A DNA stretch of 38,588 nucleotides from Candidatus Margulisiibacteriota bacterium (GTDB lineage: Bacteria > Margulisbacteria > WOR-1 > O2-12-FULL-45-9 > XYB2-FULL-48-7): NCBI GenBank assembly GCA_018822365.1, contig JAHJKL010000074.1, positions 1 through 38,588 on the forward strand, read 5' to 3'. The translations under genes and the position numbers were made by a program. Shown here piece by piece: positions 1-38,588 of the stretch; position 1 is the stretch's first letter, and each line of letters starts with the position of its first letter. The notes under the pieces were generated by a model. It made no database searches, was not told where the DNA came from, and was given only the letters and a program-made list of their open reading frames with translations.

Positions 1-387
1 CATTTTGGTCGCGGTATTATCGGAACGGGTTATCATCAGCGAGATCAGCCGGCGGAGAGAATAATAGCGTCCGAACTTGGTCCACTGCAGGATCCCGGAG
101 CCGCCAAGTTTGTCCTGAGGCCGGTAGGGGACTTTGGTTTCAAGGTTTATCTCCCCCTTTTCTGCCAGCGCGTAAGCGGCTGCCATGACCGGGATCTTGC
201 CGACCGAGGCGGTTGGAAATTCAGCCGTTCCGTTGATCGTCAGTTCCTGGCCGCTTTTTAGATCGATAAAAGCGACTCCGACCTTCAGGCCGTGAGGCTT
301 GGTCAGAGCGGAGAAGCGGTCCGCCAGGTCAGCGCTGGCCGGCAGGCAAATTAACAGAAGAAATAATAGAATTAATGCTTGAAACAT
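1..387 (-). CDS. Serine beta-lactamase-like hydrolase (class A fold), 3' end missing
   Basis: The first 129 codons are present and the gene runs off the left edge. Residues 1-19 form a signal peptide (hydrophobic LILLFLLLICLPASA), so the product is exported. A class A/penicillin-recognising fold is indicated by the SxxK motif in TASVGKIPVM (nucleophile Ser followed by Lys) and by an SDN motif in TRSDNTATK. The family contains true beta-lactamases and housekeeping hydrolases of cell-wall or ester substrates. The visible part cannot separate these, and the catalytic Glu and KTG regions lie outside the window. It is divergent from the tautomerase gene. A promoter with its -10 box 8 bp before the ATG, and no Shine-Dalgarno, suggests a leaderless message. 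Confidence is good for the fold and low for the substrate. Confidence 0.8.
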   Translation of the reverse strand, partial: MFQALILLFLLLICLPASADLADRFSALTKPHGLKVGVAFIDLKSGQELTINGTAEFPTASVGKIPVMAAAYALAEKGEINLETKVPYRPQDKLGGSGILQWTKFGRYYSLRRLISLMITRSDNTATKM

Positions 388-395
388 GGGAAACA

Positions 396-424
396 AGTAT
401 AACACGCTCGGAATGAATGGTAAA
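396..424 (-). promoter_or_regulatory. Promoter of the beta-lactamase-like gene, predicted leaderless
   Basis: On the minus strand, TTTACC (424-419), a 17-bp spacer and TATACT (401-396), with an extended TG one base before the -10. Only 8 bp separate the -10 box from the ATG at 387, which puts the expected transcription start at or beside the start codon. Inferred from hexamer match and spacing only. Confidence 0.55.
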
Positions 425-427
425 AAT

Positions 428-436
428 TGCTATAAT
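428..436 (+). promoter_or_regulatory. Extended -10 promoter of the tautomerase operon
   Basis: TGC followed by TATAAT (431-436) gives a perfect extended -10; the -35 region is poor. The expected start near 443 would leave a leader of about 13 nt holding a GGGGTGGA-like Shine-Dalgarno (443-449). Unlike most other first genes here, this one appears to have a short leader. Confidence 0.5.
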
Positions 437-455
437 CCCATGGGGGTGGATATTT

Positions 456-635
456 ATGCCGATCGTTAGGGTTGAAATGTGGGCCGGACGAGATAAGGAG
501 ACCAAAGCCAGGTTGATCGATGAATTGACCAATAAGGTTTGCGAAATAACAAAATGCCCGCCGGAAGCGGTAATTGTCGTGATCGAAGATATTCCCAAAG
601 AAAATTGGGGCCAGAACGGAAAACAGGGAGGTTAA
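456..635 (+). CDS. 4-oxalocrotonate tautomerase family protein
   Basis: A 59-residue protein, the usual size of 4-oxalocrotonate tautomerase family subunits, which assemble as small oligomers and use the amino-terminal proline as general base. The ATG at 456 is chosen over the ATG at 417 because it leaves Pro directly after Met (MPIVRVEMWAGR) and has a GGTGGA ribosome site just upstream. The body contains the expected helix (KETKARLIDELTNKVCEITK) and the PPEAVIVVIEDIPKENWG strand region. Real substrates of such stand-alone paralogues are usually unknown, and nothing nearby indicates an aromatic degradation pathway. The last codons carry the Shine-Dalgarno of the next gene, 2 bp away, so it is the first gene of a three-gene operon. 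Confidence 0.88.
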   Translation: MPIVRVEMWAGRDKETKARLIDELTNKVCEITKCPPEAVIVVIEDIPKENWGQNGKQGG

Positions 636-637
636 TT

Positions 638-1081
638 ATGGAACAGAGTGAATTATTAAAAAAGATCAATACCGATCTGATGATAGCGATGAAAGGGAAG
701 GACGAGTTCCGTTTAGCGGTTCTCCGGATGATGAAAAGCAAGGTTTTATACGTCAACGCGCGCGGTGAGATCTCGGAAGCGGAAGTAATTAAAATATTGA
801 ATAAATATGCTAAAGAGTTGAAAGAATCGACTGAAGAGTTCAGGAAAATTGGCCGGCCGGCCGAAGTGGAAAAGGCTATAAAGGAACTGGCGGTCGTGCA
901 GGAATACCTCCCCAAAGAGATGTCGGCGGAAGAAGTAAAAGCGGCGGTCACCCAAACGATTTCCGCCCTGGGGGCCGCTTCGATCAAGGAGATGGGGAAA
1001 GTGATGAAAGAAATTACCGCCAAATATCCGAGCATTGACGGTAAATTAGTCAGCCAATATGTGAGAGAAGTCTTGAAATGA
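638..1081 (+). CDS. YqeY-like protein (GatB/YqeY domain)
   Basis: A 147-residue soluble helical protein matching the YqeY family, which resembles the tRNA-binding tail of the GatB subunit of Asp/Glu-tRNA amidotransferase. Family hallmarks are the N-terminal KINTDLMIAMKGKDEFRLAVLRMMKS region and the later EYLPKEMS and LGAASIKEMGKVMKEI segments. Length is normal. The start at 638 is set by a GGGAGG ribosome site at 625-630 inside the end of the tautomerase gene. Its TGA overlaps the ATG of the following permease gene (ATGA), indicating translational coupling. The cellular role of the family is not well established; a link to aminoacyl-tRNA amidation is inferred from domain similarity only. Confidence 0.9.
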   Translation: MEQSELLKKINTDLMIAMKGKDEFRLAVLRMMKSKVLYVNARGEISEAEVIKILNKYAKELKESTEEFRKIGRPAEVEKAIKELAVVQEYLPKEMSAEEVKAAVTQTISALGAASIKEMGKVMKEITAKYPSIDGKLVSQYVREVLK

Positions 1082-1434
1082 CCTGGGTCTGGCTGGTCCT
1101 GACCGGCTTTTTGGCCGGTATTTTCAGCGGGCTGCTAGGTATTGGCGGCGCGACCATTGTGATCCCGGTCCTGGTCCTTGGTTTTGGGTTGAGCCAGCAT
1201 CTGGCGCAGGGGACGACCCTGGCGATGATGATCCCGCCGATCGGTCTGCTGGCCGCCTGGCAGTATTGGAAAAATGGGCATGTTAACTTTCCCTGGGCGT
1301 TAGCTCTTTGTGTCGGTTTTTTATTTGGCGGGTTGATCGGCGCTTATTGGGCGAACCTGATCTCCCCGGAACTGCTCCGCAAACTGTTTGGCCTGGTCTT
1401 TCTGGTCATTTCCCTGCGGCTGATCTTTTGGTAG
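1078..1434 (+). CDS. TSUP/TauE-SafE family membrane permease, single-repeat form
   Basis: A 118-residue integral membrane protein with about four hydrophobic segments. The N-terminal GFLAGIFSGLLGIGGATIVIPVL motif is typical of the sulfite exporter TauE/SafE (TSUP) family. Most family members have two such repeats and about 250 residues; this is one repeat, so it would need to dimerise to build a full transporter. Half-size members are known, and the ORF has a clean start coupled to the YqeY gene and a clean stop, so it need not be a fragment. The transported anion cannot be told from sequence. It converges with the UbiA-family gene, leaving 3 bp between them. Confidence 0.8.
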   Translation: MTWVWLVLTGFLAGIFSGLLGIGGATIVIPVLVLGFGLSQHLAQGTTLAMMIPPIGLLAAWQYWKNGHVNFPWALALCVGFLFGGLIGAYWANLISPELLRKLFGLVFLVISLRLIFW

Positions 1435-1437
1435 TCT

Positions 1438-2307
1438 TTAGATATTAGTGTAAATAATAACAGCTAGCGCGGCGATCCATAAAACAATGTCAATTAATAA
1501 AGGCGGATCGGAAAGCAAGGTCCTCTCCGGTTGTCCCCCTTCTTCCTTCTTGTAGATCAGATATAAATAGCGGAAGATCCCGTAAAGAACAAAGGGAATG
1601 CTGTAGACAAGGCTGTTGGTGCCAAATTTCGCGATTGTTTCCGGCCAAAGGGTGTAAAGGGCGTAGGCCATGACGGTCGACCCGGCAACTGCCGAGATCA
1701 GCTGGTCAAGCAGCCTGGGGTTATACTCATCCAGGATTTTCCGGTGCTCGCCTGCCAGGTCAAGGGTTAACAGCTCGTGCCGACGTTTCCCCAGGGCGAT
1801 AAACAGGGCCAAAAGGATGGTGCAGATCACCAGCCAGGGGGAAAGAATGACCTCGATCACTACCACCCCGGCAATAGCGCGTAAAACGAAGCCGGCGGCT
1901 ATCGAAAAAACATCTAAAATCACCATATTCTTGAGAAAAAATGAGTAAGAAAGCATAAGTAAAATGTATGCCGCAATGACCCAGCCAAACGAGGCATTTA
2001 ACCAGAAAGAGATTGGCAGAGCCGTTAAGATAAGTAGTAGGGCGAATGAAATGGCGAGGGAAGTTGAAACCTTGCCGCTGGCAATGGGCCGGAGCTTCTT
2101 GAGCGGATGCTTTTTGTCAAATTCCAGGTCTTTGACGTCATTGATGAGATACATAGCGCTGGAGATCGCGCAAAAAATGATAAAAGCGTCAATAACTTTT
2201 AGTAAAGGAGCGAGCTGGAAGAATTCCAGCGAAAAAATGATCCCGGCAAAAACAAAGAAATTCTTGGTCCACTGTTTGGGCCGGAGCGACAGGAGGAGAT
2301 CAATCAT
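1438..2307 (-). CDS. UbiA-family prenyltransferase, decaprenyl-phosphate phosphoribosyltransferase-like
   Basis: A 289-residue polytopic membrane protein (about eight hydrophobic segments) of the UbiA superfamily. The first Mg-binding motif is [13 protein letters not shown], an NDxxDxxxD form, preceded by [14 protein letters not shown] and followed by LRPIASG. These resemble the phosphoribosyl-transferring branch (the DPPR synthase group) more than quinone-forming UbiA/MenA, because the second conserved region is [10 protein letters not shown] rather than the usual second Asp-rich motif. The probable reaction is transfer of phosphoribose from PRPP to a polyprenyl phosphate, giving a lipid-linked sugar donor. 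Its ATG overlaps the accB stop (ATGA), making it the third gene after efp and accB. Alternative: another polyprenyl transferase of unknown acceptor. Confidence 0.78.
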
Positions 2308-2759
2308 GCTTTTTTGATCAAGAACAGCTTCTGCCCATACTCAACCGGTTTGCCATTCTCGACCAGTATTTTTACGATCTTCCCTCCCACTTCCGCTTCG
2401 ATCTCGTTGAACAGCTTCATCGCTTCAATAATGCAGATCACTTTACCCGGCTGGATGCTGTCGCCTGCTTCGACAAAAGGACCTGATTCCGGAGAAGGGG
2501 AGCGATAAAAAGTGCCGACCATTGGAGAAGTAATGGCAGAGAGGCCATCCTCTTCGCTGGTAGCGCTTGATTTTGTTGGAGTAGCGGCAGTTGGGACCGG
2601 TTCCGAGGCGGCAACATGAGCGGATGCCGGGGTGGTGGTTACTTTCCCCCCCTCGCGCCTGACGTCATATTTGACCCCTTTTTCTTCGATCGACAAACCG
2701 GTGATATCTTCTTCTTTGACTAACTTAACTAATTTTTTTAAAACTTCCCAATCTAACAT
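2304..2759 (-). CDS. accB: Biotin carboxyl carrier protein of acetyl-CoA carboxylase
   Basis: A 151-residue AccB. Residues 1-40 form the N-terminal helical region, residues 41-72 a Pro/Ala/Thr/Ser-rich hinge, and residues 73-151 the biotinyl domain. The biotin attachment site is EAMKLFNEI with Lys115, and the neighbouring [13 protein letters not shown] thumb region is typical of AccB. It carries the carboxybiotin group that acetyl-CoA carboxylase uses to make malonyl-CoA for fatty acids. The start at 2759 fits family length and is preceded by a GGGAGGG ribosome site; a longer in-frame extension into efp is rejected. It lies 4 bp after efp. The efp-accB pairing is common in bacteria, but the usual next gene, accC, is absent and a UbiA-family gene follows. 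Confidence 0.95.
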
Positions 2760-2763
2760 AATT

Positions 2764-3318
2764 TTATACCCTCCCGAGGTATTTGCCTTCGCTGGTGTCG
2801 ACTTTAAGGACTTCGCCGACATTAATAAAAAACGGGACCTGGACAACAGCGCCTGTTTCCAGGGTTGCCGGTTTGCCGCCGGAAACTGTATCTCCCTTGA
2901 AGCCCGGAGACGTTTCGACAACTTTCAACTCAACGGTGGCCGGCAGATCAATATCGAGGACCTCTTCACCATAGAAAGAAACGTTGCAGACAAAACCATC
3001 TTTCAGGTACTTGCTCTGGGAGCCGATCTTGGCTGCGGGAACGGTGATCTGTTCAAAAGTCGATTGGTTCATGAAGTGAAAACCTTCTGTGTCGGAGTAG
3101 AGGAATTGCATCGGCTGGTATTCGATCCTGGCCCGCTCGACTTTGTCGTCTACATTAAAAGTCCGTTCAATAATGGCGCCGCTGCGCAGGTCCTTGAACT
3201 TGGTCTTGACTCTTGCCTGTTGGGCCCATTTAATGTGGTTATATTCCAGGCATTTAAAGATTTTGCCGTCAATCTCCACGGTCGTTCCTGGTCTGACTTC
3301 GGTTATTGCTATGCCCAT
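2764..3318 (-). CDS. efp: Elongation factor P with non-canonical tip loop
   Basis: A 184-residue EF-P with the three expected beta domains: the N-terminal KOW-like domain (residues 1-65), a central OB domain, and the C-terminal OB domain ending [15 protein letters not shown] binds the ribosome between the P and E sites and relieves stalling at polyproline stretches. The tip loop that normally reads like KPGKGQAF, with a modified Lys or Arg at its apex, here reads [13 protein letters not shown] (residues 28-40). The apex Lys is missing and the loop appears one residue short. The ATG at 3318 gives normal length; no Shine-Dalgarno is visible and a TATAAT box ends 12 bp upstream, implying a leader of only a few nucleotides. 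It heads efp-accB-UbiA and is divergent from plsY. Confidence 0.95.
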
Positions 3319-3330
3319 AAATGAATTAAA

Positions 3331-3359
3331 ATTATACCAAGCTTGACGGTCAATTTCAA
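3331..3359 (-). promoter_or_regulatory. efp promoter, almost leaderless
   Basis: Minus-strand TTGAAA (3359-3354), exactly 17 bp, TATAAT (3336-3331). The -10 box ends 12 bp before the efp ATG, so the expected leader is about 5 nt. It overlaps the oppositely directed plsY promoter. Confidence 0.7.
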
Positions 3360-3371
3360 GTAAAGTAGAAT
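3343..3371 (+). promoter_or_regulatory. plsY promoter, predicted leaderless
   Basis: TTGACG (3343-3348), exactly 17 bp, TAGAAT (3366-3371). Six bases separate the -10 box from the plsY ATG at 3378, so the predicted transcription start is the A of the start codon. There is no room for a Shine-Dalgarno. Confidence 0.7.
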
Positions 3372-3377
3372 TGAAAC

Positions 3378-3962
3378 ATGATCTTTTTGTTCGCTTTAGG
3401 TTGCTACCTGCTTGGTTCTATTCCTTTTAGCTTTATTATAGCCAAAATATGGGGGGTTGACCTCCATTGTGTCGGCTCCGGCAACATTGGGGCGACCAAT
3501 GTGCTCCGCTCTGCCGGCCCGCTGCCGGGGGGACTGGCCTTCTTCTTTGATTTTGCCAAAGGGTATGCCGCGGTCCTGATCGGCAGTTTGGTGGGCGGGG
3601 ACCCGTTGGTGATCATTTTCCTTGGGTTGGCCGCTTTGCTGGGACACACTTTTCCTGTCTTTCTTGGATTTAGGGGAGGGAAGGGAGCGGCGACCGGCTT
3701 TGGGATATTGGCCGGGATCGCTCCGGATATTTTTGGCCTGGCTTTATTGCTGGTAGTTATTATTATTTACCTGACCAGATATGTTTCGCTCGCGTCAATT
3801 ATTACCCCCTGGGTCGTGGCCGTATTAATGTATATAATGGTAAAACCGCTCCCTTATTTTTATCTGTCTATTGTTGCGGCCATCTTTATTTTGGCCCGCC
3901 ATTTACCCAATATTAAGCGGCTGATGAATGGGACCGAGTTGCGGATAGGAGAAAAAAAATGA
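3378..3962 (+). CDS. plsY: Acyl-phosphate:glycerol-3-phosphate acyltransferase
   Basis: A 194-residue inner-membrane enzyme that transfers an acyl group from acyl-phosphate to glycerol-3-phosphate, giving lysophosphatidic acid, the first step of phospholipid synthesis in most bacteria. Hallmark motifs are GSIPFSFI near the N-terminus, GSGNIGATNVLRSAG in the first active-site loop, and GHTFPVFLGFRGGKGAATGFG in the second, with about five hydrophobic segments. Length is standard. The ATG at 3378 starts the family-typical N-terminus. Its 3' end overlaps gpsA by 4 bp (ATGA), so the enzyme supplying glycerol-3-phosphate is translationally coupled to the one using it. The promoter spacing predicts a leaderless start. 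Confidence 0.96.
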   Translation: MIFLFALGCYLLGSIPFSFIIAKIWGVDLHCVGSGNIGATNVLRSAGPLPGGLAFFFDFAKGYAAVLIGSLVGGDPLVIIFLGLAALLGHTFPVFLGFRGGKGAATGFGILAGIAPDIFGLALLLVVIIIYLTRYVSLASIITPWVVAVLMYIMVKPLPYFYLSIVAAIFILARHLPNIKRLMNGTELRIGEKK

Positions 3963-4945
3963 AAATATCGATTGTTGGCGCCGGCGCCTGGGGAACGACT
4001 CTGGCCCTCTTATTCGCGGAAAACAAGCATCCGGTCACCATTTGGGCCAGGGAAGCAGAGGTCGCAGGCTCGATCAATGAATTTCACGAGAACAAAATGT
4101 ATCTTCCCGGGTTCCAACTCCCGGCTATAATTGAGGCTTCGTCTTGCCTAACATGCCTGAAAGAGGCTGATCTTGCTCTTTTTGTCGTACCAACTCAATA
4201 TCTTAGAGGGGTGGCCAGGGAAGCAAAAGAGCTGATCAATCGTAAAGCGCTGATCGTTTCGGCCGGTAAAGGGATCGAAGAGGGGACCAGGCGGCTGCCG
4301 GCCGAAATTATTAAAGAAGAGCTTAATTGCTGCGGCGAGGCTTGTGTCCTTTCCGGCCCCAATCTGTCAAAAGAGATCGCTCGGGGGCTCCCGGCGGCGG
4401 CGGTTGTTGCCGCGGCTGACAGGGATTTGGCGCTTGCTGTCCAAAAAAGCCTCCTTTCCGGGCGTTTTAGGGTTTATACCAACGACGATGTTATCGGGGT
4501 TCAGCTGGGAGGAGCGTTAAAGAACGTCATTGCGATCGCTTCGGGGATCGTTGACGGTTTGCAGTTGGGGAACAACGCGAAAGCGGCGATGCTGATCAGG
4601 GGGATCGCCGAGATCACCCGGTTGGGGATCGCGATGGGGGGGAAGAGAGAGACTTTTGCCGGATTATCAGGAATGGGAGACCTGATCACCACCTGTTCCA
4701 GCCAGCTGTCGCGCAACCATCAGGTTGGAACAAGCCTGGCCGAAGGTAAAAGCATTAAAGAGATCATGGCTGGGAAAAAAGAGGTCGCGGAAGGGGTCCC
4801 GACGACAATTGCCGCTCTTGAGCTCTCCAGGGAGTATAAGGTCGAACTACCGATCGCCCGGCAGGTTCATAACGTCCTCTATCAGGGTAAGAAACCCTAC
4901 GAAGCGATCACCGAATTAATGAGCCGCGACGCGACTTCTGAATAA
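3959..4945 (+). CDS. gpsA: Glycerol-3-phosphate dehydrogenase (NAD(P)+)
   Basis: A 328-residue cytosolic GpsA, which reduces dihydroxyacetone phosphate to sn-glycerol-3-phosphate. The N-terminal Rossmann motif is GAGAWGTTLA (residues 7-16). Conserved family segments follow: SAGKGIEEGT, SGPNLSKEIARGLPAA, the catalytic-domain helix LKNVIAIASGIVDGL with QLGNNAKAAMLIRGIAEITRLG, and GLSGMGDLITTCSSQLSRNH. Length is normal. It overlaps plsY by 4 bp and provides that enzyme's substrate. It ends 4 bp from the stop of the convergent pilQ gene, with no visible terminator hairpin between them. Confidence 0.97.
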   Translation: MKISIVGAGAWGTTLALLFAENKHPVTIWAREAEVAGSINEFHENKMYLPGFQLPAIIEASSCLTCLKEADLALFVVPTQYLRGVAREAKELINRKALIVSAGKGIEEGTRRLPAEIIKEELNCCGEACVLSGPNLSKEIARGLPAAAVVAAADRDLALAVQKSLLSGRFRVYTNDDVIGVQLGGALKNVIAIASGIVDGLQLGNNAKAAMLIRGIAEITRLGIAMGGKRETFAGLSGMGDLITTCSSQLSRNHQVGTSLAEGKSIKEIMAGKKEVAEGVPTTIAALELSREYKVELPIARQVHNVLYQGKKPYEAITELMSRDATSE

Positions 4946-4949
4946 AGCC

Positions 4950-6233
4950 TTAGTGGAGTAATTTAGCTTTTTGTTTTGCGCTTTTATTTTCCAGTTCATC
5001 CTTGGGTTCGTTCATTGTTTTCAGATATTCAGGGGTTACGATATGCGGCGTGACAAAGACCAGCAACTCGTCTTTCTCCTTGCTGATCACGGTTTTTCGA
5101 AAAAACGCGCCGATGACCGGGACATCCATCAGGAAGGGGACGCCATAATCGGTTTGGACATCTTTTTCTTTCGTCAGTCCGCCGATGACAAAAGTCTGGC
5201 CATCGTTAACCACGACCTCGTTTTTGGTTTCAGTCGTATTTTCCTGCGGCAGGTCACCCACGACCGATCCTTCGCTGACCTTAGGGGCGACCTTCATCCT
5301 GATCAGGCCGTTCTTTGAAACGTTGGGGGTGATAGCGAGCGAGGTGCCGACCGAAAGGAAATTGACGACCTGGGTAGTGGTCGTATCGGAGATCACCGTG
5401 GTCTTGTAGCCGTACTTGGCGCCGATCAGGATCGTCGCCTCTTTGTTGTTCATGGTGGTGATCCTTGGGGAGGCGATGACGTTGTAATTGGTGTTGGTCG
5501 CCATGGCGGAGAGATAGCTTTCGACGTTAATGTCGGTATAGACCTTGAAGATCTGCCCGTAGAGGCCCTGGGCGGGATTGTCGCCCGGTCGCCCGGAAAG
5601 GTTTTTAGTTTGGACCACGTCATTGGCGTTGGTCGACTTGGTCGCTTTGATGTCGACCCCTAAATTGGCGTTATTGCCGGTGCGGACTTCAATGATCTTG
5701 GCTTCGACCATGACCTGGATCGGCGGCACGTCGAGCTCCTTGATCAACCTCTCGATCCGGGGGAGGTAGTCGGAAGAGGTTTGGATCACCAGGGCGTTGT
5801 AGGCGTCATCAGCAGTAACGGTGCTTCCTGAAGGGAGGATCGCGGTCAAAGTCGTCTGGAGATCGGTCGGTTTGGCATTGGCCAGATAGTAGGTGCGCAG
5901 GATCTTCTTGGTCGAGACAAAGATCGTTCCCGACTCTTCGAACCAATCCAACCCTTTGGTCCGCAGGACCGCTTCCATTCCTTCTTTCGGGTCGATCCCG
6001 GAGAAGGTTACAGTGACCTTTCCGGTCACGTCGTCCGCTGCGACAATGTTGACCTTGGTCGCCTTGGCAAAGATCTGCAGGACCGATTTGACATCGGCAT
6101 CCCTTAAGTTGAGATACACCTTTCCCTTGCTGATGGTGACATTTTCCATCTGTTTGGCCGGGGCGGCAAAAGCGCCGGTCTGGCAGAGGAGCAGGATCGA
6201 ACAGAGCAAAACGAGACTGACTGTTTTTTTCAT
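4950..6233 (-). CDS. pilQ: Type IV pilus secretin, PilQ-like
   Basis: A 427-residue exported protein (signal peptide about residues 1-23, cleavage near AFA-APA). Residues 35-105 look like an STN/N0-type domain (LRDADVKSVLQIFAKATKVNIVAADDVTG), residues 108-175 like an N1 domain (YYLANAKPTDLQTTLTAILPSG...LPRIERLIKELD), and the rest is the secretin gate and barrel domain, ending with the diagnostic NDGQTFVIGGL and VPFLMDVPVIGAFFRKT motifs. It would form the outer-membrane channel through which the pilus passes. It is shorter than proteobacterial PilQ, lacking the AMIN domains. It starts 2 bp after the pilP-like gene and closes the pilMN-O-P-Q operon. GspD is an alternative label, but the neighbours support PilQ. 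Confidence 0.9.
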   Translation of the reverse strand: MKKTVSLVLLCSILLLCQTGAFAAPAKQMENVTISKGKVYLNLRDADVKSVLQIFAKATKVNIVAADDVTGKVTVTFSGIDPKEGMEAVLRTKGLDWFEESGTIFVSTKKILRTYYLANAKPTDLQTTLTAILPSGSTVTADDAYNALVIQTSSDYLPRIERLIKELDVPPIQVMVEAKIIEVRTGNNANLGVDIKATKSTNANDVVQTKNLSGRPGDNPAQGLYGQIFKVYTDINVESYLSAMATNTNYNVIASPRITTMNNKEATILIGAKYGYKTTVISDTTTTQVVNFLSVGTSLAITPNVSKNGLIRMKVAPKVSEGSVVGDLPQENTTETKNEVVVNDGQTFVIGGLTKEKDVQTDYGVPFLMDVPVIGAFFRKTVISKEKDELLVFVTPHIVTPEYLKTMNEPKDELENKSAKQKAKLLH

Positions 6234-6235
6234 GA

Positions 6236-6715
6236 TTATTTTTCCTCCATTTTTAAAGTTTTTTCCGACGACCCTTTTCTGATAATGACCCGGTCTTTAT
6301 AAATTGCGGTGACTTTCCAGTTCATGACCGTTCCTCCAACCGGGACCGCCTGGCCGGAAATAAACGCGATCCTCATATCCGTATCCCACCAGATCCCTTC
6401 CAATTTGGGTAAAGCTGGCGGCGCTTCTTTTGGCTCTGTTGGGGCCGCCTTGGGCTGGGGTTTGACCTCAAACTCTTTGATCTTGATCCTCAAAGCGAAA
6501 GGGTCGACCAATTCTTTGAATTCTGGCTCTGGCGCGGGAAGCGGGGCGAGGGATGTTGTCGCGGCGGTTTCCGTGGTGGCAGGCGCCGATCTATTGGGGG
6601 GGGGTGACTGGAAGTTTGGTTGAGGAGCCGGGAGGTTTGTCTCGTTTGGCTGGTAGTAGGCATAGAGCGCGTATAAGGCGGCGACCAAAGCAACCAACGA
6701 TAATAATATTTTCAT
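6236..6715 (-). CDS. PilP/GspC-like pilus alignment protein
   Basis: A 159-residue protein with one N-terminal membrane segment (about residues 3-22), a long Pro/Ala/Thr-rich periplasmic linker (about residues 25-110), and a C-terminal small beta domain: LEGIWWDTDMRIAFISGQAVPVGG followed by WKVTAIYKDRVIIRKG. The pattern of an interaction segment followed by a beta domain (WW....AFI.G..V..G..V..W.V..I..D.V) is that of PilP and the GspC HR domain, which link the inner-membrane PilN/O complex to the secretin. The ATG at 6715 is preferred over a GTG 9 bp upstream because AAAGAG lies 8 bp before it. Position directly before pilQ supports the call; the PilP name rests mainly on order and topology. 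Confidence 0.7.
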   Translation of the reverse strand: MKILLSLVALVAALYALYAYYQPNETNLPAPQPNFQSPPPNRSAPATTETAATTSLAPLPAPEPEFKELVDPFALRIKIKEFEVKPQPKAAPTEPKEAPPALPKLEGIWWDTDMRIAFISGQAVPVGGTVMNWKVTAIYKDRVIIRKGSSEKTLKMEEK

Positions 6716-6734
6716 AGAGTACACTCTTTATATT

Positions 6735-7244
6735 TTAGTAATAGGCTATCAGAGTCATTGTTATGTCAAGCGTCGGATCTTTCGCGCCATTGGAGAAGCA
6801 GTCGAGTATGTCAATTATAACGATTATTGGAAGATCATTCAAATAGACCATGAAGTCGTAGAGATTTCTATATTTACCGGAGCAGGTAAGGCTGAATTTA
6901 AGCCGCCCCTGTTCCTGGCTCTGGATTGGACGAACGGTGATCAGATTCAGTTTTGATCTGGTTGTGACCTGGGAAATGCTTTGCAGGGTTTGCAGGGCTC
7001 GCCTCTGGGTGGAAGATGGAGTGTCTGGCCGTATGACCCCAGATTTATCTTGCAGTATTTCCAGGATCCTGATCTTTTTTTCCGCGACTTGAAGGTCCAG
7101 ACGGAGTTCCTGGCGTTTTTCCCTGGCGATTTTGAGTTCCCGCAGAATTGGGGAAAAGAAAAAGAGATCAAACATATAGATGGCAATGACCAGCGCCATA
7201 ATGGTTAACAGGTTTCTTTCCCGGTTCGATAATTTATTGAGCAT
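6735..7244 (-). CDS. PilO-like pilus alignment protein
   Basis: A 169-residue bitopic inner-membrane protein. Residues 12-31 are the single membrane helix, residues 35-65 are coiled-coil-forming (LKIAREKRQELRLDLQVAEKKIRILEILQDK), and the C-terminal part (about residues 85-169) is a ferredoxin-like PilO/GspM-type domain with SGKYRNLYDFMVYLNDLPIIVIIDI. PilO pairs with PilN to align the inner-membrane pilus motor with PilP and PilQ. The ATG at 7244 follows an AAGGAG ribosome site that lies within the end of pilMN, 2 bp upstream. Function is inferred from topology, fold pattern and position between pilMN and the pilP-like gene. Confidence 0.75.
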   Translation of the reverse strand: MLNKLSNRERNLLTIMALVIAIYMFDLFFFSPILRELKIAREKRQELRLDLQVAEKKIRILEILQDKSGVIRPDTPSSTQRRALQTLQSISQVTTRSKLNLITVRPIQSQEQGRLKFSLTCSGKYRNLYDFMVYLNDLPIIVIIDILDCFSNGAKDPTLDITMTLIAYY

Positions 7245-7246
7245 TA

Positions 7247-8842
7247 CTACTCCTTGATTCGGCCGACAATCTCAAAATTAAATGATTCCACGTTGTGCTG
7301 GTAGTTTTTTACCGCCTGGACGAGTTGAACATCTTCCAGAACCGGTGAAGTCGAAAGGTTTAAAACAAAATAGGATAGGATGTTTTCGGCTGAATCGTTA
7401 TATTTGTAGGCCGTCCCCCAAAGGTGGAGGCTGTTGATCGTCATTTTGATGCTGTTAATAGTGACGCTAACGGGAATATAATTACTAAGCTCTTCAAAAA
7501 CCCTTGGAATTTGGGTCCGTTTTTCCTTAAACGACGTCATCATTAGTCTCTTTTGCTCTTCTTCGGCGGAGTCTTTTTCGAGCTGGCTAAATCTTGTTAA
7601 CCTGGGTTGATAATAAGTCAATCGGGCGTTAAGGTAGTTGTTATCCTGCTGAAGCAGGACCGCTTGCGCCCAAAAGATTAGGTAAACCGCCGCCAGAACC
7701 CCGAAAAAAGCCGGGAAAATGACGACCGGTCGCGAGAGCTTGCTGGAGATAAGTTTCCAGCGGTTCTTCACGTCGTCAGGCAAAAGGTTGATCTTGTTTT
7801 TGCCGGCCAGCACCGCGCCGATCGCGGCCGAGAGCCGCGGATTGTGATCAAACTTTAGTTTGGGGATTTCAATTGGGATCCCCAGTCCGGCCTCCAGAAA
7901 TTCCTTGAAGTTCGGGGTAAGCGAACTCCCGCCGGTCAGGATAATTTTGTTAACGGTCGCTTCTCCGCTCTGTCCTTTGTAATATTCGATGGTCCGGGCG
8001 ATCTCGCCCAAGACTTTTTCCAGAGCGGGGCGGACCATCGCTTGCAATTGGGAGATGGGGAGTTCCCTAACCTTGGGAAAATTTTCAGCGTTGATCGGGA
8101 TCCCGTACGCCATTTTTATTTTTTCAGCTTCATCCAGGGATATTTCAGCTTTCCCTTCAGCGGAAACAATTATCCCCGACATCGCCAGCGTGATCGCGTC
8201 GCCGCCGATGGGCAGGTCCCGATTGAATTCAAAGATCCCTTTGCGGAAGATGCTGATATTGGTGCTTTTTTTTCCGAGATAAATAACAGCAACCAATTTA
8301 TCGGCGCTTTTTGCCAGTTCTTCCTGATAGAGCTCCTGCAGGGCGAGCGGAAGAACGTTGATGCCGGCTAAATTCAGGCCGGCTTTAGATAAAATATGCT
8401 GGTATTGATGATAGGTTTTACTGCTCAAGCAGGCGGCAACATAGTTGGTTCTATCACCGGCCGGCGTTTTTTCCTTGGGCAGGGGATAGAAATCAATGAT
8501 TGCTTCTTCGATCGGGAAGGGGATCTCCTGGGTGAACTTCCACCGGATCGCTTCCGCGACCTCCGATTCGCCGACCCCGACCAGGGAGACTAATTTAACC
8601 GCCGACAATTCTCCGCCGGCGGCGACATAGGCTTCTTTGGCCTTGATGCCATGAACATCAAGTAGTTTGCGCAAAGCGTCGGCTTTGGCGTTTTCAACTT
8701 CGGGGTGATCTTGAAGCTTGGCGGGGATTTCCGTGATCCCCCATTTTTTTATGGTTGGACCCTGTTCAGTAATCTCGACCTCGACCACTTTAACTGAACT
8801 TACACGGAGGTCAATCCCTAAGGCTGATCTTTTCCACGGCAT
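7247..8842 (-). CDS. PilM-PilN fusion protein of the type IV pilus
   Basis: A 531-residue fusion. About residues 1-350 are the actin-like PilM ATPase (ALGIDLRVSSVKVVEV phosphate-1 region, GGSSLTPNFKEFLE, AAIGAVLAG). From about residue 355 the sequence continues as PilN: KINLLPDD, the cytoplasmic tail motif that PilM normally binds, then a membrane helix (VVIFPAFFGVLAAVYLIFWA), a coiled coil and a PilN periplasmic domain. The usual DIG of the second phosphate loop is YLGKKST here, so nucleotide chemistry may be altered. The ATG at 8842 is chosen over an upstream TTG (8851), because TTGACA-N16-TATAAT places transcription start about 8 bp before the ATG and the TTG would lie inside the -10 box. 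First gene of pilMN-O-P-Q. Confidence 0.9.
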   Translation of the reverse strand: MPWKRSALGIDLRVSSVKVVEVEITEQGPTIKKWGITEIPAKLQDHPEVENAKADALRKLLDVHGIKAKEAYVAAGGELSAVKLVSLVGVGESEVAEAIRWKFTQEIPFPIEEAIIDFYPLPKEKTPAGDRTNYVAACLSSKTYHQYQHILSKAGLNLAGINVLPLALQELYQEELAKSADKLVAVIYLGKKSTNISIFRKGIFEFNRDLPIGGDAITLAMSGIIVSAEGKAEISLDEAEKIKMAYGIPINAENFPKVRELPISQLQAMVRPALEKVLGEIARTIEYYKGQSGEATVNKIILTGGSSLTPNFKEFLEAGLGIPIEIPKLKFDHNPRLSAAIGAVLAGKNKINLLPDDVKNRWKLISSKLSRPVVIFPAFFGVLAAVYLIFWAQAVLLQQDNNYLNARLTYYQPRLTRFSQLEKDSAEEEQKRLMMTSFKEKRTQIPRVFEELSNYIPVSVTINSIKMTINSLHLWGTAYKYNDSAENILSYFVLNLSTSPVLEDVQLVQAVKNYQHNVESFNFEIVGRIKE

Positions 8843-8850
8843 TAACGCCA

Positions 8851-8878
8851 ATTATATCGGAATAAAGGTGATTGTCAA
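8851..8878 (-). promoter_or_regulatory. pilMN operon promoter, consensus and predicted leaderless
   Basis: Minus-strand TTGACA (8878-8873), 16 bp, TATAAT (8856-8851): both hexamers are perfect. The -10 box ends 8 bp before the ATG at 8842. The -35 overlaps the stop codon of the preceding GT-C gene, so the pilus operon gets its own promoter inside an otherwise continuous minus-strand gene run. Confidence 0.8.
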
Positions 8879-10326
8879 TTCGACATCGGAACAAAAATAC
8901 CGACCCCGCCGATGATGGTTTTAAAGCGGTAATGTTTCTTAATGGCGGTTAATATTTCTTCGGTAAACTGGTGTTTTTGATGTTCTGAAGGGTAACGCGG
9001 GTCAAAGTCCAGAATAATCAGAGAAAAGGTTTCTTCGCTTATTCGGTTGATGATCAAAGACTGGTCCCATAGTTGTTTTCTGGCAAGCATTGACATGGCG
9101 AATGAATCAAAAATAAATGTTTTGTTATTGAACAGGGCCCATTGGGCGTCCGAGGTTAAAATCTCTCCTTTGGTTTTCCTGATCAGAGAATTAATCTGAT
9201 TGGCGTGTTTAATGTTCAGCCGAAAATGTTTTTTGAGCGCGGACGGAGAAATGTTGGAAAAAAACGCGGCATGTAATAGCTGGGCAAAGATCAGAACGGA
9301 CAGAAGCCATACTGCGCTAAGGTCGCGGGGTCGGTCGAGAGGAAAAGAGCTTAGCGCGATCGCGATGGTCGCGAAGATAAAAAAGGAGAGCTGAAAATTG
9401 CTAACCGTTCCGATGCGGCCGCTGAAGCAAAATTCGATCAGTGAAAAAAACAGGCCAAGCGTGATAAGCCTGAACGAACGGTAAGGTCTGGTGAAGGGGT
9501 TGAAGTAGAATGCCAGTAAAATCGGATAATAAGGATGGGAGCCGATAAACTGTCGCGCGTGATTCAGCAGTATTTCCGGCCTCCATGGCAGGATCGAATA
9601 GGTCACAATGTGCTGATAAAAAAGACCGTCGGTAAGATAGCTCAAAACGAGAAAGATGGTCAGGCCGAGCAGGCAGAAAACCCCGATCGATTTAAGAGCG
9701 GATTTGTCGCGGGCAATCAGGCTGTCGGCGATTATGGCGGCCGGAAAAGCGATCAGCGTGTGTTTGGTAAATAGTCCTAAAAGCAGGGGGAAGATGAAGA
9801 GCCAGGCAAATCTTTTGGGGCGCGCGAGATAGAGCGCCAGCGCCAGCATCATCAGAAAAATCCCCGGGAGATCAACCCTGATCAGGGCGCTCCAATGGAG
9901 GATAAGAGGGGAGGATACATACAGCGACAGTCCGGCAATGACGCTGAAAAATGACTTTGAATAGCGGTTAATGATAAAAGCAAGGATGATCATGATCAAT
10001 ATTGACGAGGCAAAGGTGATCAAACGGCCAGGGAGGAAGAGTTGTCCGGGCGATGATGGAGTGGCTTTGGCCGCCAGCCAAAGGTAAAGCGGCGGATAAC
10101 AAACCTGCAGGAAGGGGGGGGAATCCAGCGGTTTGTAGAGGTGACCCAGGCCGCCTTTGAGACGGAGCGCTTCATTCAGGACCACGCTTTCCGAATTGTC
10201 GACCTGCAGAGGATACCCTGCTGTTTGAATTTCATAATGCAGAAAATTCAAAAGCAGCAACCCGAAGGTGTAGGCGAGCAATAAGGCTAAAGCGCCGGTC
10301 TTTGCGTTAAAATAAAATGGTTTCAC
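8875..10326 (-). CDS. GT-C fold membrane glycosyltransferase (GT39/ArnT-like)
   Basis: A 483-residue polytopic protein with about ten or more hydrophobic segments. It has the layout of lipid-linked-sugar-dependent GT-C enzymes: a first large external loop with an acidic site (VDNSESVVLNEALRLKGG), a YPPLYLWLA motif, a PGRLITFASS helix start, LIRVDLPG and FTKHTLIAFPA. The C-terminal 100 residues form a soluble alpha/beta region. It is a clear paralogue of the gene at 16026-17504, sharing YPPL, GRLI, a (L/Y)RVDL motif and a TK pair in the same order. The start is GTG at 10326, overlapping the stop of the preceding gene by 20 bp. The sugar and acceptor are unknown; glycosylation of pilins or surface proteins is inferred from location. 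Confidence 0.75.
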   Translation of the reverse strand: MKPFYFNAKTGALALLLAYTFGLLLLNFLHYEIQTAGYPLQVDNSESVVLNEALRLKGGLGHLYKPLDSPPFLQVCYPPLYLWLAAKATPSSPGQLFLPGRLITFASSILIMIILAFIINRYSKSFFSVIAGLSLYVSSPLILHWSALIRVDLPGIFLMMLALALYLARPKRFAWLFIFPLLLGLFTKHTLIAFPAAIIADSLIARDKSALKSIGVFCLLGLTIFLVLSYLTDGLFYQHIVTYSILPWRPEILLNHARQFIGSHPYYPILLAFYFNPFTRPYRSFRLITLGLFFSLIEFCFSGRIGTVSNFQLSFFIFATIAIALSSFPLDRPRDLSAVWLLSVLIFAQLLHAAFFSNISPSALKKHFRLNIKHANQINSLIRKTKGEILTSDAQWALFNNKTFIFDSFAMSMLARKQLWDQSLIINRISEETFSLIILDFDPRYPSEHQKHQFTEEILTAIKKHYRFKTIIGGVGIFVPMSN

Positions 10327-12403
10327 TGTTTATCTTCTCCGTTTCCTCTTTGATCTTCCTGGCGAGTTGTTCCCGGTTGGCTTGCGGTTGGCTCGCTGGA
10401 TAGTTGAGGTTCTTCAGACAGCGCGACCATAAACGCTTTGCTTTATCGTAATCGTCTTCCACATACCGGTAATACAATCCGGTGTTGAACAACAGGTCGG
10501 GATCGTCGGGGTTGAGCCGACGTCCGCGCGTCAAGTAATGTCTGGCCAGCGCGTATTTCTTCGCCGTTAAATAGATGGAGCCGAGGTTGTTGTAAGCGGG
10601 AACATAGTCCTGGTTTAGCCGGAGGCAAGAAAGATAGAACCCCTCGGCTGACGCGACCCGGCCGCCGCCTTCGGCAAAATACCCCAGCAGGTAGTAATCC
10701 CAATAATTGCCGATGTTTTGCCTCTCTTTTTCGCGCAAGACCTTTTCCAACGAAGATAATTTGTTTTGTTCGTTGTAATATTCGATCAGCAAATCATAAG
10801 CGGCGCTTTGTTGCGGCGCCCGACTGATATTCAACCGGCAGAGCCGGATAAAATCCTGTTCCCAACCGAGCAAACGAAACAGCTCGGCATAAGCAAGATT
10901 ATCATCCGGCGGATTTCGCCCGGTGTCCGGCAAAGCCAGGCTGATGGCGTCGCTCCTAAGAAAAAGGACGGAGGCATTGTCATAAGCGGCCAGCCGCCAG
11001 TTGGCCTGTTTTAGCAGGTAGGGGATCAGTTGCCTGGTTTCCTTTGAATTGTAGGAGAGGAGGGCGGCGGAGAAGTCGAAGGTCGGCGCCAGCCGGGGGA
11101 AGGCCGTTTCCGGTGTCGTCAACAAGGACAAATAATCACGATAAAATGATTCGTCATAGACCATGTTGCGGCCGTCGATAAAAACCTTGATTTCCGGGTA
11201 AAGGCTCCAGATTAAAAAGTTGCCGATATCGTAATTGTTAAGCAGGCGTCCGCTGTCGGGGCGCCAGCAGGTTTTCAGGCAATCGATGGTCCGCGACGGA
11301 TAAAGCTGGAGCGCGGCCCCCAGTCCCGGTTCCCGATGCCAGAGAGGCTGGCGCCAAAGACAGACGGCCAGCGAGATTTCAAGCGCGAAGAACAGTCCGA
11401 GCCCGGCCCGCCGCCGGATCGGGCCGGGAGAGGGCCATTCCAGGTCATTTAAGTTCTTTGCCATGACGTAAAAACCGATCAGACCGAAGTAAAGGACGAA
11501 CCTTCTGGAATACAGATAAATGAAAAAAAACACCAGGAAGAGCGCCAGCCGCGAAAATTCGACTTTTTTCCGATTGACCAGGATCAACAGCAAATTCAAT
11601 CCGGCAAACCACAGGGGGAGCCGGTCAATAACGGACATCCGGGTTTGAAGAGGCGGGAGCCATTCACTGATGTTTTTGATGTAAATCCATTTGGTAGTTT
11701 GTTGGACCGGATAAAATAGGAGCCTGTAGCCGTAAGGATTGGCCAGGCATGCGCCAAATAAAACAACCGCGAGCGGCAGATAACGGGTCAGATCAGGCTG
11801 ACGGTTGGACTGGAGAAAGCGGTCCAGCGTGTCGCCTATAAAAAAGACCGCCGCCAGCAACGGACCAAGAAGAAATGACCCGTGCTGGTTGGCCCAGAGC
11901 ATTTGGACCAGGCCAAGACCAACCAGCCAGGCTGACCGTCCGGTCCGGCGGTACTGGTTAAAAAAGATCAAAAAAATTGAGCAATAAAAGAAACCGAACA
12001 TTTCAGCTTTGACTACAAACCGTTCGTTGACGACCAGGAAAGTCAGGATTAATCCCGCCAGCGCGGGAAAAAATGACGAACGATCGCGGGACAGATGGAA
12101 GAAAAGCGCGAAAAAACCAAAGGAAAAAAGCCCAAATTTTAGAAAAATTAATCCCGGAAATGAAAAAAAGTGAAAAACGGAGAACAGGATATAATCGGAG
12201 AGCCAGGTATGGATTATTACTTCTTCCCTGGTGCTGGAATAGGCAAAGGTTTCGCTGGCGGAAAGAGCGTGATGATTGAACAGGTATTGGCCCTGAGCCA
12301 GGTTCCCCCAGATGTCGTTGTTGCTGACCTTGAAAGCGAGCAGGAAAAACAGAACAAGCAGGGCCAGGCAAAGCGCTGCGAAACGGTGTGTTTGGCGGAT
12401 CAT
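10307..12403 (-). CDS. GT-C-like membrane protein with C-terminal TPR repeats
   Basis: A 698-residue protein. About residues 1-360 hold roughly ten membrane segments. The opening pattern SNNDIWGNLAQGQYLFNHHALSASETFAYSS resembles the first external loop of GT-C sugar transferases. Residues 380-530 are a soluble alpha/beta region containing KVFIDGRNMVYDESFYRDYL. About residues 540-690 are tetratricopeptide repeats (YVPAYNNLGSIYLTAKKYALARHYLTRGRRLNPDDPDLLFNTG, described in part). The ATG at 12403 forms an ATGA overlap with the prepilin stop and replaces a longer frame starting at 12490. A TPR tail suggests binding of a protein partner, perhaps the substrate. Enzyme activity is inferred from topology only. 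Confidence 0.65.
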   Translation of the reverse strand: MIRQTHRFAALCLALLVLFFLLAFKVSNNDIWGNLAQGQYLFNHHALSASETFAYSSTREEVIIHTWLSDYILFSVFHFFSFPGLIFLKFGLFSFGFFALFFHLSRDRSSFFPALAGLILTFLVVNERFVVKAEMFGFFYCSIFLIFFNQYRRTGRSAWLVGLGLVQMLWANQHGSFLLGPLLAAVFFIGDTLDRFLQSNRQPDLTRYLPLAVVLFGACLANPYGYRLLFYPVQQTTKWIYIKNISEWLPPLQTRMSVIDRLPLWFAGLNLLLILVNRKKVEFSRLALFLVFFFIYLYSRRFVLYFGLIGFYVMAKNLNDLEWPSPGPIRRRAGLGLFFALEISLAVCLWRQPLWHREPGLGAALQLYPSRTIDCLKTCWRPDSGRLLNNYDIGNFLIWSLYPEIKVFIDGRNMVYDESFYRDYLSLLTTPETAFPRLAPTFDFSAALLSYNSKETRQLIPYLLKQANWRLAAYDNASVLFLRSDAISLALPDTGRNPPDDNLAYAELFRLLGWEQDFIRLCRLNISRAPQQSAAYDLLIEYYNEQNKLSSLEKVLREKERQNIGNYWDYYLLGYFAEGGGRVASAEGFYLSCLRLNQDYVPAYNNLGSIYLTAKKYALARHYLTRGRRLNPDDPDLLFNTGLYYRYVEDDYDKAKRLWSRCLKNLNYPASQPQANREQLARKIKEETEKINSETILF

Positions 12404-12798
12404 TGCCGGGTAAAATTGCCGGTTGATTGATAAAGATAATAATGGCCGGTCGGCCTGAATAAATATCTGTTGCCCGAGATCTTTTCCCAATTTGGTTCGA
12501 TAACCGGTTGGAGCAAAACTTGAGTAAAAAGGGGATTGCTTGCCCCGGCATTTCCGTAATTGGCATTGTCCAGGCTGTAGGGGTACGTGTTATTTAAGCC
12601 TTCGATAACTTTTTCCACTGAATAAATGGCAATGCCGGAATGGATTGCTCCGATTGTTTCTTTTTCAATCGCTTCATAACTTTTAGAACGGAAATCAATA
12701 AAACGCGGCAGGATGACTGTGCTGATAACGCTAAGGATTATGATGATAATGATCGTTTCAATCAGCGTGAAACCCCGGCGATTGTTATTAGACAACAT
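12400..12798 (-). CDS. Type IV prepilin-like protein, minimal form
   Basis: A 132-residue prepilin. The leader MLSNNNRRG is followed by the processed N-terminus FTLIETIIIIIILSVISTVILP, with Phe at mature position 1 and Glu at position 5, so a prepilin peptidase should cleave after Gly9. The C-terminal domain is short and carries no disulfide pair. It is homologous to the pilin core at 28848-29672: both share NP(L/F)F, SNWYKI/PNWEKI-type, and YEYQ/YLYQ-S-G-F elements in the same order. Its ATG overlaps the asparagine synthase stop by 11 bp and its stop overlaps the next ATG by 4 bp, so it is embedded in a gene run with glycosyltransferases, which could use it as substrate. Confidence 0.85.
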   Translation of the reverse strand: MLSNNNRRGFTLIETIIIIIILSVISTVILPRFIDFRSKSYEAIEKETIGAIHSGIAIYSVEKVIEGLNNTYPYSLDNANYGNAGASNPLFTQVLLQPVIEPNWEKISGNRYLFRPTGHYYLYQSTGNFTRQ

Positions 12799-14701
12799 AT
12801 CCTTCCTTTTTATTCCACATCGCCAGAATTAACAGGGTCCAAAGCGGGTGCCCATAATCTTTCGCTCCCCTCTGATGGTCGCGCATCATTTCGGCTGGAA
12901 TTATAAGGTTTTCCATTATTGATTGCAAGTGATTGTTTCCCGTTAAATGTTCCCGTAGCAGGGCCTGGCCTTGAGAGGTGGCAAGCCAGGCGGAGTAAGG
13001 GATGTTAAACCCTTTTTTTCTTTTTTCGGCCAGATCGCTTGGCAAGTATTTTTTGGCTATTCGTCTAAATAATATTTTATCCTGGAAAAGATTGAATTTT
13101 AATAAGGTGGGGATCGTCTGGCTCTGTTCGATCAATTCCTTTTGCAGGAAAGGGACGCGGACTTCCAGAGTGTGCCGCATGCTGATCAGATCGGCCCGGT
13201 ATAAAAGATCTGAAACCAGGGATATTTGCTGGTCCAAATACAGGTGGCCGGCCAGCGAATCGGCAAGTGCGGTTTCATTGAAAAGCCGCTGGGCCTGTGG
13301 GAAGGCTGTTTCCTGGGTTCTGGCTTGAGTGATGAATTCCGGACGGCAGAAACGGGAGATCTCCGCTTCCGAAAAGGCCCGCCGCCAGAATAAATGGGCG
13401 TAAACCTCCGAAACCCCTAAACCTTCAAAAAAACGTTTTAACTTGAAATCCAGGCTGACTTTATCGCGGGAGACAGGCAGCCTGGCGACCAGGTTCCGGA
13501 GGCGGTCCGTTAAGCCAGGAGGCAGACGGTCTAACAGTCGTTTCCAGAGCAGGGCCCGATAGATCTCATATCCCCCGAAGAGCTCATCGGCTCCCTCGCC
13601 GGCCAACAGGACGCGCACGTCCTTTTTGGCTTCCCGGCAGATCAGTTCGTATGGGACAAAGGAGCCCTCCGCAAACGGCTGGTCGAGGCCCGCGATCACT
13701 TCCGGCAGAGCGGCAAATACTTTATCCTGGTCGATCGTTATCCGATGATGAATGCTCTTGACCTTTTGAGCCACCCTGACAGCGGCGGCGGTGTCGTCGA
13801 AACTTGCTTCGGTGAAAGCGGCCGAATAAGTATGCAGTGGGGCTGGATGGTGCCTGGCTCCCAGCACGGTTAACAGGCTGGAATCAACTCCGCCGCTAAG
13901 CAGGATCCCCAGCGGCTGGTCGGTTGCCAGGGCCGATTTAATGTTGGCGGCAAGCAGCTGCTCGGTCTGTTCAGCCAGCTCGCTTGGACTTTTTCCAGAG
14001 TCCGTGCCGGCAGGATGGCTTCGCCAATACGCCGCCCGGGAAAATTGTTGGTTTTCAACAATGATGTATTCTCCCGGAGGCAGAGCTTGAATCTCTTTAT
14101 AGATGGTCTTTGGTTGAGGGATATACTGCAGACAAAGATAATCGTAAAGGGCCGCGTGATTTATTGATAGGGGGGCGCAGACCGCTTTGAGCGCTTTGAT
14201 TTCGGAAGAAAAATAGAGAGTTCCGTTACGCTCCAGATAAAAGAGCGGCTTTACGCCGGCCTGGTCTCTTACGAGCAGGAGTCTTTTTTTTCTTTTGTCC
14301 CAAATTGCCAGGGCGAACATTCCCTGGAGTAAAGCCAGGCAATCGATCCCCTGTTTTTCATATAAAGTTAAGATCGCTTCCAGGTCGGAGCGCGGCGGAC
14401 GGGAGAGTGGACGCGGAGCTTGAGCAAGCAACTCGCCCGAGTTGTAGATTTCTCCGTTGGCGGAAAGAAAGATATCTCCCCGTTCATTGGCCAGCGGGAC
14501 GGTAAACCGATTCCGGGAGTCGACGATCGGCAGTCGGCGCATGCCGATGGCCAGCGGAAGATCCGGATCAATGATTTTCCCTGAATATGTGCCGCGATGA
14601 GCGAGCGCGGCGAGCATCCGGTCAATTTTATTATTCAGGTCGGAACGGGTCGGGCAATCGCGGCTTAAGTCAAAATGATAGATGCCACAGATGCCGCACA
14701 T
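12788..14701 (-). CDS. asnB: Glutamine-dependent asparagine synthase family protein
   Basis: A 637-residue AsnB-type enzyme. Met1 is followed by the nucleophile Cys2 (MCGICGIYHF). The glutaminase domain has RRLPIVD (R56), NGEIYN (82-87) and a downstream SD pair (SDLEAIL). The synthetase domain has the PP-loop SGGVDSS (269-275) and AGEGADELFGGYEIYRA. It should release ammonia from glutamine and use it, with ATP, to amidate an Asp or another carboxylate. The family motif HRGPD is changed to HRGTYS (residues 35-40). Such genes also sit in exopolysaccharide and peptide-modification clusters, where they amidate other acceptors. Here it is 3 bp from a radical SAM gene and overlaps a prepilin gene, so free asparagine synthesis is not assured. 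Confidence 0.88.
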   Translation of the reverse strand: MCGICGIYHFDLSRDCPTRSDLNNKIDRMLAALAHRGTYSGKIIDPDLPLAIGMRRLPIVDSRNRFTVPLANERGDIFLSANGEIYNSGELLAQAPRPLSRPPRSDLEAILTLYEKQGIDCLALLQGMFALAIWDKRKKRLLLVRDQAGVKPLFYLERNGTLYFSSEIKALKAVCAPLSINHAALYDYLCLQYIPQPKTIYKEIQALPPGEYIIVENQQFSRAAYWRSHPAGTDSGKSPSELAEQTEQLLAANIKSALATDQPLGILLSGGVDSSLLTVLGARHHPAPLHTYSAAFTEASFDDTAAAVRVAQKVKSIHHRITIDQDKVFAALPEVIAGLDQPFAEGSFVPYELICREAKKDVRVLLAGEGADELFGGYEIYRALLWKRLLDRLPPGLTDRLRNLVARLPVSRDKVSLDFKLKRFFEGLGVSEVYAHLFWRRAFSEAEISRFCRPEFITQARTQETAFPQAQRLFNETALADSLAGHLYLDQQISLVSDLLYRADLISMRHTLEVRVPFLQKELIEQSQTIPTLLKFNLFQDKILFRRIAKKYLPSDLAEKRKKGFNIPYSAWLATSQGQALLREHLTGNNHLQSIMENLIIPAEMMRDHQRGAKDYGHPLWTLLILAMWNKKEGYVV

Positions 14702-14704
14702 GGT

Positions 14705-16039
14705 TTAGAAGAAATAACTGCTTGCCGCCGCTCCGGTCGGCTTCAGGCCGCGATCTTTATAGCCACGCTCGGCGATATTGTTTAGCCAGGAGAGGCGGCA
14801 TTTTTCAGGGTCGCAAAACAGACGCGCTTTGTTGAAAAACAGGTACGATAACAGGGCAATCTTCCGGTGTTCCGCGTCGGTCTCCTCCAGGAAATTGCCG
14901 ATTAAATAGTCCGGGTCGGAGACCCTGACAAAACAGGGGTAAACTTCACCGGTCGGTCTGAAAATCTTGAAGAGCAGGGAATAATAACAATAGGCGAACG
15001 GCTGGCCGCGACGCAAGCCATTACCTTCGGAAACCTTGCTCCAGTTGGTGTGGTTTTGGATATAGCGACCGACCGGCTGATCAGCCAGAATAACCTCTTC
15101 AAACTCTCTGGTAGCTTTTTCAACCTGCTGAGCAGAGCAGATCATTGACTCATGGACATGGTTCTTCCTGACTTTTTCCGGCGAATCTACCCCCGGCCGC
15201 ATCGGGCGATATTGGATGTTGCTTTTAACCAGCAGGCGGGGATCAACTCTGTTGACCAGAGCGTAAATCAGCCTGGGGACAGTCGTTGCTTCCGCGATAT
15301 TGCGGCTCCAGTAAAGAAAGCCGATCCCGACATTAGGGATAGGGCCTCGCAAATAAGTGATGAAATTGTTCAGAACCTGTTGAAAGCCGTCTTTTCCCTT
15401 TGTTTCCAGGAAAGTTTCCGGCGCGGCGGCATCTAGAGACAATCTGGTCCAGTCGATCTGTTCCTGCCAATTGCCTGGCGGGATAAAGGTCCCTTTAGTC
15501 ACCAGTCCGATCTGGATCTTTGGATTGAACCTCTTGATCTCCGAGACCAGATCGCTGAAAACCTGTTGCTGGTAATGGTAGAAGGTCGGTTCCCCGCCGC
15601 CGACCAGCACCACCGAGCGCGGCTTGTAGCGTTGCAGGATCTTAGCCACAAAAGGGAAGGGGAGGACGTCATCTCCTTTGTCCTTATAGTAACAGCCGAT
15701 ACAGCGATGGTCGCAGAAATCGGTCGGATGGAATTCCAGGTGGCCGATGGCAATAATTGAATCAAGCAGGTGTTCAACCTCGGCCACGGTCAGGCCGATA
15801 TTTTGGCCAAGACGCTCCAGCGTGGACGGCAGGGGAATGCTTCCTTTCTGCAACTGGTCAAGGAGGGAGAGGTTGCTCTCGACCAGCTCTGCCGGAATGT
15901 CATCGGTGGCGATCAAGCCTAATTGTCCGCCGATCTTGATTTTTTTTTCCAGCAGTTCGAGATGATTAAGGATTCGCGCGTGGTTGCGGGCGACCTGGTC
16001 AAGATAATTGGCGACAGGAGCGATTTTAATTTCGACCAC
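14705..16039 (-). CDS. Radical SAM protein of unknown substrate
   Basis: A 444-residue radical SAM enzyme. Residues 1-98 are an N-terminal helical extension unlike the core. The 4Fe-4S cluster motif CDHRCIGC (Cys109, Cys113, Cys116) follows, with the SAM-binding glycine-rich motif VGGGEPT at about 146-152. A C-terminal Cys-containing region (YCYYSLLFKIFRPTGEVYPCFVR, later LFCDPEKC) could hold a SPASM/twitch-like auxiliary cluster, as in peptide-modifying enzymes. The start is GTG at 16039 with AAAGGT upstream, overlapping the previous gene by 14 bp. The adjacent AsnB-type amidotransferase suggests a two-step modification of a shared substrate. I do not recognise a specific subfamily. Confidence 0.8.
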   Translation of the reverse strand: MVEIKIAPVANYLDQVARNHARILNHLELLEKKIKIGGQLGLIATDDIPAELVESNLSLLDQLQKGSIPLPSTLERLGQNIGLTVAEVEHLLDSIIAIGHLEFHPTDFCDHRCIGCYYKDKGDDVLPFPFVAKILQRYKPRSVVLVGGGEPTFYHYQQQVFSDLVSEIKRFNPKIQIGLVTKGTFIPPGNWQEQIDWTRLSLDAAAPETFLETKGKDGFQQVLNNFITYLRGPIPNVGIGFLYWSRNIAEATTVPRLIYALVNRVDPRLLVKSNIQYRPMRPGVDSPEKVRKNHVHESMICSAQQVEKATREFEEVILADQPVGRYIQNHTNWSKVSEGNGLRRGQPFAYCYYSLLFKIFRPTGEVYPCFVRVSDPDYLIGNFLEETDAEHRKIALLSYLFFNKARLFCDPEKCRLSWLNNIAERGYKDRGLKPTGAAASSYFF

Positions 16040-17504
16040 GTTTTATACCTTTAAATTTGTATATTCCCCAGACTCTGGAGCCGTTATCCATTTTTGGGGT
16101 GCTGAAATTGGCGACATTCACATAATCAGATTTTATCATATTCATGATGAAAGGGATATCGCGATATCGCCCGCTGATTGCCAGATAGTTATACCGGCCG
16201 TCTTTTATTTCTGAAGAGAAACGTTGTTTGTCCCAATGGCCCAGCTGTTCCTGCCATTTTAAAATGTACGGCTCAAAGACCGGCATTTTACCGGCCAGGA
16301 TCGCTATGGCGGCGTCGTCGGTCAAGACATCGCCCTTCGACGGTTTGATGATCGACACGATCTGGTTTTTAACCAGCTTATCCTGGCCGAAATACTCCAG
16401 CGAAGCGCTTGGTTCAAAAAAAGATTGCGCGAAAGGGTTGAGCGAGCAGGGAGTGGTCGCCAGCGCGAAAATGGCCAGTGAGGCCAGCAAAAACCGCTGA
16501 TGCCAGGGATTCTTCCAGAAAACCGGCAGAGCGAAGCAGATAGCCAGAAACAGCCAGAGATAACTCTCCAGGAAATAATTGGTATCAGAGCCCATCCGAC
16601 TGCCGAAGATGAGAATGTAAAGGAAGGAGGCGGCCAGGCCGCTGAAAGCCGCGATCTGAACGGCGGCCAGCTTTTTTTGTTGAAGCAGGAACAGCAATAA
16701 ACCGACCACAAGGGTCAAAAGCGGCCAGTAGAGCTTGAAAAAAAGGAGAAGCAGGTTGATTCCGTCGGTCAGGTTAAAATACGACATCGAAGTCATCAAT
16801 CCGAAAACTTGAGGGATGTATTGTCCCAGGGTGACGATTTGCAACAGGCCAAGAGTGAGGCCAAGACAGATTGAAAATAACGTAATCAGCCCGAGAGTTT
16901 TGACAATAGTCCGGTCTTTTTGGAATTCACAGGAGAGCCAGAGGCCGAAAACCACGATCGGCGGGACGATAAATGATGATTTGGTTACAAAAGCCAGCCA
17001 GAAAAACAACAGCGCCAGCATTTTTGACCTAAAAGAGTCGCTTCTGACCAAACCAAAATATAGCGCCAAACAAAGAAAAAGAGAGAGGAGCAAATCAACC
17101 CGATAAAGCGTCCCCCAATAAAAAATGTCGGGTGAGGAGAGGAAGGCCAGAAAGAGAAGAAGGCCAAGGAAACGATCGCGGCTGTAACAATAAGAAAGTC
17201 GCGCAAAAAACCCGGCGATCAGGAGGGTCGAAGTCAGACTGATTAAACGGCCGGCCGTAAGCCCCAGATGAAAGAAAGAATGAAGCGGCAGGGCTAACAG
17301 ATAAAATAACGGCGGATAGGAGGTTGGCAGATACGGATAAAGCTGGTAGTTGGGATAAAGTCCGAAAGTTTTGGCGGCAACGAGCGACCCCCACATTGCC
17401 CCTTCAACATGATTGAAGGAAAACGGATAGCTAAAGACAATGAAAACATGGCTGAGAAAATACAACAAATTAAAAAAAAGCGGCGTGAAGGCGATCAGGT
17501 ACAT
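16026..17504 (-). CDS. GT-C fold membrane glycosyltransferase (GT39/ArnT-like)
   Basis: A 492-residue polytopic membrane protein with about eleven hydrophobic segments. It is a paralogue of the gene at 8875-10326. In matching order it has a first loop with an acidic residue (FSFNHVEGAMWG), TSYPPLFYLLALP, GRLISLTSTLLI, YWGTLYRVDLLL and FVTKSSFIVPP, plus a similar C-terminal soluble domain with DVLTDDAAIAILAGK. The fold is that of enzymes moving a sugar from a polyprenyl-phosphate carrier to a protein or lipid on the outer face of the inner membrane. The gene just upstream encodes a GT2 enzyme that could make such a lipid-linked sugar. The ATG at 17504 overlaps that gene's stop by 10 bp. Substrate unknown. 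Confidence 0.75.
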   Translation of the reverse strand: MYLIAFTPLFFNLLYFLSHVFIVFSYPFSFNHVEGAMWGSLVAAKTFGLYPNYQLYPYLPTSYPPLFYLLALPLHSFFHLGLTAGRLISLTSTLLIAGFFARLSYCYSRDRFLGLLLFLAFLSSPDIFYWGTLYRVDLLLSLFLCLALYFGLVRSDSFRSKMLALLFFWLAFVTKSSFIVPPIVVFGLWLSCEFQKDRTIVKTLGLITLFSICLGLTLGLLQIVTLGQYIPQVFGLMTSMSYFNLTDGINLLLLFFKLYWPLLTLVVGLLLFLLQQKKLAAVQIAAFSGLAASFLYILIFGSRMGSDTNYFLESYLWLFLAICFALPVFWKNPWHQRFLLASLAIFALATTPCSLNPFAQSFFEPSASLEYFGQDKLVKNQIVSIIKPSKGDVLTDDAAIAILAGKMPVFEPYILKWQEQLGHWDKQRFSSEIKDGRYNYLAISGRYRDIPFIMNMIKSDYVNVANFSTPKMDNGSRVWGIYKFKGIKRGRN

Positions 17505-18241
17505 TGTTCACGGCTGAAACCAAGGGTGTTCCCGCAGTATTGGTGTTTTATTTTGAATAATTCGATCAAACAGTTAAGGTCAGAGCGGAGTTTGACCTTT
17601 GAACCTTCGACATAGCCCCATTCCACCGGCGCTTCGACGACTTTTAGGCCGGCCTGACGCGCCGCGTATAAGATGTTGCTGTCAATCATCGACGATTTGC
17701 ATTTCAAGCTTGGCAGGATGTTTTTCGCCGAGGCGGTTTTAAAAATCTTTATGCCGCAGAAAGGATCTCTTACCCGGGTGGCGAGGATTGATCGGACGCA
17801 AAAACCGGCCAGCGAGCTGTTTAATCTTCGGATTAACGGTGGTTGTTTCCGGATGAAGGAAGAAGGGAGTTTTCTGGAGCCGAAAACTATGTCGGCCGAT
17901 CGCGTGTAGGGGAGGAGTCGGTCGAGCTGTTCCGGAGCGATCGCCCCGTCAATGTCGATAAAGGCGAAAAGCGGAGCGGTTACCTGCCGCAACCCATGAA
18001 TAAAGGCCGCTCCTTTACCTTTCTCGCTTATGACCAGGACTTTTAGCCGCTGGTGCTTGTTGGCCAACCGTTCAACGATTTCAAAGCTTTTATCCGTGCA
18101 GCCGTTCAGGACTACGGTCATGGAAAATTCCAGGCCATAAAGCCGGGTTAAATGGGAGTAGAACGCTTCCAGCGTGCGGTGGCCGAGCAATCGTTTTTCT
18201 TCGTTATAGGCCGGGAAAATCACCTCAAAGCGGCTGGTCAT
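17495..18241 (-). CDS. Family 2 glycosyltransferase, dolichyl-phosphate-glucose/mannose synthase-like
   Basis: A 248-residue GT-A fold enzyme without C-terminal membrane helices. The N-terminal strand is VIFPAYNEEKRL, the nucleotide-binding region has NGCTDKSFEIVERL, and the metal-binding DXD-type motif is in FAFIDIDGAIAPEQLDRLL. GSRKLP and RVRDPFCGIKIFKTASA are typical of polyprenyl-phosphate sugar synthases of the DPG/DPM group. It probably loads a hexose from a nucleotide sugar onto polyprenyl phosphate on the cytoplasmic side. Its ATG overlaps the receiver-domain gene stop (ATGA) and its stop overlaps the GT-C gene, matching a donor-maker followed by a donor-user. Confidence 0.87.
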   Translation of the reverse strand: MTSRFEVIFPAYNEEKRLLGHRTLEAFYSHLTRLYGLEFSMTVVLNGCTDKSFEIVERLANKHQRLKVLVISEKGKGAAFIHGLRQVTAPLFAFIDIDGAIAPEQLDRLLPYTRSADIVFGSRKLPSSFIRKQPPLIRRLNSSLAGFCVRSILATRVRDPFCGIKIFKTASAKNILPSLKCKSSMIDSNILYAARQAGLKVVEAPVEWGYVEGSKVKLRSDLNCLIELFKIKHQYCGNTLGFSREQCT

Positions 18242-18609
18242 GGCGCCATCAGATGCTTATTGATAACGTCTATCAGATTGTCAACTTCAAATGGCTTCAA
18301 GAAAACATCGTTAATTCCGGCCGCCCGGCACCTGTTGGTAATATCAGCAACATCAAAGGCGGTTAAAGCGATAATTGGAGTGGCTCTGTTAAAACGACTT
18401 GTTCTGGCGCGTCTCGCGACCTCAAATCCATCGACCCTTGGCAACATAATATCAAGCAGGATAAGATCAAACTTTTTCCTGGCCAAAACTTCTAAGGCCT
18501 TTTCCCCGGTCTCGACCCCTTGAAACTCGTAGCCGGCCGTTTCAATAATCTGTTTGAACATGGAAAGGGTTGCCGGGAAATCTTCAATAACGAGGACCGA
18601 TTTAGCCAT
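18238..18609 (-). CDS. Stand-alone response regulator receiver domain
   Basis: A 123-residue CheY-like protein and nothing else. The acidic pocket is Glu9/Asp10 (VIEDF), the phosphoacceptor is Asp53 (LILLDIMLPRVDG), the switch Thr83 lies in PIIALTAFD, and the conserved Lys105 is in FLKPFEVD. With no output domain it must act through protein contact. No histidine kinase is encoded in the window. It overlaps the TPR-AAA ATPase gene by 8 bp and the GT2 gene by 4 bp, so it may control the ATPase or the pilus or export machinery; this is inference from position. Confidence 0.92.
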   Translation of the reverse strand: MAKSVLVIEDFPATLSMFKQIIETAGYEFQGVETGEKALEVLARKKFDLILLDIMLPRVDGFEVARRARTSRFNRATPIIALTAFDVADITNRCRAAGINDVFLKPFEVDNLIDVINKHLMAP

Positions 18610-20185
18610 TATTGTTCTCCCTTATGATATTTTGTCCGGGATTGGCCAGCTCAATTTCATTCTTGTAAGCCGCGACGTCTGGAGCGTCGATAACATTTTT
18701 GCCGGCTCGCATCGCCTGGGTAATAACCCAATCGCTGATCTTAAGAATGCCGCGGGGAATGCCGTAACTTAGGTCGAATATTTTTTCAACCGCGGTGGTG
18801 GTAAAAGGTCCCAGCCCTTTCCCGCCGGCGTTGGAAATCCTTTTTTGCAGTAGATCTTTAGTTTCTTCCAGAGAAAGCGAGCCGAGCAGGATGCTTTCCA
18901 CGATCCGATCAAACAAAGCGGGAAGGTCGCGTTTTAGTTTTTCCCGCGCTTGAGGCAAACCAGCCATGACCAGCGTGACATTTTGCAGGTCGCCCAGAGT
19001 CCTGATGAACTGCTCGAATTCCTCGTTAAACTCGTGGGCTTCGTCAAGGAAGATGATTATCGGGCGTTTGCTGGCCCGACAGAACTCCTGAAACTCATAA
19101 ATGGTGTACTTTTTGGTATGGGTCGTTTTTTTGGTGATTGTTGCGGAAACCAGGTCGATTAATTCATCCGGTCGGCTGGGGGGGCGAATAACATAAATGG
19201 TTTCAAAGCGTTTTTTCAGGTTTTTCTCCAGCCACTGCAATAAGGTTGACTTGCCGGTCCCCAGGCCGCCAATTACTAAAATATGGCCGCTGGCGGTATT
19301 TATTTTTTCGATGATCATTGAGATTTCAGTTTGATGTCCGGCGTAAGTGTCCGGAATAATGCTTAAGGTAAAAGGATTTTTCTGCCAATCAAATTTAGAA
19401 AACCAGCTCTTTTGGGTATCGGTCAGATCAGGAAGCTTCAGGCGATAACCGCATTTTTTGCAAAATTCCGCGTCTCTGGGATTGAAAGTGCCGCATTCAT
19501 CACAGCGTGTAAGCCTGGCCAGCCGCCAGTTGGAAATCAGCTTGTATATTAACAACATAACCAGCGCGGCAAAAACCGCTAAGTAGGGAGCGACAACGTA
19601 AGTAAGATCATTGGTTTTTTGGGGTAAATCGACCGGCGCGGCGGCTTCCAGGGAAATTTTCGCTTGGATTTCGGCCAACAATAATTTTGAATCAGGATAA
19701 TTGGGGATAATTGATTCGATTTGTAACAGGTAATTGATCGCCTCGATCGGCCGGCCGCCGGTAAAACTTTCTTTTGCCGCCAGAAAGAGTTGCAACGCTC
19801 GGGCGTTCTTGGCCTGTTGTTGAAGATCAGCGTCTTTTTTCTCTGGCGCGGCGCGGCGCGGCCGCGGCGCGATTACTGGCTTTGGTGTCGGGACAGGAGT
19901 CGGGACAGGGGTCGCGACTGTCTTTGGGATTGGAGCCGGGGGTGGGGTTGGCTTTTCCCCTGTCCCTTGAATTTCACTGAGGAAAGACCGTGCTTTGGCG
20001 TTGTTTGGCTCGTACTTCAAAACCTCATTCAAGTTTTTAATTGCTTCATCGTTGTTGCCGATAAAATACTGGTTGACGGCCTGATCATAGAGCTCGTCGA
20101 TGGTGGTTGGGAAAGCGGGGGCCGCGGAAAAAAATAGTAATAAAAACAGGCCGACCGCTAGCCGGTTATCGCGTGTGCTTTTCAT
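18602..20185 (-). CDS. Membrane-anchored TPR / zinc ribbon / ExeA-like AAA ATPase fusion
   Basis: A 527-residue protein in four parts. Residues 1-26 are a signal sequence or anchor. Residues 28-75 and 125-180 are TPR-like helices flanking a Pro-rich linker (79-113), predicted periplasmic. Residues 197-216 are a membrane helix followed by a positively charged stretch (NWRLARLTR). Then come a cytoplasmic four-Cys zinc ribbon (Cys228, 231, 242, 245) and an AAA ATPase of the ExeA/GspA type: Walker A GGLGTGKS (306-313), Walker B IIIFLDEAH (376-384), and an arginine-containing region (LPALFDRIVESILLGSLSLEE). In ExeA the ATPase is N-terminal and the periplasmic part binds peptidoglycan; here the order is reversed. 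AAGGAG precedes the ATG. It probably couples ATP use to envelope assembly. Confidence 0.85.
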   Translation of the reverse strand: MKSTRDNRLAVGLFLLLFFSAAPAFPTTIDELYDQAVNQYFIGNNDEAIKNLNEVLKYEPNNAKARSFLSEIQGTGEKPTPPPAPIPKTVATPVPTPVPTPKPVIAPRPRRAAPEKKDADLQQQAKNARALQLFLAAKESFTGGRPIEAINYLLQIESIIPNYPDSKLLLAEIQAKISLEAAAPVDLPQKTNDLTYVVAPYLAVFAALVMLLIYKLISNWRLARLTRCDECGTFNPRDAEFCKKCGYRLKLPDLTDTQKSWFSKFDWQKNPFTLSIIPDTYAGHQTEISMIIEKINTASGHILVIGGLGTGKSTLLQWLEKNLKKRFETIYVIRPPSRPDELIDLVSATITKKTTHTKKYTIYEFQEFCRASKRPIIIFLDEAHEFNEEFEQFIRTLGDLQNVTLVMAGLPQAREKLKRDLPALFDRIVESILLGSLSLEETKDLLQKRISNAGGKGLGPFTTTAVEKIFDLSYGIPRGILKISDWVITQAMRAGKNVIDAPDVAAYKNEIELANPGQNIIRENNNG

Positions 20186-20200
20186 GTTCGCTCCTTTCGC

Positions 20201-21451
20201 TTAGTTCTTTTTATCAAGGGAAAGTATAAATTCTAATTTCTTTTTTAAGTTTTGAGCCTGTTCGTTGTCCGGGTCTTTTGCCAGCGCCCGTTTGACCTGT
20301 TCCAGCGCGGTTTTGTACTGCCGATTGACGACCGATTTCATCGCTTCGCCAAGGTAAATAAGCGAATCGGCCCGGCCCTTTTCGGTCAGCTGTCTTTCCA
20401 GTTTGTTTTGGGCTTCTTTTTGCAGGGCCAGGGCGTCGCTGTTGTCCGGGTTCATTTCCAGCACTCTGGAGAAGAGGACCAGCGCGTCCAAATACTCCCC
20501 CTTATCATAGCTCTTTTTTCCGGCGGAGAGAAGTTCGTAATAAGGGGAAGTCGCGGTCTTAATCTTGGCCGGAGAATCCAGGAGAATGCCAAGGCTGAAC
20601 TGATGCGCCCCCCCCAGCTCCTGATGGCTCAAATAAGCGTAGTCAAACGAAAACCGGTCGGCCGCCAGGCCGATCCCGGCGCGCGGCAGACCGCCGTCAC
20701 TGCCGAGCCGGACGGCTAAAAGATTTTTAACCAGATATTCGGCTCCAACATTGAACCTGGTCGTGTCGGGATAAAAAACGATGTCAGTATTAACCTTGAG
20801 GGGGGCGTTATAAAAGGGAATAGTCCAGCCGGTCGCCAGCCGGTAGGCGGTCGGCAGGGGGGTGGTGTCGGAAATGAACTTCAAACCAGGTCCGTAGTTA
20901 ATGACCGCCAGGCCCAAATTAAGGACGGAGTTAGCTTTATACAGTAATCCGGCGTCAAGCGCCAGGGTTGTCGCGGCGCTTCCCTCCAGCCGTTCCGAAA
21001 TCAATCTGACCCCGCCCCCAATCGAGAGGTCGGTATTGAGCTTTCTCGCCAGCGAGAGGTTAAACCCATAAGAATAAGTGTTAAATGAAGAGGTTAAGGC
21101 GCCGTTCTGGTCATACCCCTGGATATCGCCGGAGCCAAACGATAAATAACCGAGCCCAACCGTTCCTATGTTCGTTGGATAAGCGACTGCCGCGGCCTGG
21201 TAGGCGGTCGAACCAAAAGATTGCCCGTACAGGGTCATAGCTTCCGGGAGAATTAGCTGGCTTAATCCGGCAGGATTGAAAAAAATGGCTGAAAGATCGC
21301 CGGGTTGCGCGGTAAAAGCGTTCCCCATGGCCAGAGGCCTTGCCCCCGCTCCAAGCTTTAAAAATTCCACACCGGAGCCGGACCCGGGCGCGGCAAAGGC
21401 GGCCGTTCCCCAAAGGAAGCAGACAATATAGAACAGCGCGTTCTTTTTCAT
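20201..21451 (-). CDS. PorV/PorQ-like outer membrane beta-barrel protein with TPR tail
   Basis: A 416-residue exported protein (signal peptide 1-20, AFA-AP). The mature start GSGVEFLKLGAGARPLAMGNAFTAQPGDLSAIFFNPAGLSQL is the hallmark of the PorV/PorQ-type (UPF0164) barrel family related to FadL. In type IX secretion, PorV carries substrates bearing a C-terminal sorting domain. Alternating hydrophobic strands continue to about residue 300. About residues 305-416 are TPR repeats (YDKGEYLDALVLFSRVLEMNPDN and QYKTALEQVKRALAKDPDN), an unusual addition that would lie in the periplasm. Its ATG overlaps the stop of the upstream gene (ATGA), whose product ends in a sorting-like domain, so the pair may be substrate and carrier. 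Confidence 0.82.
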   Translation of the reverse strand: MKKNALFYIVCFLWGTAAFAAPGSGSGVEFLKLGAGARPLAMGNAFTAQPGDLSAIFFNPAGLSQLILPEAMTLYGQSFGSTAYQAAAVAYPTNIGTVGLGYLSFGSGDIQGYDQNGALTSSFNTYSYGFNLSLARKLNTDLSIGGGVRLISERLEGSAATTLALDAGLLYKANSVLNLGLAVINYGPGLKFISDTTPLPTAYRLATGWTIPFYNAPLKVNTDIVFYPDTTRFNVGAEYLVKNLLAVRLGSDGGLPRAGIGLAADRFSFDYAYLSHQELGGAHQFSLGILLDSPAKIKTATSPYYELLSAGKKSYDKGEYLDALVLFSRVLEMNPDNSDALALQKEAQNKLERQLTEKGRADSLIYLGEAMKSVVNRQYKTALEQVKRALAKDPDNEQAQNLKKKLEFILSLDKKN

Positions 21452-24400
21452 CTGATAATTACCAATTTTCCTGTCGAAGTCCCGCCAGTCGCTTTAACGA
21501 CATAAAAATAGAGGCCGGAGGTCAATAGTTCACCGGCTTCATTCCTGGCATCCCAGTTAAATTGTCCATTGCTGGTGTTGCTGATCGTTTTTACCAGGTC
21601 GCCGGAGAGGGTGAAGATCTTGATCACTCCCTGGGTCGGAATGTTGCTAAAAGTTATAGAGGAGTGTCCGAGCGATGGTTTATAGGGGTTGGGAAAGGTG
21701 AAGACCGCGCTGGAATCAGTGGCTGAAGTCGCCATCAGAGCGTAGACTGAAAAACCGGTGATCGGAGCGGAGACCAGGTGATTAACCAGGTCGACAGTCG
21801 AACCGGGAAGACGGACCCAGAGGCCGTGGCTTTCATCGAGCCGGTAGATCATCAAATTGGCGGCCGGGACCGGTGGGGTTGTTCCGTCAATAACTCCATC
21901 GTTGTCAAGATCATCATAGAAGAAGGTCAGGGTAACTGATGAGGCAAAACTGGTCGAAACTCGTGATCCATAGGCATCAAACGCGTTGAGTTCGGTGATT
22001 GATCCCGCGCCGCCCGCTTTGCTGTTTGCCAGCGTGATCTTAGCCGGGTCGACAAACCGAGGTTGAGTGATCGGGTTCTGGTTGATATCAACCAGGCCGT
22101 CGACAGGCAACGCCCCGCCCGCCAAAACAACCCGCACTTTACCATCACTGCTGTAGAAGGTGTTGGCCGCCGCCTGGTCGTAAGTAACGGTAAAAGACCA
22201 GCTTTCAGCGGTTGCCAGCGCGCCCAGATCGGCGTTTTTCGCGTTAGTTGAGATCGTCGCCTGATAGGTGTAGCCTTTTTCCATGGCGGCCAACGGTGTG
22301 AAATAAAGCGTCTGGCCCGAGGCGTCCCAGGTGGAACTTCCCGAAACCGCCGGCGATTCTAACGAAACGGCATTGTTATCGCGGATCGCTTTTAAGGTCA
22401 GGGCGTTTATTGTTGACGGCTGGTCCATCACCTGGCTGAACTGGATGGCAAGGGTGGCGTTGGGACGGATGTTGATCGCGCCGCTGGTTGGCGTCAGAGT
22501 TGTGATATTTGGGGGTGGGGAGATAGTGAAGGCGTTGGAAACAGCCGCGGTCAAACCGCTCGCGTTGGCGGTCAGCGTATAACCGGAGCCGGGATTATTG
22601 CTTGATAAATCATTAAAAACAACGGTTCCATTGGTTGCTGTTTTAGTCAAAGTTCCGGCCAGTGTGCCGCCGGCCGGGTTACTGCCGAGGCTAACGGTTA
22701 CCTGGGTGGAGCTGTCGGAAACAATATTGTTGCCCAACGCATCCTGGATTAAGACCTGAACTTCCGGGGTGATGACGGAATTGGCCGGGGTGGTTGCCGG
22801 CTGGACGGAAAAAACGACCTGGGCGGCCGTGGCGGGAGAGATGTTAAAGGAGTCGGTTATGGCTGAAGTTAAACCGGACGCTGAAGCGTTTAGCGTATAA
22901 CCGGTCCCGGTTTTGTTGATGCTAAGGTCGTTGAAAGTTACGATTCCGGCCGCGGCGGTTTTTGTCAGCGTCCCGGCGAGCGTTCCACCGCCGGGATTAT
23001 TGGCAATGGCGATCGTGACCGGGGTGCTGTTATCCGCCGTGTCGGTGTTTCCGTCCGCGTCCTGGATTATTACTTGAACCGAAGGAGAAATAATGGTCCC
23101 AGCGACGGCGCTTGTCGGCTGAACTGCACAGGCAAGCCGGGTTGAAGTCGATTTCCAGGCGGCGTAGCGGTAGTCGACCAGGTTGGCATTAACCGTCGCG
23201 TTGGTCCCAACTTGGAAACCGTCGGTCTCCAGAGCCTGCACCATGTCAAGAGCGTTGGCGGTCGCGGTGAAATATTGAGCGCTGTCGCCGCTCAAATTCC
23301 TGGCTTTTTGGACCGCTCCGCTGGTGAGTTCCGGTCTCTTGATCCAGGCGAGTCCGGGCCGAAAGCCCAGTCCGCTGATCGAGCGGTTATCAATGCCATT
23401 TCCGGTATATGCCCCAACAGTGCATTGGCCGGTGGTGTTTTTAAAAGCAAAATAAAAATAAGTGGAGGCGGCGGTGTTGACTTCGGCGTTGGCGCCAATT
23501 TGAAAGCCGTCCGTTTCCAGCGACTGGACGCGATCGGCGGTATCGGCCGTGGCCGAGAAATACGCGGTCGCGTCGCCGGCGATGGCGGATGTTTTGAAAA
23601 CGCCAAGCGAAGCGGCATTCCTCTTGACCACGACGAGATCTGGGGTAAAGCCCAGCCCAGTGATGGAGCGGTTATCGAGTCCGGTCCCGGTGTAAGCGCC
23701 AACCGTGAAATTGCTGGACCCGGAGCCGCTGAAAGCGATCCAGCGGTAGGTGACCGCCAGGCTGTTAACAGCCGCGTTCGCCCCAACGGTGAAACCAGTG
23801 TTATTACGCGAGACTATTCCATTGACGAAATTTACCGCGGCGGTGGCAAAAGTAGCGGTCGAATCAGAAGCCATCATAGGGGAGGAAAAGACCGCGGCGC
23901 CGGTTGAGTCTGATTTTATTATCACCAGTTCCGGCTGGAACGGCAGGTCGGCAATCGACTGACTGGCGCCGTTCCCTACATAGGAGCCGCTGATCATCCG
24001 GAAAACTCCGCTGGGGGTTGTGGTTGGCACCCCCCTGAAGCCGACGCAGTAATAAACACTGGCGTTGGCGTTGACCCTGGCGTTAGTTCCGACCGAGAAG
24101 CCGCTGGCTTCTAATGTCTGGATATGATCAACCGCATTGGCGGTAGCGGAGAACAATTGGGTTTCGTCGCCATAATTCCGATTGTTGCGCATGACGGCGA
24201 CATTGGCGGCGGCTGATTGTTTTACCCAGACAAGATCCGGTTTGAAGCCCAGAGCAATTGAGCGGTTATCTACTCCGTCACCGGTGTAGCTTTCGATGGT
24301 CAGACTGTCCGCCCCGGCTTTAAAGGTGAAGTAGTAATAGGTCTGGCCGTTCAGGTTGACTTCAGCGTCACTCCCAACCTGAAAACCATCGCTCTGCAAA

Positions 24401-24948
24401 GCCTGAATCCTGTCAGCGGTCGGGGCGGTAGCCGAAAAATAGTGGGTGTTATCGGCCCCCATTTTTGAGGTGGACCAGACTCCCAGCGAGGCGCCGTCGC
24501 GTTTAATGACAGCCAGGTTTGGTTGAAAGCCTAAACCGGTAATGTTGCGGTCGTCGGCGCCTGTGCCGGTATACGAACCGACTTTAAAATCGTTGCCGCC
24601 GCTCCCGGAAAACGCGACCCAGGTATAGCGGATATTGGCCGCGTTAACGCCGGGGTCGGTGCCAAGCGAAAAGCCGTCGGTATTTAAAGTAGTAATGGCT
24701 CCGGAATAATTATACGCGGCGTTTTCAAAGTAAGCGGTTCAATCAGAGGCCATAGCGGACGACCGCCAGACCGCCCGGCCGGCGGCAGTATCCGCTTTTA
24801 TGATAACAAGGTCAGGGGAGAGGCCAAGTCCGGTTATTGACCGGGGAACGCCGGAGCCAACGTAATAACCGGAGCGCATTTCAAAAGCGTTGACGCCGCC
24901 GATCCAAAAAAGAACAATGGCCGCAACGATTATAACCGTTTTTTTCAT
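21448..24948 (-). CDS. Large repeat-containing surface protein with FlgD/sorting-like C-terminus, interrupted by one in-frame TGA
   Basis: A frame of 1166 codons broken by TGA at 24741-24739 (codon 70). Residues 1-21 are a signal peptide. The first half holds about six copies of a roughly 95-residue repeat with the core YxGxGxxxRSIxGLGFxPDLVxVKR. Next come two bacterial Ig-like domains (each starting near VQPxxxxAxxxIxPxVQVxIQDAxGN), a Big_5-like domain (LTPTSGAINIRPNATLAIQFS), a linker domain, and a C-terminal domain with FPNPYKPS, GVIKIFTLSGDLV and TSGLYFYVVKA, as in FlgD-like and type IX type A sorting domains. Repeat similarity continues unbroken across the TGA, where sister repeats have Ser after MASD. 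The rest could only be made separately from a start such as the ATG at 24462. The carrier-like barrel gene follows. Confidence 0.8.
23140..24885 (-). repeat. Six tandem coding repeats of about 290 bp in the surface protein
   Basis: Six successive protein units begin near 24885, 24590, 24300, 24010, 23720 and 23430. They share a Y(T/V)GxGxxxRSI start, an LGFxPDLVxxK strand, a D(A/S)TxYFxATAxxxDxVQxLExDGF middle and a TYxYxAFK-type end. The units are diverged, which argues against recent slippage. Confidence 0.75.
24739..24741 (-). other. In-frame TGA stop inside the surface protein gene
   Basis: The codon string reads GCC TCT GAT TGA ACC GCT. In the fourth repeat the equivalent is GCT TCT GAT TCG ACC GCT, so Ser (TCA or TCG) is expected. 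A single C-to-G change from TCA would create it. TGA ends many other genes here (accB, yqeY, glyS, gspH-like), so general recoding is excluded. Confidence 0.8.
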
Positions 24949-24957
24949 CTAGTGGCA

Positions 24958-24985
24958 ATTATATAAGAGGTAAAGGGAATGTCAA
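24958..24985 (-). promoter_or_regulatory. Promoter of the 24948-8875 gene run, consensus and nearly leaderless
   Basis: Minus-strand TTGACA (24985-24980), 16 bp, TATAAT (24963-24958), both perfect hexamers. The -10 box ends 9 bp before the ATG at 24948, leaving a predicted leader of 2-3 nt and no Shine-Dalgarno. A 12-bp tandem repeat abuts the -35. Confidence 0.8.
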
Positions 24986-25006
24986 ACAAAGATGCAAACA
25001 AAGATG
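24983..25006. repeat. 12-bp tandem direct repeat in the divergent promoter region
   Basis: CAAACAAAGATG occurs twice without a gap (24983-24994, 24995-25006). It overlaps the -35 of the leftward promoter and ends 12 bp before the -35 of the rightward one, a position suited to a dimeric regulator. It could also be a chance duplication. Confidence 0.6.
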
Positions 25007-25018
25007 CTATTTTGCCGC

Positions 25019-25046
25019 TTGTATTTACCGGTCGAGATGCTAAAAT
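25019..25046 (+). promoter_or_regulatory. Minor pilin operon promoter, nearly leaderless
   Basis: TTGTAT (25019-25024), 16 bp, TAAAAT (25041-25046) with an extended TG before it. The -10 box ends 9 bp before the ATG at 25056, predicting a leader of about 3 nt with no Shine-Dalgarno. Confidence 0.6.
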
Positions 25047-25055
25047 TCGTGCTAA

Positions 25056-25574
25056 ATGAAATTACAGTGCCCAGAGCGCCTCTGTCGAGCCGGATTCACG
25101 ATGATTGAACTGATCATTGCCATGGTCGTAATGGTGATCGTTGCCTCTTACACTTTTATTTCTATAACTCCTTACCGCGGGGTCAAGCTCGACGCGGCCG
25201 CCAAAAAAGTCGCTTTTGACCTCTCCTACGCCAGGAACATGGCGCTGGTCATGACCGAATGGTATGGCGTAACTTTTGAAGCGGCGCCAAACAATTCATA
25301 TACGATCTACAAAACTGATGGGACGACTGATTCCATAATCGCCGATCCGGCCGGAGGTCCGTTCAGCGTTAATCTTGCCCGGATATTTAATGGCGTTGAG
25401 ATCTCGGCGGTAAATATTGTTGGAGGAAAAAAAGTGGAGTTTGATCCCCTGGGGGCTCCTTACGTTGATAAAGGAGGAGCCGCGGTTTCTCCTGAAGCGG
25501 CCATCACCTTAAGCTACCAGGGGAGGAGTAAAAGTATTTACATTACGCCAGGCACCGGGAGGATTCACAACTGA
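25056..25574 (+). CDS. GspH/FimT-like minor pilin
   Basis: A 172-residue prepilin with leader MKLQCPERLCRAG and processed start FTMIELIIAMVVMVIVASYTFI (Glu5 present). The following region (KVAFDLSYARNMALVMTEWYGVTFE) is typical of GspH/FimT-like minor pilins, where an alpha helix leads into a beta-rich head. The mature head ends SKSIYITPGTGRIHN. Minor pilins of this type join a small tip or priming complex that starts pilus assembly. It is the first of four pilin-like genes in one operon; its TGA overlaps the next ATG by one base (TGATG). No disulfide-forming Cys pair is present in the head. Confidence 0.85.
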   Translation: MKLQCPERLCRAGFTMIELIIAMVVMVIVASYTFISITPYRGVKLDAAAKKVAFDLSYARNMALVMTEWYGVTFEAAPNNSYTIYKTDGTTDSIIADPAGGPFSVNLARIFNGVEISAVNIVGGKKVEFDPLGAPYVDKGGAAVSPEAAITLSYQGRSKSIYITPGTGRIHN

Positions 25575-25957
25575 TGAGAAAAGGGTTTTCCTTGATTGAA
25601 CTGGTCATCGCCGTTGCCATCCTGGGAATTGTTATGTATTCTCTGATCACGATCTACATCACCACCGGGCTAAAAGGCTCCACCGCCGAGATCTACACCA
25701 TTGCTCAATATCTGGCGGCGGAAAAAATGGAACAGACACTGGGAGGGTCATTTGAACTGGCCGTTAACCAGGCGCAGACCAATTTTACCGGAGACCTTGC
25801 CCAATACTCGTTTCAGATTAACTTCAACTATACCACTCCCGCGGATTTTAACGCCAGCGTCGCCGGACCGACCGATTATAAAAAAGTCGCCGTTTTGATC
25901 CGTCATCCCAGGCTGGGGAGCCCGCTTGAGCTCGCGGTAATCAGGGCGAATTATTAA
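25574..25957 (+). CDS. GspI/PilV-like minor pilin
   Basis: A 127-residue prepilin with a very short leader, MRKG, then FSLIELVIAVAILGIVMYSLITIY (Glu5 present). It is followed by TAQYLAAEKMEQTLGG-like sequence (here TIAQYLAAEKMEQ), the (A)xxKMEQ element typical of GspI and PilV-like proteins. The small head ends with VAVLIRHPRLGSPLELAVIRANY. It is likely a tip-complex subunit paired with the GspH-, GspJ- and PilX-like products encoded next to it. The start overlaps the upstream stop, and 1 bp separates its stop from the next gene. Confidence 0.83.
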   Translation: MRKGFSLIELVIAVAILGIVMYSLITIYITTGLKGSTAEIYTIAQYLAAEKMEQTLGGSFELAVNQAQTNFTGDLAQYSFQINFNYTTPADFNASVAGPTDYKKVAVLIRHPRLGSPLELAVIRANY

Positions 25958-25958
25958 T

Positions 25959-26438
25959 ATGAAAAAAGGTTTTTCCCTGATTGAAAGCATTCTCGTCATA
26001 ACTCTTCTCGGCCTGATGTTTTCCGGGATAGCGATCTTCATTCAGGAAAGTCTCAACTCCTGGCTCTTTTTCAGCGCGCAAAAAGAACTGCTTTCTGAAG
26101 CGACCGGAGCGATGAACCGAATGACGCGGGAACTACGGATTGCCGATAAGAACGTAAGCATTATTGTCCACACTCCGACGCAGGTGACCATTCGCGATAA
26201 GCTTGGTCATGAGATCTCTTTCGCGCAGGACGGCTCTTCCCTGAAGAGGAATGGCGTTATCCTTGCCGGGAACCTGGCCGATCCAGGCGGACTCTCTCTC
26301 CGCTACTTGAGAGACGACGGGACTGACGATCCAAACATGAGTAATGTCTCATCCATTTGGATCCGCCTGACACTGGTCAAGGAAAACAGCAAGGTCGCGC
26401 TCGAATCATCGGCGGCAATAAGGATAAAAAATCTATGA
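25959..26438 (+). CDS. GspJ/PilW-like minor pilin
   Basis: A 159-residue prepilin: leader MKKG, then FSLIESILVITLLGLMFSGIAIFI (Glu5 present). The segment LLSEATGAMNRMTRELRIADKN is the long helix that marks GspJ/PilW-like subunits, followed by VTIRDKLGHEISFAQDGSSLKRNG, a beta hairpin pattern common in this group. Third gene of the minor pilin operon. Its TGA overlaps the next ATG (ATGA), which fits equimolar synthesis of a tip complex. Confidence 0.83.
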   Translation: MKKGFSLIESILVITLLGLMFSGIAIFIQESLNSWLFFSAQKELLSEATGAMNRMTRELRIADKNVSIIVHTPTQVTIRDKLGHEISFAQDGSSLKRNGVILAGNLADPGGLSLRYLRDDGTDDPNMSNVSSIWIRLTLVKENSKVALESSAAIRIKNL

Positions 26439-27718
26439 ATAGAAAGGGGGTAACGCTGGTCGCGGTAGTATTTATCATTTTAGCGTTAACCATGCTGGTC
26501 ATTTCGTTGAGTTCACTCTTTTTTTCCGGAAGTTCCCTGGCGGTCAGGGGCTATTCCTCCCTTAGAACTTTTTATATCGCCAACGCCGGTCAGGAATATT
26601 ATTTAAAGCTATTGGGAGAAGACCAGGACTGGTCAACCCCCCCCTCCTCGGAAACAAAGGCTTTTAACGGCGGCTTCTTTTCGATCGGCACCTCCAGCGC
26701 CTCAAAAGACTCGATCGTGGTAACCGTCACCGGGGTCTTAACCACGGAAGGAATAGCGTATATCCGGGTCATTAGACCGACCATCAATCGGACCGGAGGA
26801 GGAGGCCTGCCGTTCAACTTTGATTACGCCCAATATTCAGGGAGCGGCGGCGGCGCGACCTTGATCATTTCAGGCAACGCCAGGATTTACGGTGATTATT
26901 ATTACAATGGCCCGATCTCGATGCGAAATTCCGCCCAACAGCTTGACGGCACGATTTACAGCACCAGCATCGCTCTTTCTGGTACGGCCGGCTACGCTTC
27001 GTGGGAGGCGAGTCCGCCGATTGATCTGCCGACCTGGGACAATTCGCATTATGACGGCATTCTGGCTTTGACCAATGTCAGCGCCGGCAGTTCTTTGAAC
27101 CTGGGCTGGGGAGATATTTTAAACCTTAACGGGAACACTCTATATTACCGGAATGTCACGATCGGCTCGGGAGCGACCGTTAACGGCCCGGGGACTTTGG
27201 TCTCAACCGGCAAACCGAGCGGGAACGGAGATATTATTATCAACTACGGCGCGGGGATTGGCGGCGGGATTAGATTCGTCGCTAATCGCTATTTCACCTG
27301 TCAGGGGGGCTCGAGCATAACGGTCAGCTTTGAAGCTTACTCAAAAAGCGGCACCAGGATATATAACGGCTTGACGGTCCCGTCCGGCTCCATTCTTTAT
27401 TCTTCCTACAACGGCAATGGAGCTCTCAACCTTCAAGGGAATATTACCGCCACCATGCTTGCTCCTTACGGGCGAATCAATACCAGCGGCGGCTGGACTA
27501 TCCGGGGGCTCTTATATTGCACCCGTCTTGTTCCCGGCTCTTCCGGCACGATTCGGGGAGCGATTGTCAGCCAGACCACTTCGACTTTGGGTGGTTCGCT
27601 CGCGTTATACTATGATGAAGCTTATTTACCGACTTTGGTAATCGGCCTTGGTGGATCCGGGACCGGAGAAGGGGGAGTCGGCAGTTGGGAAGCGGCCGAC
27701 TGGCTGGAAATTTACTAA
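26435..27718 (+). CDS. PilX/GspK-like pilin with a long beta-rich domain
   Basis: A 427-residue protein with a pilin-like N-terminus MNRKG|VTLVAVVFIILALTMLVISL. Mature position 5 is Ala, not Glu; loss of Glu5 is characteristic of GspK and many PilX proteins that cap the tip. SLRTFYIANAGQEYYLKLL matches the PilX-N helix (the A-xAGxE element). From about residue 130 the protein is rich in Gly, Ser and short beta repeats (ISGNARIYGDYYYNG, TLYYRNVTIGSGATVNGPGTLVS), suggesting a right-handed beta-helix or similar adhesive head that normal PilX lacks. The ATG at 26435 (ATGA overlap) is used instead of an upstream ATG at 26357. Role: probable large tip subunit. Confidence 0.78.
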   Translation: MNRKGVTLVAVVFIILALTMLVISLSSLFFSGSSLAVRGYSSLRTFYIANAGQEYYLKLLGEDQDWSTPPSSETKAFNGGFFSIGTSSASKDSIVVTVTGVLTTEGIAYIRVIRPTINRTGGGGLPFNFDYAQYSGSGGGATLIISGNARIYGDYYYNGPISMRNSAQQLDGTIYSTSIALSGTAGYASWEASPPIDLPTWDNSHYDGILALTNVSAGSSLNLGWGDILNLNGNTLYYRNVTIGSGATVNGPGTLVSTGKPSGNGDIIINYGAGIGGGIRFVANRYFTCQGGSSITVSFEAYSKSGTRIYNGLTVPSGSILYSSYNGNGALNLQGNITATMLAPYGRINTSGGWTIRGLLYCTRLVPGSSGTIRGAIVSQTTSTLGGSLALYYDEAYLPTLVIGLGGSGTGEGGVGSWEAADWLEIY

Positions 27719-27733
27719 GTAAGAAATATCTAC

Positions 27734-27762
27734 TTGTTAAATCTTAATGGTTCTAATAAAAT
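27734..27762 (+). promoter_or_regulatory. Promoter of the CHASE4 protein gene
   Basis: TTGTTA (27734-27739), 17 bp, TAAAAT (27757-27762). The ATG at 27778 is 15 bp further on, so a leader of about 8 nt with a GGTGA motif is predicted. A tandem transcript from the pilin operon is also possible. Confidence 0.5.
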
Positions 27763-27777
27763 ACATCCGGTGAAAAA

Positions 27778-28824
27778 ATGAGTATAAAAAACAAAGTTAT
27801 TTTAACCGTTGTCTTTGCGTTTTTTTTCTTTTACTTCGCGACCGATCTGGTCGCCAATAAGACTGTCTTTGACCGATTCACCAAACTGGAGCGGGATTAC
27901 GCCCTCAATGATATTGGGCGGATACTGTACATTATTAACGACACTTACGCGCAATTTGGTGAAATCATTAAAGACTGGGCGCTTTGGGATGATACATATG
28001 AATTTGCCGCCAGTGGTAGCCGCGCGTATGTCAGGTCGAATCTCTCTTTGGGAACCTACCAGTCCCTTAATCTTGATTTCATGCTGTTCTGCGATAATGG
28101 AGGAAAACCCCTCTACGCCATGGAGGTCGGCGCTGATGGCAAGCTGAAACCGCTTCCGGCGGAAAAGGTAAATGACCTGGTCAAAAAATTCCTATGCTCG
28201 CCGGAGGAATCGCATAAACAGGGGGTTTCCCTCCTTCCAGGGGGGGCGTTTTTTGTGGTATCGAACCAGATCTTGAGAAGCGATGGGAGTGGGCCCGGCC
28301 GCGGCACGTTGGTTATGGGCCGATCGCTGGGATCGGATTTAATCAACCGTTTGATATCTATTACTCATCTTTTTACGAGCGTTCATCTTCTAAACGACCC
28401 TTCGCTTGCCCCGGAAATTGCGGCTGTGCTTCCTGAATTGGGCAGATCGCCGATCTTCCTAAAAGCGCCTAACAAAGATAAACTGATTGGTTATTTGCTT
28501 ATTAACGACATTTCAAGAAAACCCGCTGTTGTTTTTCAGGTTGAGATCCCCAGAATATTAAACTTTCAAGCGGAAATGTTTTCCGGACTCCTTTCTTTGG
28601 TCCGGCTGGGGGCTTTTTTTCTATGCGGGTTGGCGGTTCTACTGCTTATCCAGAGGTTTGTTGTTTTACCGGCCAGCGAGACCAATAGTATTTTGGATGA
28701 GATAAAAACCAGGTGTCAGATAAAAATCAACGGGGGAAAGCCGTTAATCGATGAAATCGCCCGGATAAAAAAATCAGCGGCAACGATTCTCGATGAGCTC
28801 AAAATCCGATCCCCTGATAAATAA
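27778..28824 (+). CDS. CHASE4-domain membrane sensor without output domain
   Basis: A 348-residue protein with an N-terminal membrane helix (residues 6-26), a periplasmic sensor, and a second helix (about 272-296, LVRLGAFFLCGLAVLLLIQRFVVLP). The sensor carries the CHASE4 signature: an early helix KLERDYALNDIGRILYIINDTYAQFGEIIKDWALWDDTYEF, then NLSLGTYQSLNLDFMLFCDNGGKPLYA. The cytoplasmic tail is only about 50 residues (SILDEIKTRCQIKINGGKPLIDEIARIKKSAATILDELK), helical, with no kinase, GGDEF or methyl-accepting domain. The stop is clean and the next gene converges, so either the protein is natively short and signals through a partner, or it has lost its output domain. It follows the minor pilin operon by 59 bp. 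Confidence 0.78.
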   Translation: MSIKNKVILTVVFAFFFFYFATDLVANKTVFDRFTKLERDYALNDIGRILYIINDTYAQFGEIIKDWALWDDTYEFAASGSRAYVRSNLSLGTYQSLNLDFMLFCDNGGKPLYAMEVGADGKLKPLPAEKVNDLVKKFLCSPEESHKQGVSLLPGGAFFVVSNQILRSDGSGPGRGTLVMGRSLGSDLINRLISITHLFTSVHLLNDPSLAPEIAAVLPELGRSPIFLKAPNKDKLIGYLLINDISRKPAVVFQVEIPRILNFQAEMFSGLLSLVRLGAFFLCGLAVLLLIQRFVVLPASETNSILDEIKTRCQIKINGGKPLIDEIARIKKSAATILDELKIRSPDK

Positions 28825-28847
28825 CCACGATGGTGTAATAAGCTTGA

Positions 28848-29672
28848 CTAAGGCAAAGTTGTAAAGGAAAGAATCGCGCCGGATATAATCACCGATGGTA
28901 AGCCATACCTCAATCGCGCCTGGAAATAATAAGTCCGGCCCCTGGATAGCCCTGTAATATACCGCGAGTAATTTCCCGCGCCATTTTGTGTTGACCAGGA
29001 GGTGATTGTCCAGGCCATGGAATCCGACCGCCGGTAATTGAAGCTGACCTGACCGGTTTTATAACTGCTAAAATCGTAAGCCATATTCAAATTTGCCGAT
29101 GTTCTTCCTATGCCTGTCGCCGGCAGGGTTTTTACCGACGGCTTTCCCAGGGTTGTAGTCGTGGTGCTTGTGGTAGTGGTGGTCGTCGTTGTTGTTGTCG
29201 TTGTCGTTGTCGTTGTCGTAGTAGTAGTAGTAGTTGTTGTTGTTGTTGTGGGTGAAGGAGCAGTCCCAACTAGCCAAAAGAGGCCGGAATTAGCCGCTTG
29301 ATATTCATAAACATTGCCTGAAGAGACGCATTCCCAACTGTTTGCCCCTATCTTATACCAATTGCTTGAGACCGCTTGAGTTAAAACCACATCAAAGAAT
29401 GGATTGTTCGGAGAGGCGTACGAATCGACCGGGGCTGAATCGAGTTGTGGTGGGAAGTTTACCATATTCCCTCTGTCCGGATCCAAATAGTAGAGCATTA
29501 TCCCGGTCTTCACCGCTTCCACGGAGCTTTTTTCCACACTATTATTGGCGGCTGGGGCTAAATCGCGGAAAACGGCGCTGGCGATCATTGCCACAATTCC
29601 AAGTATGAACATCGTGAACATGATCTCGATAAAAGAAAAACCCGGTCTTTTATTATTAAGACTATTAAGCAT
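28848..29672 (-). CDS. Type IV prepilin with poly-Thr linker and fibronectin III-like domain
   Basis: A 274-residue prepilin. Leader MLNSLNNKRPG is followed by FSFIEIMFTMFILGIVAMIAS (Glu5 present). A pilin core to about residue 140 is homologous to the product of 12400-12798. A linker of 27 Thr, one Ser and 5 Thr (codons 29249-29151) then leads to a C-terminal fibronectin III-like domain (VKTLPATGIGRTSANLNM, YSRYITGLSRGRTYYFQARL, ILSFTTLP). The Thr run is an obvious target for O-glycosylation, and glycosyltransferase genes lie on both sides. The protein looks like a pilin displaying a separate binding domain. A TTTACT-N16-TATAAT promoter lies upstream. It is transcribed as a single gene, converging on the CHASE4 gene. 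Confidence 0.86.
   Translation of the reverse strand: MLNSLNNKRPGFSFIEIMFTMFILGIVAMIASAVFRDLAPAANNSVEKSSVEAVKTGIMLYYLDPDRGNMVNFPPQLDSAPVDSYASPNNPFFDVVLTQAVSSNWYKIGANSWECVSSGNVYEYQAANSGLFWLVGTAPSPTTTTTTTTTTTTTTTTTTTTTTTTTTTSTTTTTLGKPSVKTLPATGIGRTSANLNMAYDFSSYKTGQVSFNYRRSDSMAWTITSWSTQNGAGNYSRYITGLSRGRTYYFQARLRYGLPSVIISGAILSFTTLP
29151..29249 (-). repeat. Thr-codon (ACN) microsatellite-like tract in the pilin gene
   Basis: Thirty-three consecutive codons encode 27 Thr, Ser and 5 Thr. Blocks of one codon occur (five ACA, then five ACT, then alternating ACG/ACA), the pattern left by slippage in multiples of three. Length may vary between cells without shifting the frame. Confidence 0.9.
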
Positions 29673-29689
29673 GAAATTTTATCCAGCCA

Positions 29690-29717
29690 ATTATATCACG
29701 GGAAAATAGACAGTAAA
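29690..29717 (-). promoter_or_regulatory. Promoter of the poly-Thr pilin gene
   Basis: Minus-strand TTTACT (29717-29712), 16 bp, TATAAT (29695-29690). The ATG at 29672 is 17 bp downstream, giving a leader of about 10 nt. The -35 is overlapped by a 9-bp direct repeat. Confidence 0.6.
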
Positions 29718-29723
29718 TAGACA
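29704..29723. repeat. AAATAGACA direct repeat overlapping the pilin -35 box
   Basis: AAATAGACA occurs at 29704-29712 and 29715-29723, an 11-bp period (one helix turn), covering the -35 hexamer. This is a plausible operator for a regulator of pilin expression. It is short enough to arise by chance. Confidence 0.45.
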
Positions 29724-29725
29724 AT

Positions 29726-29755
29726 GATAACCCGCGGCTAAACGTCGCGGTTATC
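29726..29755 (-). terminator. Hairpin at the end of the glyQ-to-GT2 gene run
   Basis: GATAACCCGCG (29726-29736) pairs with CGCGGTTATC (29746-29755) around a 9-nt loop, with one bulged C. It begins within the stop codon of the last GT2 gene. In the transcribed direction it is followed by ATTGTCTATTT, only moderately U-rich, so termination strength is uncertain. Confidence 0.5.
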
Positions 29756-30473
29756 AAGCTCTATCTCGGTTCTTGGGTTTTAAGACATGCTTGACGCAGG
29801 CCCAGAGGGTTGCCAGGCCGTAGATCAGACTCCGGCGAAAATTGATCTCCGAAGCTTCGGGGAAATAGCGGCAGGGGACAGCAATTTCTCCGGCCGGAAG
29901 ATTAAGGGCGGCCACTCCGGCCAGGAGTTCTGTGTCAAAAACAAAATCGTTTGAAAACCGTTCGATCGGGAGGCTGGTCAGGACCTTGCGGCTGTAGGCC
30001 CGGAATCCGGAGTGGTATTCGGAAAGATGGAGACGAAAGGTGAATTCTTCAATGAACGAAAGGAAACGATTGGAAATATATTTATAAAGCGGCATCCCCC
30101 CGGCCAGGGTTCCGTCTTTTCCTCCCAGCAGGCGCGACCCCATCATTAGATCTTTTTCTCCTCGCAAAATGGGGGCGACCAGCGCCGGGATTTTGGTCGC
30201 GTCGTATTGCCAGTCGGGGTGGAGCATCACCACGACATCGGCGCCGCGGGCGAGCGCTTCCCGGTAAAGCATTTTCTGGTTGCCGCCGTAGCCGGAGTTC
30301 CGTTCGGTCTTTAAGACCCGCAGGCCGAGGCGTTTGGCGATCTCAACCGTCCGGTCGGTCGAGCAATCGTCGCCAAGAACGATATCGGAGACCGAGCCGG
30401 CCGGGATATCACGATAAGTTTTTTCGATAGTTTTAGCGGCGTTATAGGCTGGCATAACGACAATAATCTTCAC
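29754..30473 (-). CDS. Family 2 glycosyltransferase (polyprenyl-phosphate sugar synthase-like)
   Basis: A 239-residue GT-A fold enzyme with no C-terminal membrane helices. IVVMPAYNAAKTIEKTY opens the nucleotide-sugar fold, DDCSTDRTVEIAKRLG and NSGYGGNQKMLYREALARG bind the nucleotide, and the metal site is in VVMLHPDWQYDATKIPAL (HPD in place of the common DAD). GSRLLGG and YHSGFRAYSRKVL are conserved in this group. The start is GTG at 30473, in a GTGA overlap with the previous stop; no better start exists. It is the last gene of the run beginning with glyQ, ending at a hairpin. It probably charges a polyprenyl phosphate or extends a lipid-linked glycan; substrate unknown. Confidence 0.85.
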   Translation of the reverse strand: MKIIVVMPAYNAAKTIEKTYRDIPAGSVSDIVLGDDCSTDRTVEIAKRLGLRVLKTERNSGYGGNQKMLYREALARGADVVVMLHPDWQYDATKIPALVAPILRGEKDLMMGSRLLGGKDGTLAGGMPLYKYISNRFLSFIEEFTFRLHLSEYHSGFRAYSRKVLTSLPIERFSNDFVFDTELLAGVAALNLPAGEIAVPCRYFPEASEINFRRSLIYGLATLWACVKHVLKPKNRDRA

Positions 30474-31405
30474 TGCCCGATCCTTTCTCTGACAATATAA
30501 AGGGGGCGCTGTTTGGCTTCCTCATAGATCCGGCCGATATATTCGCCAATTAGGCCAAGGAAGGCGAGCTGAAGACCGCCGATAAAAAGAAGGGCCCCCA
30601 GGACGGAGGCCCAACCTTCAATTGCCCGGTCGGTGAAAAAGCGGATGTAAAGGGTGTAGCCCAAATAAATAAAGCTGGCCGCGGCAACCAGCAGGCCAAG
30701 CGCGGCGGCGAGCCGCAGTGGGAGGACGGAAAAGGAAAAGATCCCGTCCAGAGAAAAGGCGGCCATTTTCCGGAGGGAGTATTTGCTTTTACCGGATGGC
30801 CGTTTGTCGACACGGTATTCGATGAACTCCTGGCGGAAACCGAGCCAGTTGACCAGCCCCCGCAGGAAACGGGCTTGTTCCCTGAACCCCTTGAGAGAAT
30901 CGGCCGCTTTCCGGCCTAGCAGGCGGAAATCGGCGGCGCCGGCCGGTAAGGTTAGTCCGCTGAACAGATTGATCAGCCGGTAAAAAACTCTGGCGGTCAG
31001 CCGTTTAAATAAATTTCCGTTCCCGGTTTCATGTCTGATAGTATTGACGATCTCGGCGCCGCCGCGCCATTTTTCAATCAGCCTGGGGAGTAATTCCGGC
31101 GGATGCTGAAGGTCGGCGTCCATCATAATAATCGCGTCACCCATTGCCAGATCAAGCCCCGCGGTCAAGGCGGCCATCTGGCCGAAGTTGCGGGAAAAAC
31201 GGAGTGCTTTGATCCGGGGTTCTGATCGGGCCGCTTCGCTGATCAGCCGCCACGAATCATCGCGGCTCCCGTCATCGATTAGAATAAGCTCGTAATCATT
31301 GGTCAGCGGACGAAGAACAGCGGCCAATCTGGAAAAGAGTTCCGGAAGATTTCCCGCCTCGTCGCAGACCGGCAGAACTATTGATAGCTCAACCTTTTTT
31401 ACCAT
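30470..31405 (-). CDS. Family 2 glycosyltransferase with two C-terminal membrane helices (GtrB/ArnC-like)
   Basis: A 311-residue polyprenyl-phosphate glycosyltransferase. LSIVLPVCDEAGNLPELFSRL opens the GT-A domain, DDGSRDDSW and FSRNFGQMAALTAGLDLA bind the nucleotide sugar, and the DXD motif is in IIMMDADLQHPPELLPRL. KRPSGKSKYSLRKMAAFSLDGIFSFS precedes two membrane helices (about residues 232-255 and 268-292), as in GtrB and ArnC. It should transfer a sugar from a nucleotide donor to undecaprenyl-type phosphate on the inner face of the cytoplasmic membrane. The ATG at 31405 overlaps the end of the large membrane protein gene by 17 bp, which may use the product. Confidence 0.9.
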   Translation of the reverse strand: MVKKVELSIVLPVCDEAGNLPELFSRLAAVLRPLTNDYELILIDDGSRDDSWRLISEAARSEPRIKALRFSRNFGQMAALTAGLDLAMGDAIIMMDADLQHPPELLPRLIEKWRGGAEIVNTIRHETGNGNLFKRLTARVFYRLINLFSGLTLPAGAADFRLLGRKAADSLKGFREQARFLRGLVNWLGFRQEFIEYRVDKRPSGKSKYSLRKMAAFSLDGIFSFSVLPLRLAAALGLLVAAASFIYLGYTLYIRFFTDRAIEGWASVLGALLFIGGLQLAFLGLIGEYIGRIYEEAKQRPLYIVRERIGQ

Positions 31406-33425
31406 TGCAAGAGATTATACCAAAGATTGCCAGGAAAATACCGGCCAAGGTTAAAGCGCCGCCAAAATATTCTGGGAAGCCACGACTGAAATACAACCTG
31501 ACCCTGGTCTGTTCCGGATAGACCAGCATAAAGGCAGGAGAAGCGAGATAGATCTTTTTTGCCCCTTCGACTTGCCAGTTGGGATGATAAGAGACTTTAA
31601 TCAGGTGCGGATAGCCGACCAGGGGAGTGTTGAAAACAATCTCTTCCGGTTTGAATATTTCGGTGATCACGGAGGATTTAGGGGTCAGATAATTTGGCTT
31701 TCCTTCCAGGTGGTCAGCCACGACCAGCGGCGGTCCGGTCACTTGATTGGAAGCAAACCAGGCAAAAAAATCGCGCTTCCAATTTTTTGGCCTGACGGCG
31801 ACCGGCGGCTGGGCGAGTGCCTCAACATAATGGCCGGAATTTACGGTTAACCGGTAAATGTTGTAATCTCCAAAAGTTTTTTCTAGCCGGAATTCCCTGA
31901 GCCGGGCCGCCTGCTCTTTGGCCTCTGGACTTCTGGCTATATATTGGCCGACGTTAAAAAGTTTTAATCTTGGGATTGCCGATTTAAGGTCGAGTCGGCC
32001 ATAACGGTATTGTGGAAAAGGAGCGGAGCAGATCTTGGAAACCTGCGATTGGATCAGAAAAACAAAAGGGGAACTGACCGCCGATTGCATGTAGAGCCCT
32101 TCCAGGGTGTTGCGGCCGGCAAAAAACGGGAGCGATTCAAAGGCCCGTTCGGTCCCAAAAATGTTAGTCAGGGGGGTGTGTTCGTAAACCACCCGATCGG
32201 TCCCGCTCGAACGGAGATGGTTATTAATTTGTTGGAATAATGGCCAGCTTGGTTTACCTTCAAACCCGCTGTAGTTCCAATTGATCCACCCTTTAATATA
32301 AGTGACATTGGCACTGGTGAATAAAATGACCGCCAGCATAACGATCGCCGGGAGAAGCTCGATCCGCCTGATCCGGTGACGGAATGGAAGAATAATTGTC
32401 GCGCCAAAAGCCGCGATAAAGAGCTGGAGAATTGGGATAAAGCGGATATCGAGCATGCCGATCCTTGGGCTTAGAAAATAAAGGAGCAGACCGAACCCGG
32501 CGCAATAAGCAAAATATCTGCTCCTTTGGTCGGTTCGATTAATAATAAGGGCGACCGAACTTAAGAGCAAACCGGGCCAGAGGACAACCGGCAGGATCTC
32601 CAGGGGGGAATTTATCCGCCAGGCAGTGACATATTCGGTTACATAAGGGAGAGTAAAGAGAAAAGGGATGAGCCAGAAAGAGCAGAGGAGCAAACCCAGT
32701 CCAAAAACCCGGAACAAATACCAGATATTTGGCCGGAAATTGTTCCGGTCAAAAAGAAAATAACTGCCAATGACAATCGAAAAGATCACCGCGTAGCCGT
32801 GGCTCATTGCCATTAATGCGACCAGGATCCCATTAATAATGCCTTTATCGTTTTTTTGAATCCCGTTAAATAAACTCCCCAAAAAGAAAAATAAAAGAGC
32901 CAGTCCCAGGCTGTAAGAAAATTCGCCTGCCAGAGTACTCGGGATGTTCCCTCCCCACATGCTGTTCGCTTCCATAAAGAGAAAAGGGAGGGTCAGGGCG
33001 GCTGCGCAAATTGGGATCGGAAAAGGATAACGAATGGTCCGAAAGCTGTAATAGACAGCCAATGGCAAAAGAAAAATGCCAAAGACCGTTCCCAGCTTAA
33101 AAGCGACCGGCAGTGAGATTAGATAGCTCATTGCTACTATTAATATGAAAGGAAGTGGAAAATAATGATAAAACAGGGGAAAACCGGCGTAATTTCCCTG
33201 CAGCCACCCCATAAGTTTTCCTTGAGGGAGGAGGAGATCTTTTAAGTAAACGGCAGTGTAATAGTGGGACCCGGTATCCCCGCCCGCAGTGATCGTTCCT
33301 GAAAAGAGGAGTCTGGGATCGAAATAAGCCAAAAGATAGGCAAAAATAAAGAATAAACCAGTCAAGTCGAGTAGGTTATTTTTTGTAAAATTGTGCCGCA
33401 ATGAAAACCGCCCCCAATCCGGCAA
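31389..33425 (-). CDS. Large polytopic membrane protein, PTPS-related/GT-C-like
   Basis: Up to 678 residues, with about twelve membrane segments in the first 400 and a soluble C-terminal region ending in a final membrane helix. The N-terminal pattern TITAGGDTGSHYYTAVYLKDLLLPQGKLMGWLQGNYAGFPLFYHYFPLPF matches the uncharacterised 6-pyruvoyl-tetrahydropterin synthase-related membrane family (a misleading name), thought to be GT-C sugar transferases. The Asp in GGD is the likely catalytic acid. The first start (ATG, 33425) overlaps the upstream gene by 50 bp; a TTG at 33401 with GGGGGCGG before it is an alternative. It sits between a secreted Ig-like protein and two lipid-sugar synthases, suggesting surface glycan or glycoprotein synthesis. 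Confidence 0.72.
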   Translation of the reverse strand: MPDWGRFSLRHNFTKNNLLDLTGLFFIFAYLLAYFDPRLLFSGTITAGGDTGSHYYTAVYLKDLLLPQGKLMGWLQGNYAGFPLFYHYFPLPFILIVAMSYLISLPVAFKLGTVFGIFLLPLAVYYSFRTIRYPFPIPICAAALTLPFLFMEANSMWGGNIPSTLAGEFSYSLGLALLFFFLGSLFNGIQKNDKGIINGILVALMAMSHGYAVIFSIVIGSYFLFDRNNFRPNIWYLFRVFGLGLLLCSFWLIPFLFTLPYVTEYVTAWRINSPLEILPVVLWPGLLLSSVALIINRTDQRSRYFAYCAGFGLLLYFLSPRIGMLDIRFIPILQLFIAAFGATIILPFRHRIRRIELLPAIVMLAVILFTSANVTYIKGWINWNYSGFEGKPSWPLFQQINNHLRSSGTDRVVYEHTPLTNIFGTERAFESLPFFAGRNTLEGLYMQSAVSSPFVFLIQSQVSKICSAPFPQYRYGRLDLKSAIPRLKLFNVGQYIARSPEAKEQAARLREFRLEKTFGDYNIYRLTVNSGHYVEALAQPPVAVRPKNWKRDFFAWFASNQVTGPPLVVADHLEGKPNYLTPKSSVITEIFKPEEIVFNTPLVGYPHLIKVSYHPNWQVEGAKKIYLASPAFMLVYPEQTRVRLYFSRGFPEYFGGALTLAGIFLAIFGIISCNGKKG

Positions 33426-34158
33426 GCAGGCCGATCAGCCAGGCCGGGTTGATCCAAAGCATCGATCCCTTTTCAATTTTGACATTTCCCGGGATGATTG
33501 CTGTCGTATGTCCTGACTCTCCATCGGTTTGCGCGATGATAAAAAGCTGGTAAGAGCTGCCTGGAAGAGCGGAAAAATTGGAGAGTTTGATCTTTATTGT
33601 CCGGTTAGACCCGGGGGAGAGATCGATATTGGCCGGTTTAAGATCAGTGTTAAGCTCTTGCGGTAAAAAAAGCGCTAAGCCGATGGTTTGGGTTTGCCTG
33701 GTCATATTTTTAAGCGCGACTTCTATCTCCCCGTCTTTAGTAAAGGCGGCTGGTTTGACCACTCCCCAGAGAGCGGCCGGTGGTTCCCTGCCAATGATCA
33801 GTGGGGCGGCGGTCAAAGCGGAAAATGGATACTGGTTGCCATCCGTGTAGTGGATGGTTAACAGCAGGGGGTAACTTCCTTTTTGCCCGGCCAAAGGAAT
33901 AGTGTAGCGGGCCAGATATTTTTCCGAAGGGGGGAGGACGGTCCGGTTATTATTGGAATAGGTCCGGCCAAAAACAACCAGTTCGCTCCAGACGTTATGG
34001 GCCGGTTCATCTCCTTTGTTGACCGCGGAAAAATTGATCGCGGCTGTCTTGGCGCCGACCGAGGCGGTGATCGTGGTTTGCAGGCTGATGAATCGGGCGG
34101 AGGCCGGAAGGGATAAAACAATGAGACCGAGCAGGAGAGCCGCGGAACGCCGGTTCAT
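33376..34158 (-). CDS. Exported Ig-like protein with C-terminal membrane anchor, function unknown
   Basis: A 260-residue protein: signal peptide about residues 1-21 (LLLGLIVLSLPASA), two beta-sandwich-like domains (about 25-120 and 130-225), and a C-terminal membrane helix ending in a short positively charged tail (WLIGLLAGLGAVFIAAQFYKK). The strand patterns (AAINFSAVNKGDEPAHNVWSELVVFG; EIEVALKNMTRQTQTIGLALFLPQEL; NRTIKIKLSNFSALPGSSYQLFIIAQ) resemble CARDB/NPCBM-associated Ig folds that sit at the outer face of the membrane. I do not recognise a named family. It overlaps the glyS stop (ATGA) and the next membrane protein gene, so it may work with that enzyme in the periplasm. Confidence 0.65.
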   Translation of the reverse strand: MNRRSAALLLGLIVLSLPASARFISLQTTITASVGAKTAAINFSAVNKGDEPAHNVWSELVVFGRTYSNNNRTVLPPSEKYLARYTIPLAGQKGSYPLLLTIHYTDGNQYPFSALTAAPLIIGREPPAALWGVVKPAAFTKDGEIEVALKNMTRQTQTIGLALFLPQELNTDLKPANIDLSPGSNRTIKIKLSNFSALPGSSYQLFIIAQTDGESGHTTAIIPGNVKIEKGSMLWINPAWLIGLLAGLGAVFIAAQFYKK

Positions 34159-36284
34159 TTCTTGTCGCCGTCAATCACAATTTTACTGAAGTCGGCGGCG
34201 AGCCGATAGCTCTTTTCTAAACCCTTTAACAGTGCTAACCGGTTGGTCTTGATCCGCTCTTCCTGGTGCATGACCAGGATCTTGTCGAAAAAAAGATCGA
34301 CCGCCGGGGTCAACTCGGCGAGTTTTTGCAAAACCTTGTCCCATTGGCCGTCGCGTGCGGCCGCCGCCGTTTCCCAATTGACCTTCAAATAAAGGTCGTG
34401 CAGTTCTTTTTCTTCCTTTTCGATCAGGTCATCGGTCACGACCGTTTCCCGGCTGGCCTCTTTGGCGATCCGGCTGATCCGGTCGGCGGAGCGGACGAGA
34501 TCCTGGAACCACTTCTGGTTCGCCGTTTTCGTAATGGCAATTGCGATGTCGGCGCAAAGGCTGACATCCGAGCAATCGGCAAGGACCGCGTCGGCAATGT
34601 CATAGCGAATTCCCTGGTCGATCAAGGCTGGTTTAAGCCGGGAGAAAATAAACTCCAACAGCTGCCGCTTGACCCTGGCAAAGTCCTGGGCAGGAAGGCT
34701 CTTGTCGTATAGTTTATACCCGTGTTCGATCGCATCGTCCAGAGCGAGGTTGAGCTTTTTCTCGAGCATGATCCGGATGATCCCGAGGGCTGCCCGGCGC
34801 AAGCCGTATGGATCTTCGGAGCCGGTCGGGACCGCCCCTACGCCAAAATAACCGATCAGCGAATCGAGCCGGTCGGCCAGGGCGACGGTCGTTCCTTCGG
34901 GAGTTAGCGGCAGATCGTCTCCGCCAAAGCGGGGGAGGTAGTGTTCAAAGATCCCCTGGGCGACGATCGGGTCTTCCCCCTCGAGGAGCGCGTAGACCTG
35001 CCCCATGGTCCCCTGCAATTCGGGGAATTCGTAAACCATCTTTGTGGTTAGGTCAGCCTTACATAGGCGGGCGATCCGGTCGACCAGAGCCAAAGAGCTG
35101 TTTTTAAGGGCCAGCTGCTTGCCGATATATTCGGCCAGCCTGGCGAGCCGCTCCGCTTTGTCGGCCAGGGAGCCGAGCTTATCAAAAAAGACGATCCCGG
35201 CCAGATCGGCGGTCCTCATCTTGAGCGGCAGCTTTTTGTCCTCTTCAAAAAAGAAGCGGGCGTCCGCCAGCCGGGCGGTCAGGACCTTTCGGTTCCCCTC
35301 GACAACACTTTTCTCCCGGCAGCCGTTGGTGACGACAATGAACCTGGGGGCGAGGGCGCCTGATTTGTCGATCAAAGGAAAATATTTCTGGTTCTTTTTC
35401 ATGGAGGTGGTCAGGACCTCGGACGGGACCTCCAGGAATTTGGGATCAAAAGAGCCGATATAAGCGATCGGGTTTTCCACCAGGAAATTGACCTCAGCCA
35501 AAAGATCGGCCGGGACCTGCGCGGTCGCTCCGGCTTTCCTGGCGGCGGTTTCAATTTGTGCTTTGACCAACGCTTCCCGTTCCTGCTGGTCGACGATCAC
35601 GCCGAGTTTGAGAAGTTGGTTTTTATAACTTTGTAGGGACAGCCCTTGTGGCTGTCCGCTAGTTCGGACAGGGACAAGCCCTGTCCCTACATTTTTAACA
35701 AAGTGATGGGGAGCGGTCTTGTTTCCTGTTTTGACTCCGGCCAATTCGAATTTAACGATCTTCGCGCCGTAGAGGGCAACGATCCAGTGGATCGGGCGGA
35801 TGAATTTGAAGTCAAGGTCTCCCCAGCGCATGGCGAGCGGCTGGTAAAGCGAGGCGATGATCTCCGGCAGAAGGATGGGGAGAAGCCTGGCGGTTGGCGA
35901 TCCGCGCCGTTCGATCCTGGCGAACAAATAGTTTTTATTGCCGAGCGGTTTGACGATGATCTCTTTGATATCGATCCCCTGGCTTTTAGCAAACCCGATA
36001 GCGGGCGGCTTGGGGTTGCCGGATTGGTCAAAGGCGATATCGGCCGGCGGCCCTTTGACCTCTTCGGAGAGGTCGGCCTGGGCGGAGGCTAAATTTTCGA
36101 TGAACAAGACCAGCCGGCGGTTTGTCCCTAACGTCGTGACCCGGTCAAAAACGAGCCTTTCCTTCTTCAGCTTTTCTTCCGCCTTGGCTTTGAGGTCGGC
36201 CAAAAATCCCGGCATAAAACGGGCCGGGATCTCTTCGCAGCCGAGTTCGAGCAGTAGATTGAGAGGCTTAGATATTTTCGACAT
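34155..36284 (-). CDS. glyS: Glycyl-tRNA synthetase beta subunit with an in-frame palindromic insertion
   Basis: A 709-residue GlyS, slightly longer than usual (about 690). The N-terminus [19 protein letters not shown] is diagnostic. Other landmarks are [49 protein letters not shown], and the C-terminal anticodon-binding-like region. Together with GlyQ it forms the alpha2beta2 enzyme that charges tRNA-Gly. At 35632-35691 a 60-bp palindrome is read through in frame and adds about 20 residues (from [12 protein letters not shown] to QGLSLQ) between the THHFVK-like strand and the [12 protein letters not shown] helix, where homologues have a variable linker. The protein therefore appears to tolerate it. 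It overlaps glyQ by 17 bp and the next gene by 4 bp. Confidence 0.96.
35632..35691. repeat. 60-bp palindromic repeat element inserted in glyS
   Basis: The ends TGTAGGGACAG (35632-35642) and CTGTCCCTACA (35681-35691) are perfect inverted repeats. Inner arms (GGCTGTCCG / CGGACAGGG types) give further pairing around CTAGTT. The element is 60 bp, a multiple of three, open on the glyS strand, and encodes [10 protein letters not shown]-like residues. This resembles small palindromic elements that insert in frame within genes, such as the Rickettsia palindromic elements. Confidence 0.85.
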
Positions 36285-37116
36285 ATAATTTCGCGCAGTT
36301 GCGCGCCATTTTTCTGATCTTCAGAATATAACCCATCCGTTCGCTGACCGAGACCGCCCCCCGGGCATCAAGCAGGTTGAAAGTGTGGGAGCATTTTAAG
36401 ACGTAATCATAGGCGGGGAGGACGAGTTTTTGGTCGATCAGCGACCAGGCTTCTTTTTCATAGAGCTGGAAAAGCTGGAGGAGCCGTTCTATGTTGGCCG
36501 CCTCAAAATTATATTTTGAATGTTGTTGTTCTGCCGGAAGATAAATTTCGCCGTATTTGACCCGGTCATTCCACCTGATGTCATACACACTGTTCACCTT
36601 CTGGATGAACATGGCGAGCCGCTCCAGGCCGTAAGTGATCTCGACCGCGACCGGTTTGCAGGGAAACCCGCCGCATTCCTGAAAATAGGTGAACTGGGTG
36701 ATCTCCATCCCTTCGGCCCAGACCTCCCACCCTGTCCCCCAGGCTCCCAGGGTCGGCGATTCCCAGTTATCTTCGACAAAACGGACATCGTGCTTGGCCG
36801 GATCAATGCCGATCGCCCGGAGAGAATCAAGGTAGAGCTCCTGAATTGCCAGTGGCGACGGTTTCATAACGACCTGATATTGAAAGTAATGGAAGAGGCG
36901 GTTTGGGTTTTCTCCGTAACGGCCGTCGGTCGGCCGGCGGACCGGATCGATATAAGCGACGTTCCACGGTTTGGGCCCGAGAACGCCAAAAAAAGTGGCG
37001 GGGGACATGGTAGCCGCCCCTTTTTCCACGTCGTAAGGCTGGCGAATGGCGCAACCCGCTCCGGCCCAGAAATTATTGAGGTTTTGGACGATTTCTTGAA
37101 AAGAAAGCTGTTTCAC
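36268..37116 (-). CDS. glyQ: Glycyl-tRNA synthetase alpha subunit
   Basis: A 282-residue GlyQ, the catalytic class II core of the tetrameric glycyl-tRNA synthetase. It has the near-invariant segments [64 protein letters not shown] and [10 protein letters not shown], and ends with the [22 protein letters not shown] element. The frame is open much further upstream (to 37278), but the start is taken as GTG at 37116. This gives the family-length N-terminus ([22 protein letters not shown]), and a TATAAT box ends 6 bp before it, so any earlier codon would lie in or upstream of the promoter. It heads the run glyQ-glyS-Ig-membrane-GT2-GT2. No T-box leader is possible with this spacing. Confidence 0.96.
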
Positions 37117-37124
37117 GATACAAT
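37096..37124 (+). promoter_or_regulatory. Promoter of the zinc ribbon-trpD-lptB operon, predicted leaderless
   Basis: TTGAAA (37096-37101), exactly 17 bp, TACAAT (37119-37124). Six bases lie between the -10 box and the ATG at 37131, putting the predicted transcription start on the start codon. The -10 overlaps the glyQ -10 on the other strand. Confidence 0.7.
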
Positions 37125-37150
37125 TATAACATGCCATTTTACGATTACAA
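37123..37150 (-). promoter_or_regulatory. glyQ promoter, extended -10, predicted leaderless
   Basis: Minus-strand TTGTAA (37150-37145), 16 bp, TATAAT (37128-37123) with an extended TG upstream. Six bases separate the -10 box from the GTG at 37116, so transcription should start on that GTG. The -35 lies inside the zinc ribbon gene. Confidence 0.65.
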
Positions 37151-37334
37151 ATGCGGCAGCTGCGGTAAAAAATTCGAGGTCCAGAAGGGGATGAACGATA
37201 AAACAATTCCCCGTTGTCCGGCCTGCCAGGAATTGGCGATGCGAGTTTTTTCTGCTCCTGCTTTATTCGGAACTTCAAGCTCCTGCGGCAGCTGCAGTTC
37301 TGGTAATTGTTCTACGGGTTGCGGCGGACAATGA
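37131..37334 (+). CDS. FmdB-family zinc ribbon protein
   Basis: A 67-residue protein with the FmdB zinc ribbon: [21 protein letters not shown] and RCPACQ supply two CxxC pairs for one zinc. The tail is rich in Cys, Ser and Gly ([16 protein letters not shown]), common in this family and possibly a second metal site. Members are annotated as putative regulators, but their molecular role is mostly unknown. It is divergent from glyQ with only 14 bp between start codons. Its TGA overlaps the trpD ATG (ATGA), so the two are co-translated. The predicted start is leaderless. Confidence 0.9.
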
Positions 37335-38356
37335 CTATGATCAACGTGATTAAAAAAGTTGTTGACGGCCATAACCTGACCAGAGAAGAAGCGGCTCTGG
37401 CGATGGATGCCATTATGCGCGGCGATGCGACACCGTCGCAGATCGCCGCACTGATCACCGCCCTCCACACCAAAGGGGAAAGCGTCGACGAAATTACCGG
37501 CTTTGCCGAGAAGATGCGGGAGCATTCAGTTAAAATATTTCCTCACTCAAAAAATCTGGTCGACACCTGCGGGACCGGCGGCGACCATGCCGGGACCTTT
37601 AATATCTCGACAATTGCCGCTTTTATCGCGGCCGGGGCGGGGGTCGCGATCGCCAAACACGGCAATCGATCGATCACCAGCCGCTGCGGGTCGGCCGACC
37701 TGCTTGAGGCCTTGGGGGTTAAAGTTGACCTTGAGCCGAAACTGGTTGAAGAGTGCATTAACACGGTCGGGCTCGGTTTTATCTTCGCTCCAAATTTCCA
37801 CAAAGCGATGCGCTTTGCCGCCCCAACTAGGAAAGAGATTGGGATCAGCACGGTATTTAATATTTTAGGCCCGCTTTCCAATCCGGCCAACGCGTCAGCT
37901 CAAGTGTTGGGGGTGTTTCACGCGGATTTGACCGAAGTGATGGCGGCGGTCCTTAAAAATCTTGGGACTAAAAACGCGCTGGTCGTTCACGGGAATGACG
38001 GCCTGGACGAGATCTCGGTCTGCGAGAAGAGCAAGGTTACCGAACTCCGTGATGGGGGCATTAAAACTTATTTTATTAAGCCCGAAGACTTTGGTATACT
38101 GCGGGTTGGCGGCGAGGAGCTGCGCGGCGGTGATCCGGCCGCCAACGCCGAGATCGCGATCCGACTCCTGAACAACGAAGAAAAAGGGGCGAAGCGAGAG
38201 ATTGTTTTACTTAACGCCGGGGCCGCTATTTACGTCGGCGGTCTGGCCAAGGATCTTAACGAAGGGATTAATAAAGCGGCCGAATCGCTCGATTCCGGAG
38301 CGGCAAAAAATAAACTGGAGGAATTGGTAAAATTCACCTCAAAACAGACAAGTTAA
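37331..38356 (+). CDS. trpD: Anthranilate phosphoribosyltransferase
   Basis: A 341-residue TrpD, which joins anthranilate and PRPP to form phosphoribosylanthranilate in tryptophan synthesis. The PRPP-binding glycine motif is [20 protein letters not shown], followed by [22 protein letters not shown] and the anthranilate-site region [20 protein letters not shown], all canonical. The N-terminal helices match family length from the ATG at 37331, which overlaps the zinc ribbon stop; ATG at 37337 is a possible alternative. No other trp gene is nearby. The gene instead lies between a zinc ribbon protein and the lptB start, so its coupling to the pathway is not evident from context. Confidence 0.95.
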
Positions 38357-38588
38357 TCAAACGTTATGGTCCCAAAGTCGCGGTCAAAGAGATCTCGATC
38401 GGCGTTAGCCAGGGAGAAGTTGTAGGGCTATTGGGCCCGAATGGGGCCGGGAAGACAACAACTTTTTATATGGTCGTCGGCCTGGTCAGGCCAAACGCCG
38501 GAAGGGTTTACCTTGGCGATCACGACATAACTTATTTCCCGATGCACCAGCGCTCGAAGATGGGGATCGGTTATCTGCCGCAGGAACA
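38332..38588 (+). CDS. lptB: LptB-like lipopolysaccharide export ATPase, 3' end missing, apparent ATT start
   Basis: The first 85 codons of an ABC ATPase of the LptB type. It shows [23 protein letters not shown], Walker [22 protein letters not shown], and the family-specific [22 protein letters not shown]-loop region. LptB powers transport of lipopolysaccharide from the inner to the outer membrane. The reading frame is closed at 38311, and between there and the Walker A motif it contains no ATG, GTG or TTG at a suitable place. The best start is ATT at 38332, with GGAGG 10 bp upstream inside trpD, giving the family-like N-terminus. The gene overlaps trpD by 25 bp. The start codon is the uncertain part. 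Confidence 0.88.

What the first reader, a model, noticed from the sequence alone, without database searches (positions are those of the whole stretch)
18602..24948. Possible type IX-like export module: sorting-domain protein, PorV-like barrel with TPR tail, and TPR-AAA ATPase
Three adjacent genes encode a large repeat protein ending in an FlgD/sorting-like domain, a PorV-type outer-membrane protein with an added periplasmic TPR domain, and a membrane ATPase with its own periplasmic TPR region. The first two are coupled by ATGA. In type IX secretion PorV shuttles substrates with such C-termini. A TPR on each side of the periplasm could dock the inner-membrane ATPase to the barrel, an arrangement I do not know from described systems.
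Basis: inference. Interest (0 to 1): 0.68.

Follow-up and report, generated by a model that had tools for sequence, protein, structure and literature searches.

The report
Sorting-tail protein, PorV-like barrel, TPR-ATPase operon
An uncultured bacterium of the phylum Margulisbacteria carries a conserved operon that pairs a large surface-type protein bearing a type IX secretion signal with its own PorV-like outer-membrane barrel and a membrane ATPase, although the usual type IX channel, motor and sortase were not found, so how such proteins reach the surface there is an open question.

Summary
The three genes are real. The C-terminal tail is a type IX (type A) sorting domain by fold: its best solved relatives are PorZ, PorU and a substrate tail bound to SprA-PorV, ahead of FlgD. 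The middle protein is a 14-strand PorV-family barrel with a periplasmic TPR tail. The third is signal peptide-TPR-transmembrane-zinc ribbon-AAA.

The order tail-barrel-ATPase is conserved: all 7 orthologous TPR-barrels found in 70 genomes have the ATPase next door. Six further loci have the TPR as a separate gene between barrel and ATPase.

The wider pattern is larger than the finding. PorV-like genes occur in 73 of 74 phylum genomes, up to 22 each, and 46 of 58 sampled have a sorting-tail gene directly upstream. Several of this genome's barrels carry SLH or LysM wall-binding domains. SprA_N was found in no phylum genome, GldM in none convincingly, C25 sortase in only two outer genomes; these searches can miss members.

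The module resembles SprB-SprF / PorP-PorE substrate-shuttle pairs with an added ATPase, and in one relative it lies inside a type IV pilus/secretin operon. The translocon is unidentified. The ATPase is accessory: most tail-barrel pairs lack it.

The parts
21448..24948 (-). Tail (cargo-like) protein gene: signal peptide, DUF7483 repeats, Big_5, C-terminal T9SS-type domain. Read from 24948 it is interrupted by TGA at 24739-24741; mechanical ORF 21448-24462
21451..21735 (-). C-terminal sorting-type domain (95 aa modelled, seven strands)
24739..24741 (-). In-frame TGA at codon 70 of the tail gene
20201..21451 (-). PorV-family barrel with C-terminal TPR (416 aa); ATGA overlap with the tail gene
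20207..20572 (-). TPR helices of the barrel protein (residues 294-415)
18602..20185 (-). Signal peptide-TPR-TM-zinc ribbon-AAA_22 ATPase (527 aa)
19544..19606 (-). Transmembrane segment of the ATPase (residues about 194-214)
   Evidence: hydropathy
18238..18609 (-). CheY-like receiver protein overlapping the ATPase gene; present after the ATPase in at least five loci
4950..8851 (-). Type IV pilus/T2SS-like operon part: secretin (4950-6233), PilP-position gene (6236-6724), PilO-like (6735-7244), PilM-PilN fusion (7247-8851); directly linked to the cassette in G005
25056..27718 (+). Minor pilin-like genes, divergent from the tail gene; homologues next to the cassette in G005 and G028

Best explanation
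The cassette is a surface-protein display module built on type IX parts. The large Sec-exported tail protein ends in a type A sorting domain that docks on its own PorV-like barrel, encoded by the next gene, which holds (and perhaps collects) it at the outer membrane, as SprF does for SprB. The barrel's periplasmic TPR tail contacts the N-terminal periplasmic TPR of an inner-membrane AAA ATPase of ExeA/GspA type; ATP hydrolysis, perhaps gated by the co-transcribed receiver, assembles or positions the complex, probably together with the neighbouring type IV pilus/secretin machine. Shown: domains, folds, topology by sequence, conserved gene order, tail-barrel pairing, TPR split/fusion. Inferred: docking, ATPase and receiver roles, surface location, and the route across the outer membrane.
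For: Tail fold: best PDB hits PorZ 1.2e-6, PorU 1.2e-4, NucA tail bound in the T9SS complex 3.1e-4 (TMt 0.74); FlgD ranks 14th. Barrel: 14 strands, best hits PorV 8gl6_F 1.6e-14 and 6h3i_F 2.8e-13, then FadL-type 1.9e-9. Pairing: 46 of 58 sampled PorV genes have a tail gene directly upstream against 3 of about 168 other ORFs, Fisher p 5e-33. Cassette: 7 of 7 TPR-barrels have the ATPase beside them. In six other loci the TPR is a separate gene between barrel and ATPase, and its C-terminus aligns with the barrel's TPR (Prob 89.5, E 2e-6). In G005 one strand runs minor pilins-tail-barrel-ATPase-receiver-like-PilMN-PilO-PilP-secretin. SprB/SprF pairs and the PorP-PorE complex (PorE has TPR and wall-binding domains) are described in PMC12618676 and PMC9143113; ExeA is needed to assemble a secretin (PMC4098917).
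Against: No translocon was identified, so surface location is not shown. A TPR can bind many partners; no interface was modelled. The ATPase's family match is remote (TIGR03015 77 bits, cut-off 324) and no ExeA-like wall-binding domain was seen. Pilus linkage is seen in 3 of the 7 complete loci only and may be inherited synteny. In this genome the tail gene carries a premature stop.
Confidence: 0.5

Rival explanations
1. Reduced type IX-like secretion: tail proteins leave through a large barrel distantly related to SprA (the ~1000-aa family 'S1', in this genome G000:C15), with the PorV-like barrels as shuttles; the TPR-ATPase is one cassette's energiser.
For: S1 shares N-terminal segments with SprA (hhalign 98.3% over SprA 607-780, 96.5% over 12-447; TIGR04189 down to 1.9e-8 in the own S1), occurs at high score in most class genomes including all 7 cassette genomes, lies directly downstream of a PorV-like gene in G004, G005, G011 and G017, close to one in G020, and one gene from a type 2 cassette in G013.
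Against: No SprA_N domain. In several other phyla S1-like barrels coexist with a true SprA in the same genome, mostly not next to PorV, so S1 looks like a paralogous family. Its C-terminal barrel does not align with SprA.
Confidence: 0.2
2. The tail protein is a pilus-associated surface protein: it takes the place of a PilY1-type adhesin beside the minor pilins and leaves through the secretin, while barrel and ATPase are assembly factors of that pilus/T2SS-like machine.
For: G005 has minor pilins, tail, barrel, ATPase, receiver-like, PilMN, PilO, PilP and secretin in one run on one strand; minor pilins flank the cassette in the window and in G028. ExeA-type ATPases assist secretin assembly (PMC4098917).
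Against: The other four complete type 1 loci have no pilus genes beside them. Most tail-barrel pairs of the phylum stand alone. PilY1 similarity was not tested beyond position.
Confidence: 0.2
3. Barrel and tail protein are an anchored cell-envelope structural pair (tail as adhesin or S-layer-like protein, barrel as wall-tethered anchor) with no transport role; the ATPase senses or maintains the envelope.
For: Five own barrels carry SLH repeats and one a LysM; the TPR could be another tether. PorP-PorE is an anchorage complex (PMC9143113).
Against: A tail protein still has to cross the outer membrane, so transport is needed somewhere; type A tails are secretion signals where tested (PMC12618676).
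Confidence: 0.1

Closest known systems
Type B CTD substrate-SprF/PorP pairs, with PorE (Bacteroidota T9SS)
   Same: Substrate gene directly followed by its own FadL-fold shuttle barrel; many pairs per genome; a periplasmic TPR and wall-binding partner (PorE).
   Different: Here the tail is type A by fold, the barrel is PorV-family, wall-binding SLH/LysM or a TPR is fused to the barrel, an ATPase is added, and no SprA, GldM or C25 sortase was found in this genome.
PorV/type A CTD of the canonical T9SS
   Same: Barrel and tail folds match PorV and type A tails best.
   Different: One shared PorV for all cargo there, a paired barrel per cargo here; TPR fused to the barrel; no PorU-type C25 sortase or SprA_N found.
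ExeA/GspA and PEP-CTERM-type ATPases (TIGR03015)
   Same: AAA_22 core, one TM, periplasmic domain, link to a secretin operon in one relative.
   Different: Reversed order (periplasmic part first), TPR instead of a wall-binding domain, zinc ribbon after the TM; score far under the TIGR03015 cut-off.

Membership tests
Type IX secretion system | SprA/Sov translocon (SprA_N, full TIGR04189) | tested here: not met
   SprA_N in 20 of 143 genomes, none in the phylum; TIGR04189 only as short segments in the phylum, none over cut-off. Caveat: G135 has GldM but no SprA_N hit, so the search can miss.
Type IX secretion system | PorLM/GldLM motor | tested here: not met
   GldM (TIGR03517): one strong hit outside the phylum, three weak fragments in outer families of it, none in this genome. 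GldL, GldK and GldN were not searched.
Type IX secretion system | C25 sortase PorU | tested here: not met
   PF01364 not in this genome or its class; in two outer genomes of the phylum, common in others.
Type IX secretion system | Type A CTD on cargo | tested here: met
   TIGR04183 3.7e-7 (cut-off passed); fold nearest PorZ, PorU and the NucA tail.
Type IX secretion system | PorV-family shuttle | tested here: met
   NF033709 passed, PorV equivalog cut-off not reached; 14 strands, best PDB match PorV.
Type IX secretion system | Cargo exported and surface-anchored | not testable with these tools
   needs experiment
Type B CTD-SprF/PorP pair | Shuttle gene directly downstream of its substrate gene | tested here: met
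   46 of 58 sampled loci and the window.
Type B CTD-SprF/PorP pair | Type B CTD and PorP/SprF-family barrel | tested here: not met
   Tail matches type A (TIGR04183), barrel matches PorV_fam.
ExeA/GspA ATPase | Cytoplasmic AAA_22 with one TM and a periplasmic domain | tested here: met
   Domains, TM; topology inferred from the positive-inside rule.
ExeA/GspA ATPase | Periplasmic peptidoglycan-binding domain | tested here: not met
   None among the Pfam matches shown (best 25 of 36); TPR instead.

The most novel reading that the evidence does not exclude
An outer-membrane export and display system that uses type IX tails and PorV-like shuttles without SprA and without the proton-driven PorLM motor, in which an inner-membrane TPR-ATPase drives cargo through TPR-TPR contact with the barrel.
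Probability: 0.15. Interest if true: 0.88.

Novelty: new variant of a known kind. Interest (0 to 1): 0.62.

Why it matters
T9SS is described as specific to Bacteroidota and as needing SprA and a proton-driven motor. A phylum that keeps up to about 20 PorV-like barrels per genome, many paired with type A tails, but with no recognisable SprA or (in its main class) sortase, either hides a second translocon or shows that the substrate-shuttle pair is separable from SprA. The cassette adds an ATPase and a pilus link that give concrete test points. No paper found in the held library reports this for Margulisbacteria/Saganbacteria, which is a limited search.

Tried and rejected
1) 'FlgD-like' as the identity of the tail: FlgD scores below T9SS tails by fold. 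2) S1 as the missing SprA: it shares N-terminal segments with SprA, but S1-like barrels coexist with true SprA in other phyla, so it is kept only as a rival. 3) A link between the type 2 TPR protein and S1 through an Ig-like domain: weak (72%). 4) SprA_N in the own genome alone was uninformative because its controls were silent; repeated with working positives. 6) Paper searches for T9SS in Margulisbacteria returned nothing useful.

Full report
OBSERVATION. The window (contig 74 of a 1.68 Mb, 95% complete genome) carries, on the minus strand, a tail-protein gene ending at 21448, a barrel gene 20201-21451 overlapping it by ATGA, an ATPase gene 18602-20185 and a CheY-like receiver gene 18238-18609 overlapping the ATPase gene. 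The nearest named relatives of the ATPase are MAGs of Candidatus Margulisiibacteriota / Saganbacteria / WOR-1. The tail gene starts at 24948 with a signal peptide, but codon 70 is TGA (24739-24741) where a relative has Ser: a nonsense change, strain variant or assembly error; these cannot be told apart here.

PARTS. The tail domain, modelled from 15 sequences (pLDDT 87), has seven strands; its four best PDB matches are PorZ, PorU (two chains) and the NucA substrate tail in the T9SS complex, while FlgD comes 14th. The barrel model (13 sequences, pLDDT 85) has 14 strands (70-290) followed by five helices (294-415) of TPR type; best matches are PorV from SprA complexes, then FadL; by sequence the profile also finds PorV 6h3i_F at 2.2e-14. 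The ATPase has a signal-peptide-like N-terminus, a TPR, one strong TM (about 194-214) followed by basic residues, a CxxC...CxxC zinc ribbon and an AAA_22 core. This puts the TPR in the periplasm and the AAA in the cytoplasm (inference from the positive-inside rule).

CONSERVATION. TPR-barrel orthologues form a clean group of 7 genomes (534-651 bits; next 224 bits), and all 7 have the ATPase beside them in the same order. Weaker full-length PorV-plus-TPR homologues occur in outer families of the phylum (e.g. G053, G039, G032, about 175-190 bits); these were not checked for an ATPase. An eighth type 1 ATPase (G016) is cut by a contig end. In six further loci the order is tail - barrel without TPR - small secreted protein ending in a TPR-like helix pair - ATPase (in two of the six the tail gene lies beyond the contig end); that small protein's C-terminus aligns with the barrel's TPR tail. 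The TPR is thus fused in one version and separate in the other, which argues that barrel and TPR act together. A receiver follows the ATPase in at least five loci. In G005 the cassette lies inside a run minor pilins-tail-barrel-ATPase-receiver-like-PilMN-PilO-PilP-secretin on one strand; in G028 and in the window the minor pilins are adjacent and divergent.

THE WIDER PATTERN. PorV-family genes occur in 73 of 74 phylum genomes, up to 22 per genome. In a hand-picked sample of high-scoring PorV loci (L126-L185), 46 of the 58 with an upstream ORF have a directly upstream same-strand gene whose end matches a profile made from 21 tails; only 3 of about 168 other ORFs do. In the own genome the pairs are on C27 (twice), C29, C83, C64, C71 and C74. 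Five own barrels carry SLH repeats and one a LysM, i.e. wall-binding parts fused to the barrel, much as PorP is tied to the wall by PorE (PMC9143113). The sample was taken from the stronger hits, so 79% is not a phylum-wide rate, and ORFs of one genome or family are not independent, so the Fisher value overstates the certainty.

MISSING PARTS. SprA_N is found in 20 of 143 genomes, none in the phylum. Full SprA (TIGR04189) passes its cut-off in 16, none in the phylum. GldM gives one strong hit outside the phylum (G135) and weak fragments inside. C25 peptidase is absent from the class and present in two outer genomes. GldK, GldL, GldN and PorT were not searched. One caution: G135 has GldM but no SprA_N hit, so these searches are not perfect. 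Short SprA-like segments in the phylum belong to two other large barrel families (S1 about 1000 aa, S2 about 1360 aa). S1 follows a PorV-like gene in several genomes, but S1-like barrels coexist with true SprA in other phyla, so S1 is not counted as SprA.

READING. The module works most like a SprB-SprF pair (PMC12618676): cargo with a tail, next gene its shuttle or anchor. The ATPase belongs to this cassette and is not a general motor, since most tail-barrel pairs have none. Its likely job, by analogy with ExeA (PMC4098917), is to assemble or energise an envelope complex through its periplasmic domain, here a TPR facing the barrel's TPR. Docking, ATPase role, surface location and the route across the outer membrane are inferred. 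The route (S1, secretin, an unrecognised SprA or the barrel itself) is the open question.

MEMBERSHIP. It is not filed as a T9SS, because the translocon, motor and sortase were tested and not found; two T9SS parts (type A tail, PorV-family barrel) are met. It is filed as a new variant of the substrate-shuttle pair.

Noticed in passing
window 24739-24741 (-): In-frame TGA at codon 70 of the tail gene; a relative (L079) has Ser at the aligned place.
   Followed up: partly
L049, L054, L055, L056 (SLH); L052 (LysM): PorV-like barrels of the same genome carry C-terminal SLH repeats or LysM, i.e. probably wall-tethered barrels.
   Followed up: partly
L189:31-3015 (-); L060:6786-10850 (-): Two conserved giant barrel-like families (about 1000 and 1360 aa) share short segments with SprA; the first is often next to PorV-like genes or ruvC.
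   Followed up: partly
L089-L102: DPANN archaeal relatives of the ATPase (about 32% identity); those read lack TPR and TM and carry a C-terminal part that looks like a winged helix.
   Followed up: no
L082:5917-7002 (+): A contig labelled Altiarchaeota encodes a TM-zinc ribbon-AAA version without TPR, 41% identical in the AAA part; lineage or binning uncertain.
   Followed up: no
window 7247-8851 (-): PilM and PilN domains are fused in one protein in the pilus/secretin operon.
   Followed up: no
L062:14921-19999 (-): A second very large tail-bearing protein lies directly upstream of the cassette in G023.
   Followed up: no
G135 (whole genome): Strong GldM hit but no SprA_N or TIGR04189 hit listed, either a real oddity or a limit of the search.
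   Followed up: no
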